Source of the DNA: Bacteroidales bacterium
Lineage (GTDB): Bacteria; Bacteroidota; Bacteroidia; Bacteroidales; VadinHA17
Assembly: GCA_025358455.1 (NCBI GenBank)
Contig: JANYJP010000108.1
Span: 1-64,000, forward strand
DNA length: 64,000 nucleotides
Direction of reading: 5' to 3'
Shown piece by piece: positions 1 to 64,000 of this stretch. The translations under genes and the position numbers were made by a program. The notes beneath the pieces were generated by a model that worked only from the letters and a program-made list of their open reading frames with translations, made no database searches and was not told the DNA's origin. The first letter of the stretch is position 1, and every line of letters begins with the position of its first letter.

Positions 1-46
1 ACGTTTATCTGAGCATAATAGAATTAAAAGAAAGTTTACTGATGCC
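1..46. repeat. Direct repeat copy A (46 bp, 45/46 identical to 208-253)
   Basis: acgtttatctgagcataatagaattaaaagaaagtttactgatgcc versus 208-253 with one a/c mismatch (29 versus 236). Confidence 0.95.
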
Positions 47-172
47 GGTATTCCATGGATAGTAGTATACACTGAGCTATTCATGTCTAAGAAAGATGCT
101 ATGAACCGTGAGAAATTCATTAAGCTGAAAAAGTCTAAAAAATTCATAACAGTCCTGGTAGCTCAACGGTAG
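2..172 (+). pseudogene. C-terminal part of a GIY-YIG (URI-type) endonuclease-like ORF, cut by the window edge
   Basis: Frame 2 translates RLSEHNRIKRKFTDAGIPWIVVYTELFMSKKDAMNREKFIKLKKSKKFITVLVAQR*, resembling the GIY-YIG C-terminal pattern (G-PW-lVY-E-f-sK-eA--RE--iK--KSrk). The 5' end is outside the window. Confidence 0.6.
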
Positions 173-207
173 AGCATTCCGCTTTGCGGAAGGGTCCTGG
201 GTTCGAG
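152..207 (+). other. Truncated/degenerate tRNA-like sequence (D-arm, anticodon-like arm, GGTTCGAG T-loop; no 3' acceptor half)
   Basis: gtcctggtaGCTCaacggtaGAGCaTTCCGctttgCGGAAgggtcctgGGTTCGAG. D-arm and T-loop are recognisable, but the anticodon arm is about 2 nt short and the sequence breaks at 208 into a repeat. Confidence 0.5.
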
Positions 208-253
208 ACGTTTATCTGAGCATAATAGAATTAAACGAAAGTTTACTGATGCC
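208..253. repeat. Direct repeat copy B (46 bp)
   Basis: Same 46-mer as 1-46, starting immediately after the tRNA-like GGTTCGAG. Confidence 0.95.
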
Positions 254-408
254 TTAAAATGGCTACTTGTAGGATATATACTCAAATATTAGTTCCCAAT
301 TTTTTCACCAATCATAATACTCACATTTTTAAATATCCATTTTACTAAATTATTTATAATTTTATAAGAAATTATTTCTTGCCTGATTAACCTATTAAAC
401 TTAACTCA

Positions 409-1968
409 ATGAAAAGTACTTTTAAAAGATCCTCCATTGCAGTAATCCTGCTTTTCTTACTTCTGTTTTCATGCACGGCTCCGGAGATTAAAAATACTCT
501 TCCTATAAGTGTTCCGGAAGCTGAAGGAGTCTCATCCCGGGGTATTATTACTTTCCTTGACTCAGCTGCTAAAAGCAAAAATGAATTCCATAGTATTATG
601 TTTCTGAGGCATGGCAAGGTGATTGCTGAAGGATGGTGGAATCCTTACCGTCCCGATTTAAAACATACTCTTTATTCTACAAGTAAAAGTTTTACATCAA
701 CGGCAGTCGGTTTTGCAGTAAGTGAAAAGAAATTAAATGTTAATGATAAGGTAATTTCATTTTTCCCTGAGTTTCTTCCGGATTCAATAAGTCCTTATCT
801 GGCAGAACTTAAAGTTAAAGATCTTCTTTCCATGTCAGTCGGACATGACCCAGATCCGACTTTCTACATTGTTTCAAGGGACAGTAATTGGGTCAAATCA
901 TTTTTATCTCTTCCTATAAAAAATGAACCAGGATCAAAATTTCTTTATAACACCCTGGCAACCTATACCTTATCGGCCATAATTCAGAAAGTCACCAATG
1001 AAAAAGTCATCAATTATCTAACTCCACGACTCTTCAATCCACTGGGCATAAAGGGAATTGACTGGGAAACAGATCTCAGAGGCATCAATACAGGAGGTTG
1101 GGGTTTGAGACTAAAAACTGAAGATATGGCAAAATTCGGACAATTGTTCCTTCAAAAAGGAAATTGGAATGGGAAACAGATTCTTCCAAAGGAATGGGTA
1201 GAAGAAGCTACAACAGTGAAAATATTTCAATCACCCGATCTTACACAGTCAGAAAAGGATTCCAGCGACTGGCTGCAGGGGTACTGCTACCAGTTCTGGC
1301 GTTGCCGTCATAATGCTTTCAGGGCTGATGGGGCATATGGCCAGTATATCATTGTAATGCCTGAAAAAGATGCTGTAATCGCAATAACGGCTGAATCTCC
1401 CGATATGCAGGATGAACTGAACCTGGTATGGAAATATTTACTTCCTGCAATCAGTGATAATAAACTTCCTGCAGATGAAAAAAGCTCGTCTGAATTGAAA
1501 CAAAGATTATCTGCTCTTGCTCTGCCCCTGCCTTCAAAAAGCAATGAAGAGAATATTGCCTCAAAAATCTCAGGCAAATCGTTTATGTTTACCAGTAACG
1601 AAAGACATATCAGAAATATTTCTTTTCAATTTAGTAATGATCAGTGTCTGGTTAATTTTAAGACCGATGCCGGTGCTTATGATTTTTCATTTGCCGCTGG
1701 CAAATGGAACACGGGTGAAACTACTCTGCATGGTCCTTCCCTGCTGGGGGGAGCTAAAGGGAGTTTCGTTGGTTTACCTCCCTTCGTAATTGCTGGAGCA
1801 TATACATGGAAAGACAGAGAGTCACTTGAACTGACACTGCGGTATATTGAAAGTCCGCATACGGAAACTATACTTTGTCATTTTGATAATAATAAAATTC
1901 AGGTCGACTTCAGAGAAAGCAGTAATCCGGGAAATAAAATACTCCCGATTAAAGGCTTAATGCAATAA
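409..1968 (+). CDS. Serine hydrolase of the class C beta-lactamase-related family, putative lipoprotein
   Basis: Lipobox-like LLFSC; SxxK motif in LYSTSKSFTST; YNTLATYTLS; typical family layout. Confidence 0.85.
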   Translation: MKSTFKRSSIAVILLFLLLFSCTAPEIKNTLPISVPEAEGVSSRGIITFLDSAAKSKNEFHSIMFLRHGKVIAEGWWNPYRPDLKHTLYSTSKSFTSTAVGFAVSEKKLNVNDKVISFFPEFLPDSISPYLAELKVKDLLSMSVGHDPDPTFYIVSRDSNWVKSFLSLPIKNEPGSKFLYNTLATYTLSAIIQKVTNEKVINYLTPRLFNPLGIKGIDWETDLRGINTGGWGLRLKTEDMAKFGQLFLQKGNWNGKQILPKEWVEEATTVKIFQSPDLTQSEKDSSDWLQGYCYQFWRCRHNAFRADGAYGQYIIVMPEKDAVIAITAESPDMQDELNLVWKYLLPAISDNKLPADEKSSSELKQRLSALALPLPSKSNEENIASKISGKSFMFTSNERHIRNISFQFSNDQCLVNFKTDAGAYDFSFAAGKWNTGETTLHGPSLLGGAKGSFVGLPPFVIAGAYTWKDRESLELTLRYIESPHTETILCHFDNNKIQVDFRESSNPGNKILPIKGLMQ

Positions 1969-1985
1969 TTTAAGCGCTGTATATA

Positions 1986-2020
1986 AAAAAGAGGAAAGTA
2001 GTAACCGCTTTCCTCTTTTT
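1986..2020. terminator. Bidirectional intrinsic terminator between convergent genes
   Basis: aaaaagaggaaag-tagtaaccg-ctttcctcttttt: 13-bp stem flanked by A/T runs. Confidence 0.85.
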
Positions 2021-2055
2021 ATTATATATGTGATAAAATTCTGATTATCAGTGTT

Positions 2056-2529
2056 TCACTTTTTTGAAAGGACAGGTATCTGCCTGTTAATTGACTCCTC
2101 AAGCGAGATCAGGGTTTCTGTACGGGTTATGCCTGATATATTCTGTATTGTATCAGTAAGGATCATTCTCAGATGTTCATTGTCGCGTGTATAAACTTTA
2201 ATAAACAGAGAATAATTACCAGTTGTATAATGACACTCAATAATTTCAGGTATTTCCTTGAATTTTGCAATAACATCGCGGAAATGGCCGGGGTGATCCA
2301 GAAAGATACCTATATAGGCACATGTTTTAAAACCTACCATTACCGGATCCACCTTAAACTCAGATCCTCTTATAACACCAATCCGTATAAGTCTCTGTAC
2401 ACGTTGATGAATTGCGGCACCTGAAACGCCGCATTCTCTGGCAACTTCAAGGTATGGTATCCTTGCGTTTTTTGTAATAATATCAAGAATCTTCTTATCA
2501 AGATTATCGATTTGTAAATTTTCTGACAT
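2056..2529 (-). CDS. Lrp/AsnC family transcriptional regulator
   Basis: N-terminal LDKKILDIITKNARIPYLEVARECGVSGAAIHQRVQRL HTH plus RAM-type C-terminal domain. Confidence 0.9.
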   Translation of the reverse strand: MSENLQIDNLDKKILDIITKNARIPYLEVARECGVSGAAIHQRVQRLIRIGVIRGSEFKVDPVMVGFKTCAYIGIFLDHPGHFRDVIAKFKEIPEIIECHYTTGNYSLFIKVYTRDNEHLRMILTDTIQNISGITRTETLISLEESINRQIPVLSKK

Positions 2530-2674
2530 TTTTTATTGCGATTGAGTAAATGAATGAAACAATATCTTTTTAGAATCTTACAAATTTATAGGAAAAAACA
2601 AATAATACACAATTAACAACAAAATGTTTAATGATTAAAGTACAAATGGGTTCCAATTCAGGCGATTTGAATGC

Positions 2675-3592
2675 TTATGATTTATGATTAATAAAACCGA
2701 CTATTTCCCTGATATCGGAAAAACCTTTTTGATTAAGAAATTTCTCTATTCCTTCAAGAATCTTTATCGAGGCCTGTGGATCAATAAAAGATGCAGTGCC
2801 AATCTGAACTGCGCTAGCCCCGGCAAGAATAAATTCAAGTGCATCTGAGGCGGTCATAATTCCTCCCATACCGATAACTGGTATCTTAACTGCATTTGCT
2901 ACCTGCCAGACCATCCTTAAGGCTATCGGTTTTATTGCAGGGCCGGATAGTCCTCCTGTTATTGTTGAAAGAGCTGGTTTCATTTTTTGAACATTAACAG
3001 ACATCCCCAGCAAAGTATTTATAAGGGAAATTGAATCAGCTCCCTCCTCTTCGGCAATCCTCGCAAAATCAACAATATTGGTGACATTGGGAGATAATTT
3101 GACAATCAGCTTTTTAGTGGAGGCAGCTCTTACCGCTTTTATTACCTCGCGTGCCGACCTGGGATTAGTCCCAAAAGCCATTCCTCCCTTTTTTACATTC
3201 GGGCAGGAAATATTCAGTTCTATTGCAGGAATTTTATCGAGTTTATTTATCCTTGATGCAAGGTTAACATAATCATCAATATAGCTTCCGTTTATATTAA
3301 CAATAATGTTTGTATTATAACTCTTTATACGGGTGTAGATTGAGTTTTCAAAATAGTCAACTCCCTTATTCTGCAAACCTACCGCGTTAAGCATGCCTGA
3401 AGGTGTTTCAGCCATGCGGGGATACAGATTGCCTTCTCTTGGTTCGAGCGTAGTTCCTTTAACAACTATACCGCCTAGTCTTGAAACATCCAGAAAATCA
3501 TCAAATTCCTGTCCATATCCGAAAGTACCTGAAGCAGTCAGCACCGGATTTTTAAATTGCAGATCACCTATAGAAAATCCGAGATTTACCAT
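2675..3592 (-). CDS. pyrD: Dihydroorotate dehydrogenase, class 1B catalytic subunit
   Basis: [38 protein letters not shown] motifs. Confidence 0.93.
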
Positions 3593-4353
3593 TTTAATTC
3601 AGTTGTATTAAAAACTGGTCCGTCAATACAGGTACATAAATTACCTTTAACTGTGTCAACAATACAGCAGAGACAAGCCCCAATGCCACATGCCATAAGG
3701 TTTTCAAGCGAAACTTCACAGTTTATATTGTTTTTTTTGCACCAGACTGCTACTGCCCTCATCATTGAATCAGGCCCGCAGCAATATACTCTTTCATAGG
3801 TACTATTCGTCAATACAGAATGATCTGTTACATAACCCTTTTCTCCCATCGAACCATCTTCTGTAGTAAGAAAGACTTTTCCGATTTTCAGATATTGTTC
3901 ATATTCAATAATCCGTTCCATATTTCTGAAACCCAGAAGGATATCAGGAGTATGGCCATTTGACTTCAAATATTTTCCCAGAAACAGTAATGGTGCTACA
4001 CCGCAACCTCCACCAACAATTAATACCTTCTCGTTTTCAGCAGGCAAAGAAAATGAATTACCTAACGGGTAAACAAGATTAAGCATATCGCCATTCTTAA
4101 GCCCAGACAGAGTCTCAGTGCCTTTGCCAGCTATCTGAATTAAAAGTTTAAACGTATTCCGGCCAAGGTCAACTTCGTGTATTGAAATAGGTCGCCTGAG
4201 AAATGTGTCAGGACTACCATCTACTCTTACCTGAGCAAATTGACCAGGCTTAAAATCAGGCAATTTTTGTTCACCTGTAAGTTCTATAATAAAAAAATCA
4301 TCATTAAGGCGCTTATTACCAATGACTTTTAGATCTTCTATGCGCTTTGACAT
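3586..4353 (-). CDS. pyrK: Dihydroorotate dehydrogenase electron transfer subunit
   Basis: Ferredoxin-reductase-like FAD/NAD domain plus [13 protein letters not shown]...C Fe-S motif; overlaps pyrD. Confidence 0.92.
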
Positions 4354-4450
4354 CTATTGCTTGTTTGGCTCAAAGATAATTGTAATGAGTGACTTAAGAA
4401 AATATTAGATTCAGTTTATTCCGCAACTGAACAGATTTCATCACCTGCAA

Positions 4451-4888
4451 TTAATGGCGTGGAAAATATTCTTCAAAGCTGTTATCATCGTAAAACCAGA
4501 CTATTCTTTCAATTATTGGTGCCTGTTCTTTGTTCCTGGCTGATAAATCATTCTGCGCTTCTGCTATATCAATATTATTATCACCAAATTTAGATTTTGG
4601 GGACTCCTTATCAACGAAACTTACTTTAACATCCTGATTCATAGAGTCATTTTCATCAAACAGGCTTTGCGTTCCACCGGATTTATACATTGATCCTTTT
4701 CCAAATAAGAGCCAGTCACTAGATAGAAACTTATATTTTTCAAGCATTTTCAATATAAAATCAAGACTCGGATTATTCCTTCCTGAAAGAATATGGGAGA
4801 TACCTGAAGGTTGTACGCCAATTTCTTCAGCAAATTGAGCTGAAGATTTATTTTCAGTCCTGAGGAATTCAAGTATACGCTCTTTCAT
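4451..4888 (-). CDS. XRE-type helix-turn-helix transcriptional regulator
   Basis: SSAQFAEEIGVQPSGISHILSGRNNPSLDFILKMLEKY HTH; C-terminal IERIVWFYDDNSFEEYFP. Confidence 0.88.
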   Translation of the reverse strand: MKERILEFLRTENKSSAQFAEEIGVQPSGISHILSGRNNPSLDFILKMLEKYKFLSSDWLLFGKGSMYKSGGTQSLFDENDSMNQDVKVSFVDKESPKSKFGDNNIDIAEAQNDLSARNKEQAPIIERIVWFYDDNSFEEYFPRH

Positions 4889-4904
4889 GATAGAAAAATT
4901 AGTA

Positions 4905-5337
4905 TTACAAATGTAAACATAAATATAGTGCCATTTGTAACCTATTTAAATTACAAACGTAATGTAATTATTTTGGAAATTATTGATTCAACTTATTACT
5001 ATCTGTAATTAATTGATGTAATGTAATTTACAACTGTAATTAGATAAAGTAATGCTATAGTTTAGACTATTAATTATATGGTATACAGTGTTTTATCAGA
5101 GATATCTAATATAATTAGAGCCAATCCAGATGTTTCGAGATTAAATCGTGAACTCAAGCCTTCAACTAACTTCCATATGATATTGATTTTATATACTTTA
5201 TATATGCATAGGAATATTGTTAATAATTATTTATGGATGTAATCTAAATCTCATATCTAACTAGTTACATGCGTAATTAAATAGCGTTAATTTAATGGTT
5301 TACATTTGTAAATCAAATAAATAGTATACATCTGTAA
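4905..5337. promoter_or_regulatory. Cluster of six TTACAnnYGTAA quasi-palindromes (candidate operator array)
   Basis: TTACAAATGTAA 4905-4916; TTACAAACGTAA 4951-4962; TTACAACTGTAA 5028-5039; TTACATGCGTAA 5265-5276; TTACATTTGTAA 5300-5311; ATACATCTGTAA 5326-5337. Confidence 0.7.
5078..5242 (+). CDS. Possible 54-aa small protein, divergent from the XRE regulator
   Basis: Open frame MVYSVLSEISNIIRANPDVSRLNRELKPSTNFHMILILYTLYMHRNIVNNYLWM*, below the ORF-track length cutoff and flanked on both sides by the operator-like repeats. Confidence 0.3.
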   Translation: MVYSVLSEISNIIRANPDVSRLNRELKPSTNFHMILILYTLYMHRNIVNNYLWM

Positions 5338-5450
5338 AGTGCTTATACTTTGAGATTTTTCTTAAAAGTCATTTCAGTGATTATTCTCTAAGGATTGAGA
5401 AATTCGGACTATCTCCCGTCTCTAAGTCAAATATTCAAATCTGGAGGCGA

Positions 5451-5482
5451 TAAGAGACTAAGAGACTAAGAGACTAAGAGAC
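5451..5482. repeat. Tandem repeat, 4 x 8 bp (TAAGAGAC)
   Basis: taagagactaagagactaagagactaagagac. Confidence 0.95.
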
Positions 5483-5558
5483 TCGAGACTGAGGCAATCT
5501 GATCTGCGAGAATCAGTGCAATTAGCGGGAAAATGGGAAAGCAGTTACTTTCGATATT

Positions 5559-6950
5559 CTACTCCAGCTTAAAATTCCGGGCAGCTTTATCATCAAACTC
5601 GTTTTCAGAACGGGCTATCACTGCTGTAGCGAGACAATTTCCAATGACATTTACTGATGTGCGGGCCATATCCATAAGGACATCGATTCCCAGAATAATA
5701 AATATGGGTTCTACAGGCAGTCCAAAACTGACAGCGGTTCCCAGTAAAATTACAAGGGAAGCACGTGATACTCCTGCTACGCCCTTGCTTGTCAGCATCA
5801 GAGTAAAACATATTACAAGTTGCTTTCCAATAGGCAGGTCTAACCCGGCTGCCTGGGCAACAAAAATTGAAGCGAGAGAAAGATATAATGTAGTACCGTC
5901 CAGATTAAAACTATAACCTGTGGGAATAACGAAAGCCACAATCTTTCTGGGGATTCCGAACTTCTCCATTGATTCCATAGCTGAAGGCAGGGCGGACTCG
6001 GAATTAGATGTAGCAAATGCTATTGTTGCCGGTTCTGACACGGCTTTTATAAAAGGTTTTACAGGAATCCTGAATATCAGGGCAACCGGGAATAGAACAA
6101 ATCCAATGAACACAATAAGTGCAACATATAAGGTAGCCAGAAGTTTAAAGAGATTGTATAAGATATCAAGCCCCATGTGACCAACAGTATAAGCAATTGC
6201 AGCAAATACAGCTATTGGTGCAAAATACATCACAATATTTGTAAACTTAAACATTATCTCTGCAAGGCTTTCGCTAAACCTGATCATTGGGGTCCTGTAT
6301 TTTTCTTTAACCATAGCTACAGCAATCCCGAAGATTATACTGAAAATTACAATCTGTAGTATTTGCCCTTCAAAAATTGCTTTTGCAATGTTTTCAGGAA
6401 AAATATGAAGAAGAAAATCACTGGTAGACTGAGCTTTAATAGTGGTGATGGGCGCCATGTCAGGGCTGGGTGGCAAAACAACTCCTACACCAGCTTTGCC
6501 GATATTAATAGCAAGAAGCCCAATAAAAAGCGCTAATGTCGACACAATCTCAAAATACAGCAGCGATTTCCATCCCATTCTTCCAATCTGCTTTATATCA
6601 GCATGTCCGGCAATTCCCACAACAAGCGTTGAAAAGATTAATGGAGCGATAATGGTTTTAATCAGACGAAGGAAAATATCACTTAGCACCTGAAGCTTTT
6701 TTGCAACCCCCGGCACATCATAACCGAACTCAGCTCCGGCAACCATGCAAACCAGGATCCATGTTGTAAGAGACTTTTTGTGAAAGGCATAAACAAAAAG
6801 TAATATTACACTTAAAACTCTGGATATAAGTAATATAGAAGCTGGTATATCAAGTAGATTATTGGCTTTTATTACAAGCAAAACAAGAGTAATACTTATT
6901 ATACCTATGAGAAACCAGGGAAAAAGTTTCCGGATTTTTTTCATATTCAA
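5559..6950 (-). CDS. Dicarboxylate/amino acid:cation symporter (DAACS/SDF family)
   Basis: AFATSNSESALPSAM serine-rich motif, PTGYSFNLDGTTLY, GVAGVSRASLVIL. Confidence 0.93.
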   Translation of the reverse strand: MNMKKIRKLFPWFLIGIISITLVLLVIKANNLLDIPASILLISRVLSVILLFVYAFHKKSLTTWILVCMVAGAEFGYDVPGVAKKLQVLSDIFLRLIKTIIAPLIFSTLVVGIAGHADIKQIGRMGWKSLLYFEIVSTLALFIGLLAINIGKAGVGVVLPPSPDMAPITTIKAQSTSDFLLHIFPENIAKAIFEGQILQIVIFSIIFGIAVAMVKEKYRTPMIRFSESLAEIMFKFTNIVMYFAPIAVFAAIAYTVGHMGLDILYNLFKLLATLYVALIVFIGFVLFPVALIFRIPVKPFIKAVSEPATIAFATSNSESALPSAMESMEKFGIPRKIVAFVIPTGYSFNLDGTTLYLSLASIFVAQAAGLDLPIGKQLVICFTLMLTSKGVAGVSRASLVILLGTAVSFGLPVEPIFIILGIDVLMDMARTSVNVIGNCLATAVIARSENEFDDKAARNFKLE

Positions 6951-6981
6951 CTATTTATACCAGGTTGTTTTTTTGTGAATA

Positions 6982-7518
6982 TTAACTGCATCCTGCTGAA
7001 CAATCAGCATGTACATTTCCACCGCAACCTGAGCATGAATGCGTAGTTCCTCCAACTTCCTGATCAGTGGCATCGCGAACTTCAATAATTTTCCCGGTAA
7101 AATGAAGATCAAGACCTGCCATAGGATGATTAAAATCCATTTTCACGTAAGTGCCGGTAATTTCATTTATTACTCCATTCAATGGATTGCCCTCCTTATC
7201 CATCAACGGAACTTCATTGCCCACTCTGCAAATTTCTTCATTAACTTTTCCATCTGTTTCAAATACACTTATCGGAACGTTAACTATCATTTCTTCCCTT
7301 TTATCACCATATGCCATTTCGGAATTCAGCGAAAAACTGAAAGAGTCTCCCGTGTTTAAAGATTTGATATTTGACTCAAACACAGGTAATAATCTCCCAG
7401 TACCATAAATAAACATCAGAGGCCTTGTTTCATTAAGTATTTCAATAACTCTTCCGTTCAGATCACTTTCCCTGAGCTCATAAATAAGCGAGATCATTTT
7501 ATTCGGTTCAATCTTCAT
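6982..7518 (-). CDS. slyD: FKBP-type peptidyl-prolyl isomerase, SlyD-like, with Cys/His-rich tail
   Basis: MISLIYELRE...FSFSLNSEMAYGDKRE...VKMDFNHPMAGLDLHF; C-terminal HSCSGCGGNVHADCSAGCS. Confidence 0.85.
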   Translation of the reverse strand: MKIEPNKMISLIYELRESDLNGRVIEILNETRPLMFIYGTGRLLPVFESNIKSLNTGDSFSFSLNSEMAYGDKREEMIVNVPISVFETDGKVNEEICRVGNEVPLMDKEGNPLNGVINEITGTYVKMDFNHPMAGLDLHFTGKIIEVRDATDQEVGGTTHSCSGCGGNVHADCSAGCS

Positions 7519-7639
7519 TGCTAATATAATTTAAAAACGGTTCAAATATAATTTAAATAAATAGCTCACAAATGATAAAATATTTTTTTCAGGATAATTA
7601 CGAAAGTGCAGCAAGTTTCAGGACAGAATATTGGCAATC

Positions 7640-8197
7640 TTAAAAAATAAAACTGATTCTGATTTCCGGATTGTTGTAAACTCCATAATGTGAGTCATTT
7701 AAAGCCCAAAGTACTGAAAAATCAATGGATGATCTTCTGCCAAGCTGCTGACTAAGACCCATGCCTCCAAGTACCGTATTTAAATAAAACCTGTTTGAAA
7801 AAACGGGAGGATTTTTCCAGTATGCTGACTCCAGGCTGAGTACTTCATCTTCCATTTGAAGAAAAATACTGGTATTGGCTCCTATTGGAATAACTGAATT
7901 AATATTTTTTAAGACAACAAGTTGTACATATGCTTTTCCTCCGTAAATATTAGTACGGTAAGAACGGTCTTTATAGAATCTGTAGTCCGGTCCTGCAGCT
8001 ACTGCCACCCTGGGCAAAACCCAGAGCCCGATTACAGGAGAGACCTGAATATCAGTTATTGTTCCGAACTGAAGACCAAAATTGCCACCAAAGAAAAGTC
8101 TTTCTTTCAACGGTGGCGCCTCTTCTCTGGTCTCCTGAGCCAATGTCATTGAAAATGAAGCAATCAGAAGCAGAAAGGTAATAACTGTTTTCTGCAT
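7640..8197 (-). CDS. Hypothetical secreted/outer-membrane protein, likely beta-barrel
   Basis: Signal peptide MQKTVITFLLLIASFSMTLAQ from the internal ATG; alternating aromatic strands; terminal aromatic IRISFIF. Confidence 0.6.
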   Translation of the reverse strand: MQKTVITFLLLIASFSMTLAQETREEAPPLKERLFFGGNFGLQFGTITDIQVSPVIGLWVLPRVAVAAGPDYRFYKDRSYRTNIYGGKAYVQLVVLKNINSVIPIGANTSIFLQMEDEVLSLESAYWKNPPVFSNRFYLNTVLGGMGLSQQLGRRSSIDFSVLWALNDSHYGVYNNPEIRISFIF

Positions 8198-8520
8198 TTT
8201 ACATCTGAAAGAGTCATTATAACAGTAATGGATCATACCGGCAGTTATGTTGCAATTTTACAAAATCGATACAAATAAACGAAAAAATACCTCTCTCTAA
8301 TATATTCGCCGGCCAATCTTTTTGAGATATAATAAAATCAACTTTCAGAAAAAAAGTACGAAGCAATACTTTGAATCTGGTGAAAATAATATTTAACTAT
8401 TTTTCAATTTTATCAAATGAAGTAACAACGCCAGCAGGAAATTGCACAAACCGGAAGTAATAAATATCTTAGTAAATTATTTGTTTACCTGTTAATTGAA
8501 CACGTATAAAAAGTAGAATA

Positions 8521-9210
8521 ATGAATATCATAATAAATGGCGGAACCCGGGGTATAGGGAAAGAGGTCGTCCTTTGCCTGGCAAAAGATGTTAATAATAA
8601 GATTATTGTAACAGGAAGAAGCGAAAATGCACTTAAAAATTTTTCGGACAAGTTCAAAAATGTCCGGACGCTTGCTCTGGACCTGTCACTTTTTGATGAA
8701 CAGAGTACAACCTTTATGGATATGGTTTCATTGCATTTTATGAAGGTTGACATTCTGATCAATATGGCCGGATTACTTGTTGCAAAAGAATTTATGCAAA
8801 TTGGTAATGAAGAAGCAAGGTTGATGATGGAAACAAATTTTTTCGGACCTGCGTCTGTTATCAGATTGCTGAAACCCCTGATGCCTTCAGGATCTCATAT
8901 AGTTAATATATCGAGTATGGGTGGTTTTCAGGGCAGTTCAAAGTTTTCCGGCATGTCATATTACAGTGCTTCTAAAGCTGCCCTGGCGTGTCTTACAGAG
9001 TGCCTGGCAACGGAATTCTGTGAATCAGGGATAAAAGTTAATTGTCTCGCACTCGGTTCTGTTCAGACAGAGATGCTTGCAGGTGCATTTCCTGGTTATA
9101 AAGCTCCTGTCGATGCAAAAGAGATGGCTGAATTTATATCAGATTTTGCTTTAACCGGGCATAAGTTTTTTAATGGGAAAATTCTGCCTGTGGCTGTGAA
9201 TAATCCATAA
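8521..9210 (+). CDS. SDR family NAD(P)-dependent oxidoreductase
   Basis: NGGTRGIGKEV (TGxxxGxG-like), NMAG, ISSMGG, YYSASKAAL (YxxxK). Confidence 0.92.
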   Translation: MNIIINGGTRGIGKEVVLCLAKDVNNKIIVTGRSENALKNFSDKFKNVRTLALDLSLFDEQSTTFMDMVSLHFMKVDILINMAGLLVAKEFMQIGNEEARLMMETNFFGPASVIRLLKPLMPSGSHIVNISSMGGFQGSSKFSGMSYYSASKAALACLTECLATEFCESGIKVNCLALGSVQTEMLAGAFPGYKAPVDAKEMAEFISDFALTGHKFFNGKILPVAVNNP

Positions 9211-9299
9211 AATCCACCACAAATCTCTTCAATTCGTCCAAGTCTTTTTACCCCCAAACCCATCCTGAAATTATCTTATCGTGGCTTATAGGGTTAAAT

Positions 9300-10376
9300 T
9301 CAGGAATAAGTTTTGATATCAATTTTTCCATCAAGGGCAAGCAGTCCATTGAATGCAAGTGATTTTAACTCATCTTCACCCGGATACACGATTACTCTGG
9401 CAATATAATCCACCATAGAACTTATACTTTTGATATTTTCTTCCTGATAGGCCATTCCTCCGGTAAGAATAATAGCATCAACCTTTCCTTTAAGTACAGC
9501 AGCCAGCGCTCCTATCTCTTTGCCAATCTGGTAAGAAACAGCATTTCGTATTAGCAACGCTTTCTGGTTACCCGATTCAGCCATTCTGCATACCTCAATA
9601 AAATTGTTTGTCCCCAGATACGCCAATATTCCGCCTTTTCCGGTAATCATTGATTTAAGTTCGCAATATGTATATTTCCCGCTAAAACACAGATCCACTA
9701 ACTGACCTGATGGTAACCCGCCTGAACGTTCAGGAGAGAATGGCCCGTCACCATCCAATGCATTATTTACATCAATTACCCGTCCCTTCTGATGTGCGCC
9801 TACACTCACGCCTCCTCCCATATGAGCAATAATCAGATTCAGATCTTCATATTTTTTGTTTACTGACGCTGCAAAAATACGAGCAACAGCTTTCTGATTG
9901 AGGGCATGGAATATCGATCTTCTTTCGATTACAGGATGACCTGATATCCTGGCAATTGACTGTAGCTCATCAACTACAACCGGATCAACAATGTAAGCTG
10001 TTGCTGCCGGCAAAGATGATGCAATATCATCTGCTATGAGTCCGCCAAGGTTACTCGCATGCTGACCTAATACTCCTTCTTTCAGGTCTTCTTTCATTTT
10101 TTGATTCACCGTATATATTCCAGACTCAATTGGCTTTACCAGGCCACCACGACCAACAACTGCAGTAATTCGCTTTGTATCAGTCTTTTGCTCTGCCAGT
10201 TCATTCATAATAAGGTTCTTTCTGAAATGAAACTGATCAGTAATTTTTTCAAAAGATTTTAGTTCTTCGGTTGTATGCCTTAGATTTTTTTCAAATATAA
10301 GAGCCTCCTCCTCGAATAATGAAAACTTTGTTGATGTTGAGCCTGGATTGATTGCCAGGATTAGTCTCTTTGCCAT
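9300..10376 (-). CDS. buk: Butyrate kinase
   Basis: AINPGSTSTKFSLFE, AHMGGGVSVGAH, FSPERSGGLP motifs of butyrate kinase. Confidence 0.92.
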   Translation of the reverse strand: MAKRLILAINPGSTSTKFSLFEEEALIFEKNLRHTTEELKSFEKITDQFHFRKNLIMNELAEQKTDTKRITAVVGRGGLVKPIESGIYTVNQKMKEDLKEGVLGQHASNLGGLIADDIASSLPAATAYIVDPVVVDELQSIARISGHPVIERRSIFHALNQKAVARIFAASVNKKYEDLNLIIAHMGGGVSVGAHQKGRVIDVNNALDGDGPFSPERSGGLPSGQLVDLCFSGKYTYCELKSMITGKGGILAYLGTNNFIEVCRMAESGNQKALLIRNAVSYQIGKEIGALAAVLKGKVDAIILTGGMAYQEENIKSISSMVDYIARVIVYPGEDELKSLAFNGLLALDGKIDIKTYS

Positions 10377-10421
10377 ATTTTATATGGTTTTTTAGTTTAC
10401 ATAATCATGTCTATATGTCGA

Positions 10422-11324
10422 TTATGACATTAGACATGATAATGCAATACAGTAATATTTTGAAATTTCACTTTCACTTCTCGACATAACAATAACCGGC
10501 TTTTCAGTGCCTCTGATAAGTCCGGCAAGTTCTCCTTGAGCAAACAACATTAATCCTTTGTAGAATGGGTTACATGATTCAAGAGATGGAAACAGCAGAA
10601 TATCGGCATCACCTTCAACAGGGGTATGAACCCCCTTAATTTCAATACTGTTTTTATCGCATGCAAGGAAAAGATCAAGCGGGCCGTCCATAATACAATT
10701 CCTTATCTGTCCCCTGTCGGCCATCTTGCACATTATTGCATAATCATCGGAATTTTCGAAGTGACGGCTCATCTTTTCAGAAGCCCCGATCAGAGCGACT
10801 TTTGGTTTTTCTATACCAAATCGACTTGCCATTTCAATCGCGTAACCAACCATTGCAATCTTCTGCTCAAGGTCCGGAAAAGGAATTACTGCAGGATCGG
10901 TAATAAAAAGAAGTTTATGATATGCAGGAATTTCAATGGCTGCCACATAACTTAAAACTGCGTTAGGGAGCATTAATCCATTTTCCTTATCCATAACAGC
11001 TTTAAGAAACTTATCGGTTGGAACAAGTCCTTTCATAACAATATCTGCTTCCCCGGTTTTTACCAATCTTACAGCTTCAGAAGAAGCTTTGACATCATTC
11101 TCAGATTCAATAATAGTAAATAACTTATCATCAAGGCCTTCAGCATGGCAGATTTTTCTTATTTCTGATGATTTCCCAATCAAAATTGCGTCAATAAAAC
11201 CCTTTATAACTGCTTTATTAACCGCATTTATTGTATTACCATCCTGTCCCCAGGCAACAGCAATACGGTGCTTCCTTTTAAGGCTCAGCACCTTTTCTTC
11301 CATTTGTTTCAGGGATCGGATCAT
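10422..11324 (-). CDS. ptb: Phosphate butyryltransferase family protein (copy 1)
   Basis: VAWGQDGNTINAV, DIVMKGLVPTDKFLKAVM, NCIMDGPLDL, GDADILLFPSLESCNPFYKGL. Confidence 0.85.
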   Translation of the reverse strand: MIRSLKQMEEKVLSLKRKHRIAVAWGQDGNTINAVNKAVIKGFIDAILIGKSSEIRKICHAEGLDDKLFTIIESENDVKASSEAVRLVKTGEADIVMKGLVPTDKFLKAVMDKENGLMLPNAVLSYVAAIEIPAYHKLLFITDPAVIPFPDLEQKIAMVGYAIEMASRFGIEKPKVALIGASEKMSRHFENSDDYAIMCKMADRGQIRNCIMDGPLDLFLACDKNSIEIKGVHTPVEGDADILLFPSLESCNPFYKGLMLFAQGELAGLIRGTEKPVIVMSRSESEISKYYCIALSCLMS

Positions 11325-11331
11325 GAGTTAA

Positions 11332-12234
11332 CTATCTGCTTGCTGCGGCTGCCAGAAGGATACTATCAAATTTTGCCTGTTCAGAATCTGATCTGGAAGT
11401 TAAGACAATTGGAACTAAAGCGCCAAGGATAATAGCTGCAACTTTAGCTTTTGCAAAGAAGACAAGTGATTTATAAAGTACGTTACCCACCTCAATATCG
11501 GGCATCAACAGGAGGTCAGTATCCCCGGCAACCTCACTTCTGATCCCTTTATGCTGGGCGCTCTCAAGACTAATTGCATTATCAAAGGCAAGAGGCCCGT
11601 CAATAATACAATTTTTAATCTGGTCGCGCTGATTCATCTTTGAAAGCAGGGCAGCATGGAGAGTTGCTTCCATGTTTTCATTAACCATTTCTACTGCTCC
11701 CAGTACCGCTACCTTTGGCATAACATAGCCAAGCCTGTTCAGACATTGAACAGAATTATTGACTATTGCAATTTTTTCCTGCAGGTTTGGAGCAATATTC
11801 ATAGCCACATCAGTTACTGCAATTACTTTGTGATATGTTTCAACCTCGAAAAGGGCAAAATGTGAAAGCAAATGACCTGTTCTCAGACCCCATTCTTTAT
11901 TCAACACGCATTTAAGGAGAGAGGATGAACCAATTTTCCCTTTCATCAGAATATCAGCCTGCTTACTGCTGGTCATCTTTACTGCTAATTCTACTGACTT
12001 TTCAGGATTCGGTTCGTGAATTACCACCAATCCGGAGATATCGTAATTGTTTGAATCACAAATATTCTGTATGCCCACTTTATCGCCAATCAATATGGGT
12101 TCGATAATATTCTCCTTCCACGCCCTGATAACAGCCCCCAATGAATGTTCATCCTGCGCGGCTGCCAGAACGAGCTTCTTCCTGGATCCACCCTGAACAA
12201 GACGGTTCAGGTCGTTAAGGTTCTTTAACACCAT
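11332..12234 (-). CDS. Phosphate butyryltransferase family protein (copy 2)
   Basis: VLAAAQDEHSLGAVIRA, ADILMKGKIGSSSLLK, NCIIDGPLAFDNAIS, GDTDLLLMPDIEVGNVLYKSLV. Confidence 0.85.
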   Translation of the reverse strand: MVLKNLNDLNRLVQGGSRKKLVLAAAQDEHSLGAVIRAWKENIIEPILIGDKVGIQNICDSNNYDISGLVVIHEPNPEKSVELAVKMTSSKQADILMKGKIGSSSLLKCVLNKEWGLRTGHLLSHFALFEVETYHKVIAVTDVAMNIAPNLQEKIAIVNNSVQCLNRLGYVMPKVAVLGAVEMVNENMEATLHAALLSKMNQRDQIKNCIIDGPLAFDNAISLESAQHKGIRSEVAGDTDLLLMPDIEVGNVLYKSLVFFAKAKVAAIILGALVPIVLTSRSDSEQAKFDSILLAAAASR

Positions 12235-12258
12235 TGATTTAGGGTTTAATAAGTATTT

Positions 12259-13467
12259 TTAAACTTTGAGTTTTTCAACTATTTCACGTGTTTCAGATGC
12301 AATAACAAATTCTTCATTTGTTGGAACGACCATAACCGTAACACGTGATTCTTTTTTGCTTATAATCAATTCTTTGCCACGGGCTCCTTCATTGGCTTGT
12401 TTATCAAATACCAGACCCAGGAACTCCATATCTTTACAGACGTTTTCCCTCGTTTCCGACCCGTTCTCTCCTATTCCTCCTGTAAAAATAAGCAGATCGA
12501 CACCACCCATTGCTGCCGCATAGGCTCCTATATACTTTTTCACACGATAGTCGTACATTTTAAGAGCCAGATTAGCACGTTCATCTCCTTCTGCAGCAGC
12601 TGATTCTACTTCTCTCATATCTGAAGAAATTCCTGAGATTCCAAGTACTCCGCTATGCTTATTCAGAAGTGTGTTCAGTGAAGAATAATCTATCTCCTCC
12701 TTCTCCATAATGAGTGTAAGAGCGCCTGCATCTACATCGCCGGATCGCGTACCCATAATTAGACCCTCAACCGGGGTAAGTCCCATAGAAGTGTCAAGTG
12801 ATTTGCCACCTTTTATGGCAGTGATAGATGCGCCGTTTCCAAGATGGCAGGTAATGATTTTCAGAGATTTATAATCTGCCTTTAAAGTTTCGCAAGCTTT
12901 TTTAGAGACATAACTGTGACTTGTTCCATGGAAACCATAACGTCTGATCCCATATTTTTTATAAAGAGAATAAGGAAGGGCATACATAAAAGAATAATCA
13001 GGCATTGTCTGATGAAATGAGGTATCAAAAACTCCTACCTGAGGTACATTCGGAAGCAGGGTTTTCAAAGCATAGATTCCCTTCAGGTTAGCCGGATTAT
13101 GAAGTGGTGCCAGATCGGAGCAATCTTCAACTCCCTTGATTGTAATATCATCGAGATAGCAACTTCCCTGGAATCTTTCGCCACCGTGAACAAGACGGTG
13201 ACCAATAGCATCTATTTCGTTCAGATCTTTAATCACACCACGTTTTTTGCTAATCATTAAGCCCAGAAGATATTCAATACCACTCTGATGATCAAGGATT
13301 TCTCCTTCGAGCTTTACCTTATCTCCATCAAATCTTTCATTTTTTAAGAACGATCCCTTTAATCCTATTTTTTCTACAATACCCTTTGCAAGAACGACAC
13401 CTGAGAACATGTCGAAAAGCTGATATTTAATAGATGAACTTCCGCAATTAAGAACTAATATTTTCAT
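12259..13467 (-). CDS. ackA: Acetate kinase
   Basis: LVLNCGSSSIKYQL, GFHGTSHSYV, CHLGNGASITA, MGTRSGDVDAG. Confidence 0.96.
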   Translation of the reverse strand: MKILVLNCGSSSIKYQLFDMFSGVVLAKGIVEKIGLKGSFLKNERFDGDKVKLEGEILDHQSGIEYLLGLMISKKRGVIKDLNEIDAIGHRLVHGGERFQGSCYLDDITIKGVEDCSDLAPLHNPANLKGIYALKTLLPNVPQVGVFDTSFHQTMPDYSFMYALPYSLYKKYGIRRYGFHGTSHSYVSKKACETLKADYKSLKIITCHLGNGASITAIKGGKSLDTSMGLTPVEGLIMGTRSGDVDAGALTLIMEKEEIDYSSLNTLLNKHSGVLGISGISSDMREVESAAAEGDERANLALKMYDYRVKKYIGAYAAAMGGVDLLIFTGGIGENGSETRENVCKDMEFLGLVFDKQANEGARGKELIISKKESRVTVMVVPTNEEFVIASETREIVEKLKV

Positions 13468-13514
13468 TATAGAAAAGTTTTTTATTTAAAGTAATGTATC
13501 ACCCAATGGTGTGT

Positions 13515-14483
13515 TTAACTTTCAAGCGCGGTGTTTTTGGTAATTTTCATACCATCCTTATTATACTCATAAAATCCTCTGCCTGTTCGTCTTCCCCACT
13601 GGTTAGCCCTGACAAGTTTTTTAAGAAGTGGTGAAGCTTTATATTTTAAATCACCGAATTCATCATAAAGATTTTCACACCATCTGAGTATTTTATCAAG
13701 CCCTATTTTGTCTGCCATTTCGAACGGGCCCAGTGGAAGACCAAAACCAACCCTCATGGTTAAATCGATATCTTCCATTGATCCAACACCTTCCATCAAT
13801 ATTTCACATGCCTCGTTTATTAAGGGAACGAAAAGACGTGTGCTTATAATACCTGGTGATTCCTTCACAGGAACAACCATTTTCCCGATTAAATGTGCAA
13901 ATTTAATTGTATTATCATATGCAATCTGAGATGTATAAAGTCCTTTTACAATCTCAACAACCCTGGCATCAGCTTCAGGTGTAAGAAAATGGAAACTCAC
14001 ACAACGGTCTTTATATTCCAGATCGGCGGTAAGCTCAGTAATGACCTGGGTTGAAGAGTTTGTTGCAATTATAGTGTCTTTCCCGACATGACGTTCAATA
14101 TTTTTCAGTATTTCGGTACGTACATCATGACTATGTTCGCGGGTTGATGATTTGATAGCTTCAATCACTATATCACATCCCATTAAGTCAGCGTAATCTT
14201 TTGTACCCTTTATTCTCGATAATATTCCCAGTTTTTCGGAATTGGTCATACCCCACCGCTCAATCATCCGATCAAGTTCTTTTGCCAGTTCCAGATAAGC
14301 CTGATCTATTTTCTGCTGACTTAGTTCAAGAAATATTACATCTAACCCTTTGGAACTTACCATTCTGGCAATATTCTGTCCAACTGAACCTGCACCAACT
14401 ATTCCGACTCTTGAAAACAATGTTCTTGGTTTAGTATCCTGCGACAATCCATAGTCTTCAAGCCGTTCTGTATTTTCTGCCAT
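13515..14483 (-). CDS. 3-hydroxybutyryl-CoA dehydrogenase family protein
   Basis: VGIVGAGSVGQNIARMV Rossmann, SFHFLTPE, GFGLPLGPFEMADKIGLD. Confidence 0.88.
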   Translation of the reverse strand: MAENTERLEDYGLSQDTKPRTLFSRVGIVGAGSVGQNIARMVSSKGLDVIFLELSQQKIDQAYLELAKELDRMIERWGMTNSEKLGILSRIKGTKDYADLMGCDIVIEAIKSSTREHSHDVRTEILKNIERHVGKDTIIATNSSTQVITELTADLEYKDRCVSFHFLTPEADARVVEIVKGLYTSQIAYDNTIKFAHLIGKMVVPVKESPGIISTRLFVPLINEACEILMEGVGSMEDIDLTMRVGFGLPLGPFEMADKIGLDKILRWCENLYDEFGDLKYKASPLLKKLVRANQWGRRTGRGFYEYNKDGMKITKNTALES

Positions 14484-14549
14484 ACTTGTATAATTATTAT
14501 TTTTTTATTCTTTAAATGAGGTATATGTATGCCTCATACGGTCAAATTA

Positions 14550-15557
14550 CTATTTTTTCATTCCTGCTGCCTGAATTCCGGTTATTGCAATCATACTAAC
14601 GATGTCACTAACCGAACATCCTCGGGAAAGATCGTTTATCGGAGCGGCCATTCCCTGCAACACAGGTCCGATAGCCTCTGCATGTGCAAGTCGCTGAACC
14701 AGTTTATAAGCGATATTCCCGGCATTCAGATCAGGAAAGACAAGAACATTAGCTCTTCCGGCGATTGAGCTTCCTGGCGCCTTACTTTTGCCAATGGCTT
14801 CAACTAATGCTGCATCAGCCTGAAGTTCACCATCAATCTGAAGGTCGGGTGCCATCTGCTTTGCAATTTTTGTTGCATTAGCCACTTTATCAACCATTTC
14901 ATGCCTGGCACTTCCTTTTGTCGAAAAACTAAGCATTGCAATTCTTGGTTCGAATCCTGCAATCGCTCTGGCGGTATGAGCTGAAGCAACTGCAATTTCA
15001 GCAAGTTCTTTTTCATTTGGATTTGGATGTACTGCGCCATCGGCAAATATGATAACGCCATTTTCTCCAAAGTTTTTATCCTTAAGTATCATTATAAATG
15101 CACCTGAAACAACAGAAATGCCGGGAGCAGTTTTAACATAATGGAAAGCCGGACGCAAAACATCACCAGTGGCATGATCGGCACCTGAAACTTCACCATC
15201 AGCATCACCATTTTTAATCATCAGAACCCCAAGGTAGAGCGGGTCCTCGATTAATCGCGAAGCCTCTTCTTTAGTCATGCCCTTGCTTTTCCTGAGTTCA
15301 ACCATCATGTTTATATAATGATCCTTCTTATCGTGGGATTTAGGATTTATAATTGTGGCTTTTGAAATGTTCTTCAATCCGAGTTTTGCTGCATGTGAAT
15401 TTATCTCAGAAGGATCACCGATCAGTATAATTTGAGCAAGTTCTTCCTGAATTGCTATATCTGCAGCTTTAATTGTTCTTTCTTCATACCCTTCCGGAAG
15501 CACAATCCGCATATTGTGTTTTCTGGCATTTTGTTTGATGCGATCTAATAATTCCAT
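14550..15557 (-). CDS. pta: Phosphate acetyltransferase, short form
   Basis: MRIVLPEGYEERTIKAA, GEVSGADHATGDVLRPAF, GELQADAAL, VFPDLNAGNIAYKLVQR. Confidence 0.95.
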   Translation of the reverse strand: MELLDRIKQNARKHNMRIVLPEGYEERTIKAADIAIQEELAQIILIGDPSEINSHAAKLGLKNISKATIINPKSHDKKDHYINMMVELRKSKGMTKEEASRLIEDPLYLGVLMIKNGDADGEVSGADHATGDVLRPAFHYVKTAPGISVVSGAFIMILKDKNFGENGVIIFADGAVHPNPNEKELAEIAVASAHTARAIAGFEPRIAMLSFSTKGSARHEMVDKVANATKIAKQMAPDLQIDGELQADAALVEAIGKSKAPGSSIAGRANVLVFPDLNAGNIAYKLVQRLAHAEAIGPVLQGMAAPINDLSRGCSVSDIVSMIAITGIQAAGMKK

Positions 15558-15751
15558 TGTGTATCAATATATTAATGAGTTCGAAATATTTGCATAAATG
15601 TACGGAAAAAAAGTTCTATTAACCAATTTTGAATAACATGATTAATATCATCAAAATAACTTTTGCTAAAAAGAAACTAACTAAAAAGTCAACTTAAAAA
15701 CCATGATCGAATCATTTTCCTAAATTAGCAGTTCTAAATTTCGTTATTGAT

Positions 15752-18679
15752 ATGGATATTCTTCATTCCCGTTTGGATACTCTTGGAGATAGCCTTGAAG
15801 GTGAACTCCGGTACGATAGCATAACAAAAACCATCTATTCTACCGATGCTTCGGTATATAAAGAGGAACCGGTAGCTGTTGTCTGGCCGAAAAATATAGC
15901 TGATATCAGAAAAACATTGCTTTTTGCAAAAGAAGTTAAATCAAGTATAACTGTCAGAGCCGGAGGCACATCACTTGCAGGACAGGTTGTGAGTTCAGGT
16001 ATTATTGTTGATATCTCGAGATATCTGAATAAGGTAATCGAGATAAATAAACAGGAGATGTGGGTTAGTGTTGAACCAGGTGTGGTTCTTGATGAACTCA
16101 ATATTAAACTTAAGGAAAGCGGTCTATTCTTTGGGCCTGAAACATCAACATCAAACAGGTGTAACTTAGGCGGGATGGTTGGCAATAATGCATGTGGTTC
16201 ACATTCTATTGTTTATGGATCAACACGCGACCATACCATTGAATTAAAAACAATATTAAGCGATGGCAGCGAAGCAAATTTTGGTCCGGTTGACTCCCTT
16301 ACTTTCGAAGCTAAATGCAAACAGAACAATCTTGAAGGAAATATCTACAGAAATATAAAAAATATCCTGGAAAAAGAAGAGAATAAGAAAAGTATCAAAG
16401 CTGATTATCCCGATAAGAATGTACACAGGAGAAACACCGGTTATGCTCTTGATCTGTTACTTGATTCCAATATTTTTGACAAAAGCTCAAACCGTAAATT
16501 CAACATCTGCAATTTGCTCACAGGATCAGAAGGAACCCTGGCCGTAACAATAGAAATAAAACTTAATCTGGTCCCATTACCTCCTGCAAATAAGGCACTT
16601 GTATGCGTTCATCTCAAAAACAGGAACGATGCTTTCAGGGCCAATCTGATAGCATTAAAATACAAGCCTTCAGCAGTTGAAATGATGGATAACAGGATCC
16701 TTGAACTTACTGAAGATAATGCCAGTCAGAGAAATAACAGGTTTTTTATTGACGGAAAGCCCGGTTCAATATTAATAGTGGAATTTGTAAGAGAAAAACC
16801 TGAGGAAATTGATGAGGTTGCAGATGAATTGATTAAATCATTAAAATCTGCAGGTTATGGCTACTCATTTCCTATTGTAAAAGGAAATGACATTTCAAAA
16901 GTCTGGGATTTGCGAAAAGCAGGACTGGGAGTACTTGCCAATATGAAAGGTGATCCAAAACCAGTAACAGTAATGGAGGATACCGCAATAAATGTTGAAC
17001 TGTTACCAGACTATATGGATGATATAGAAAAAATGCTCGACAAATATGGTAAAAGCGCAGTATTTCATGCCCATATAGGCACGGGGGAACTTCATATAAG
17101 ACCAATACTTGACCTTAAAAAAAAGGAAGATACAGAGCTATTCAGGACACTCGGACTTGAGACAGCCCGTCTGGTAAAAAAATATAACGGATCACTCAGC
17201 GGAGAACATGGCGACGGAAGACTGAGAGGTGAATTTATACCACTTATGCTGGGAGAGAATAATTATAACCTTATTAAACAGGTAAAAGAATGCTGGGATC
17301 CGGAAAGTATTCTTAACCCCGGAAAGATTACCAATACCCCACAGATGAATTCATTTCTGAGGTATATTCCGGGTAACCTTACACGCGAAATTGACACTAT
17401 CTATGATTTTTCCTCAAGTGATGGAGTAATAAGAGCTGCAGAAAGATGCAACGGATCAGGAGATTGCCGTAAATCAGCCATAATCGGAGGAGTTATGTGT
17501 CCAAGTTTTATGGCTACCGGTGATGAAGATAAAACAACCAGGGCCCGTGCCAATGTAATTCGTGAATTTTTGAATAAAGGTGCTGATCCATGGGATCATA
17601 AGGAAATTTATGATGTTCTTGATCTATGCCTTGGGTGTAAAGGATGTAAATCTGAATGTCCATCAAGTGTCGATATTGCAAAGATCAAATCGGAATTTCT
17701 CCAGCACTGGTATGACAGGCATGGAATTCCTTTGAGAACAAGATTAATTGCATATATATCTGTGTTTAATCACCTGGGGTCGTGGGCACCATCAATTTAT
17801 AACTTTTTTCTTAAAAATAAAATCACATCAGGAATATTTAAAAGGGTAATCGGCTTTGCCTCAGCACGATCAATACCCTTAATATATAAGATCACTCTTA
17901 AAAAGTGGATACAAAAAAACCTTCCAGCTATTAATCCTCTTAAACCTAAACGGTCAGTATGTCTTTATATAGATGAATTTACTGATTATAACGATACAGA
18001 GACAGGTATTGCAGTTATAAGGCTGCTTACCTCTTTAAACTATAAAGTGGTTACAAAAGATCACTCTGTAAGTGCCAGAACATTTTTATCAAAAGGCCTT
18101 GTAAGAACTGCACGGAAGACAGTCAGAAATAACATTCAGGCATTATCAGGTATTATCAGCGATGAGTTACCATTAGTTGGGATTGAACCATCTGCAATAC
18201 TTGGTTTCAGGGACGAATATCCCGAGTTAGCGGGCACTGACCTGAAAGATGCTGCAGATAAAATTGCTGCAAACAGTTTTATGGTTGATGAATTCATAGC
18301 AGCAGAGTTCAGATCAGGTAGAATAGACCGCAGCCTGTTCATAGAAGATGAGACAAGAATACTTCTCCATGCACATTGTCAGCAGAAAGCAATAGCTTCA
18401 TCAGCGAGTACTATTGAAATGCTTTCGATTCCTGTAAATTATTCTGTTAAGGAAATAAAGTCAGGTTGTTGCGGAATGGCCGGGTCATTCGGATATGAAC
18501 GGGAACATTTTGAATTATCCAACAAAATAGGTGAGCTGGTATTATTCCCGGAAGTAAGAAACTCCAATGATGATACAATAATTGCTGCTCCGGGTACCAG
18601 TTGCAGGCATCATATTAAAGATGGAACCGGGAGAGTAGCTCTGCACCCTGCCATGATCCTGTACAATGCCCTGAGGTGA
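15752..18679 (+). CDS. FAD-linked oxidase / Fe-S fusion (GlcD-GlcF or D-lactate dehydrogenase-like)
   Basis: FAD-binding TSLAGQVV...GNNACGSHSI; GEHGDGRLRGEF; CLGCKGCKSECP; C-terminal CCGMAGSFGYE. Confidence 0.92.
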   Translation: MDILHSRLDTLGDSLEGELRYDSITKTIYSTDASVYKEEPVAVVWPKNIADIRKTLLFAKEVKSSITVRAGGTSLAGQVVSSGIIVDISRYLNKVIEINKQEMWVSVEPGVVLDELNIKLKESGLFFGPETSTSNRCNLGGMVGNNACGSHSIVYGSTRDHTIELKTILSDGSEANFGPVDSLTFEAKCKQNNLEGNIYRNIKNILEKEENKKSIKADYPDKNVHRRNTGYALDLLLDSNIFDKSSNRKFNICNLLTGSEGTLAVTIEIKLNLVPLPPANKALVCVHLKNRNDAFRANLIALKYKPSAVEMMDNRILELTEDNASQRNNRFFIDGKPGSILIVEFVREKPEEIDEVADELIKSLKSAGYGYSFPIVKGNDISKVWDLRKAGLGVLANMKGDPKPVTVMEDTAINVELLPDYMDDIEKMLDKYGKSAVFHAHIGTGELHIRPILDLKKKEDTELFRTLGLETARLVKKYNGSLSGEHGDGRLRGEFIPLMLGENNYNLIKQVKECWDPESILNPGKITNTPQMNSFLRYIPGNLTREIDTIYDFSSSDGVIRAAERCNGSGDCRKSAIIGGVMCPSFMATGDEDKTTRARANVIREFLNKGADPWDHKEIYDVLDLCLGCKGCKSECPSSVDIAKIKSEFLQHWYDRHGIPLRTRLIAYISVFNHLGSWAPSIYNFFLKNKITSGIFKRVIGFASARSIPLIYKITLKKWIQKNLPAINPLKPKRSVCLYIDEFTDYNDTETGIAVIRLLTSLNYKVVTKDHSVSARTFLSKGLVRTARKTVRNNIQALSGIISDELPLVGIEPSAILGFRDEYPELAGTDLKDAADKIAANSFMVDEFIAAEFRSGRIDRSLFIEDETRILLHAHCQQKAIASSASTIEMLSIPVNYSVKEIKSGCCGMAGSFGYEREHFELSNKIGELVLFPEVRNSNDDTIIAAPGTSCRHHIKDGTGRVALHPAMILYNALR

Positions 18680-18713
18680 TGACGGGGAGACTGAGAGACG
18701 GGGTGACGGGGTG
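18680..18713. repeat. Degenerate purine-rich intergenic repeat (GACGGGGtGA-like)
   Basis: gacggggagactgagagacggggtgacggggtga. Confidence 0.8.
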
Positions 18714-18740
18714 ATATCTTTAAATACTTAGAGTTTACTG

Positions 18741-19511
18741 CTAAAAGCTTATTGTAAAATTATCAGCATCGCTGAAAACGGGGAACTTTTTCCTGAAGTC
18801 AGACAATTCAGAAATTGACAGGTCAGCTGAAATGATACACTCCTCTTTAGTTTTACCCGATGAAATAATCTCTCCCCTGGGGCCAATAATTAATGAGTCG
18901 CCATTATATTTAAGTCCTTCACCATCTGTTCCTATTATATTTGATCCGGCCACATAACATTGATTTTCAATTGCCCTGGCCTTAAGCAGAGTATCCCATA
19001 CCTCACTCCTGCTTTCCGGCCAATTAGCAGAATAAATTGCCAGATCATAGTCATTTCTGTTCCTGCTCCACACCGGAAACCGGAGATCGTAACAGATAAA
19101 TGGACTAATTCTTACATCTCTGAATGTAAATACCATTCTTGATTTCCCTGCTGAGAAAAATTTGTCTTCTTTACCCAGACTGAACAGGTGCCGTTTATCA
19201 TAACACCAGAAATCACTTTCGGGTGATACAAATACCCAGCGGTTAAAGAATTTGCCACTTTCCCTGACCATATAACTACCGCATACGCCAAAGTTACCTT
19301 TCCGGGAAGCTACCTTCATCCAGATGAAAGTATCTGAATCGGGGGGCTCGCTTAATCTGGCTGGATCCATTGAGAACCCTGTATTAAACATCTCAGGCAA
19401 AATGATAAGGTCAGTTTTATTATGTAGTGGGGAAATCAAAAGGTCAAGCTTTTTGAAATTGGCCGGTTTGTTTTCCCAGGCTATGTCGGATTGAATTATC
19501 GATATTTTCAT
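18741..19511 (-). CDS. Nitrilase superfamily amidohydrolase (omega-amidase/YafV-like)
   Basis: IILPEMFNTGFSM (Glu), YDKRHLF (Lys), FICYDLRFPVWSRN (Cys). Confidence 0.9.
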   Translation of the reverse strand: MKISIIQSDIAWENKPANFKKLDLLISPLHNKTDLIILPEMFNTGFSMDPARLSEPPDSDTFIWMKVASRKGNFGVCGSYMVRESGKFFNRWVFVSPESDFWCYDKRHLFSLGKEDKFFSAGKSRMVFTFRDVRISPFICYDLRFPVWSRNRNDYDLAIYSANWPESRSEVWDTLLKARAIENQCYVAGSNIIGTDGEGLKYNGDSLIIGPRGEIISSGKTKEECIISADLSISELSDFRKKFPVFSDADNFTISF

Positions 19512-19545
19512 TTTCGTTCCATATTAGTCATCTTCTAATAACAAA

Positions 19546-19573
19546 TAAGGACATGCAATGGGGCATGTCCTTA
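19546..19573. terminator. Intrinsic terminator-like hairpin with 11-bp perfect stem
   Basis: TAAGGACATGC-aatggg-GCATGTCCTTA. Confidence 0.7.
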
Positions 19574-19596
19574 AAATATTTCAAACATTAAGCTGG

Positions 19597-20751
19597 CTAT
19601 TTTTTAGCCATTGAGTTATAGTAGTTGGTAAATATGCTATTGATCAGCGGTCTGTAATAAAGCCAGAAAAATCTCCTTGTATCCTCAGGCTTATCTGAAT
19701 AAAGAATTCCTTTTATTTTTTCCACTCCTTTAAATCTTGATGCCCATATAGGGACATCCCCGGTAGCAAAGTCGCCTGAAAAATAGTAAACACTTTGAGT
19801 TGCTGATTCCTTAACAACTGCAGGGAACTCGCTTAAAAGTCCATTAGCAGCTAACAAAGTATCGCCAGGAGCTGTGGTTTCAAATTTGAATTTCGAAATA
19901 ACAAGATTCTGAAGAGGGTCAATAATATCGAACCATTGGTCAAATGCAACTGATGCTGACACTCCATATTTTGCGGCGTTTGCTTCATCAGTAATAATAT
20001 GCGGTATTGGATTCTTCAGATGAGTTCCCTCTTCGAGCACAATTATGTCTTTCTCTTTAAGTAAAACAATACCCGCCTTAGTAAAGTTCCATGGCTTTTT
20101 ATATTCCTTTCTAAACATTGTTGTTACCCATATCGGGAAGTCAGGTCCGGTTGTATCAAGTGTGGTAAAATATCTTCCGGTCCAACCAGTAAATGTTATC
20201 CCGAGTTTTTCCTGGGTTCTTACAGATTCAAATTGTGCTGTTGGATAATCGAATGCATTAAATTCCAGAATAATGAGTTTATTTCTGTCTTTCATCTCTT
20301 TGATTAACAGGAAGTCATTATTATTAAGTCCTCCATAAAGTTTTCTTGATTTACGGCTTTTGTTTATCCCCCGGTACCAGTCGTTGAAAAATACTCCGTA
20401 AGTATCTGCAAAATAAACTGCATCATTTTTTTCAGCAAGATTTATAAGATCAGTCAGACGATAATCATTCCTGTCCCATTTATGTTCACGCAATGGCCGC
20501 TGAGGAAAAAAACCAAAATAATCTTTTCTGTAAGAATAGCTTGTCTTTTTTTCCTTTTTTACAATTCGTTCATTATCAAGTATCCAGGTAAAAGATTTGT
20601 GATGTTCACGTTCCAGGGTCGGCACGGTCTTATCAACTATTATAATATCCATTGGCTTTTTAGCCTGAAAAGTCCATCGGATCAGGTTAATGACCGGCAG
20701 GGCAATAATAACCGCCACAATGATGACAACAATAAGCAGAGTTTTTTTCAT
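19597..20751 (-). CDS. Uncharacterised membrane-anchored protein
   Basis: Single N-terminal TM anchor (KKTLLIVVIIVAVIIALPVINLI), soluble domain with DAVYFADTYGVFFNDW and ILEFNAFDYPTAQ; no family I recognise confidently. Confidence 0.75.
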   Translation of the reverse strand: MKKTLLIVVIIVAVIIALPVINLIRWTFQAKKPMDIIIVDKTVPTLEREHHKSFTWILDNERIVKKEKKTSYSYRKDYFGFFPQRPLREHKWDRNDYRLTDLINLAEKNDAVYFADTYGVFFNDWYRGINKSRKSRKLYGGLNNNDFLLIKEMKDRNKLIILEFNAFDYPTAQFESVRTQEKLGITFTGWTGRYFTTLDTTGPDFPIWVTTMFRKEYKKPWNFTKAGIVLLKEKDIIVLEEGTHLKNPIPHIITDEANAAKYGVSASVAFDQWFDIIDPLQNLVISKFKFETTAPGDTLLAANGLLSEFPAVVKESATQSVYYFSGDFATGDVPIWASRFKGVEKIKGILYSDKPEDTRRFFWLYYRPLINSIFTNYYNSMAKK

Positions 20752-20902
20752 AACTGGATAAATCTGAATGGATTCAAATACAATAACAAGAATCTGATTA
20801 TAAGCAAAAAGTCAATTCCAATTGTTAAAAGTATTAATTTATTTCTTCAAAGGAAAATAAATTTGAGGCAATTTAGTAAAAATTATTGAACCGCAAAAAC
20901 TG

Positions 20903-22609
20903 TTAGTAACCGCAGGATGAATTATTTCCTCTTTCGTCTGATCCTCCTGCTTTCCTCCCATCAGGAAGTATCATTATTGAGTTGATACTGCCTATGGAGG
21001 AACGTTCCTTTAATATATGACCCAGTACCCGAAGCTTATCAGCAGTAAGGCTGTCAAAAGCAGTCTTCTCGTAACTGATCCAATCAGGTAACCACTGGTG
21101 ATGGAATCTTCCTGCATCTACTGCATCCTGAATATTCATTCCATAATCTATAACGTTTACAATTACCTGAAATACAGTAGTCGGTATGGTTGATCCTCCG
21201 GGAGATCCGACAACCAAAAATAGTTTTCCTTCTTTTTCAACAATTGTCGGAGTCATTGAACTCAGAATTTTTTTACCTGGACTTATCGAATTGATTTCAC
21301 CTCCAATCAGTCCGTACATATTAGGAAACCCTGGTTTTATCGAAAAATCGTCCATTTGATTGTTAAGCAGGAAACCGGCGCTGTCAACAACAATACTGGT
21401 CCCAAATGTTCCGTTTAAGGTTGTTGTTGCTGACACAGCATTTCCACTGGCATCTACCACAGAATAATGAGTTGTTTCTTCACCTGAAAATGGCTCCGGC
21501 AATCCAGGGTGAATCTGAAGTGAGGATGAAGCTCTTGTTTCACTGAAAGTACTCATTCTGCCAATGAGGTATTTTGTATTGATCAGTTTATTTGGCAGAA
21601 TTTTCATAAATTCAGGATCGCCAAGATACTCTGAACGGTCTGCAAATGCTCTCCTCTCCGCCTCTGCCATCAGATGAACTGACCTCAATGAATGATATCC
21701 CCATTCTTTTATCGGATAAGGCTCAACCATTCCCAGAAGCTGTATCAGTATTATCCCACCGCTGGACGGAGGAGGAACTGTGATTATTTTAAAGCCTCTG
21801 TAGTTTGCTGTTACAGGTTCCCTTGATACTGATTTATATTCTGTTAGATCCCTGTCAGAAATGATCCCATTGCCTCTTCTCATCTCTTTTATTATAAGAC
21901 GGGCCGTTTTTCCTGAGTAGAACCCATCCCTTCCATTATCCCTGATTCTGATAAGCGTTTCTGCCAGAGCCTTTTGAATCAGAATATCTCCCTCTTTCCA
22001 GGCGGAATCCTTAACAAATACCGGTCTGGAATTATTTCTGTCGATGAAAAAGGTCCTGTTTGAATTAAGATCTTCTGCCTGTCTCTTTGTAACAGGAAAT
22101 CCGTTTTCGGCCAGATTAATTGCAGGTTGAATTACATCCCTGAAAGGTAGTTTACCGTATTTCGAATGGGCATAAATCATACCATCTACTGTGCCAGGAA
22201 CTCCGCTGGCCAGATGAGTCTCAGTACTTAATCCTTCAGTTACATTACCGGATTTGTCAAGGTACATATCTCTTGATGCCATTACAGGTGCCTTTTCCCT
22301 GTAATCAATCACATCGGATTTTCCATCGCTTGTCCTGATTACCATAAAACCGCCGCCTCCGATATTACCGGCTTCGGGGTAGCATACACATAATGCAAAC
22401 TCGGTCGCAACGGCTGCATCTATCGCGTTACCCCCCGTCTGCAGAATCATGGTCCCGATACCTGAACTCTGCACATGAGCTGAAACAACCATTCCATTTT
22501 CAGCCACACTGCCTGAACCTTCAATGATTCCAACATTTTTTTTTGCGGGTACAGACGAACAACCTGAAATAATTATTAATACCAGAAATGCCAATATCGA
22601 TTTGTTCAT
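20903..22609 (-). CDS. ggt: Gamma-glutamyltransferase, putative lipoprotein
   Basis: GGNAIDAAVATEFALCVCYPEAGNIGGGGFMVIR; EETTHYSVVDASGNAVSATTTLNGTFG (processing Thr); GSPGGSTIPTT. Confidence 0.95.
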   Translation of the reverse strand: MNKSILAFLVLIIISGCSSVPAKKNVGIIEGSGSVAENGMVVSAHVQSSGIGTMILQTGGNAIDAAVATEFALCVCYPEAGNIGGGGFMVIRTSDGKSDVIDYREKAPVMASRDMYLDKSGNVTEGLSTETHLASGVPGTVDGMIYAHSKYGKLPFRDVIQPAINLAENGFPVTKRQAEDLNSNRTFFIDRNNSRPVFVKDSAWKEGDILIQKALAETLIRIRDNGRDGFYSGKTARLIIKEMRRGNGIISDRDLTEYKSVSREPVTANYRGFKIITVPPPSSGGIILIQLLGMVEPYPIKEWGYHSLRSVHLMAEAERRAFADRSEYLGDPEFMKILPNKLINTKYLIGRMSTFSETRASSSLQIHPGLPEPFSGEETTHYSVVDASGNAVSATTTLNGTFGTSIVVDSAGFLLNNQMDDFSIKPGFPNMYGLIGGEINSISPGKKILSSMTPTIVEKEGKLFLVVGSPGGSTIPTTVFQVIVNVIDYGMNIQDAVDAGRFHHQWLPDWISYEKTAFDSLTADKLRVLGHILKERSSIGSINSIMILPDGRKAGGSDERGNNSSCGY

Positions 22610-22729
22610 ACAAGGTATTTGGTTACTTTTTACAATAATAACTATAAAGTCATTATTAAGGTTGCATCTTTAAATAATATCTGTAAGAACAAAAATTGTT
22701 TTTATTACTTTTGCACAAACATTTTCATA

Positions 22730-24028
22730 ATGCTGCCAAATCAACCGCTTGCTGAAAGACTAAGGCCAAAAGAACTCAGTGATTTCCGCGGGCAGGAACA
22801 TCTTGTTGGTAAGAATGCTGTATTAAGAAAAGTCATTGAATCGGGAAACATACCATCGTTTATATTATGGGGACCTCCCGGTGTTGGAAAAACCACTCTT
22901 GCCGGCATTATAGCCAATACACTCAAGCGGCCGTTCTTTTCGCTTAGTGCAGTGCATTCAGGAGTAAAGGATGTGAGAGAGACAATTGAAAAAGCAAAGA
23001 AACAGCAATTTTTTAACCAGCCGAATCCCATTCTTTTCATTGATGAGATCCACCGTTTCAATAAATCGCAACAGGATTCCCTGTTAAGCGCAGTTGAACA
23101 GGGAATCATTACTCTTATAGGGGCAACTACCGAGAATCCTTCATTTGAAGTTATTTCTCCGCTCCTTTCACGATGCCAGGTTTATATTTTGAAACCTTTA
23201 GAGGATGAAGAACTGAAACTGTTAGTAAATAAAGCTTTGAAAAAAGACAGTTATCTTGCAGCATACAACATCGAAATTGAAGAATATGAAGCTCTTATAC
23301 GTGTTTCAGGAGGCGATGCAAGGAAACTATACAATGCGCTTGAGCTTGTTGTTAGTTCAGAAAGTGATGAAGCATCATCTGAAAAAATAACTATCAATAA
23401 TGAAAAAGTTTTAAGGCATGTGCAGAAGAATCTTGCAATGTATGATAAGAATGGCGAACAGCATTACGATATAATATCCGCTTTTATTAAATCACTTAGA
23501 GGAAGTGATCCAAATGCAGCAGTATACTGGCTGGCACGTATGGTTGAGGGTGGAGAGGATCCGAAATTCATAGCCAGAAGAATGCTTATACTTGCAGCAG
23601 AAGATATCGGACTTGCAAATCCAAACGCATTGCTTCTGGCTCAGGCTTGTTTTGAAGCAGTCAATGTAATTGGCTGGCCTGAATCAAGAATAATACTGTC
23701 GGAAGCGGCAGTATATCTGGCTACCTCTCCAAAAAGCAATTCATCATACATGGCTATTGAGACTGCAATTGCAACTGTAAGAGCTGAAGGCGACCTGCCG
23801 GTACCTTTGCATATTAGAAATGCACCTACCAAACTCATGAAGAATCTGGGTTATGGAAAGGAATATAAGTATGCTCACAGCTATTCAGGAAATTTTGTTC
23901 CTGACAATTTTCTGCCTGAGGAGATAAAGGGAACAGTCTTTTATGACCCCGGAGTTAATTCAAAGGAAGAAGAGATCCGCAAAAGGCTTTCGATAATGTG
24001 GAAAGATATTTATAAGTACAATAAATAA
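22730..24028 (+). CDS. rarA: Replication-associated recombination protein A (AAA+ ATPase)
   Basis: PLAERLRPKELSDFRGQEHLVG, WGPPGVGKTT, FIDEIHRFNKSQQD; internal ATG at 22730 preferred over the track start. Confidence 0.94.
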   Translation: MLPNQPLAERLRPKELSDFRGQEHLVGKNAVLRKVIESGNIPSFILWGPPGVGKTTLAGIIANTLKRPFFSLSAVHSGVKDVRETIEKAKKQQFFNQPNPILFIDEIHRFNKSQQDSLLSAVEQGIITLIGATTENPSFEVISPLLSRCQVYILKPLEDEELKLLVNKALKKDSYLAAYNIEIEEYEALIRVSGGDARKLYNALELVVSSESDEASSEKITINNEKVLRHVQKNLAMYDKNGEQHYDIISAFIKSLRGSDPNAAVYWLARMVEGGEDPKFIARRMLILAAEDIGLANPNALLLAQACFEAVNVIGWPESRIILSEAAVYLATSPKSNSSYMAIETAIATVRAEGDLPVPLHIRNAPTKLMKNLGYGKEYKYAHSYSGNFVPDNFLPEEIKGTVFYDPGVNSKEEEIRKRLSIMWKDIYKYNK

Positions 24029-24040
24029 AACCGCTGAGTC

Positions 24041-24126
24041 TCTCTGTGAATGTTCTTGTTTTCCATTTTCCCACAGTTACGATAGCTATCGGAAGCGCAG
24101 AATTACCAGCTCAAAACTCACAGAGA
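24041..24126. repeat. Inverted-repeat-bounded intergenic element with central 12-bp palindrome
   Basis: CTCTGTGA 24042-24049 and TCACAGAG 24118-24125; central CGATAGCTATCG 24080-24091. Confidence 0.5.
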
Positions 24127-24177
24127 AAAATATCCCGTTATTCTTTTTGTAAATTATTTTTTTAACTTTGTTATAAT

Positions 24178-25005
24178 ATGTCAAAAGCTGTAATAAATAT
24201 TCCCGGTATTAAATTTAATGAATCCGGCAACTTCTTTCTTATTGCAGGTCCCTGCGTTGTGGAAAGTGAGGAGATAGTATTTGAAACAGCTGAACATCTT
24301 AAGATATTATCTGAAAAATACCAGATACCATTTATATATAAATCATCATATAGAAAAGCGAACAGATCCAAAGGTGATTCATTTTCAGGGATCGGAGATA
24401 TTAAGGCGCTTAAGATGCTTGCTGAAGTGAGAAAGAGGTATTCTATTCCTGTATTAACCGATATACATAATCCTGATGAAGCTCAGATGGCCGCGGAGTA
24501 TGTGGATATTCTTCAGATACCGGCATTTTTATGCAGACAGACTGACCTCCTTGCAGCCGCGGCGAAAACAGGTAAATGGGTGAATATTAAGAAAGGGCAA
24601 TTTCTTTCCGGTGCATCCATGAAGTTTGCTGTTGATAAGGTTATAGAATCAGGGAATAACCAGATAATGCTCACTGACAGAGGTAATATGTTTGGTTACC
24701 AGGACATTGTTGTTGATTTCAGGAATATTCCGGAGATGCAGAAAATTGGCGTTCCGGTAATCATGGATATCACACACTCGCTTCAACAGCCTAATCAGGA
24801 AGCAGGTGTTTCTGGCGGGAGACCCGATATGATAGAGACAATTGGCAAAGCAGCAATCAGCGTGGGCGCTGACGGCATTTTCATTGAAACTCATCCTAAC
24901 CCTGCAATAGCCAAATCTGATGGCGCGAATATGCTGATTCTATCGGGCATGGATAAACTTCTGAACAGACTTGTTGCATTAAGAAAAACTATTAATTCCT
25001 TTTAA
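24178..25005 (+). CDS. kdsA: 3-deoxy-8-phosphooctulonate synthase
   Basis: LIAGPCVVESEE, YKSSYRKANRSKGDSFSG, QTDLLAAAAKTG. Confidence 0.96.
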   Translation: MSKAVINIPGIKFNESGNFFLIAGPCVVESEEIVFETAEHLKILSEKYQIPFIYKSSYRKANRSKGDSFSGIGDIKALKMLAEVRKRYSIPVLTDIHNPDEAQMAAEYVDILQIPAFLCRQTDLLAAAAKTGKWVNIKKGQFLSGASMKFAVDKVIESGNNQIMLTDRGNMFGYQDIVVDFRNIPEMQKIGVPVIMDITHSLQQPNQEAGVSGGRPDMIETIGKAAISVGADGIFIETHPNPAIAKSDGANMLILSGMDKLLNRLVALRKTINSF

Positions 25006-25024
25006 TTAATTTAAAACCAGTATC

Positions 25025-25729
25025 ATGAAAAAATTCGTATTCCTTCTGGCAGGCCTTATTGCGTTTGCTTCAATAAATGCTCAGTCGCTTGGTGAGATTG
25101 TAAAAAAATATTCTGAAGCTAATCAGCAGGATAAAATTTCTGCTATGTCAACCATTAAAATTACAGCAAAAATGTCTATGATGGGAATGGATCTTCCAAT
25201 GGAAATGTGGATGAAAAGCCCTGACAAATTCAAGAGCATCACCAGTTTTAATGGTCAGGACATTATTTCTGTATTTGACGGAACCAAAGGGTATTCAATA
25301 AATCCGATGACAGGATCTTCTGATCCTGTTGAGATGACCCCTGATCAGGTTAAGCAGACACAAAACAGTAATATGTTCAAGAATTATATGGCAAATTATC
25401 TGAAGGAGGGAAAGCTTACTCTTGAAGGAGAAGAAAATGTAAATGACAAGCCGGCATTCAAGCTGAAAGCTGATCTTGGTGATGGTAATTCAACCATGAT
25501 GTTTATTGATAAGGCGACTTATTTTCTGGTAAAATCAAGTGCATCTGTTAGTCAGGGCGGACAGGCTATTACAGTCGACTCTTACCCATCTGATTATCAG
25601 GAGATGAATGGAATCATGCTGCCAATGAAAACAACTTCATCAGCTCAGGGAATGGATTTCATTATGGTCTTTGACAAGGTAGAAGTAAACGTTCCTATGG
25701 ATGACAGCCTTTTTACTATTAAAAAGTAA
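25025..25729 (+). CDS. LolA-like outer membrane lipoprotein-sorting protein
   Basis: Signal peptide MKKFVFLLAGLIAFASINAQ; MEMWMKSPDKFKSITSFNGQDIISVFDGTKGYSINPMTG beta-rich fold. Confidence 0.7.
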   Translation: MKKFVFLLAGLIAFASINAQSLGEIVKKYSEANQQDKISAMSTIKITAKMSMMGMDLPMEMWMKSPDKFKSITSFNGQDIISVFDGTKGYSINPMTGSSDPVEMTPDQVKQTQNSNMFKNYMANYLKEGKLTLEGEENVNDKPAFKLKADLGDGNSTMMFIDKATYFLVKSSASVSQGGQAITVDSYPSDYQEMNGIMLPMKTTSSAQGMDFIMVFDKVEVNVPMDDSLFTIKK

Positions 25730-25750
25730 ATCAGGTCTAAAAAAATTAAA

Positions 25751-25772
25751 GGGACGTGCGATGGCATGTCCC
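25751..25772. terminator. Bidirectional terminator hairpin shared by the LolA-like gene (+) and rnpB (-)
   Basis: gggacgtgc-gatg-gcatgtccc followed by tttttt on + and by tttaattttttt on -. Confidence 0.75.
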
Positions 25773-25779
25773 TTTTTTA

Positions 25780-26166
25780 TGTGCAGCTGGCCTATAAGCC
25801 GGTTTCTGTACGGTTTATGCTTCTGTTAAAGAATATTAAACCGGTTTCCATCATTTATCTCGACACAGTATCACTACAGTGCTCATACGACCTACCCCCC
25901 GGCATTGGACGAGCAGCCCTTATAGCCGGTATACATGGTCTTTCAACCCATAAGGTGTACGGCTCCTGATGTTGCCACCCGGACCGGTAAGCTCTTACCT
26001 CACCTTTTCACCCTTTTCCCGGTTTTACACTGTAAAATCGGGATGGTTATTTTCTGTTACACTACTATACCCTCACGGATATCTTCCCGTTAGGAAGTAT
26101 GGTGCTCTTTGTTGCCCGGACTTTCCTTACCCCGACAAGCGTGGCACGATGGAACAACCTGCTGCC
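25780..26166 (-). ncRNA. rnpB: RNase P RNA (bacterial class A)
   Basis: Minus strand has the conserved ...GGTAAGGAAAGTCCGGGCAACAAAGAGCACCATA... core near the 5' end and ACAGAAACCGGCTTATAGGCCAGCTGC at the 3' end. Ends approximate. Confidence 0.92.
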
Positions 26167-26169
26167 ATG

Positions 26170-26200
26170 CAAAGGTAATAATTTGCCGTTAATTAGTAAA
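26170..26200 (-). promoter_or_regulatory. Bacteroidota-type promoter for rnpB (TTTA-N19-TACCTTTG on minus strand)
   Basis: Reverse complement of caaaggta (26170-26177) and taaa (26197-26200), spacing 19. Confidence 0.6.
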
Positions 26201-26272
26201 CTCTGTAATAATAGTTAATTTTGGCGCTAATTTAAAAGTCAGGAACAAAAAGACTTATCGGACCTTACCGGA

Positions 26273-27487
26273 ATGAACATTTTAGACATAAATATTGTTG
26301 ATTACAATTATAATCTGCCCGAGGACAGAATTGCTCAGCATCCTGTTATAGAAAGAGATATGTCGCAATTACTTGTATTTAAAGAAGATCAGATATCAAA
26401 AGATGTCTTCAGAAACATTGATAATTACCTCCCTGAAGATTCGCTACTTGTTTTTAATAACTCACGCGTTATCCGGGCGCGGCTGCTGTTTCGTAAAGAT
26501 ACAGGAGCCGCAATTGAAATTCTGTGTCTCGAACCTCTTGTTCCATTTGAATATGAATTATCATTCGGGTCGGGAGAACCGGTAGAATGGAAATGTATCA
26601 TCGGGAACCTGAAAAAGTGGAAGAATGGGAAAATCGTTACACGGTTTGAATATAAGGATAAACAATTTGATCTTACTGCGGAAAAAGTCCAACCCGAAGG
26701 AGAAGCATGGAGAGTACGGTTTTCATGGAACTGTACTGATTTAAGTTTTGGAGAGGTAATTGAGGCATCCGGACACATACCATTGCCACCCTATATTAAC
26801 AGGGAAGATGACGAAGAAGATGTCAACAGGTATCAGACAATTTATTCGCGCATCAAAGGCTCAGTAGCAGCGCCTACAGCAGGACTGCATTTCACCGACC
26901 GTGTTTTTGAGAAGCTAAAACTAAACGGGAATAAATCTGTTGAAATAACTCTTCACGTAGGTGCTGGTACTTTTCAGCCGATTAAATCAAAAAGTATTTC
27001 AGACCATGAAATGCATTGTGAACATTTCTTTGTAACAAAGGATACAATAGAATTGCTTCTGCAGAACATTGGAAAAATAGTTCCTGTTGGTACAACTTCT
27101 GTACGAACACTTGAAAGTCTTTACTGGCTGGGGGTCAGTCTATTGAATAATCCTACAGGATCGGCGAATGAGCTTTCGCTTGGTCAATGGGACGTATATA
27201 AACACGAAACTGATATTTCAGCAGAGGATTCTCTCAACGCGTTATTAACCTATTTATCTGTAAAAAAATTATCGGGATTGCATGCTTCAACCAGCATTAT
27301 AATTATTCCGGGGTATAAATTCAGAATGATGAACGGATTGATCACAAATTTTCATCAACCGAACAGTACACTTCTCCTGCTTGTTTCTGCGTGGATAGGT
27401 GAAAAGTGGAAGGAAGTTTACAAATTCGCCCTTGATAATAATTTCAGATTTTTAAGTTATGGAGATTGCTCATTGTTATTAAGTTAA
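26273..27487 (+). CDS. queA: S-adenosylmethionine:tRNA ribosyltransferase-isomerase
   Basis: YNLPEDRIAQHPVIERDMSQLLV, VAAPTAGLHFT, LHVGAGTFQPI, ITNFHQPNSTLLLLVSA. Confidence 0.95.
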   Translation: MNILDINIVDYNYNLPEDRIAQHPVIERDMSQLLVFKEDQISKDVFRNIDNYLPEDSLLVFNNSRVIRARLLFRKDTGAAIEILCLEPLVPFEYELSFGSGEPVEWKCIIGNLKKWKNGKIVTRFEYKDKQFDLTAEKVQPEGEAWRVRFSWNCTDLSFGEVIEASGHIPLPPYINREDDEEDVNRYQTIYSRIKGSVAAPTAGLHFTDRVFEKLKLNGNKSVEITLHVGAGTFQPIKSKSISDHEMHCEHFFVTKDTIELLLQNIGKIVPVGTTSVRTLESLYWLGVSLLNNPTGSANELSLGQWDVYKHETDISAEDSLNALLTYLSVKKLSGLHASTSIIIIPGYKFRMMNGLITNFHQPNSTLLLLVSAWIGEKWKEVYKFALDNNFRFLSYGDCSLLLS

Positions 27488-27508
27488 CGATATAATTATT
27501 TATATTTT

Positions 27509-27540
27509 TTTGTTATAACGAAAATTTTAGTTTAATTTTG
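27509..27540 (+). promoter_or_regulatory. Bacteroidota-type promoter (TTTG-N20-TAATTTTG)
   Basis: TTTG 27509-27512, TAATTTTG 27533-27540, upstream of the small membrane protein gene. Confidence 0.6.
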
Positions 27541-27585
27541 ATTGTAAATTGATTTTTTGTTTATTTGAATCCTAATATTTTTAAT

Positions 27586-27819
27586 ATGAATGAAAGCAAA
27601 TTAATGCAACAGGTGACAACGATTTTCTCTATTTTTATGGTATTATTCTATCTGGGAGTAGGAATTTACTTCGTATTTTTTACAAATCTTAGTTATCTTG
27701 ACAAGTCCGTAAGGATCTTAATGGGCTCAGCATTTATATTTTATGGGTTATACAGGGCATACAGAACATACGTTAAAATAGTTGAAGTGTTTTTTACAAA
27801 AAATGAGGACCAGGAGTAA
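27586..27819 (+). CDS. Small two-TM membrane protein
   Basis: MNESKLMQQVTTIFSIFMVLFYLGVGIYFVFF...LMGSAFIFYGLYRAYRTY; ATG at 27586 preferred over the TTG at 27565. Confidence 0.65.
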   Translation: MNESKLMQQVTTIFSIFMVLFYLGVGIYFVFFTNLSYLDKSVRILMGSAFIFYGLYRAYRTYVKIVEVFFTKNEDQE

Positions 27820-28015
27820 TGCTCCAAATCTAAGAATAAAGAAAGCAGAACAGGATTTTCTATTTTTCACATACGCCTTGGCACATCCTTTGCAGTACAT
27901 TAAGTGATAAATATTTTAATCCTGACAAAATTTTAAGAATATGAACGGAGTATCAGTTATTCAAAATTTTAGTATTATTGCGTGCCGGAACAAAAAGATC
28001 ACAACCAGTAATAAA

Positions 28016-28972
28016 ATGAACAGAGCTGTTTGTAAAAATTTATTGTCTTATTTCTCTTTTCCCCTTATAGGATTAATGCTTAGTCTGGCATCCTGTGGCG
28101 GAGAAAAATCAGGGCCAGCTGAAACTACAACAAGAGGAAATATAAAGATTACTGTTGATGAGTCTTTTCAACCAATAATTGAAACCGAAGTTTTTACTTT
28201 TACACATTTGTATACAAATGCATATATCAAACCTCAGTATAAGCCTGAGTCTGATGTGATAAATGACTTTATGAACGATTCAGTTAAGGTTATTGTTACA
28301 AGTAAAAAGTTGACTGATTATCAGATACAGACTCTCCGCGATACTCTGATCATTCCCCATACAACTACATACGCTTATGATGCGCTTGCACTGATAACAA
28401 ATAAAGCAAACAAGGATACATTATTAAAGTATAATTCTATTAAGGATATCTTCCTTGGTAAAATAAAAAACTGGAAAGATATTAATCCCGATTCGAAGCT
28501 TGGCAACATCAGGGTTATTTTTGACAATAACAAATCAGGGAATATCCGGTATTTTAAGGAACTTTATGATATAAAAGATTCTCTGGGCGAAAATTTCTTT
28601 GCAGTAAATAATAATCCGGAGGTTATAAATTTTGTTTCAAGAAACCCGGATGCAATTGGAATAATAAGTGTAAACTATATAAGTGATAAAGATGATTCAC
28701 TGAGCATGAGTTTCACCAAAAAAGTCAACATTGTTGGTGTTTCACAGGAGTTTATTAATGATGGTTCTTATTATCGTCCGCAACAGGGTTTTATATATGA
28801 CAAGTCGTATCCATTTGTAAGGGAGGTTTATCTTATCAACAGAGAAACATTTCTCGGTTTGGGCTCTGGTTTTGTAAACTGGGCATGTAAAGAACAGGGA
28901 CAGCGTATTGTTCTTAAGTCAGGACTTGTTCCGGCAACTATGCCAATAAGATTGGTACAGATTAAGCATTAG
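28016..28972 (+). CDS. PstS-like phosphate-binding-family lipoprotein
   Basis: Lipobox LMLSLASC; ALALITNKANKDTLLKYNSIKDIFLGKIKNWKDI; GIISVNYISD; typical PBP-like family 2 layout. Confidence 0.85.
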   Translation: MNRAVCKNLLSYFSFPLIGLMLSLASCGGEKSGPAETTTRGNIKITVDESFQPIIETEVFTFTHLYTNAYIKPQYKPESDVINDFMNDSVKVIVTSKKLTDYQIQTLRDTLIIPHTTTYAYDALALITNKANKDTLLKYNSIKDIFLGKIKNWKDINPDSKLGNIRVIFDNNKSGNIRYFKELYDIKDSLGENFFAVNNNPEVINFVSRNPDAIGIISVNYISDKDDSLSMSFTKKVNIVGVSQEFINDGSYYRPQQGFIYDKSYPFVREVYLINRETFLGLGSGFVNWACKEQGQRIVLKSGLVPATMPIRLVQIKH

Positions 28973-29082
28973 TTTTGAGGTTTGAGACGGGAGGCGTGAG
29001 GCGTTAAGGAAGAGATAAAATAATTGAAATTTGAATATATAATAAGGAATTCAAACAATAATTGACAACAAATTAAATAGCT

Positions 29083-31320
29083 ATGAAACGTTCAATTTCT
29101 ACACCGGCTGTATTGCTGGCAGTATTCTTTACAATTTTTGCGATTAATATCAAAGCTCAGGATTTGAATTCTGCTACCCTTCTTACAAGAAGTGAGCAGT
29201 ATGATAAAGCTTTGGCAATGTTCCAGCAATTGATACAGAAGGAACCAACAAATAGTCGGAATTATTTTTTTCTTGGAGAAAACTATCTTGCTGATTATTT
29301 CTCCGACACAATCTCTAACTCATTAACAGTAACGGCCAAGGCAGCCAAAGAGATTTATCAGAAAGGTGTTGAAGCCAATCCAAACGATCCTCTTAATTAC
29401 ATTGGTTTAGCTAAGATCGCATATTTTCAGGGTGATGTTAAGACAGCAACTGAGATGCGTGCAAAGGCAAAAAGCTTCCTCCTCCCGTATAAGAATTTAA
29501 AAAAGATTTCTCCTCCGGCTAAGGATTATGCATTTGCGCTGGCAAAAATTGCCGAATCTTATATTAAGGATGAGAAAGTAGACACAGCTATTGCATTACC
29601 TTTAATCAGAGAAGCTATTAAAATTGATAATAACAGTAAAGACGTTTATTTGATAGCAGGTGATATTTACATTCTGGAAAATGACGGATCAAAAGCGATT
29701 TCATTTTACAAACTGGCCCAGGTAGCTGACCCGGCCTCACCAACTGCAAACATGAAAATTGGCAACATATATGTTAAGGGACGTGCTCTCCAGGCTGCTA
29801 TTCCTTATTATGATGAAGCAATACAGCTTAATGTAAACTATGCTCCCGCTTATCGCGAACTTGGACAGTTATATTTGCTTGCTCAGAGATTTGATCAGTC
29901 AAAAGAAAATTTCAAGAAGTATCTTGATCTGACAGCCGGAAATATTCCTGCAAAGACCAGATATGTAAATGCCCTTTTCTATGCCAAGGATTATGATGGA
30001 GTTATTAAGAATGTTGAAGATATTTTTGCGGTCGATAAATCAAGGACCTATATGAACCGTATAGCAGGCTATTCATGTTATGAAAAGAATCCACCAGATT
30101 ACAATAAAGCGCTTGCATATATGGAAACACTTTTTAAAACAGTGGCTCCTGAAAGAATTATACCTAAAGACTATCATTATTTGGCCAGGATCCTTCTGAA
30201 AAAGAATCAGAATTATCCTAAAATGGTCGATGAGCTAAATGGTTTGAAAACGCAGCTTGAAAAAGACAAGTCAAAGTTTTCATCAGCTTCTGCTGCAGAA
30301 AAGGCAAAACTGAAACCCGGACTTGATGATCTTACAAACAAGATAACTGGTCTCGAAAAAAATAAAGCTATTGCAGATACTGAAATAGAAAGAGCTTTTG
30401 TTGCATATGAAAAAGTATTAAGCTTTAAACCGGATGATAAAAACCTTCTTAATGAAATTGCCAATAGCTCCTACAACTTTAAAAGATATGATCACGCGGC
30501 AAAAACCTGGGCAAAACTGATTGATCCTGCAAAAGAGAATATTGATGATTACATGCGTATAGGAAGGGCTTATTACACGGGAGAAAAATACAAATCTGCC
30601 GATTCTTTATTTTCATCAGTTGTAGCTAAGAATCCCACTTATGTTCCGGCATACGTTTTCATTGCGAGAACATATTCCAGAATGGACCCTGATGCTAAGC
30701 TTGGACAGGCAAAGCCTAAATTTGAAAAAGTACTGGATATTGCCAAGTCCGATTCTCTCAAGTATGAATCTGAAATGATGGAAGCTATGGTGTTCCTGGG
30801 TTATTATCATATGATGAATGAGAATTTCAGCAAATCAAAAGATTACTACACAAGAATGATTAATCTTGATGCCGGCAATAAAGAGAATAAGATAAAAGGA
30901 TACAATGGACTGGGCTCAGTGGAAATGAGATCGCTTATGACTGAAAAAACAAATGAAGGGCGATTACCATATTTATCCAGAGCATCGGAATCATACAACA
31001 AAATACTGGCAATTGATCCGATGAATGCTTCTGCAAAAAGTCAGATTAATTATATAAATGAATTCGTGGCTCAGATAAAGAAGGGTATTAATCCTAATGA
31101 AATTAAAGGTGTAATTAAGAATACTGCCGGAAAGCCATTACCATATGCTTCAATAAGGGTAAAAGACACGGCTGCTGAGAATCTGTCAAATACCAAGGGT
31201 GAGTTTAAGTTTGAGATTCCATCGGGATCAGAAATACTGATTGTCAGTCTGAAGGGGTACAAATCAGTCGAGATTCCTATTACAAAATCAAGAGTTTACA
31301 ATGTTACTTTGGAACAATAA
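29083..31320 (+). CDS. TPR-repeat protein with C-terminal carboxypeptidase-regulatory-like domain
   Basis: Repeated TPR motifs (e.g. YDKALAMFQQLIQKEPTNSRNYFFLGENY); C-terminal IKGVIKNTAGKPLPYASIRVKDT...VSLKGYKSVEIPI. Confidence 0.85.
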   Translation: MKRSISTPAVLLAVFFTIFAINIKAQDLNSATLLTRSEQYDKALAMFQQLIQKEPTNSRNYFFLGENYLADYFSDTISNSLTVTAKAAKEIYQKGVEANPNDPLNYIGLAKIAYFQGDVKTATEMRAKAKSFLLPYKNLKKISPPAKDYAFALAKIAESYIKDEKVDTAIALPLIREAIKIDNNSKDVYLIAGDIYILENDGSKAISFYKLAQVADPASPTANMKIGNIYVKGRALQAAIPYYDEAIQLNVNYAPAYRELGQLYLLAQRFDQSKENFKKYLDLTAGNIPAKTRYVNALFYAKDYDGVIKNVEDIFAVDKSRTYMNRIAGYSCYEKNPPDYNKALAYMETLFKTVAPERIIPKDYHYLARILLKKNQNYPKMVDELNGLKTQLEKDKSKFSSASAAEKAKLKPGLDDLTNKITGLEKNKAIADTEIERAFVAYEKVLSFKPDDKNLLNEIANSSYNFKRYDHAAKTWAKLIDPAKENIDDYMRIGRAYYTGEKYKSADSLFSSVVAKNPTYVPAYVFIARTYSRMDPDAKLGQAKPKFEKVLDIAKSDSLKYESEMMEAMVFLGYYHMMNENFSKSKDYYTRMINLDAGNKENKIKGYNGLGSVEMRSLMTEKTNEGRLPYLSRASESYNKILAIDPMNASAKSQINYINEFVAQIKKGINPNEIKGVIKNTAGKPLPYASIRVKDTAAENLSNTKGEFKFEIPSGSEILIVSLKGYKSVEIPITKSRVYNVTLEQ

Positions 31321-31450
31321 ACCGATAAAAGACGAAAAATATCTGTAAATAAATTAAAAATGAGAAAGGGTATAATGTTAACTTAAGGGTCTTTAGGTTT
31401 AGATAATTGATCTAAACTATATCAAAAGATTAACATTATTCTTTGCTCTA

Positions 31451-31481
31451 TTTGAAAATAACAATTCATAATATATATTTG
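31451..31481 (+). promoter_or_regulatory. Bacteroidota-type promoter for exbB (TTTG-N19-TATATTTG)
   Basis: TTTG 31451-31454, TATATTTG 31474-31481. Confidence 0.75.
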
Positions 31482-31521
31482 CAAATCGTAAAAAAATATT
31501 AAACCTAAACAAATCGATAAA

Positions 31522-32340
31522 ATGAGTAAACAAAAAAGTTCGTTCAAAGATGCGTTGCAGAATGTATTTGCAACAAGTGCTATTTTAATAGCTTTTATAG
31601 TTGCCTATCTGTTATTTGTTAACATTATGGGTAATCCGGTAAACTTTGTAGGAGGCAATCCTAAAGGACAGGCAATGGAGGGCAATTTTCTTGGAATCAT
31701 CTATAAAGGTGGCATGATCGTTCCTATATTGATGACTTGCGTATTGGTTCTTATTATTTTCGTTTTCGAAAGGGCTATTACATTATCAAGAGCAAAAGGT
31801 AAAGGCAGCCTTAATGCATTTGTCAGCCAGCTTCAGGGTCTTCTTGCAACTGATAAAATTGAAGAAGCAATGGAAGCTTGTGACAATCAGAAAGGTTCTC
31901 TTGCAAATGTTATGAAAGCAGGTCTGACACGTTACCGTGACCTTCAGAAAGACAAAGAACTTGAGAAAGATCAGAAAATTCTTTCTATTCAGAAATCATT
32001 TGAAGAAGCTACAGCTCTTGAGCTGCCGATGTTATCAAAAAACATGGTTATCTTTTCAACACTTGCTTCTATTTCAGTGCTGATTGGTCTTATTGGTACG
32101 GTTCTTGGTATGATCAAGGCATTTGCCGCTCTCGCTCAGGCTGGTGCTCCTGATCCTCTTCTGCTGGCAAGCGGTATTTCAGAAGCTCTTATAAATACAG
32201 CATTCGGTATAACAGGATCAACTTTCGCGATCATTGCTTTCAACTATTTCTCATCAACAATTGACTCTTATACATTTAAAATTGATGAAGCAGGCTTCAG
32301 TCTGACTCAGAATTTTGCTGCTTCATTAAGAAACAACTAG
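31522..32340 (+). CDS. MotA/TolQ/ExbB proton channel family protein
   Basis: GLIGTVLGMIKAFAALA, ISEALINTAFGITGSTFAIIAFNYFSS. Confidence 0.93.
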   Translation: MSKQKSSFKDALQNVFATSAILIAFIVAYLLFVNIMGNPVNFVGGNPKGQAMEGNFLGIIYKGGMIVPILMTCVLVLIIFVFERAITLSRAKGKGSLNAFVSQLQGLLATDKIEEAMEACDNQKGSLANVMKAGLTRYRDLQKDKELEKDQKILSIQKSFEEATALELPMLSKNMVIFSTLASISVLIGLIGTVLGMIKAFAALAQAGAPDPLLLASGISEALINTAFGITGSTFAIIAFNYFSSTIDSYTFKIDEAGFSLTQNFAASLRNN

Positions 32341-32385
32341 TCAGAATTTATCTTTTGGTTTAAATTAATAAATAAAGAAACTACA

Positions 32386-33024
32386 ATGCCAAAGATTAAA
32401 TTACCAACAAGGTCGCCCCATATCGACATGACTCCAATGGTTGACCTGTTCTCTGTAGTGTTAACATTCCTTATGTTAACCTCTACTATGAGGCAGCAGG
32501 AACCTGCTACTGTTGATACCCCTAGTTCTATATCCGAGAAACCTACTCCTGATAATAATACGCTTACCCTTCTTCTCTCTACAGATGACAAGGTATTCTT
32601 AAATTTCGATAATGGTCCGGATACTTTACTCCACTACAGACCAAGGATCCTTGCAGAAATGGGCAAGAGATACAATATCGAGTTTACCCCGTCTGAATTA
32701 AGGGCATTCGAAAAGTATCCCACATCAATAGGAGTACCTATACTTAAAATGAAGGAGTTCCTCAATGCAAAGAGTAATAAGGAGAAAACAGTTTTTCAGA
32801 CTGGTATTCCTCTTGATTCAACAGATAACCAGCTTTCATTATGGATACTCTTTGCACGGCAGGTAAATCCGAATATACAGGCATGTATTAAAGGAGATTC
32901 AAAGACTGATTTTCCGATAGTTCAGAAAGTTCTTGATATTATGGCAGATAAGAATATGTTCAAATTCAATCTGATCACAAATCTTGAAGCTACTAAAATT
33001 AATTTACAGGAAATACAAAAGTGA
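32386..33024 (+). CDS. ExbD/TolR family biopolymer transport protein (copy 1)
   Basis: SPHIDMTPMVDLFSVVLTFLMLTS. Confidence 0.93.
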   Translation: MPKIKLPTRSPHIDMTPMVDLFSVVLTFLMLTSTMRQQEPATVDTPSSISEKPTPDNNTLTLLLSTDDKVFLNFDNGPDTLLHYRPRILAEMGKRYNIEFTPSELRAFEKYPTSIGVPILKMKEFLNAKSNKEKTVFQTGIPLDSTDNQLSLWILFARQVNPNIQACIKGDSKTDFPIVQKVLDIMADKNMFKFNLITNLEATKINLQEIQK

Positions 33025-33025
33025 T

Positions 33026-33694
33026 ATGGGTGAAATAATTCAAGAAGAAAAAGGTGGCGGGAAGAAGAGAGCCAAGAAGCATGTTCCGCATATCGACATG
33101 ACCCCAATGGTTGACCTTATGTGTCTGCTTATCACTTTCTTCATGCTTACATCAGCTTTAAGCAGGCCAAAAGTTATGGAAATAAACCTTCCTGAAAAGC
33201 TTAAAGATCCTAACCAGAAGGCTCCTGTTATTGCAGCGAGTCGTACTATGAACCTTATACTTGGCCCGGATAACAAAATTTTTTGGTATCAGGGAACAGT
33301 TAAACCGGAGGATTATAATAATCTTCCTCCTGCAACGGTATTGGATTTTAGTTCTGGCCCAACCGGTATCCGTCAGATTTTACTCGAAAGGAACAGAGCA
33401 TTGTTCAAGAAGATTGATGATTATAAGCAGCAGGTAACTACTGGAAAAATTGTTCTTCATCCTGATTCTGTTCTGAGTGAGATATCTAAATTGAAAAGAG
33501 TGGACGATACTGGTCCTATTGTACTGATAAAGGCTTATAAGAAATCAAATTATGGCGATTTCGTTGATATCCTCGATGAGATGAGTATCTGCGGAATAGC
33601 CCGTTATACATTTGTGCCTATAGCCTTTTATGAAGAAAGAATGGTAGAAATTGCCGCTGGTATTACAGCCACTGCAACAACTCCTGCTAAATAA
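33026..33694 (+). CDS. ExbD/TolR family biopolymer transport protein (copy 2)
   Basis: VPHIDMTPMVDLMCLLITFFMLTSAL; ATG at 33026. Confidence 0.93.
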   Translation: MGEIIQEEKGGGKKRAKKHVPHIDMTPMVDLMCLLITFFMLTSALSRPKVMEINLPEKLKDPNQKAPVIAASRTMNLILGPDNKIFWYQGTVKPEDYNNLPPATVLDFSSGPTGIRQILLERNRALFKKIDDYKQQVTTGKIVLHPDSVLSEISKLKRVDDTGPIVLIKAYKKSNYGDFVDILDEMSICGIARYTFVPIAFYEERMVEIAAGITATATTPAK

Positions 33695-33713
33695 ACCGTA
33701 AACCTCCAGAAAT

Positions 33714-34493
33714 ATGGCAAATGAAAATGTAAATGCTCCTGCCTTTGATGATATCGTGTTTGAGGACAGGAATAAGGAGTACGGAGCTTATACACTTCGT
33801 AAGAAGTATAATCGTACTGTAATTCTTGCACTACTGATAGGTATTCTAATTCTCGCAACTGCTGTTATTACTCCGTACCTGAACGCGAAAGCGGCAGAAG
33901 GCAGAGGAAAACGCGCAGAGAGAAAGGTAGAGATCAAACTTGAGAATCTGGATCAGCCAAATGATGTCGTGGCTCCTCCACCCCCTCCTCCACCTCCTCC
34001 TGCTGATGTAGTTCAGCAGCAGAGATATGTACCCCCGGTTGTTGTTGACTCAATCAAACCTGAGGATAATGTACAGCTTATGACAAATGATGATGCTCAG
34101 ACCGAGGTTAAAAACACTGATGTTGTAGAAGTTGCACAGGAAGTTAAGGAAGAAGTTCAGGAAGCTGAAGCTGAAGAAGTTCCATTCGTAGTTGTTGAGG
34201 AAATGCCGGTGTACCCCGGTGGACCAAATGCACTTTTGACGTATATTGCAGAACATACAAATTATCCCGAGGTTGCCAAAGAAAACAACATCCAGGGTAA
34301 AGTAATTGTCAGATTCTGCGTTACAGCAAAAGGTGGTGTCAGCCAGGTTAGCATTCTTAAAGGTGTTGACCCGGAACTCGATAAGGAAGCAATCAGGGTT
34401 GTATCTGCACTTCCCCCTTTTAAACCTGGAAAACAGGGTGGGAAACCTGTTCCGGTATGGTACATGGTACCAATTGCCTTTACTTTGAAGTAA
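33714..34493 (+). CDS. tonB: Energy transducer TonB
   Basis: Single TM, proline-rich linker APPPPPPPPPADV, C-terminal YPEVAKENNIQGKVIVRFCVTAKGGVSQVSILKGVDPELDKEAIRVVSALPPFKPGKQGGKPVPVWYMVPIAF. Confidence 0.95.
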   Translation: MANENVNAPAFDDIVFEDRNKEYGAYTLRKKYNRTVILALLIGILILATAVITPYLNAKAAEGRGKRAERKVEIKLENLDQPNDVVAPPPPPPPPPADVVQQQRYVPPVVVDSIKPEDNVQLMTNDDAQTEVKNTDVVEVAQEVKEEVQEAEAEEVPFVVVEEMPVYPGGPNALLTYIAEHTNYPEVAKENNIQGKVIVRFCVTAKGGVSQVSILKGVDPELDKEAIRVVSALPPFKPGKQGGKPVPVWYMVPIAFTLK

Positions 34494-34511
34494 AATTGCA
34501 ATTAATGCTAT

Positions 34512-34547
34512 AAAAAAAGGCTGGATCACATGATTCAGCCTTTTTTA
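34512..34547. terminator. Intrinsic terminator after tonB
   Basis: aaaaaaaggctggatc-acat-gattcagccttttttat. Confidence 0.9.
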
Positions 34548-34616
34548 TTTTATTAGACTATTATGATATATAACTGAATTGACGTCCCATTAGGGGAGAA
34601 ATTTATCCGGGGAATG

Positions 34617-35660
34617 TTATTTCTTCAACTCCTTCTTAAGTAACTCAATAAAATTCCCGATATCCGTCTCTTCCGTATCCCAGCTACACATCAGGCGCCA
34701 TTCTGATCTTTTCTCGTCCCAGGGATAGAAAAAGTACTGCCCTCTGATTTTTTCTGCAACATCGTTGGGAATTATCACAAAAACTCCATTTGACTGAACT
34801 TCCTGTGTTACTCTGACTTCAGGGATCAGTTTAAGCTGTTCTGCAAGCAACCGCGCCATTAAATTGGAATTTGAAGCACATCTCCTCCACAGATCATTGC
34901 GAAAATAACCAATATACTGGGCTGAAATGAATCTCATTTTTGAGGCAAGCTGCATACCCTGTTTCCTGATATATTTAAAATCGGCTGAAAGACCTGGTTT
35001 CAGAAAACATATTGATTCGCCAAACATCATACCGTTTTTTGTTCCACCGAATGAAAGAACATCGACACCGGCATCAGCAGTAAATGCTTTAAAAGAAAGA
35101 TTAAGCGACACCGCAGCGTTAGCTATCCGTGCACCATCCATGTGAAGAAGCATTCCCCTGTCGTGTGCAAAACGAGCTATTCCGGCTATTTCATCAGCTG
35201 AATAAACTGTTCCCATCTCAGTTGCCTGTGTAATAGAAATAACTTTCGGCTGGGAGTGATGCTCGAAATCAAGACCGTGCATATGTTTTTCAAGGAGATC
35301 AGGAGTAACTTTTCCATCCATGGTATCGACAACAAGTACCTTGCATCCGATAAACTTTTCAGGAGCGCCACATTCATCTCCTTCAAGATGCGCCGTAGAT
35401 GCAGTAATAACTGAATTCCACGATTTAGTTATTCCCGAAAGGCCAAGAACATTTGCTCCGGTTCCGGTTAAAACAAAAAATGTCTCTGTTGAACTGCCAA
35501 GATGTTCTTTAAAAAGTTCCTTGGCCTGTTCTGTATAAATATCTGTACCATAACCAGTTACATGTCCAGTATTTGATGCGATTATTTCTTTCAGAATATC
35601 AGGGTGAATACCTGCATTATTATCGCTGCCAAAACCGCGATTATTAATATTGTTTTTCAT
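34617..35660 (-). CDS. ltaE: Low-specificity L-threonine aldolase family (PLP) protein
   Basis: FGSDNNAGIHPDIL, ITQATEMGTVYSADEI, LLHMDGARIANAAVSL, VLSFGGTKNGMM; start moved to the internal ATG. Confidence 0.88.
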   Translation of the reverse strand: MKNNINNRGFGSDNNAGIHPDILKEIIASNTGHVTGYGTDIYTEQAKELFKEHLGSSTETFFVLTGTGANVLGLSGITKSWNSVITASTAHLEGDECGAPEKFIGCKVLVVDTMDGKVTPDLLEKHMHGLDFEHHSQPKVISITQATEMGTVYSADEIAGIARFAHDRGMLLHMDGARIANAAVSLNLSFKAFTADAGVDVLSFGGTKNGMMFGESICFLKPGLSADFKYIRKQGMQLASKMRFISAQYIGYFRNDLWRRCASNSNLMARLLAEQLKLIPEVRVTQEVQSNGVFVIIPNDVAEKIRGQYFFYPWDEKRSEWRLMCSWDTEETDIGNFIELLKKELKK

Positions 35661-35729
35661 AGAATATAATAGTTGTATGTTATATGTGTGGACAGGTTTC
35701 GGACTGTCCATACTAAAATGATTCTTTCT

Positions 35730-35933
35730 CTAGGCTTTCTTCTTCTTCCTGAATGCAAAAAACAGCATTATCAATCCAAAAACAAGCATCAGTATGCCCA
35801 TAATAATATTGACATTAATGCCAAGAGATTTATGATACATTTCGGTGTTTGAAATTGTAAAAAACCCGAATCCTGTTATTAAAACCCCTATGATCGAAAA
35901 CATCAGGCCTATAGGTATTCTTATATCTACCAT
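35730..35933 (-). CDS. Small two-TM membrane protein
   Basis: IPIGLMFSIIGVLITGFGFFTI...NVNIIMGILMLVFGLIMLFFAFRKKKKA; adjacent to and co-oriented with the SSF symporter. Confidence 0.65.
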   Translation of the reverse strand: MVDIRIPIGLMFSIIGVLITGFGFFTISNTEMYHKSLGINVNIIMGILMLVFGLIMLFFAFRKKKKA

Positions 35934-35945
35934 TTTAATTTCCTC

Positions 35946-37673
35946 CTACCAGAACATTATTGTTAATACTATGAAAATCACGCTTACAAGAATTGCAAGA
36001 CCTGCAGGACGCTGATACCAAGGAAGGTCTTTGTCTACTATTGTACGTGGTGTGAGAGAATAAACCAGACCGGTCAATTCCGCATCAGTTTTTCTCTGCT
36101 TAGTAATAAAAGTAAGTCCTATTGTTACTGTTGTACTTACTCCGAATGCAATTATTGCGGTCCAGAAGTTCTGAGCCATCTCTACCGGGTAGGTATGAAG
36201 GTTAGCAATCCAGCCACCTTTTACAAGTGATGTTGCTCCTGCTGGTATTGTCAGTCCATGATGAAGCAAAGCCATCAGGAAACCTAGAAGCAAACCTGTA
36301 AATGCGGCATGACCTGTAGTTCTTTTCCAGAACATCCCAAGGAAAATGACGGCGAAAAGAGGTGCATTTATCAATGAGAATATTGTCTGCAGGAAATCCA
36401 TGATATTACCGAATTTGCCAGCTATATATGCTGAGGCGATGCTTAAGAGAATACCAAAGATTGTAGCTATCCGGCCCACTTTCAGGTAATGTTTTCCGTC
36501 TGCATCTTCATCTCCTGTACGGGGTCTGATATAACTCTGATATATATCATAGGTCCACACTGTGTTAAATGCTGATACATTACCTGCCATACCCGACATG
36601 AAGGATGCAAGCAGTGCAGTTATTCCAAGTCCCAGAACACCTGTTGGAAGGTACTGTTTCAGCAGCATGATTATTGTTAAATTATAGTTTAGTCCACCCC
36701 CGGCATCCGGAGGGATAGTGAATCCTTTACCCGGATCGTGTGAAAGTGCAAGCGCTATTATTCCGGGAACAATAATCAGAAAAGGTATAAACATTTTAGG
36801 TAAGGCGCCAATAAGAGGAACCTTCCTGGCAGCCGCCTTGGATTCAGCTGCAAATGCCCGCTGGACTATCAGAAAATTTGTACACCAGTAGCCGAATGAT
36901 AAAACAAAACCAAGTCCAAAGAGTATACCAAACCATTCAACACCAAGTGGGTTAGCTGATGCCTGACCTGAATACTTCCACGTGGAAGTAAATGTATCAG
37001 CCGCGTATCCTTTGGATAATGCAATCGGGGCTAACTGAGCTTTCAGTCCAACCCAGCCTCCAACATCTTTCAGAGCTAAAAACACAAGGGGTAAAAGTCC
37101 GATGACAATTATAAAAAATTGCAAAACTTCATTATAAATTGCTGATGAGAGACCTCCCAGGTAAGTATAACCGAGAACAACCAATGCTGATATCCACAGG
37201 CTAAGATTAAAATTCCATCCCAGTACATTTTCCATAAGGAGAGCAAGTGCATACATTGAGATTCCTGAAGCAAGTACAGTCATAACTGCAAAAAGAATAG
37301 CATTCAGGCCCCGGGTCTTCTCATCGTATCTGAGTTTCAGGAATTCGGGTACTGATCGGGCTTTTGAACCATAATAGAATGGCATCATAAATAAAGCCAG
37401 GAAAATCATAGCGGGTATAGCACCGATCCAGTAAAAGTGAGTTGTAAGCATTCCATATTTCATCCCGGAACCTGTCATGCCCATTACTTCAAGAGCTCCA
37501 AGGTTTGTTGAAATAAAGGCCAGTCCGGCCACCCATGCCGGCATCGATCTTCCCGCTTCAAGAAATGCATTTGCATTTTTCATAAATTTTCGAAGGAACC
37601 AGCCGATGCCAAGTACAAAAATAAAATAGATTATCATTATCAGATAGTCTATCCAACTCAAATCAACTCTCAT
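35946..37673 (-). CDS. Sodium:solute symporter family (SSF) transporter
   Basis: Multi-TM; AGRSMPAWVAGLAFISTNLGALEVMGMTGSG; LGYTYLGGLSSAIYNEVLQFF. Confidence 0.92.
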   Translation of the reverse strand: MRVDLSWIDYLIMIIYFIFVLGIGWFLRKFMKNANAFLEAGRSMPAWVAGLAFISTNLGALEVMGMTGSGMKYGMLTTHFYWIGAIPAMIFLALFMMPFYYGSKARSVPEFLKLRYDEKTRGLNAILFAVMTVLASGISMYALALLMENVLGWNFNLSLWISALVVLGYTYLGGLSSAIYNEVLQFFIIVIGLLPLVFLALKDVGGWVGLKAQLAPIALSKGYAADTFTSTWKYSGQASANPLGVEWFGILFGLGFVLSFGYWCTNFLIVQRAFAAESKAAARKVPLIGALPKMFIPFLIIVPGIIALALSHDPGKGFTIPPDAGGGLNYNLTIIMLLKQYLPTGVLGLGITALLASFMSGMAGNVSAFNTVWTYDIYQSYIRPRTGDEDADGKHYLKVGRIATIFGILLSIASAYIAGKFGNIMDFLQTIFSLINAPLFAVIFLGMFWKRTTGHAAFTGLLLGFLMALLHHGLTIPAGATSLVKGGWIANLHTYPVEMAQNFWTAIIAFGVSTTVTIGLTFITKQRKTDAELTGLVYSLTPRTIVDKDLPWYQRPAGLAILVSVIFIVLTIMFW

Positions 37674-37835
37674 AATTAAAGGCTTTTAGATTTGGATTCA
37701 TTATTAAAATTCCGTTTTATTCTAACGATCAAAGGGCTTTCTAGTGCGAAAGTAAAAATACATTTTAAGATCGATTTTCAAATAGTAATGGAGATTTATT
37801 TTTAAGGTAAAAGGTTATATTTACAAAAACTAACG

Positions 37836-38594
37836 GTGAAAACACGATATTTCATATTTATCTCATATAAAGGCACTTCCTATCATGGCTGGCAGATACA
37901 ACCGAATTCGGTGACTGTACAGAAACTTCTGGAAGATGCCCTGAGTGTTGTATTAAATGAAAAAATCTCCACCATTGGCGCCGGAAGAACAGATACCGGA
38001 GTACACGCCCTTTATTTCTGCGCCCATTTTGAAAGTACCTCCTCTATTCTCGACACCACACCAAAATTGGTATTCAGGCTTAACAGCTATCTTCCAAAAG
38101 ATATTTCAGTAAATGCGATTAAAAAAGTATTGCCCGATGCAAATGCAAGATACAGCGCTATATCAAGAACTTATAAGTACTTCATCTCCGGAATCAAAGA
38201 CCCCTTCTTTGAAAACTCAAGCTGGTACCTTCATGGGAATATTGACATCAGTAAGATGAACGAAGCATGCAAAATACTGTTCAATCATTCTGATTTTACA
38301 AGCTTCAGCAAACTCCACTCAGACACGAAAACAAATATCTGCAGAATTTACGAGGCATTCTGGGAACAGGAATCCAACAGGTATGTATTTTCAATAAAGG
38401 CCGATCGTTTTCTGCGCAACATGGTAAGAGCTATAGTCGGAACGATGGTTGAAGTTGGTACGGGTAAAATAAATTTTTATGAATTTGAAGAAATCATTCG
38501 TGCCAATGACCGGAGCAGAGCTGGAAAATCAGCTCCGGCAAAAGGATTATTCCTGGTTGGCATTGAATATCCGGAAGAGATTTTTATTAAGTGA
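37836..38594 (+). CDS. truA: tRNA pseudouridine(38-40) synthase (GTG start)
   Basis: SYKGTSYHGWQIQPNSVTVQ, GAGRTDTGVHAL, FLRNMVRAIVGTMVEVG. Confidence 0.96.
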   Translation: MKTRYFIFISYKGTSYHGWQIQPNSVTVQKLLEDALSVVLNEKISTIGAGRTDTGVHALYFCAHFESTSSILDTTPKLVFRLNSYLPKDISVNAIKKVLPDANARYSAISRTYKYFISGIKDPFFENSSWYLHGNIDISKMNEACKILFNHSDFTSFSKLHSDTKTNICRIYEAFWEQESNRYVFSIKADRFLRNMVRAIVGTMVEVGTGKINFYEFEEIIRANDRSRAGKSAPAKGLFLVGIEYPEEIFIK

Positions 38595-38644
38595 CCGTTA
38601 ATATTACCAATGTGATAATTATCATTTTTATATAGTGTTACTAA

Positions 38645-38675
38645 TTTCACAATACAAAAAATATTTTTAATTTTG
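38645..38675 (+). promoter_or_regulatory. Probable nuo operon promoter (TTTC-N19-TAATTTTG)
   Basis: TTTC 38645-38648, TAATTTTG 38668-38675, 35 bp upstream of nuoA; one mismatch in the -33 box. Confidence 0.55.
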
Positions 38676-38709
38676 TCCGTCCAAACCTTACCCAAAAAAA
38701 ACAGACTAC

Positions 38710-39060
38710 ATGAGCAATGAATGGTTAATTCTATTTTTCATTTTAGGAGTATTTTTTGTCGGAGTAATTCCTGTCTTCTCAGAAATCGTAGCTCCGAAAT
38801 CATTTAATCCTCAGAAATTTGATCCTTATGAATGCGGAATACCAAGCGAGGGTGTAACCTGGCTTCAATTCAATGTTGGATATTATCTCTTCGCGATTTT
38901 ATTTCTTGTTTTCGATGTTGAAACAGTTCTGGTGTTTCCCTGGGCCGTTGTGATGAAAGAGGTTGGAATGGCTGCATTTATAGAGATAGTGATATTCTTT
39001 TTCATACTGGGCCTCGGATTATTGTACGCCTGGAAAAAACATGCTCTTATATGGCAATAA
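38710..39060 (+). CDS. nuoA: NADH-quinone oxidoreductase subunit A
   Basis: [28 protein letters not shown]. Confidence 0.95.
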
Positions 39061-39611
39061 AAGGAATGAAATATGAAGAGTTCGGGGATAATGAAAGCCT
39101 TGAACTTCTAAAAGATACCGGCTCCAATATTCTTCTTACCACAATTGATGATGTTATTAACTGGGGAAGAAAGAACTCGTTGTGGCCACTGACATTTGCC
39201 ACAAGCTGTTGTGGTATTGAAATGATGCAAACCGGGGCGCCCAGGCACGATTTCTCCAGATTCGGGATGGAAGTGTACAGAGCCAGCCCGCGTCAGGCAG
39301 ATGTTATTGTTGTTGCAGGAACCATTGTTAACAAGATGGCACCTGTATTGAAACGTCTTTACGATCAGATGTCGGAGCCTAAGTATGTTGTCGCTATGGG
39401 GGCATGTGCAATTTCCGGAGGTCCTTTCTTTTTAAATTCCTACTGTGTTGTTAAAGGAGTTGACCACGTGATCCCTGTTGATGTGTATGTTCCGGGATGT
39501 CCTCCCCGTCCGGAAGCATTATTGTACGGTATGCTTCAGCTTCAAAGAATGATTGAAACAGAGACCATAAAGTCAAGGAAACTGAGAAGTGCCTCACATA
39601 ACTCCAAATAA
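39051..39611 (+). CDS. nuoB: NADH-quinone oxidoreductase subunit B
   Basis: [53 protein letters not shown]. Confidence 0.97.
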
Positions 39612-39642
39612 CAAACTGCTATATTCAGAAATCTGAGAATCA

Positions 39643-40098
39643 ATGAATAAAATAGAATTAGGAGAATTTATAAAATCAACCGATAAGGATCTTGAGATAA
39701 AAGAAGGCAACCAATTCACAGAGGTTACTGTGCCTCCCTTGAAATTATTTTCTCTTGCAAAACAACTCAAAGAAAGAGAAGAGGTCAAGTTTGATTTTCT
39801 CGTTTGCATATCCGGCATTGATTATGGTGCCGACCTTGGAGTTGTATACCATTTGCGATCAACAGTCTATGAGCATACAATAGTGTTGAAAACACGCACT
39901 TCGGACCGTGTGACTCCGAAGTTAGATTCTGTAACCGAATTATGGGCAACCGCTGAATTTCTTGAAAGGGAAGTTTATGATCTGCTCGGGATAAAATTTA
40001 CTAACCATCCGGATCTGCGAAGGCTCTTCCTGGACAGTTCCTGGGGATTCCCGCTTAGAAAAGACTATGTTGATGATATTAATATTGTTACCAAGTAA
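39643..40098 (+). CDS. nuoC: NADH-quinone oxidoreductase subunit C
   Basis: EREVYDLLGIKFTNHPDLRRLFLDSSWGFPLRKDY. Confidence 0.95.
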   Translation: MNKIELGEFIKSTDKDLEIKEGNQFTEVTVPPLKLFSLAKQLKEREEVKFDFLVCISGIDYGADLGVVYHLRSTVYEHTIVLKTRTSDRVTPKLDSVTELWATAEFLEREVYDLLGIKFTNHPDLRRLFLDSSWGFPLRKDYVDDINIVTK

Positions 40099-40101
40099 TT
40101 T

Positions 40102-41226
40102 ATGGATATACAGGTAAAAGAACTTATTGCCGACGAAAAGCAGGAATATATTATTAATATGGGCCCTCAACACCCATCTACTCATGGTGTGCTGAGACTT
40201 GTAGTTTCACTTCAGGGGGAGATTGTAAAAAATATTGAACCTCATATCGGGTATATTCACAGGGGTATTGAAAAGATGTGCGAAAGTATCACCTATCCCC
40301 AGATAATTCATCTGACTGACAGGATGGATTACCTTTCCGCTCATATCAATAATGAAGCAGTATGTCTTACTGTGGAAAAGGCTCTGGAGGTTGACATTAC
40401 TGACAGGATAAAAGTGATCAGGACGATTATGTCTGAGCTTACCCGAATCCAGTCACATCAGCTCTTCTGGGCGTCGTACGGTATGGACCTGGGTGGTCAA
40501 ACCTGCTTCTTTTATGGCTTGCGCGACAGGGAAAAGATACTTGACATATTTGAAGAGACATGCGGGGGCCGAATGCTGGTTAGTTATAATTGTCCGGGGG
40601 GATTGATGTATGATATCCATCCGAACTTTCAACAAAGAGTTAAAGACTTTATAAAATATTTCAGGAAAGCGCTGCCGGAATATGACACTATCCTTACCGG
40701 AAATGTGATTTTCCGCGAACGAAGCATCGGAATCGGACCTCTTACTCTTAAAGATGCTGTTTCATACGGTGTAACAGGCCCTTCCGGCAGAGCTTCGGGT
40801 TTTTCATGCGATGTACGGAAACATGAGCCTTATAGCGCCTACGACAGGGTAAATTTCAACGAAGTCATTTATAATGAAGGTGATACATACCACAGATACC
40901 TGGCCAGAATTGAAGAAATGCGGGAATCGATGAATATCATTGAACAGCTGATCGACAACATTCCCGAAGGTTCGTACGCCATCAAAATGAAACCTATTAT
41001 AAAACTTCCCGAAGGTGAATATTTTCAACGGGTTGAAACCGCACGCGGCGAACTTGATGTATTTATAATAAGTGATGGAAACAAAAATCCTTTCAGACTG
41101 AAATTCAGGTCACCAAACTTTGTAAATCTTGGCGTTCTTAATCATATCTCGAAAGGCTTTAAAATTGCCGACCTTGTTGCTATTGCCGGTTCACTTGATT
41201 TTGTTATACCTGATATTGACAGGTAG
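40102..41226 (+). CDS. nuoD: NADH-quinone oxidoreductase subunit D
   Basis: NMGPQHPSTHGVLRLVVSLQGE, HIGYIHRGIEKMCE, DRMDYLSAHINNEA. Confidence 0.97.
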   Translation: MDIQVKELIADEKQEYIINMGPQHPSTHGVLRLVVSLQGEIVKNIEPHIGYIHRGIEKMCESITYPQIIHLTDRMDYLSAHINNEAVCLTVEKALEVDITDRIKVIRTIMSELTRIQSHQLFWASYGMDLGGQTCFFYGLRDREKILDIFEETCGGRMLVSYNCPGGLMYDIHPNFQQRVKDFIKYFRKALPEYDTILTGNVIFRERSIGIGPLTLKDAVSYGVTGPSGRASGFSCDVRKHEPYSAYDRVNFNEVIYNEGDTYHRYLARIEEMRESMNIIEQLIDNIPEGSYAIKMKPIIKLPEGEYFQRVETARGELDVFIISDGNKNPFRLKFRSPNFVNLGVLNHISKGFKIADLVAIAGSLDFVIPDIDR

Positions 41227-41286
41227 TTCAAGGCAAAAGTTAAAAGGAAAAAAGGAAAAGAATAAAAAAGTTAAAAGATAAAATAT
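41227..41286. repeat. Degenerate low-complexity spacer (AAAAGTTAAAAG-like)
   Basis: ggcaaaagttaaaaggaaaaaaggaaaagaataaaaaagttaaaagataaa between nuoD and nuoH. Confidence 0.7.
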
Positions 41287-42426
41287 ATGCTACCTGAGAT
41301 TGTCGCTCAAAATACTTCCGCTTCACAATCAGTCCCCTGGTGGAAATTCTTCTACGATTTTTCATTGCTGACACAGCCTGTTGACGTATGGCTGAAAGGT
41401 TCAGTTTCCCCATTCTGGTCAACAGTCATCGAAATGGCGATAGTCGGGGTTCTTTTCCTGCTCTTTTATGCAGTTGTGGGACTGTTCCTTGTCTATGCCG
41501 AAAGAAAAGTCTGTGCATTCATTCAGAACAGACTTGGCCCGAACAGAATTGGTCCGTTTGGGATCTTCCAGACGGTTGCCGACCTGATAAAACTTCTTTT
41601 CAAGGAGTTGATCCCAATCAAAAATGCAGACAGTTTTCTGTTTAACCTCGCACCTTTCATTGTAATTATTGTCAATTTTATGGTTCTGGCTGCTATACCT
41701 TTTTCAAAGGGATTGCATGCGATAGATTTTAATATTGGTATATTCTATGTAATTGCAGTTTCCTCTATGAGTGTGGTTGGCGTTCTTCTGGCCGGATGGT
41801 CAAGCAACAGCAAATATTCCCTTATCGGAGCAATGAGAAGCGGTGCACAGATAGTCAGCTATGAACTGTCTATCGGACTAGCCATTATCACTATTGTAAT
41901 ACTTGCAGGATCAATGCAGTTGTCAGAAATAATTGAAGCCCAAAGAACAGGATGGTTTATTTTCAAAGGGCATATCCCGGCTTTAATTGCCTTCGTAATT
42001 TACATCATTTCCAGTACAGCTGAGACAAACCGCGGACCTTTCGACATGGCTGAAGCGGAGTCTGAACTTACTGCCGGGTACCATACTGAGTATTCCGGAA
42101 TCAGATTTGCTTTTTTCTACCTTGCCGAATATATTAATATGTTCATCGTGGCATCAATTGCTGCTACTTTATTTCTGGGTGGATGGATGCCATTTCATGT
42201 TGGTTCCTGGGATGGATTTAACAGGATTATGGATTTTATCCCTCCATTTATATGGTACATAGGAAAGACCTTTTTTATCATATGGATCATAATGTTATTT
42301 AAATGGACTTTCCCCAGGCTGAGGATCGACCAGCTTCTGACCCTGGAATGGAAGTACCTTTTGCCGATCAATCTGTTGAATGTATTGATTATGGCTTTTA
42401 TTGTACTCATGGGCTGGCATTTTTAA
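41287..42426 (+). CDS. nuoH: NADH-quinone oxidoreductase subunit H
   Basis: YAERKVCAFIQNRLGPNRIGPFGIFQTVADLIKLLFKE; TAETNRGPFDMAEAESELTAGYHTEYSG. Confidence 0.97.
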   Translation: MLPEIVAQNTSASQSVPWWKFFYDFSLLTQPVDVWLKGSVSPFWSTVIEMAIVGVLFLLFYAVVGLFLVYAERKVCAFIQNRLGPNRIGPFGIFQTVADLIKLLFKELIPIKNADSFLFNLAPFIVIIVNFMVLAAIPFSKGLHAIDFNIGIFYVIAVSSMSVVGVLLAGWSSNSKYSLIGAMRSGAQIVSYELSIGLAIITIVILAGSMQLSEIIEAQRTGWFIFKGHIPALIAFVIYIISSTAETNRGPFDMAEAESELTAGYHTEYSGIRFAFFYLAEYINMFIVASIAATLFLGGWMPFHVGSWDGFNRIMDFIPPFIWYIGKTFFIIWIIMLFKWTFPRLRIDQLLTLEWKYLLPINLLNVLIMAFIVLMGWHF

Positions 42427-42456
42427 TAGTAAATAATTATAAATATATATCTCTGA

Positions 42457-42936
42457 ATGAGAAGTATAATAGAATATCTAAGGGAAATAGTTCTCGGGAT
42501 CTGGTCACTGCTGAAAGGAATGAAAGTGACATCAACATACTTTTTCAGCCCAGGAAAAATTGTTACGCAGAAATATCCCGAAAACCGGAAAAGCCTTGTA
42601 ATGCTTGAACGCTTCAAAGGTGAGGTAGTGATGCCGCATAATGAAAAGAATGAACATAAATGTACAGGTTGCGGAATTTGTGAAATAAATTGTCCCAATG
42701 GTACAATTGAAATCATTTCAAAAGTGATTATCACCGAAGATGGCAAGAAAAAAAAGGCTATTGATAAACATATTTACAGGCTTGGAATGTGTACATTTTG
42801 TGCTCTATGTGTCAAAACCTGCCCTTCCAATGCACTAGCGTTTTCTCAGAAGTTTGAGCATGCGGTCTTTAACAGGGCCCTTCTGAACAAAATATTAAAT
42901 AAACCAGGTTCCCAATTAATGAAAGGAGTTGAGTAA
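42457..42936 (+). CDS. nuoI: NADH-quinone oxidoreductase subunit I (2x[4Fe-4S])
   Basis: CTGCGICEINCPNGTIEI and CTFCALCVKTCPSNAL. Confidence 0.93.
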   Translation: MRSIIEYLREIVLGIWSLLKGMKVTSTYFFSPGKIVTQKYPENRKSLVMLERFKGEVVMPHNEKNEHKCTGCGICEINCPNGTIEIISKVIITEDGKKKKAIDKHIYRLGMCTFCALCVKTCPSNALAFSQKFEHAVFNRALLNKILNKPGSQLMKGVE

Positions 42937-43478
42937 TGATCTCTAATCAGATAATGTTTATTCTGTTTTCAGCAATGATTATTGTCTTTTCAATACTGAC
43001 AGTGACATCGCGTAAGATTTTACGAGCTGCCGTGTATCTTCTTTTTGTTCTGGTTTCTACTTCAGGACTTTATTTCATGCTGGATTATCAATTTCTGGCT
43101 GCTGTGCAGTTGACATTGTACGCCGGTGGTATTGTAGTTCTTATCATATTCTCGATACTTTTGACAAGTCATATAAGCCAGAAGTTCGAACCCACAGGAA
43201 TTATGAAATCAGTTTTTTCTGCAATCGCCTCAATAGCCGGAGCCATACTCGCGATAATAACAATTCTTGATTATAATTTTTCTGCTACTGCTCAGGCTGC
43301 TAAAGAGGTTGATATGCGACTGATTGGAAACAGTCTGTTATCAGTTGATTATGACGGATACATACTTCCTTTTGAAGTAATATCAGTTCTGCTTCTTGCA
43401 GCAATGATAGCAGCTATAGTAATTGCAAAAAGAGGAGGACCTGAAAAAAGCGAGTTACCAACATTAAAACAGGAATAA
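42936..43478 (+). CDS. nuoJ: NADH-quinone oxidoreductase subunit J
   Basis: ILRAAVYLLFVLVSTSGLYFMLDYQFLAAVQLTLYAGGIVVLIIF. Confidence 0.95.
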   Translation: MISNQIMFILFSAMIIVFSILTVTSRKILRAAVYLLFVLVSTSGLYFMLDYQFLAAVQLTLYAGGIVVLIIFSILLTSHISQKFEPTGIMKSVFSAIASIAGAILAIITILDYNFSATAQAAKEVDMRLIGNSLLSVDYDGYILPFEVISVLLLAAMIAAIVIAKRGGPEKSELPTLKQE

Positions 43479-43479
43479 T

Positions 43480-43797
43480 ATGAGCACAGGAATACCAGTA
43501 CAATACTTTTTGGTTCTGGCCACGATAATGTTTTTTACAGGCATTTACGGATTTCTTACACGAAGAAATTTGATAACAATGCTGATGTCAGTGGAACTGA
43601 TACTAAACGCGGTAAACATAAACTTCCTTGCTTTTAACAGGTATCTATATCCTCATAAACTCGAGGGTATGTTTTTCAGCCTCTTTATTATCGCCGTCGC
43701 TGCTTCAGAAGCTGCAGTAGCTATAGCCATAGTAATTAATATCTACAGGCGGTTTGCAACAATTAATGTTGAAGATGTTAACGAAATGAAACATTAA
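43480..43797 (+). CDS. nuoK: NADH-quinone oxidoreductase subunit K
   Basis: YGFLTRRNLITMLMSVELILNAVNINFLAF; AASEAAVAIAIVINIYRR. Confidence 0.95.
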   Translation: MSTGIPVQYFLVLATIMFFTGIYGFLTRRNLITMLMSVELILNAVNINFLAFNRYLYPHKLEGMFFSLFIIAVAASEAAVAIAIVINIYRRFATINVEDVNEMKH

Positions 43798-43822
43798 AAA
43801 AATAGTGCGCGATACGTGATCA

Positions 43823-43872
43823 ATACAACCATACAACTTTACCACCTTACAACCTTATAACCTTAGGCAACT
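43823..43872. repeat. Degenerate ~10-bp-period intergenic repeat (ACAACCTT-like)
   Basis: atacaaccatacaactttaccaccttacaaccttataaccttaggcaact between nuoK and nuoL. Confidence 0.75.
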
Positions 43873-43878
43873 TATAAT

Positions 43879-45798
43879 ATGATAAATTTCAGCTATACAA
43901 TATGGATTCCTCTGCTTCCCTTTTTCATGTTTATATTTCTGGGATTAGCAGGTCATAAGTATTTTCCAAAACTTTCAGGCATATTAGGAACCTGCGGATT
44001 GGCAATAATTACAGTGTTGTCATATATTACTGCTTACAAATACTTTTTCACAACTGAGAAGGTAGATGGGGCATTTCAGAAAATAACAGCTTTTAATACA
44101 ACCTGGCTCCAGTTTACTGATAAGCTTCATATTGATTTGGGTGTCCTTCTTGACCCTATTTCAGTGATGATGCTTGTTGTGATCACAACAGTTTCGCTGA
44201 TGGTTCACATTTACAGTCTGGGCTACATGAAGGGGGAAAAAGGATTTGAACGATTTTTCGCATTTCTCTCACTCTTCAGCTTTTCGATGCTTGGATTAGT
44301 TCTGGCTACCAACATTTTTCAGATGTATATATTCTGGGAACTTGTCGGAGTATCATCTTTCTTGTTAATAGGATTCTATTACCAGAAGCCTTCTGCTGTG
44401 AGAGCATCAAAAAAAGCGTTTATCGTAACCAGATTCGCAGATCTCGGATTTCTGATAGGGATTCTTATCCTGTCGTTCAATACAAAAACATTTGATTTTA
44501 TTTCACTCACTGATCCTTCAGGAACTGCAATTACACAGGGAAGCGGAATTGGCTTTCTGGGACTTTCAATAATGACCTGGTCGATGATATTTGTGTTTAT
44601 GGGTGGCGTGGGTAAATCAGCAATGTTTCCTTTCCATATTTGGCTTCCTGATGCAATGGAGGGCCCGACGCCCGTTTCAGCGCTTATTCATGCTGCTACA
44701 ATGGTTGTTGCCGGTGTTTACCTTGTTGCAAGAATGTTCCCTATATACGCATTAGCTGCTCCTGTTGCACTTAATATTGTGGCTTATGTCGGGGCTTTCT
44801 CTTCTATATTTGCCGCAATCATTGCATGTACCCAGACTGATATCAAAAGGGTACTGGCCTACTCCACTATGTCGCAGATCGGTTATATGATGCTTGCCCT
44901 TGGTGTTTCGGGCTACGGAGGTCATGAAGGATTAGGATATATGGCATCAATGTTCCATCTGTTCACACATGCTATGTTCAAGGCATTGCTTTTCCTTGGT
45001 GCAGGTGCAATAATACACGCGGTTCACAGTAACCACATGACCGAAATGGGTGGATTACGCAAGTATCTTCCTATAACCCATATTACTTTTCTTATTGCCT
45101 GTCTGACTATTGCCGGAATTCCGCCATTATCAGGCTTTTTCAGCAAGGATGAGATACTGGCTGCAGCGTTGCACCACAATAAACTGTTGTTCGCTGTAGA
45201 GTATGCCGTTGCCGGACTTACGGCATTCTATATGTTCAGGCTCTATTTCAGTGTTTTCTGGGGAAAAGAAACAGCTTATCATCATACTCCTCACGAAGCC
45301 CCGGCAACAATGACAATACCGTTAATTATCCTCGCTATAGGATCAGTTCTCACAGGATTTATTCCATTTAATCAACTTGTTACCTCTGATGGCAGGGCTT
45401 TTGAATCAGAACTTGAACTTATGGTAGCAATTCCTTCAGTACTGATTGGTCTCCTGGGGATTGGAATAGCATACATATTGTATAAGAAGGAAAGTGCAAT
45501 CCCCGATAAGCTTGCCGCAACTTTTAAGTATAGTTATAAATGGGCCTACAACAAATTTTATATGGATGAAGTATATCTCTTTGTTACCAAAAAGATAATT
45601 TTCAAACTCATTTCTGAGCCTGTTGCATGGTTCGACAGGAACGTGGTAGATGCAACAATGAATGCTATAGCCAGCGTAACTCAGGGTGTCTCATTCAGAA
45701 TAAGAGGATTTCAATCGGGACAACTGCAGAAATATGGTTTTGTATTTATTACAGGAGCAATTATGCTGGCAATACTATTTATATACCTATGGAAGTAA
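43879..45798 (+). CDS. nuoL: NADH-quinone oxidoreductase subunit L
   Basis: FWELVGVSSFLLIGFYY; HIWLPDAMEGPTPVSALIHAATMVVAGVYLV; YSTMSQIGYMMLALG. Confidence 0.97.
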   Translation: MINFSYTIWIPLLPFFMFIFLGLAGHKYFPKLSGILGTCGLAIITVLSYITAYKYFFTTEKVDGAFQKITAFNTTWLQFTDKLHIDLGVLLDPISVMMLVVITTVSLMVHIYSLGYMKGEKGFERFFAFLSLFSFSMLGLVLATNIFQMYIFWELVGVSSFLLIGFYYQKPSAVRASKKAFIVTRFADLGFLIGILILSFNTKTFDFISLTDPSGTAITQGSGIGFLGLSIMTWSMIFVFMGGVGKSAMFPFHIWLPDAMEGPTPVSALIHAATMVVAGVYLVARMFPIYALAAPVALNIVAYVGAFSSIFAAIIACTQTDIKRVLAYSTMSQIGYMMLALGVSGYGGHEGLGYMASMFHLFTHAMFKALLFLGAGAIIHAVHSNHMTEMGGLRKYLPITHITFLIACLTIAGIPPLSGFFSKDEILAAALHHNKLLFAVEYAVAGLTAFYMFRLYFSVFWGKETAYHHTPHEAPATMTIPLIILAIGSVLTGFIPFNQLVTSDGRAFESELELMVAIPSVLIGLLGIGIAYILYKKESAIPDKLAATFKYSYKWAYNKFYMDEVYLFVTKKIIFKLISEPVAWFDRNVVDATMNAIASVTQGVSFRIRGFQSGQLQKYGFVFITGAIMLAILFIYLWK

Positions 45799-45826
45799 TT
45801 GATTATCAAGAAAAAGACATTTAATT

Positions 45827-47332
45827 ATGGATATTTTAAGCCTGTTTGTACTAATACCAGTTCTGACCATTACCGGCATCCTGCTTTTAAAGGATGCACG
45901 CCAGGTTCGTCTTGTAGCCATATTCGGCATGAGCCTCCAATTAATCATGGCTGCTGTCCTTGTTTTCCTTTATTTGTCAGCACGTCATTCCGGGAATACT
46001 GATGAAATGCTATTTGTAAAAGATTACTTATGGTTTAAGAGTCTTAATATCCATTATGCTGTTGGTGTTGATGGAATATCCGTCGCGTTGATTTCCCTGA
46101 CCTCAATAGTTGTTTTTGCAGGATTATTTGCATCATGGGAAGTTGAATATCTGAAGAAAGAGTTTTTTATTTCTCTTATTCTTCTTGCAACAGGGGTTTT
46201 TGGGTTTTTCATTTCGATCGACCTGTTCACAATGTTCCTGTTTTACGAGCTCGCGGTAATTCCTATGTACCTTTTAATTGGAATATGGGGCACAGGACCA
46301 AAAGAATATTCAGCTATGAAACTGACTCTGATGCTTATGGGTGGTTCTGCATTGCTGCTATTAGGAATATTGGGAATATATTTCAACTCTGCACCGAACG
46401 GAGGCCGGCTGACTTTTAATATACTCGAGATTTCAAAGGTAGTGATCCCGATATCTGCTCAAAGGATATTCTTCCCGCTCACATTTATCGGATTCGGTGT
46501 TCTGGGCGCACTTTTCCCATTTCATACATGGTCACCTGACGGACATGCTTCCGCTCCTACCGCGGTCTCAATGCTGCACGCAGGTGTTCTGATGAAACTT
46601 GGCGGATACGGTGCTTTCAGGGTGGCGATTTTCCTTATGCCCCAGGCTGCAAAAGAATTATCATGGATCTTTATTATTCTCACTTCAATAAGTGTGGTAT
46701 ATGGTGCTTTTGGAGCAATAGCACAGAAAGATCTCAAATATATTAATGCTTACTCTTCAGTAAGTCATTGTGGTCTGGTATTGTTTGCAGTATTGATGAT
46801 GAACAAGACAGCTATGAACGGAGCGATCATACAAATGATCTCACATGGCTTAATGACAGCACTTTTCTTTGCTCTTATCGGGATGCTTTATGGACGTACC
46901 CACACCAGAATGATAAACCAGATGGGTGGTCTGATGAAGGTTATTCCTTTCCTTTCTGTATGTTATGTTATAGCAGGTCTGGCTTCTCTTGGACTTCCCG
47001 GATTGAGTGGATTTGTAGCTGAAATGACAATTTTCGTTGGAGCATTTCAGCATCCCGAACTCTTTTACAGGATCGTTACAATACTGGCCATCTCATCGAT
47101 TGTCATTACAGCGGTATATATTTTAAGGGTCATTGCAGTCCTCTTACTTGGTCCGACAACTAATGAACATTTCGAGCATCTGCCTGATGCAAAATGGTTT
47201 GAGAAAATATCCGTTGTTACTTTAATCGGTTCAGTTGCAGCTATTGGACTTGCCCCATTCTGGCTTTCTTCAATGATAGGAACAAGTCTACAACCAATAG
47301 TGGACCGTATAGTTGCTCTTAACCCGTTTTGA
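45827..47332 (+). CDS. nuoM: NADH-quinone oxidoreductase subunit M
   Basis: FYELAVIPMYLLIGIWG; FHTWSPDGHASAPTAVSMLHAGVLMKLGGYG. Confidence 0.97.
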   Translation: MDILSLFVLIPVLTITGILLLKDARQVRLVAIFGMSLQLIMAAVLVFLYLSARHSGNTDEMLFVKDYLWFKSLNIHYAVGVDGISVALISLTSIVVFAGLFASWEVEYLKKEFFISLILLATGVFGFFISIDLFTMFLFYELAVIPMYLLIGIWGTGPKEYSAMKLTLMLMGGSALLLLGILGIYFNSAPNGGRLTFNILEISKVVIPISAQRIFFPLTFIGFGVLGALFPFHTWSPDGHASAPTAVSMLHAGVLMKLGGYGAFRVAIFLMPQAAKELSWIFIILTSISVVYGAFGAIAQKDLKYINAYSSVSHCGLVLFAVLMMNKTAMNGAIIQMISHGLMTALFFALIGMLYGRTHTRMINQMGGLMKVIPFLSVCYVIAGLASLGLPGLSGFVAEMTIFVGAFQHPELFYRIVTILAISSIVITAVYILRVIAVLLLGPTTNEHFEHLPDAKWFEKISVVTLIGSVAAIGLAPFWLSSMIGTSLQPIVDRIVALNPF

Positions 47333-47367
47333 GTTTTGATTTATAAATGTTTGGATAATTTTATAAT

Positions 47368-48789
47368 ATGAGCTTAGGAACCTTTTTTATAATGCGGCAT
47401 GAACTGCTTCTGATAACTGCAGCTCTACTGGTGCTGATAGCAGAGATCTTCGTTGATGCCGGTAAAAAGAGAAGCATAAGTCTCTTCTCAGTCATTATTT
47501 TTGGCGTGATAACCCTTGCAGGATTCATTCCGTCACCAACAGGCACCGTCTTTGGAGGAATGTATATTTCATCAGGGACTACATTGTTGATGAAGAATAT
47601 CCTGAATATTGGAGTATTTCTTGTGTTTATTCAGTCGCTGACATGGCTTAAAAAGGAAGAAAATTCAGAAAAAATTAGTGAGTATTTTATTCTGCTTATA
47701 TTCACACTTACAGGTATGAATTTCATGATCTCAGCCGGTCACTTTTTAATGTTTTATATAGGAATTGAACTGGCTACCATACCAATTGCGGCATTAGCTG
47801 CATTTGACCGTTACAGGAATAAATCTGCCGAAGCCGGTATAAAGCTCATATTTTCATCGGCATTGTCTTCAGGTATCCTTTTGTATGGATTATCAATGAT
47901 TTACGGTACAACAGGCACTCTGTATTTCAGTGAAGTCGCCAAACTGTTTGTTAATAATAACCTGCAGATACTGGCGTTTATCTTTTTCTTTGCCGGGATG
48001 GCATTTAAAATTTCGATAGTACCTTTCCACCTGTGGACCGCTGACGTATATGAAGGTTCTCCCATAAATATAACTTCTTATCTTTCTGTAATTTCGAAAG
48101 GGGCGGCGGTCTTTGTACTGATAATCATTTTGTATACTGTATTCCCGGTAATAATGGGTACATGGCAGAAAACAATTTATGTTACGGCTATTCTGACAAT
48201 GACAATTGGTAACCTGTTTGCCATACGCCAGCAAAATCTGAAAAGGTTTCTTGCGTTCTCTTCTATTTCGCAGGCCGGATATATCCTACTCGGATTTATA
48301 GGTGGAAACCAGCTTGGAATGGCTTCAGTAATATACTACATATTGGTCTACATTTTTTCAAACCTGGGTGCATTCGGTGTTGTTACGGCGATATCCAATG
48401 CAACAGGAAAAGAAAATATGGATGACTATAACGGATTATATCAGACAAACCCGAAACTTAGTCTGATAATGATGCTGGCGCTATTTTCGCTGGCAGGTAT
48501 TCCACCGGTTGCAGGCTTTTTCGGCAAGTTTTTCCTTTTCACCGCGGCCGCTCAGAAAGGATTCTATCTGCTTGTCCTGATTGCAGTCTTAAATACAATT
48601 ATCTCTTTATTTTACTATCTACTTGTTGTTAAAGCAATGTTCATCAATAAAAATGAAAATCCAATTGAAAAGTTCAGAAGTGACTTTCCGACCAGATTTG
48701 CACTTGGCCTCTGTGTTGCCGGTATTGTTATAACCGGGTTCGCGAGTATAATTTTTGAAGCAATAAAGAATCTGAGTTTCGGAGTTTAA
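47368..48789 (+). CDS. nuoN: NADH-quinone oxidoreductase subunit N
   Basis: FHLWTADVYEGSPINITSYLSVISKGAA; FLAFSSISQAGYILLGF. Confidence 0.96.
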   Translation: MSLGTFFIMRHELLLITAALLVLIAEIFVDAGKKRSISLFSVIIFGVITLAGFIPSPTGTVFGGMYISSGTTLLMKNILNIGVFLVFIQSLTWLKKEENSEKISEYFILLIFTLTGMNFMISAGHFLMFYIGIELATIPIAALAAFDRYRNKSAEAGIKLIFSSALSSGILLYGLSMIYGTTGTLYFSEVAKLFVNNNLQILAFIFFFAGMAFKISIVPFHLWTADVYEGSPINITSYLSVISKGAAVFVLIIILYTVFPVIMGTWQKTIYVTAILTMTIGNLFAIRQQNLKRFLAFSSISQAGYILLGFIGGNQLGMASVIYYILVYIFSNLGAFGVVTAISNATGKENMDDYNGLYQTNPKLSLIMMLALFSLAGIPPVAGFFGKFFLFTAAAQKGFYLLVLIAVLNTIISLFYYLLVVKAMFINKNENPIEKFRSDFPTRFALGLCVAGIVITGFASIIFEAIKNLSFGV

Positions 48790-48804
48790 TTAAAAGTAGA
48801 AGCC

Positions 48805-49158
48805 ATGGCTATAAATAATGCAAAACATATTGTAAGTGAGATAAATGGTATTCGTTGCACCATTATTGAAACAGGGGCTTCACTTGAAAGGGTTGCGTTC
48901 CTTAGTGACCTGCTATCATTTAACAATCTTGAAGTAAAAGATATGCCTGAAGTGGCTGGTGAACAGGGCGGCGAACCAAAATATACTATCGGAGTAACGG
49001 ATCTTATTTTCAATCCGGTATTTTCTATTTACGAAAAACAACTTAAAACCAAAGAAGGTCCTGCAGTAACTCCGGGTTACTGGAAACAGGAATGTACGGA
49101 ATGTGATCCACGATACTGGACGAGACGAAAAGGCGCCAGGCACACAATAGACGGTTAA
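48805..49158 (+). CDS. Uncharacterised small soluble protein downstream of nuoN
   Basis: INGIRCTIIETGASLERVAFLSDLLSFNNLEVK...YTIGVTDLIFNPVFSIYEKQLKTKEGPAVTPGYWKQECTECDPRYW; 15 bp after nuoN. Confidence 0.75.
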   Translation: MAINNAKHIVSEINGIRCTIIETGASLERVAFLSDLLSFNNLEVKDMPEVAGEQGGEPKYTIGVTDLIFNPVFSIYEKQLKTKEGPAVTPGYWKQECTECDPRYWTRRKGARHTIDG

Positions 49159-49162
49159 GGAA

Positions 49163-49915
49163 TTACAGATTTTCATCATTCCATATCTCCCAGGCTTTTT
49201 CTGCCTGGGAATGGAGCATTTTAATCCCGCTTATGGTTTTGCATCCCTGCTCCTTCCCCATCCTGAGAAATGATGTAAGCTCAGGATTATAAACCAGATC
49301 AAATAAGATATGTTTTTCATTCAGCAACCTGTAGTTTATATCAGGCTTGCCGGCAATATCAGGAAACATTCCGAGAGGTGTAGTATTGACAATCAGCTTG
49401 GTACTGTTTATTAACCTTAGATCAATATCATCGTATGAAATCACACCTGTTTTTTTGTTTCTCGACACAAGAGTAACATTCAACCCAAGTTTTTTAAGTA
49501 CATAACAAACAGCCCGCGAGCTTCCCCCGGTTCCAAGAACAATAGCATTCCCTTTACTTTCGGTTATATATGGCAACAGAGTATCTCTGATACCAGTTAC
49601 ATCACTGTTAAAACCAGATAATTTCACTTTCCCGTCGGATCTTTTGATTTTGATCACGTTAACAGCACCTATCTCTTCCGCTTCCTGTGTTATGTGGTCA
49701 AGGTAGAGGATCACTGCTGATTTATAAGGTATTGTAACGTTAAGTCCGCACAGTTCAGTATCGGCATCAATCAGAGACGGAAGCAGTTTCAGGTTATCAA
49801 TCGGGTAATTTTCATATGAACAATCATTAATATGCTCATTCTGAAACTTTCCAGCAAAATATTCATTTGAGAAAGAATGTCCCAGAGGATATCCTATGAG
49901 TCCAAATTTTCTCAT
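49163..49915 (-). CDS. aroE: Shikimate dehydrogenase
   Basis: FGLIGYPLGHSFSNEYF, GLNVTIPYKSAV, VLGTGGSSRAV, NTTPLGM. Confidence 0.94.
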   Translation of the reverse strand: MRKFGLIGYPLGHSFSNEYFAGKFQNEHINDCSYENYPIDNLKLLPSLIDADTELCGLNVTIPYKSAVILYLDHITQEAEEIGAVNVIKIKRSDGKVKLSGFNSDVTGIRDTLLPYITESKGNAIVLGTGGSSRAVCYVLKKLGLNVTLVSRNKKTGVISYDDIDLRLINSTKLIVNTTPLGMFPDIAGKPDINYRLLNEKHILFDLVYNPELTSFLRMGKEQGCKTISGIKMLHSQAEKAWEIWNDENL

Positions 49916-49960
49916 TCTTGAATTATTTTATCAGGTAAAGTTATAATGACGATATGGAAT

Positions 49961-50734
49961 TTACTGTTTCAGATTATCCGGAAGAAACTGAAAAAAGGTA
50001 TCTCCACGCAGTCCAAGACGCAGCGTCTCAAGCGGAATGATCTCATGTGGAGCTATATTTCCGAGGTTGACATTCGCACCAAAATGTTTTATGAACCATG
50101 CTTGCTGTGATTTCAACGGAGCTTCCCATATTACATTTTCAAGTTTTACATGTTCAGCTATTCCACTGATTATCTTATTGTTTATCGAACCATCCTCGTT
50201 ATAAATTCCGGTTGTCCCTGATTCACGTGCTTCAGCAATAACCTTTACAGAACCAGCATTTAGTTCACTTTTCATCATTGCAACCCATTCCTCAGGAGTA
50301 TAAATGACGTCTTTTTTCTTTGATCCGACTTCAGAAATAACAGTACCTCTCTCTGCAAGTATGCTGATATATTCCAGTTTCCTGTTGTGCTCGAAATCAT
50401 AAGATCCGTCAGATACCTCCACCAATTCAATTTCATATTTGTCGAGGAATTTCACGAACCCGGCGAACATGTCTCTTATGATAAAAGCTTCAAAGAGGGT
50501 TCCTCCAAAATATGGAATTACCCCAGCTTTTTTATATATCGCAATTTTCTTTTCAAAACCGGGTGTTATAAGTGATGTACCAAAACCAAGTTTTACAAAA
50601 TCCGTGTACTCACTGCCAACAGACATAAAATCCTCAGCCTCCCTTATACTCAGACCTTTGTCCATAACCATTGTAATACCTGAATTTCGCGGTTTAACAG
50701 GTCTTTCAGGTATGAATGGAAGAACATTTTTCAT
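49961..50734 (-). CDS. Phosphosulfolactate synthase (ComA) family protein
   Basis: KPRNSGITMVMDKGLSIREAEDFMSVGSEYTDFVKLGFGTSLI; FGGTLFEAFI; EVSDGSYDF; IWEAPLKSQQAWFIKHFGANVNLGNI. Confidence 0.85.
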   Translation of the reverse strand: MKNVLPFIPERPVKPRNSGITMVMDKGLSIREAEDFMSVGSEYTDFVKLGFGTSLITPGFEKKIAIYKKAGVIPYFGGTLFEAFIIRDMFAGFVKFLDKYEIELVEVSDGSYDFEHNRKLEYISILAERGTVISEVGSKKKDVIYTPEEWVAMMKSELNAGSVKVIAEARESGTTGIYNEDGSINNKIISGIAEHVKLENVIWEAPLKSQQAWFIKHFGANVNLGNIAPHEIIPLETLRLGLRGDTFFQFLPDNLKQ

Positions 50735-50749
50735 TTTGTGTAATATTGA

Positions 50750-52165
50750 TTATGGGAAAAGATTATTTCCCCCGAGAAGCTTTTTAATCTTCCTGGTCAG
50801 AAGTTTTAAAGGGAATATACCCTCAAAATCAGAGTAAAGTTCTTTGTCGATATTTAAAGCAATTGATAGATGGCGGAAAGCCTTTTCATTATTGCCGGTA
50901 TGTAAATAAAATGAGGCCAGAAGGTAATTTATGCCAGGTAAATCTCCTGTAATTTTATAGGCATGTTCAAGATACGGCAGAGCTTTCTCTGCAAGTCCGT
51001 CTTTAAGAATGATATTACCCAGATCTGCCCATACTTCGTCATAATAGGCGTCGAGTTTTAAAGCTTCCCTGAAACATCTTAAAGCTTCCTTCTTCTCTCC
51101 TTTGGAATAGTGAGCTTTCCCCAGCAGATACCATATTTCAGGGTTCTCATCATCGAGACGAACTGCTTTTCTGAAAAAGATGAGGCTGTCTTCAATATTG
51201 CCGGTGTTCAGCGCTATGATTCCCAGTCCAAACCATGGATCAGCAAAATCAGGTGCAAGTTCAATTGCCTCCTGATAATACTTCCTTGCCATGGTCAATT
51301 CACCGGTTTTTTCATAGCATTCTGCAAGATAAGTCATTGCTTCAAAACTTTCCGGCTCGTTTTCAAGGTATTCATGATATACAGGAATTGCTTCCGCAAA
51401 TTTTTCTATATTACTGAGAATATTTCCCTTGTTGAATAACGCAAAAGTATTCTGAGAATTAACAGCAAGTGCATAATCATAAGCTTCCATTGCTTTCTCA
51501 GACAATTCAAGCTTATTATATATTATCCCGAGATTATACCAGGCACTATCGGAAAAAGGTTCTTCTTCAAGATACAGGAGATAATATTTAATACTATTCT
51601 CAAAATCTTCAGTTTTCTCATAAGCGTAAGCGAGATCGTAAAGATGAGCCTTAAATTCCGGCTCCATCTCAACCAACCTGATCATATATGGAATCAGATG
51701 CTCATAATAATTCAGGTTCTGGAGAACTGAAGTGATTGCAAAAAGTATGTTTTCTACATCCTCTGAATCAAGTGTAAGAGAATAATCGAACATCTTCTTC
51801 GCGCCCTGAATATCGCCAAGAATGCCTAACGCGGTTCCTTTTGCTATAAATATCTCATGATTTCCGGGCTCAATGTTCTCCAGCTTTTTGAGCAGCCTCA
51901 AAGCTTCCACAGCTTTTCCCTTATCAAGCAAAACCCTGGCCTTCCTTAACTGTAACGATACTGAATGGGGATGTTGTTCACTTGCAAGAGTCGCGGCATC
52001 AAATGCCTTGGTAGAGTTGTTGCTCTCAATATAATAGTCAATAATCGTCTCAAATTCAATAACATCAAAAAAATAACTTTCATTATTTTTTCTCATTATC
52101 TCAAACTTCTGGACCGCATGTTTAACCTCTTCCTCGTAGGAAAACCCATACTTATCATCTTCCAT
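50750..52165 (-). CDS. Tetratricopeptide repeat protein
   Basis: About ten TPR units, e.g. PFSDSAWYNLGIIYNKLELSEKAMEAYDYALAVNSQNTFALFNKGNIL. Confidence 0.9.
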   Translation of the reverse strand: MEDDKYGFSYEEEVKHAVQKFEIMRKNNESYFFDVIEFETIIDYYIESNNSTKAFDAATLASEQHPHSVSLQLRKARVLLDKGKAVEALRLLKKLENIEPGNHEIFIAKGTALGILGDIQGAKKMFDYSLTLDSEDVENILFAITSVLQNLNYYEHLIPYMIRLVEMEPEFKAHLYDLAYAYEKTEDFENSIKYYLLYLEEEPFSDSAWYNLGIIYNKLELSEKAMEAYDYALAVNSQNTFALFNKGNILSNIEKFAEAIPVYHEYLENEPESFEAMTYLAECYEKTGELTMARKYYQEAIELAPDFADPWFGLGIIALNTGNIEDSLIFFRKAVRLDDENPEIWYLLGKAHYSKGEKKEALRCFREALKLDAYYDEVWADLGNIILKDGLAEKALPYLEHAYKITGDLPGINYLLASFYLHTGNNEKAFRHLSIALNIDKELYSDFEGIFPLKLLTRKIKKLLGGNNLFP

Positions 52166-52425
52166 GGCTCACAAAAATATGCTTACAAAATTAATACTAT
52201 TTTTAATACGGGTGTTTACATAAATTGCCAATTATCAACATTTTATTTTATTTATAAACACGTGAATTCTAGATCAATAAGTATATAACGCGAATAAATA
52301 GTATTATTTCACCTTCCTGACGCAACCTCATACCCGAAAAAGTCATCTATTATTTATACACGGATATTTATTAAATTAATATACCCTTATTTACCCTAGA
52401 ATTAACCTAAATTCTATCTTCGAAG

Positions 52426-52449
52426 AACCGGGCGACCTCCCGGTTTTTC
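52426..52449 (+). terminator. Terminator-like hairpin upstream of the PD40 lipoprotein gene
   Basis: AACCGGG-cgacct-CCCGGTT followed by tttcatttta. Confidence 0.5.
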
Positions 52450-52500
52450 ATTTTATATTAATATATTTGTATGGATTCTCTTCTGAAAATTATTATTTCT

Positions 52501-53511
52501 ATGAAAAGATCATCATACAACTATTTTACAATGTTGGTTTTTAGTATAGTGTTGATTTCATTGTTCCTTACAGATTGTAAGAAAACCGGGAACCCAATAA
52601 AATTTCCTAAAGGCACATTCCCCGACACAGTCATTAACATTCTGGATATCAATTCATCATATGATGATTATAACCTTGCCCTGTACCAGTTAAATGCAGC
52701 CTCACCAATAGTATTTTCGAGTAACAGGAAAAGCAGCGGGGGTCAATTTGACCTGGAGCAGGCTATTATAACTTTTGTTTTTGATCAGACAAATGGAAGT
52801 TTTGTTATGGATGCAGCTATGACTTATGACCCGTTCCTTACCAAACTGATAAACAAAGCCGTAACTCCAACGAATGATTTTGGTCCTTACCGTTTGTTTA
52901 GTTCAATAGATGGATTTGAATATCTTATTCTCTCATCAGTTAACTCACAGGGAAATCTTGATTTGTTTTATCTTAAAAATTTTCCGGTTAACGGTTCAAG
53001 TCTGCCAGACGTTGATGGACCATACCCGGTAAAACTCCTGAATACATCTTTCAATGATGCATATCTGTCATTAGACCAAAACCAGGATTCAGCATATTTT
53101 ACTTCCGACAGAGATGGTAATTTTGACATTTATGTGCATTCCAGACCTAATGAAATGCCCCTTGCAAGATGGTTTAACAGTGACTTCACTACATCGGTAA
53201 AGGTTGACAGTATCAATAGCTCCGGAGACGATAAGTGCCCGATGATATACAAAAAGATAATGGTTTTTACCTCCAACAGGCCGGGCGGATTGGGAGGTTA
53301 TGATCTTTATTATTCTGTATTCAGAAACGGAAAATGGAACTTACCTGTCAATTTTGGCCCGGGAATTAATACTTCATCTGATGAGTTCAGACCGGTAATC
53401 GGTTATAATCCTGATTTCAAGAATAATTACCTTATGTTTTCTTCCAACAGACCCGGTGGTAAAGGTGGATTTGATCTTTATTTTGCCGGTATGAAATTCC
53501 CTGAAAAATAA
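52501..53511 (+). CDS. Putative lipoprotein with PD40/WD40-like beta-propeller repeats
   Basis: Lipobox ISLFLTDC from the internal ATG; repeats AYFTSDRDGNFDIY, MVFTSNRPGGLGGYDLYYS, LMFSSNRPGGKGGFDLYFA. Confidence 0.85.
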   Translation: MKRSSYNYFTMLVFSIVLISLFLTDCKKTGNPIKFPKGTFPDTVINILDINSSYDDYNLALYQLNAASPIVFSSNRKSSGGQFDLEQAIITFVFDQTNGSFVMDAAMTYDPFLTKLINKAVTPTNDFGPYRLFSSIDGFEYLILSSVNSQGNLDLFYLKNFPVNGSSLPDVDGPYPVKLLNTSFNDAYLSLDQNQDSAYFTSDRDGNFDIYVHSRPNEMPLARWFNSDFTTSVKVDSINSSGDDKCPMIYKKIMVFTSNRPGGLGGYDLYYSVFRNGKWNLPVNFGPGINTSSDEFRPVIGYNPDFKNNYLMFSSNRPGGKGGFDLYFAGMKFPEK

Positions 53512-53535
53512 ATAACCACCATCCCTGTAAAAGCT

Positions 53536-54405
53536 TCAGTCTCTTGAGGCAGCATTTAGTGTATTGAGTAAGAGCGCCACTCTTGTCATTGGTCCTACCC
53601 CTCCGGGAACAGGCGTGATATAAGAGCATCCCGGAGCTACATTTTCAAAATCAACATCTCCCACCAATTTAAAACCCGATTTGTTTTCAGGGCTGACAAT
53701 ACGCGTGGTTCCGACATCAAAAACCACAGCTCCCTCTTTAACCATATCTGCAGTAATAAATGCAGGCGATCCGATTGCAGCAATTATAATGTCAGCCTGA
53801 CTGACAAGCTCACCGATGTTTTTTGTCCGGCTGTGCACAACTGTAACAGTTGCATCCATACCTTTCTGTGAAAGTAGAATGCTTACCGGTCTGCCCACAA
53901 TATTACTCCGTCCGATGACCACGCATTTTTTCCCTGATGTTTCGATTTTGTATCTTTTAATAAGTTCAACAATCCCATAAGGTGTTGCAGGAATATACCC
54001 CGGCAGTCCGATAACCATCTTTCCTATATTAACAGGATGAAAGCCATCAGCATCTTTTTTAGGATCAATTGCTTCAATGACTTTATTTTCTGATATATGA
54101 CCCGGTAAAGGCAACTGTACTATAAACCCATCAACATCGGAATCATTATTAAGTTCTGCAATTTTGTCAAGCAAAACAGTCTCGGAAACATCAACGCCAT
54201 AGCGGATCAGCGATGATTTGAAACCGACTTCATGGCAGTCTTTTACTTTATTAGCTACATAAGTTTCGCTTGAGCCATTGTTGCCGACCAGAATTGCAGC
54301 CAGATGTGGAATTTTTTTACCTTCAGATCTGAGTTTTGCAACTTCAGCTGCTATTTCCTGCTTAATTTCAGCTGCAACTTTCTTACCGTCAATGATTCTA
54401 TACAT
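53536..54405 (-). CDS. folD: Bifunctional methylenetetrahydrofolate dehydrogenase/cyclohydrolase
   Basis: [50 protein letters not shown]. Confidence 0.96.
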
Positions 54406-54413
54406 CTTAGAGT

Positions 54414-55733
54414 TTATTTCTTACCCATAAGCCTGGCTACGTTACCACTTTTTGTCATCATCTTCATCATCTTTCTGGTCTCATCAAACTGCTTCAGGAG
54501 TTTATTCACCTCCTGTACGCTGGTTCCGCTTCCCATAGCAATTCGTTTACGCCTGCTGCCATTCAGAACAACCGGATTAATCCTCTCTTCGGGAGTCATA
54601 CTTCTTATAATTGCTTCTATTCCTTTAAATGCATTGTCGTCGATATCCAGATCTTTAACAGCTTTCCCTACACCAGGGATCATTGCCATCAGGTCCTTAA
54701 CATTACCCATTTTCTTTATCTGCTGTATCTGTGTTATAAAATCGTTGAAATCGAACTGATCCTTTGCAATTTTCTTCTGAAGTTTTCTGGCTTCTTCCGA
54801 ATCAAACTGTTCCTGAGCTTTTTCAACAAGGGAAACAATATCGCCCATCCCAAGAATTCTGTCAGCCATTCTTTCCGGATAGAAAATATCGATAGCATCC
54901 ATTTTTTCTCCCGAGCTAATAAACTTTATAGGTTTATTAACAACAGATTTTATCGACAGCGCAGCCCCACCCCTTGTATCGCCGTCAAGTTTGGTCAATA
55001 CAACTCCATCAAAATCAAGCCTTTCATTGAATTCTCTGGCGGTATTAACGGCATCCTGACCAGTCATGGCATCAACTACAAACAATATTTCATGAGGGCT
55101 TACGGCATCTTTAACGGATGCAATCTCATTCATCATATCCTCATCAATAGCAAGACGTCCTGCAGTATCTATAATTACAAGGTCGTATCCATTCTTCTTT
55201 GCTTCTTTTACAGCATTACGAGCTATAACGACAGGGTTGAGATTTCCATCTTCAGTATAAACAGGAACTTCTATCTGGGTCCCAATGATCTTTAACTGCT
55301 CAATAGCCGCGGGCCGGTATACATCACAAGCAACAAGAAGAGGATTTTTTCCTCTTTTGCTTTTAACCCATTTTGCCAGTTTACCGCTGAAAGTGGTTTT
55401 ACCAGAACCCTGAAGCCCGGCTATCAGAATAACAGAAGGATTAATTTTAATATTGATATCGGTTTTCTCAACCCCCATGAGTTCAACCAGCTCATCGTGA
55501 ACAATCTTAACGAGCATTTGCGAAGGATTGACCGAATTAAGAACCTCCTGCCCAATAGCCTTCTGCTTAATTGAATCAGTAAATTGTTTTGCGATTTTAA
55601 AATTTACATCGGCGTCGAGAAGCGCTCTGCGAACCTCCTTAAGTGTCTCAGCAATATTTATTTCTGATATTCTGCCCTGTCCTTTAAGAAGTTTAAAGGA
55701 TTTCTCCAGCCGTTCACTTAAATTTTCAAACAT
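54414..55733 (-). CDS. ffh: Signal recognition particle protein Ffh/SRP54
   Basis: [53 protein letters not shown]. Confidence 0.97.
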
Positions 55734-55818
55734 ATAATTTTAGAATAAATAATTTAATATATAACTTTTACCCCCTGGGCTTTTTATTTTATTAGCTCGA
55801 TTTTGGGGCCAATATCAT

Positions 55819-57606
55819 TTACATTCTCTCAGGCATTTCGATTCCCAATAACCACATGCCTTCGTAAAGTATTTCGCTGGTAACTTTCGATAGAACCAGC
55901 CTGAAATTTCTGACCGCAGTATCGTCTTCACCCAGAATTGAATAATCATGATAAAACTGATTATATTCTCTTGACAGGTCATAACAATAGTTAGCTATTA
56001 GCGCAGGACTATAATCTGTTGCTGCCTGTGAAACCGTCTCTGAATATTTTCGCAGCAGTTTAATAAGTTCAATTTCCTTAATGCCTGCTTTGGCTTCATT
56101 TAAACTGCCTGTTTCAGTGAGAATACCTGTCTGTTCTGCTTTCCTGAATACAGATTTTATTCTGGCATATGTATATTGAATAAATGGACCTGTATTTCCA
56201 TTAAAATCAATTGATTCAGCCGGATTAAAGGTCATATTTTTCCGCGGATCCACTTTAAGAATATAGTATTTAAGGGCTCCGAGGCCTATTTTCCTGAATA
56301 CATCTTCCTTTTCTTCTTCTGAAAAATCCGATAGTTTACCCAGTTCCAGGGAAACCTCCATTGCTGTTTCCTGCATCTCTTTTATAAGATCATCAGCATC
56401 AACAATTGTTCCTTCGCGCGATTTCATTCTCCCTTCCGGAAGCTCAACCATTCCGTATGAAAAATGAATAAGTCCATCGGACCAGGTATATCCCATCCGA
56501 TTGAGGATTGCTCTGAGAACCTGGAAATGATAATTCTGTTCATTCCCCACCACGTATATATTCTTATCGAATTTATACTCATTATAACGGGCTACCGCCG
56601 TTCCCAGGTCCTGAGTCATATATACAGCAGTACCGTCTGAACGAAGCAAAAGCTTCTGATCAAGTCCATCATATGTAAGGTCAGCCCAGATTGAACTATC
56701 CTCATTCCTGTAAAGAATATCCTTTTTAAGGGCAGAAAGAACTATTTCTTTACCGGTTTTGTATGTATCTGATTCATAATAGATCTTATCGAAATCCACA
56801 CCAAGCTTCTTATACGTCTCATCAAACCCTGCATAAACCCAGGAATTCATTTTCTTCCAGAGATCAATCACTTCCTTATCGCCTGCCTCCCACTTAAGCA
56901 ACATTTCCCTGGTCTCTTTCATGAGTGGTGCAGAATTCTTTGCCTCATTCTCATCTGTCCCTGCCTGTATAAGCTTTTCAATCTGAGCTTTATACTCCTT
57001 TTCAAACAGAACATAATATTTCCCCACAAGGTGATCACCCTTCATGCCTGATGAAGCTGGCGTTTCACCATTACCGAATTTTTGCCATGCAAGCATTGAC
57101 TTGCAAATATGGATACCACGGTCATTAACAATATTGGTCTTTATTACCCTGTGCCCGCATGCAGATAATATCCTGAATAGCGAATAACCGAGAAGATTGT
57201 TGCGGATATGACCAAGATGTAGCGGTTTATTTGTATTCGGTGAGGAGTATTCCACAAGAATTGTTTCAGGATCAGAAACCTGACTGTTTTCGAGATGACT
57301 CTTTTCGATTGTCATCCTCCTGAAATATTCAATCCACCAAACATCGGAAATTTCAAGGTTCAAAAACCCCTTAATAACATTAAAACCAGCTATATCAGGG
57401 AATTTTTCTACCAGATAACTTCCTATAGTCTCTCCCGTTTTTTCAGGTGTGTTTTTTGAATAGCGCAAAAGAGGAAAGACTACAAGAGTGAAATCCCCTT
57501 TGAAATCTTTCCGCGTTTCCTGTATCTGAATCAGGTCGTCTGCAACCTCACTATTATAAAGAATTTTAACAGCTTCTTTTACCTTTTCTTTAAGAACAAT
57601 CTCCAT
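55819..57606 (-). CDS. argS: Arginine-tRNA ligase
   Basis: EYSSPNTNKPLHLGHIRNNLLG (HIGH-like), EGRMKSREGTIVDADDLI. Confidence 0.96.
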   Translation of the reverse strand: MEIVLKEKVKEAVKILYNSEVADDLIQIQETRKDFKGDFTLVVFPLLRYSKNTPEKTGETIGSYLVEKFPDIAGFNVIKGFLNLEISDVWWIEYFRRMTIEKSHLENSQVSDPETILVEYSSPNTNKPLHLGHIRNNLLGYSLFRILSACGHRVIKTNIVNDRGIHICKSMLAWQKFGNGETPASSGMKGDHLVGKYYVLFEKEYKAQIEKLIQAGTDENEAKNSAPLMKETREMLLKWEAGDKEVIDLWKKMNSWVYAGFDETYKKLGVDFDKIYYESDTYKTGKEIVLSALKKDILYRNEDSSIWADLTYDGLDQKLLLRSDGTAVYMTQDLGTAVARYNEYKFDKNIYVVGNEQNYHFQVLRAILNRMGYTWSDGLIHFSYGMVELPEGRMKSREGTIVDADDLIKEMQETAMEVSLELGKLSDFSEEEKEDVFRKIGLGALKYYILKVDPRKNMTFNPAESIDFNGNTGPFIQYTYARIKSVFRKAEQTGILTETGSLNEAKAGIKEIELIKLLRKYSETVSQAATDYSPALIANYCYDLSREYNQFYHDYSILGEDDTAVRNFRLVLSKVTSEILYEGMWLLGIEMPERM

Positions 57607-57837
57607 TTTTTCTTAACAAATTTCAGCCTGCAAAGATAACATATTAATGTATTGACATCAATAAAACATTATCAAAAAGGGAGATAAAGCAACTCATCGG
57701 GTTTAGTTATTTATACCAACTGTCCTTATTTTTTGACAACTGACCAGTTCTTTTTGATAAAGAAGTCGGCACTCTTAAAAAGTTATTCTATTTTTGATCT
57801 TTATATATTATATCTCTGAAGGTAAATATCCATTATA

Positions 57838-58293
57838 GTGGAATTAAAAAGTTTATTTGTCGAATCCGGTGTTAAAACCCCGCAAATTGATCTGAATCAC
57901 CTTACCGGTGAACTTATCTTTTCCGGAAAGTCAATCCCTGAGAATGCAGCAGGCCTGTACGAGAATGCATATAAATGGGTTCTGGAATATATAAAGAAAC
58001 CAAGACATACTACTAATCTGAGGTTGAACCTTGAGTATTTTAATACTTCATCTTCAATCTGGCTTGCAAAAATTGTTAAAGCACTCTGTTCTATAAAAGT
58101 CAGTGAATATACACTCCTTATTCATCTGTATTTTGATATAGAGGAATTTGACAACATGGAAGTTGATGATCTTAAGGATGCATTGAGTCCTATTATTGAT
58201 ATGATAGGCACTCCAAGTCTTAGTCTCGGCATTAAGATATACGGAACCGATGATAAGGGAGAAATCCTGAAAGAGTCAATGGTCCTTATCTGA
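57838..58293 (+). CDS. SiaC/DUF1987-like regulatory phosphoprotein (GTG start)
   Basis: TPQIDLNHLTGELIFSGKSIPENAAGLYENAYKWVLEYIKKP...LRLNLEYFNTSSSIWLAKIVKAL. Confidence 0.75.
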   Translation: MELKSLFVESGVKTPQIDLNHLTGELIFSGKSIPENAAGLYENAYKWVLEYIKKPRHTTNLRLNLEYFNTSSSIWLAKIVKALCSIKVSEYTLLIHLYFDIEEFDNMEVDDLKDALSPIIDMIGTPSLSLGIKIYGTDDKGEILKESMVLI

Positions 58294-58478
58294 TTCTTTT
58301 TCCTGGTTGATCCGGTCAACAATCACTGCGGGAAGGCAGGTCATCACTTTCATCTAAAAATAATAAAAGAAGTTTCCTCCAAACAACGGGATTTACATTG
58401 ACCGTAATAATTCCGGTAAAACCATCTTTACTTCAGATTTTTGACATAACTTTAATTCGCCATTTTATTGTTAAAGCC

Positions 58479-59984
58479 ATGCGAGCAGTATTCATTGTTT
58501 TGCTTTCAATATTCACTATTATGGAAACTTATTCTCAAAATAAGACAGTTGACAGACTGCCTGTTGCAGCAGGAAGATTTTATTCTGCGGACAAAGAAAC
58601 ACTGACAAAAGATCTATCCGGGCTTTTTAAAAACTGTAAAAAAACAACCGGAGACCAGATTGTAAGGGCTATAATCAGCCCACACGCAGGTTACGTCTTT
58701 TCGGGTGAAATTGCTGCTGCTGCATTTTCGTCAATACCAGTTAATTCAGAATATAAAAACATTTTTATTATAGGGTCGAGTCATGTTATGGCATTTGATG
58801 GCGCATCAGTTTATAATACAGGAGATTACATTACTCCTTTGGGTAAGATAGCAGTTAACAGGGAAATCGCAAATACACTCATCCGTGATAACAAAGTATT
58901 CAATTTCCCGATAGATGCGCATGAGCAGGACCACTGTATTGAAGTTCAAATACCATTTATTCAATATTATTTTAAGAACACTCCAACTATCGTCCCGATT
59001 ATTTTAGGAACCAATAATGAGAGGACAATAAAACATATTGCCGAGGCTTTAAGACCATGGTTCACTCCTGAAAATCTTTTCGTTATCAGCAGTGACTTTT
59101 CACATTATCCTCCTTATAATGAAGCCATTGAAACAGACAAGCTGACTGCTCTGAGTATTGAATCAGGTGATCCTGTAACTTTTCTGAACACCCTTAAAAA
59201 GAATTCTGAAAAACAGATCAAAGGATTAGTTACCAGCATGTGCGGATGGACGTCAGGCTTAACCCTTATTTATCTGGCTGAAAAAAACGATCAGCTTGAA
59301 TATAAGCTTATTGATTATTGCAATTCAGGCGATTCACAAATCGGTGGAAAAGATGAAGTGGTTGGCTATAATGCTATTGTGTTAACTGAAAAAAAACAGA
59401 ACGCAGTTAAAAAACCAGAATTGAAGGAAGAGCTTTTATTCACAGAAGAAGAGAAATCACGGCTTTTTACATTGGCAAAAAACAGTATACAGGCTAGGCT
59501 TGACAATAATAAACCTGAAGCAGCGGTTGAGACAGATATGCCTTCAAAATTTATGAAACCACTGGGGGCATTTGTAACTCTTAAAATCAATGGCGCTTTG
59601 AGAGGGTGTATAGGACGATTCATCTCATCAGAACCGCTTTATGAAGTTGTAAAAGCATCGGCAGTTTCATCAGCGTTCGATGATCCGCGATTTCCTCCAC
59701 TTACTAAGGAGGAATTTAAAAAAACCCAGATAGAAATAACTGTTCTCGGGCCTTTAAAGAAGATAAATAATATCAATGAAATAATTCTCGGCAGGCATGG
59801 CATTTATATTAAGAAGGATAACAAGTCAGGAACGATGCTTCCACAGGTCGCAACTGAAAACGGCTGGACTGTTGAAGAGTTCCTCGGATATACTTCGCGT
59901 GATAAAGCCGGATTGGAATGGGATGGGTGGAAAACTGCTGAAATCTATATATACGAAGGAGTTGTGCTCGAAGATAACAAGTAG
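58479..59984 (+). CDS. AmmeMemoRadiSam system Memo (AmrB) - AMMECR1 (AmrA) fusion with N-terminal signal peptide
   Basis: Signal MRAVFIVLLSIFTIMETYSQ; Memo motifs AGRFYSADK, ISPHAGYVFSG, HEQDHCIEVQIPFIQ, SSDFSHYPPY, CGW; AMMECR1 motifs GAFVTLKINGALRGCIG, AFDDPRFPPLT, DKAGLEWDGW. Confidence 0.9.
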   Translation: MRAVFIVLLSIFTIMETYSQNKTVDRLPVAAGRFYSADKETLTKDLSGLFKNCKKTTGDQIVRAIISPHAGYVFSGEIAAAAFSSIPVNSEYKNIFIIGSSHVMAFDGASVYNTGDYITPLGKIAVNREIANTLIRDNKVFNFPIDAHEQDHCIEVQIPFIQYYFKNTPTIVPIILGTNNERTIKHIAEALRPWFTPENLFVISSDFSHYPPYNEAIETDKLTALSIESGDPVTFLNTLKKNSEKQIKGLVTSMCGWTSGLTLIYLAEKNDQLEYKLIDYCNSGDSQIGGKDEVVGYNAIVLTEKKQNAVKKPELKEELLFTEEEKSRLFTLAKNSIQARLDNNKPEAAVETDMPSKFMKPLGAFVTLKINGALRGCIGRFISSEPLYEVVKASAVSSAFDDPRFPPLTKEEFKKTQIEITVLGPLKKINNINEIILGRHGIYIKKDNKSGTMLPQVATENGWTVEEFLGYTSRDKAGLEWDGWKTAEIYIYEGVVLEDNK

Positions 59985-59989
59985 TAAAC

Positions 59990-62413
59990 ATGTATCATGT
60001 TATTGGAACAGGGTTAACTGCAATACTTTTATATTTAATCAGTTACACATTATATCGACTCGATTATTATTCTCTTCAATTTCATAAAAAGTTCTGGAAC
60101 TCGCTACTTGCAATTTCATTTCTGGTCACTGCTCTTGCCGGATTATTTATGGCACTGCAGGTTACCTATAAATGGAACATTCCTTTTGTCAAATCTGTTC
60201 TTAAATGGCATGTGGAATTTGGAATAGGTATGGCTGTAACCGGTATTTTCCATCTCATTTGGCATCTCAGCTATTATGGTAAGATATTAAGTAAGGAAAC
60301 TAAAATAGCTGAACCAGAATCTTTTCAGAAGCTTCCATTCTCCGATATCGGTTATAACCTTTTTATTGTTGGTTTTGTCAGTTCGTCAATCCAGTTTTTG
60401 CTTATAAGGGAAATGATGAATATTGCGGGAGGATATGAGCTGATTACAGGAATATTTCTTGCTTCCTGGCTGATAACATCCGCTATTGGAGCATTACTGG
60501 CAGGGAGATCAATTATTAACGATATCAGAAAGATCAATCTCGTTTTCACTCTCAGTCCTGTCATTTCACTTTTACTGCTCTTTTTATTATCGAGGCTTTT
60601 CCTTAACAACGGTGAAACGCCATCATTCCTGGTAAGCATCATTTACACTTTTCTTGTTCTTATTCCTTTCTGTCTGGTATCAGGTTTTACATTTGTAAGA
60701 CTGATGTCAATTGCCAGGTCAGTCAATAAATTTAATCCGGGAAAATCTTTTTCAATTGAAACTGCAGGGGGTATTGCATCAGGATTAATTATTGCATTTC
60801 TCACCGCCGGAGTCCTCAATAACTACCAGTTGCTGCTGACAATAATTCTACTGGCAAATGTTTATGTATTTCTGACCTTCAGGATAATTGATTTCAAGAT
60901 AAAGATATCAGTCAAAATACTGACTATCATCATTATATCGGCAATAATAACAAAAAATCCGGACACTTTTTTCCGGCATATATTACTTCCGGGTATTACT
61001 ATTACAAGCACAGAAGATACTCCATATGGCAATATAACAAAAGGTACATACCAGGGTGATGAAAGCACCTATTATAATCAGAGACTTCTATCCTATAAAA
61101 ACGATGTGGCTGAAAGAGAAGAGGATATTCATTATGCAATGCTTCAATGTGAATCTCCTGAAAAAGTTGTTTTAATATCAGGATCACTTCAGTCTCATCT
61201 TCCGGAAATATTTAAATATCCGGTTAAAAAGGTTACTTATATTGAACGCGATCCGGCTCTTACCAGATCAGAAAAGCTGGTTCATGATTCCTTACGGGCA
61301 GCACTGGTAATTGAGAATAATGATGCCTTCAGGTATATCAGAAGCCAGACTGAAATGGTTGATGTTGTAATTCTGCTGATTCCACCCCCATCAACTCTCC
61401 TTTTGAACAAGTACTACACAACTGAATTCTTTGCTGCAGTAAAGAATAGGCTAAATCAGGGCGGCGTATTTATGTGCTCGCCCGGTCCTGGTGACAATTA
61501 TCTTAACAAAGAATCTCTAAATCTGTATTCATCAGTCTTTAACAGCCTGGAAAAAGTATTCAAAAATGTGAGACCCATCCTGGGTAATAAGCTATATTTT
61601 GTAGCATCAGATAAAGAACTTTCTGTTTCAGTTTGTCATCTTTCCGATGAAAAAAAAATCAGAAATATTTATGTCAGTTCTGACTTTCTTGATGACGCCC
61701 TGATACTGAATAAATCAAATGAAATAATATCTCTGATGGACAGAGGAGTCAGACAAAACACTTCTGCTTTTCCGGTAGCGTGTTTTCATTTTCAATCGTA
61801 CAATATAAGCAAAAACCTTGGTGAGAAGACCATTGCAATAGCTCTGCTGATCATGCTCTTCGCATTGCCTGTACTGGCAATAAAAAGAAAAAATCTTATC
61901 ATGTATTTTAGTGCTTCAGCATTGGCTGGTTTTGAGATTATAGTTTTATTAACCCTGCAAATAATCATTGGAAACATGTATCAGCTTACAGGGCTGATAA
62001 TAGCCGGACTTATGGCTGGACTTGCATTCGGGGCCGGAATAAATTCAAGTTTCCTTAATACATTATCTCCGCGGATGAAATGCACTATTCTGGTTTGCTT
62101 TTACGTTTGTATAGGTATGACCTTTAATTTTATTCTTGAGGTGCATGGTGGAATTCCTGCAGTAAGTATACTTCTTCTTTTAGTTTTTTTACCGGCACTT
62201 CTAACCGGAAATATCTTTCGTGAACTTACAATTATTGAGTCAGATCATGCTGCTTCGTCAGCGATTTATAGTGCGGATCTGGCCGGGTCAGCCCTTGGAT
62301 TTATATTTGTGTCGGGGTTTGCAGTTCCGTTATTCGGAATCAAGGTCTCAATCTTTTTATTATCAGCACTTATATTTACCGGGATTCTGTTTGGAACAGT
62401 TAGGAACAAATAG
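59990..62413 (+). CDS. Polytopic membrane protein with central spermidine-synthase/methyltransferase-like domain
   Basis: Multiple TM segments at both ends; central VTYIERDPAL...NDAFRYIRSQTEMVDVVILLIPPPSTLLLNKYYTTEFFAAVKNRLNQGGVFM. Confidence 0.75.
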   Translation: MYHVIGTGLTAILLYLISYTLYRLDYYSLQFHKKFWNSLLAISFLVTALAGLFMALQVTYKWNIPFVKSVLKWHVEFGIGMAVTGIFHLIWHLSYYGKILSKETKIAEPESFQKLPFSDIGYNLFIVGFVSSSIQFLLIREMMNIAGGYELITGIFLASWLITSAIGALLAGRSIINDIRKINLVFTLSPVISLLLLFLLSRLFLNNGETPSFLVSIIYTFLVLIPFCLVSGFTFVRLMSIARSVNKFNPGKSFSIETAGGIASGLIIAFLTAGVLNNYQLLLTIILLANVYVFLTFRIIDFKIKISVKILTIIIISAIITKNPDTFFRHILLPGITITSTEDTPYGNITKGTYQGDESTYYNQRLLSYKNDVAEREEDIHYAMLQCESPEKVVLISGSLQSHLPEIFKYPVKKVTYIERDPALTRSEKLVHDSLRAALVIENNDAFRYIRSQTEMVDVVILLIPPPSTLLLNKYYTTEFFAAVKNRLNQGGVFMCSPGPGDNYLNKESLNLYSSVFNSLEKVFKNVRPILGNKLYFVASDKELSVSVCHLSDEKKIRNIYVSSDFLDDALILNKSNEIISLMDRGVRQNTSAFPVACFHFQSYNISKNLGEKTIAIALLIMLFALPVLAIKRKNLIMYFSASALAGFEIIVLLTLQIIIGNMYQLTGLIIAGLMAGLAFGAGINSSFLNTLSPRMKCTILVCFYVCIGMTFNFILEVHGGIPAVSILLLLVFLPALLTGNIFRELTIIESDHAASSAIYSADLAGSALGFIFVSGFAVPLFGIKVSIFLLSALIFTGILFGTVRNK

Positions 62414-62430
62414 TAGTTTTATTAATTATT

Positions 62431-62443
62431 GGAGCGTCGCTCC
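62431..62443. promoter_or_regulatory. Short GC hairpin GGAGC-gtc-GCTCC directly upstream of the radical SAM gene
   Basis: Perfect 5-bp GC-rich stem, 9 bp before the ATG. Confidence 0.4.
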
Positions 62444-62451
62444 TTACTAAG

Positions 62452-63588
62452 ATGCAAAATAAAAAATATGATATAAGCAAGCGTGATTTTCTAAAGAAAT
62501 CACTGGCATTATCAGCAGCTTTTATGTGCTTCCCCTGCCGGGCCGTTTTTGCGGAAACGGACTCTGAAGAGCAGGGAATTTACAAAAGAATTGCAATGTT
62601 CCAGGAGGAAACCGCACGTGGAATAATGTGCAGAATCTGCCCCAACGAGTGTGTCCTGAAAGAGGGCGAATTAAGTAAATGCAATAACAGGAAAGTTCAT
62701 AACTCTAAGTTATATACACTAGCATTTGGAAACCCATGTTCGGTAAATGTTGATCCTGTTGAGAAGAAACCATTATATCATTTTCTGCCAGGATCGAGAG
62801 CGTTCTCTATTGCAACCGCGGGCTGCAACCTGGTTTGTCTGAATTGCCAGAACTGGACTATTTCACAAACCAGTCCGGATAAAACCAGGAATGCCGATCT
62901 TATGCCTGAGAAAGTTGTTGAAGAATGCCTTAAAGCAAATTGTGCTTCAATAGCATACACATATTCAGAACCTGTAACTTTTTATGAATATGTTTTTGAG
63001 ACAGCCACACTTGCCAGAAAGGCCGGCATAAAAAACATAATAAAATCTAATGGTTATATAAATCCGGAACCTCTTAGAAAGCTTTGCAGTGTTGCTGATG
63101 CAGCCAATATTGATCTTAAAGCATTCAGTGAAAGCACTTACCTGAAACTAACCGGAGGAAAGTTACAACCTGTTCTTGATACGCTGAAGATTTATAAAGA
63201 AATGGGAGTCTGGCTTGAGATAACCAATCTGGTAATTCCCACGTGGACCGACAACCTGGATGATATCAGGAAAATGTGCCGGTGGTTAAGTGATAATGGA
63301 TTTCAAAATACTCCTTTACATCTCAGCAGGTTCTATCCTCTTCATAAACTTGAACAATTGCCGCCAACGCCTGTTGAAGTACTCAATAAGGCATACGCCA
63401 TTGCAGCTGAAGAAGGGTTAAAATATGTTTATACAGGCAATGCTCCTGGTAATGAAATGGCTGATACTAAGTGTCCCTCATGCAATTCTACCATTGTGGT
63501 CAGACAAGGATTCAGGATAGCATCAAATAATATTACCGGGGGGAAATGTAATAAATGCGGAAATAAAATTGATGGTGTTTGGAATTAA
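62452..63588 (+). CDS. amrS: AmmeMemoRadiSam system radical SAM enzyme (AmrS-like) with Tat-like leader
   Basis: SKRDFLKKSLALSAAF leader; CRICPNEC; ATAGCNLVCLNCQNWTISQ (CxxxCxxC); YTYSEPVTFYEY; C-terminal zinc-ribbon CPSC...CNKC. Confidence 0.92.
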   Translation: MQNKKYDISKRDFLKKSLALSAAFMCFPCRAVFAETDSEEQGIYKRIAMFQEETARGIMCRICPNECVLKEGELSKCNNRKVHNSKLYTLAFGNPCSVNVDPVEKKPLYHFLPGSRAFSIATAGCNLVCLNCQNWTISQTSPDKTRNADLMPEKVVEECLKANCASIAYTYSEPVTFYEYVFETATLARKAGIKNIIKSNGYINPEPLRKLCSVADAANIDLKAFSESTYLKLTGGKLQPVLDTLKIYKEMGVWLEITNLVIPTWTDNLDDIRKMCRWLSDNGFQNTPLHLSRFYPLHKLEQLPPTPVEVLNKAYAIAAEEGLKYVYTGNAPGNEMADTKCPSCNSTIVVRQGFRIASNNITGGKCNKCGNKIDGVWN

Positions 63589-63634
63589 ATATCAACCGGA
63601 TAAATGCAGATATTATTAACAGGGGTTACAGGAT

Positions 63635-64000
63635 ATGAAACTATCAGAAGCTAAGTCACGAATTGATGAGCTGCGAAAGGAACTCGAAGAACATAATCGC
63701 AAATATTACGTTCTGAATCAGCCTGAAATTACAGATTTTCAATATGATATTCTTTTAAACGAGCTCGATACTCTTGAAAAAAAATTCCCTGAGTTTATTA
63801 TCGAAGACTCTCCTACCATAAGAGTTGGAAGCGATATTACAAGGGAATTCGTGCAATTTGAGCACAAATATCCGATGCTATCACTTGGAAACACTTACAA
63901 CGAAGATGAGCTCAGGGATTTTGATGCCAGGATCAGGAAATCAACAACTGAATTAATTGAATACGTTTGTGAACTGAAGTTTGATGGAGCGTCAATAAGT
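63635..64000 (+). CDS. ligA: NAD-dependent DNA ligase, 5' part (runs off the window)
   Basis: RIDELRKELEEHNRKYYVLNQPEITDFQYD; HKYPMLSLGNTY; CELKFDGASIS adenylation motif. Confidence 0.95.
   Translation, partial: MKLSEAKSRIDELRKELEEHNRKYYVLNQPEITDFQYDILLNELDTLEKKFPEFIIEDSPTIRVGSDITREFVQFEHKYPMLSLGNTYNEDELRDFDARIRKSTTELIEYVCELKFDGASIS

Follow-up and report, generated by a model that had tools for sequence, protein, structure and literature searches.

The window, the whole 64,000-nucleotide stretch of Bacteroidales DNA that was analyzed, carries three adjacent genes on its + strand at positions 58479-63588, which encode a Memo-AMMECR1 fusion, a membrane protein of 807 aa and an AmrS-type radical SAM enzyme and are separated by gaps of 5 bp and 38 bp. 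We label the membrane protein, the product of the middle gene of this trio, MEM. All coordinates, gaps and domains of the trio were verified against the window sequence, including the 5-bp gap that a first-pass annotation had placed between the fusion and the membrane protein (the fusion ends at 59984 and MEM starts at 59990). The same annotation had proposed a three-gene locus of the AmmeMemoRadiSam type, which proved correct, as the NCBIfam models for AmmeMemoRadiSam A, AmmeMemoRadiSam B and the radical SAM enzyme (TIGR04335, TIGR04336 and TIGR04337) all matched the trio above their cut-offs. A chance or artefactual grouping of the three genes is ruled out by the family profiles and by synteny. 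The host is a 3.4-Mb MAG that is 95.7% complete, and its close relatives are uncultivated Bacteroidales from fens, lake sediment and digesters, as judged from record names only. Directly upstream of the trio lies a gene for a SiaC-family regulatory phosphoprotein (window 57838-58293, + strand); SiaC-like genes also precede the trio in the other members of the genus that were examined (L045, L046, L048, L050 and L061), but not in other families.

The first gene (58479..59984, + strand, like all features below) encodes a 501-aa protein whose homologues share the same ATG start. It begins with a predicted Sec-type signal peptide, MRAVFIVLLSIFTIMETYSQ (58479..58538), with the Bacteroidota-type end ...SQ and a cleavage point that is inferred. 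The Memo domain, which has the extradiol-dioxygenase fold (58560..59378), matched TIGR04336 over aa 26-301 with E 2e-68 (230.4 bits against a cut-off of 26), and the AMMECR1 domain (59469..59963) matched TIGR04335 over aa 328-494 with E 8e-47 (158.8 bits against a cut-off of 99). Profile and family alignment confirmed that the AMMECR1 domain keeps the invariant LRGCIG-type motif (C377) already recognized in the first-pass annotation. For the Memo domain, PHAG, HEQDH, DFSHY and CG had been listed as metal-site residues. The metal ligands of human MEMO1 are H49, H81 and C244, whereas D189 and H192 are not ligands (PMC11081632), and the equivalents of the human Fe ligands are therefore H69 (PHAG), H102 (GSSHVM) and C255 (MCG, matched by motif only), all invariant in the family alignment. 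Thus, PHAG and CG hold, HEQDH and DFSHY do not provide ligands, and H102 of GSSHVM is the third ligand equivalent, which had been missed. The presence of a signal peptide ahead of the two domains was likewise upheld, since a hydrophobic leader was found in 75 of the 75 classified Memo fusions on MEM loci, and in three more by eye. Some of these leaders contain a lipoprotein-like Cys, and in some relatives the fusion is probably a lipoprotein.

The third gene (62452..63588) encodes a 378-aa AmrS-family radical SAM enzyme (TIGR04337, 342.5 bits against a cut-off of 220). Its N-terminal Cys motif (C60-x2-CP-x2-C67...C77; 62629..62682), its radical SAM CX3CX2C motif (C125, C129 and C132; 62824..62847) and a C-terminal CxxC...CxxC ribbon-like motif (C341, C344, C366 and C369; 63472..63558) are invariant in the alignment. 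They are preceded by a putative Tat-type leader, MQNKKYDISKRDFLKKSLALSAAFMCFPCRAVFAETD... (62452..62559), in which SKRDFLKK represents the KR, not the RR, form of the twin-arginine motif, an assignment that rests on leader statistics and on literature precedent for KR. TtrB was called the only known native KR Tat substrate in a 2019 review (PMC6708511), and KR is functional in mutants of other Tat signals (PMC1182353). Radical SAM proteins encoded beside MEM start with [S/T/D][K/R]RxF[L/I/V][K/R] followed by a moderately hydrophobic stretch, and nearly every one of these ~80 proteins, with identity down to ~50%, has a [KR]RxF[LIVFMA] leader; most members have KR, and a true RR motif occurs in five loci (L043, L054, L055, L114 and L115). 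Because the motif is kept so widely, with RR in five loci, the resemblance of the leader to a Tat signal is not due to chance. By contrast, cytosolic radical SAM homologues of the same phylum begin directly at the Cys motif, and none of the cytosolic paralogues has a Tat motif. The Tat-like leader described in the first-pass annotation therefore stands at the sequence level, in its KR variant.

The dominance of the KR form in a whole protein family is unusual when set against the single native KR substrate named in the literature (PMC6708511). TatC was not found in the MAG of the window, 95.7% complete as it is; since 31 of 35 genus-mates have TatC, its absence is likely an assembly gap. The same genome (G000) contains a second AmrS-family gene, on contig C35:66458-67417 (L036:5435-6457), whose product is leaderless and 40% identical to the exported copy, and which is adjoined by neither a Memo nor an AMMECR1 gene. 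In three other loci (L039:318-2489, L133:9478-11649 and L146:9410-11581), a second, leaderless radical SAM protein is encoded right after the copy with the Tat-type leader, and it could be either exported by piggy-back or a cytosolic partner.

MEM (59990..62413) was analyzed by profiles, hydropathy, repeat detection and structure prediction. Hydropathy across 84 relatives gave 3 + 14 helices, comprising an optional N-terminal 3-TM domain (59990..60325), TM1-6 as a first MFS-like half (60353..60880; hydropathy and repeat) and TM9-14 as a second (61901..62398; hhalign, AlphaFold and fold matches). TM1-6 and TM9-14 are homologous and form a parallel repeat (hhalign, 97.7%, E 1.4e-12). AlphaFold modeled the whole protein with a pLDDT of 87 and a pTM of 0.85, and the C-terminal half with 90.5 and 0.88, respectively. 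The best 50 PDB fold matches of the C-terminal half were overwhelmingly MFS transporters, with a probability of ~1 but a TMq of at most 0.59 and an E value of only 0.05, and the MFS_1 Pfam model matched 5 of the 84 members, the best at E 4e-4. In its architecture, MEM is a 6+6 TM duplication of the MFS-like type, with two extra helices that bracket an inserted SpdSyn-fold domain. The number of K+R per loop was 1.7-5.8 on the inside and 0-1.2 on the outside, with one exception of 2.4, over the 84 sequences, the b-c loop being the weakest point. On the strength of this alternation (the positive-inside rule), the SpdSyn domain is predicted to face outside, and an independent second argument for the same placement comes from the parallel repeat, given the extra helix on each side of the insert.

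The N-terminal 3-TM domain is absent in 23 of the 84 relatives, which keep the rest of the protein. Where it is present, His32, His74, His88 and His92 are 95-100% conserved, and DUF4405/cytochrome-like matches recur, all of them weak and sub-threshold, so that a b-heme is possible but its assignment is not established. These histidines, with the 14-residue spacing of His74 and His88 that is typical of transmembrane b-hemes, and the recurrent cytochrome-like matches are what would support MEM being mainly an electron supply or scaffold, its N-terminal domain passing electrons outward through heme b while the MFS/SpdSyn part docks the partners. We regard this role as improbable, given that the 23 relatives mentioned above do without the domain and that the potential of a b-heme generally lies much above what the cluster of a radical SAM enzyme usually needs. 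As one component of the system, the His-rich domain could still offer the only electron route that seems plausible, yet not one available to the relatives that lack it.

The inserted domain (60995..61801) was identified by sequence and fold comparison. MEM matched PF01564 (Spermine_synth) over aa 380-529 with E 1e-10, and the domain matched solved aminopropyltransferases with E 3e-23 by sequence and E 1.5e-10 by fold (Foldseek). D445 is kept in 84 of 84 relatives and E419 in 83 of 84; judging by position, they are the counterparts of the acids with which SpdSyn binds adenine and ribose. By contrast, 81 of 84 members have lost the first catalytic Asp of D-x-T-D-P, and the acid of GGGD/EG is lost as well. 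The roles of catalytic and adenosine-contact residues in MEM are assumed here from what is known of spermidine synthase. Of the spermidine-synthase-like core seen in the first-pass annotation, the fold is therefore confirmed and the catalytic residues are not, and this loss of the active site rules out MEM as an ordinary spermidine synthase. It also weighs heavily on the idea that MEM is a membrane-bound aminopropyltransferase making a polyamine for the system, which has the Spermine_synth match and the fold in its favor but must accommodate the missing catalytic acids and a score of 57 bits against 472, far under the SpdSyn equivalog cut-offs; we consider it very improbable. The simplest reading of the conserved residues, made without a ligand model, is that the putative function of the domain is non-catalytic adenosyl binding.

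SpdSyn domains on MFS-like helices are also found in PRK03612-type membrane polyamine aminopropyltransferases (TM + SpdSyn, ~510 aa) and in MFS-SpdSyn proteins of ~850 aa. MEM differs from both: its SpdSyn domain, which has lost catalytic aspartates, interrupts the protein between two homologous 6-TM halves, and MEM is separated from them by score (at least 396 bits for MEM against at most 119). Examples of the larger proteins, with 847-855 aa, the helices first and the SpdSyn-like part C-terminal, were seen in four loci without adjoining Memo genes (L157:1675-4218, L158:1328-3877, L159:1198-3765 and L160:1193-3736). MEM also resembles 14-TM major facilitator transporters, which have two homologous six-helix halves and two central helices, and the fold matches of its C-terminal half, at E 0.05 only, are mostly MFS structures; unlike them, it carries a 270-residue SpdSyn domain on the central helices, predicted to lie outside, and in most members an extra N-terminal 3-TM domain.

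To what extent MEM is tied to its neighbors was apparent at three taxonomic scales. Within the genus, MEM was detected in 34 of 36 genomes (counting that of the window), and the trio had the same order and the same partners wherever flanking DNA sufficed; further families of the same order retain the trio amid different surrounding genes. In an even sample of the phylum (278 genomes), MEM was found in six genomes besides the window's own, with scores of at least 396 bits, the next-best matches being other SpdSyn proteins with at most 119 bits. All six carried a Memo-AMMECR1 fusion of ~500 aa on the contig of MEM, in the orders Memo-MEM-rSAM, Memo-rSAM-MEM or rSAM-Memo-MEM, shuffled in three. 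Fisher's exact test for MEM and fused Memo gave p = 3.5e-10, and 2.5e-6 when restricted to Memo-bearing genomes; these values ignore kinship and, because related genomes are not independent, are only descriptive. Among named public MEM loci with 2.5 kb of flank on each side, 49 of 52 had both partners. The exceptions were L118 and L119, where the radical SAM gene with the Tat-type leader is on another contig, and L142, where the fused Memo gene is on another contig; the L119 genome yielded no Memo. A merely sporadic association of MEM with Memo and radical SAM genes, which the first-pass annotation had named as grounds for abandoning its proposal, is thus ruled out by the six phylum genomes, the public loci and the Fisher test. 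In some members of the genus, MEM and the radical SAM gene are separated by a gene-sized insertion (L049:7824-10220, also L085 and L087), with both partners intact; in L049 it encodes a membrane protein on the opposite strand.

MEM was absent wherever the AmmeMemoRadiSam system was cytosolic, among the genomes examined, which rules out MEM as part of a general AmmeMemoRadiSam system that would include the cytosolic forms. On loci without MEM, 3 of 11 Memo fusions had a hydrophobic leader, and one of these loci (L067) has MEM on another contig. Three genomes (G042, G049 and G098) contain, besides the exported trio, a separate leaderless Memo/radical SAM set without MEM, in two cases with AMMECR1 also seen. 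In G058, which is 99% complete, the fused Memo and a radical SAM enzyme of the exported lineage are both leaderless and there is no MEM. The Memo tree places G058 inside the exported group (immediate support 95/63), favoring secondary loss over a primitive cytosolic state, but its placement in the radical SAM tree is less clear and leaves the primitive reading possible. In G009, MEM and the Tat-leader radical SAM enzyme were lost together while the exported Memo fusion was kept. From these patterns, we conclude that MEM follows the exported radical SAM enzyme. Exported Memo without MEM does exist, in G219, G009 and G038; in G219 the exported fusion (L057:4036-5538) is accompanied only by a leaderless radical SAM gene elsewhere in the genome.

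By the statistics given above, the leaders behave as secretory, with hydrophobic stretches on Memo and the Tat motif on the radical SAM enzyme, and the proposal of a cell-envelope version that includes the membrane protein as a further component gains support from leaders that track MEM and from the conserved linkage. These statistics, all computed from sequences, cover the conserved trio, the leaders, the predicted topology, the retained active sites, the loss of SpdSyn catalysis and the tie of MEM to the exported form. That the enzymes of the trio are exported and constitute an extracytoplasmic version of AmmeMemoRadiSam is a strong inference made without experiment, and we consider it highly likely. 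If instead the leaders did not translocate, the radical SAM enzyme and Memo would be cytoplasmic or only N-terminally anchored and the SpdSyn domain would face the cytoplasm. KR in place of RR, the moderate hydrophobicity of the leader, the cytoplasmic location of SAM and reductant and the TatC gap would fit such an arrangement; it is hard to reconcile with a leader motif maintained in so many divergent proteins, as RR in some loci and never in cytosolic paralogues, with the Sec-type leader of every Memo fusion encoded next to MEM, and with the charge bias and parallel 6+6 repeat that put SpdSyn outside, and we give it little credence.

We propose that the Memo-AMMECR1 fusion would leave the cytoplasm via Sec, and that the Fe-S radical SAM enzyme would acquire its fold and its clusters in the cytoplasm before being exported by Tat. 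Tat transports proteins in the folded state with their cofactors in place, and the chemistry would therefore call for just this division, in which Memo uses Sec and the Fe-S enzyme Tat. Once exported, the radical SAM enzyme would need SAM and would release 5'-deoxyadenosine and methionine. MEM would be an MFS-like transporter, built on the 6+6 TM repeat, whose outer face bears the SpdSyn-fold domain for binding adenosine nucleosides, and it would serve the exported enzyme by moving SAM outward and/or 5'-deoxyadenosine back, while the substrate of the exported enzymes would lie in the cell envelope. For a transporter that occurs only with the exported enzyme and has an adenosyl-binding domain facing outward, the best explanation, we infer, would be that it supplies SAM or retrieves 5'-deoxyadenosine. 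A functional analogy only is offered by SLC33A1-type acetyl-CoA transporters, in which, as is generally known, an MFS carrier supplies enzymes across the membrane with a cosubstrate that contains adenosine; the comparison of MEM with these extends only to a generic MFS fold match. To our knowledge, there is neither a SAM pool nor a low-potential electron donor outside the cytoplasm. That export takes place and that nucleosides are bound is inferred, as is the nature of the transported species, the substrate and the electron source. Taken as a whole, an extracytoplasmic system with MEM serving the exported enzyme seems to us evenly poised between right and wrong. The inferred export of SAM and/or uptake of 5'-deoxyadenosine by MEM falls slightly short of an even chance, and the fullest version, in which the radical SAM enzyme works outside, MEM with its repurposed SpdSyn-fold domain exports SAM or swaps it for 5'-deoxyadenosine and the outcome is an unknown modification of the cell envelope, is put forward tentatively and with some doubt.

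An extracytoplasmic system could also use MEM to move a substrate or product, for example one that is polyamine-like, nucleoside-like or lipid-linked, instead of SAM, with SpdSyn as an outward domain that binds or modifies the substrate. It draws on the same linkage and topology evidence, SpdSyn folds bind polyamines too, and MFS transporters are diverse. We nevertheless think it unlikely, although not negligible, in view of adenosine-contact residues that are kept where the aspartates of the aminopropyl/amine side are lost, and of cytosolic versions that lack MEM, though presumably handling the same substrate. Supply of SAM or retrieval of 5'-deoxyadenosine remains our preferred, if inferred, role for MEM.

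By domain tests, the trio is an AmmeMemoRadiSam system: all three families are represented, and the Memo metal residues, the AMMECR1 motif and the radical SAM cysteines are kept. It is new by its location and by the added MFS/SpdSyn protein, differing from the known system in the fusion of Memo to AMMECR1, in the export leaders and in an almost always linked fourth functional part, MEM; the unfused, leaderless form is also present in this phylum and, in G042, G049 and G098, alongside the exported form within one genome. Memo and AMMECR1 are conserved to humans, and their molecular function is unresolved. Our literature search returned no established biochemical activity for the AmmeMemoRadiSam family. 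Burroughs et al., in 2019, are said to have associated the contexts of Memo with the modification of bases and isoprenoids; the study, a J. Biol. Chem. paper on Memo contexts, is cited in PMC7159879. In the search, which did not cover that study, we came across neither an exported AmrS nor a periplasmic radical SAM enzyme, nor a comparable exporter of SAM.

An exported version narrows the search for the function of Memo and AMMECR1, because its substrate has to be accessible beyond the cytoplasm and genetic work comes down to a three-gene operon. Radical SAM chemistry is normally confined to the cytoplasm, and an extracytoplasmic radical SAM trio would therefore be unexpected. Provided that the radical SAM enzyme does operate outside, cells must carry SAM across the inner membrane, a step for which MEM is a specific candidate that can be tested. 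Should this be true, it would establish extracytoplasmic radical SAM chemistry together with a new type of SAM transporter, and would disprove what is tacitly assumed, namely that enzymes of this class belong to the cytoplasm.
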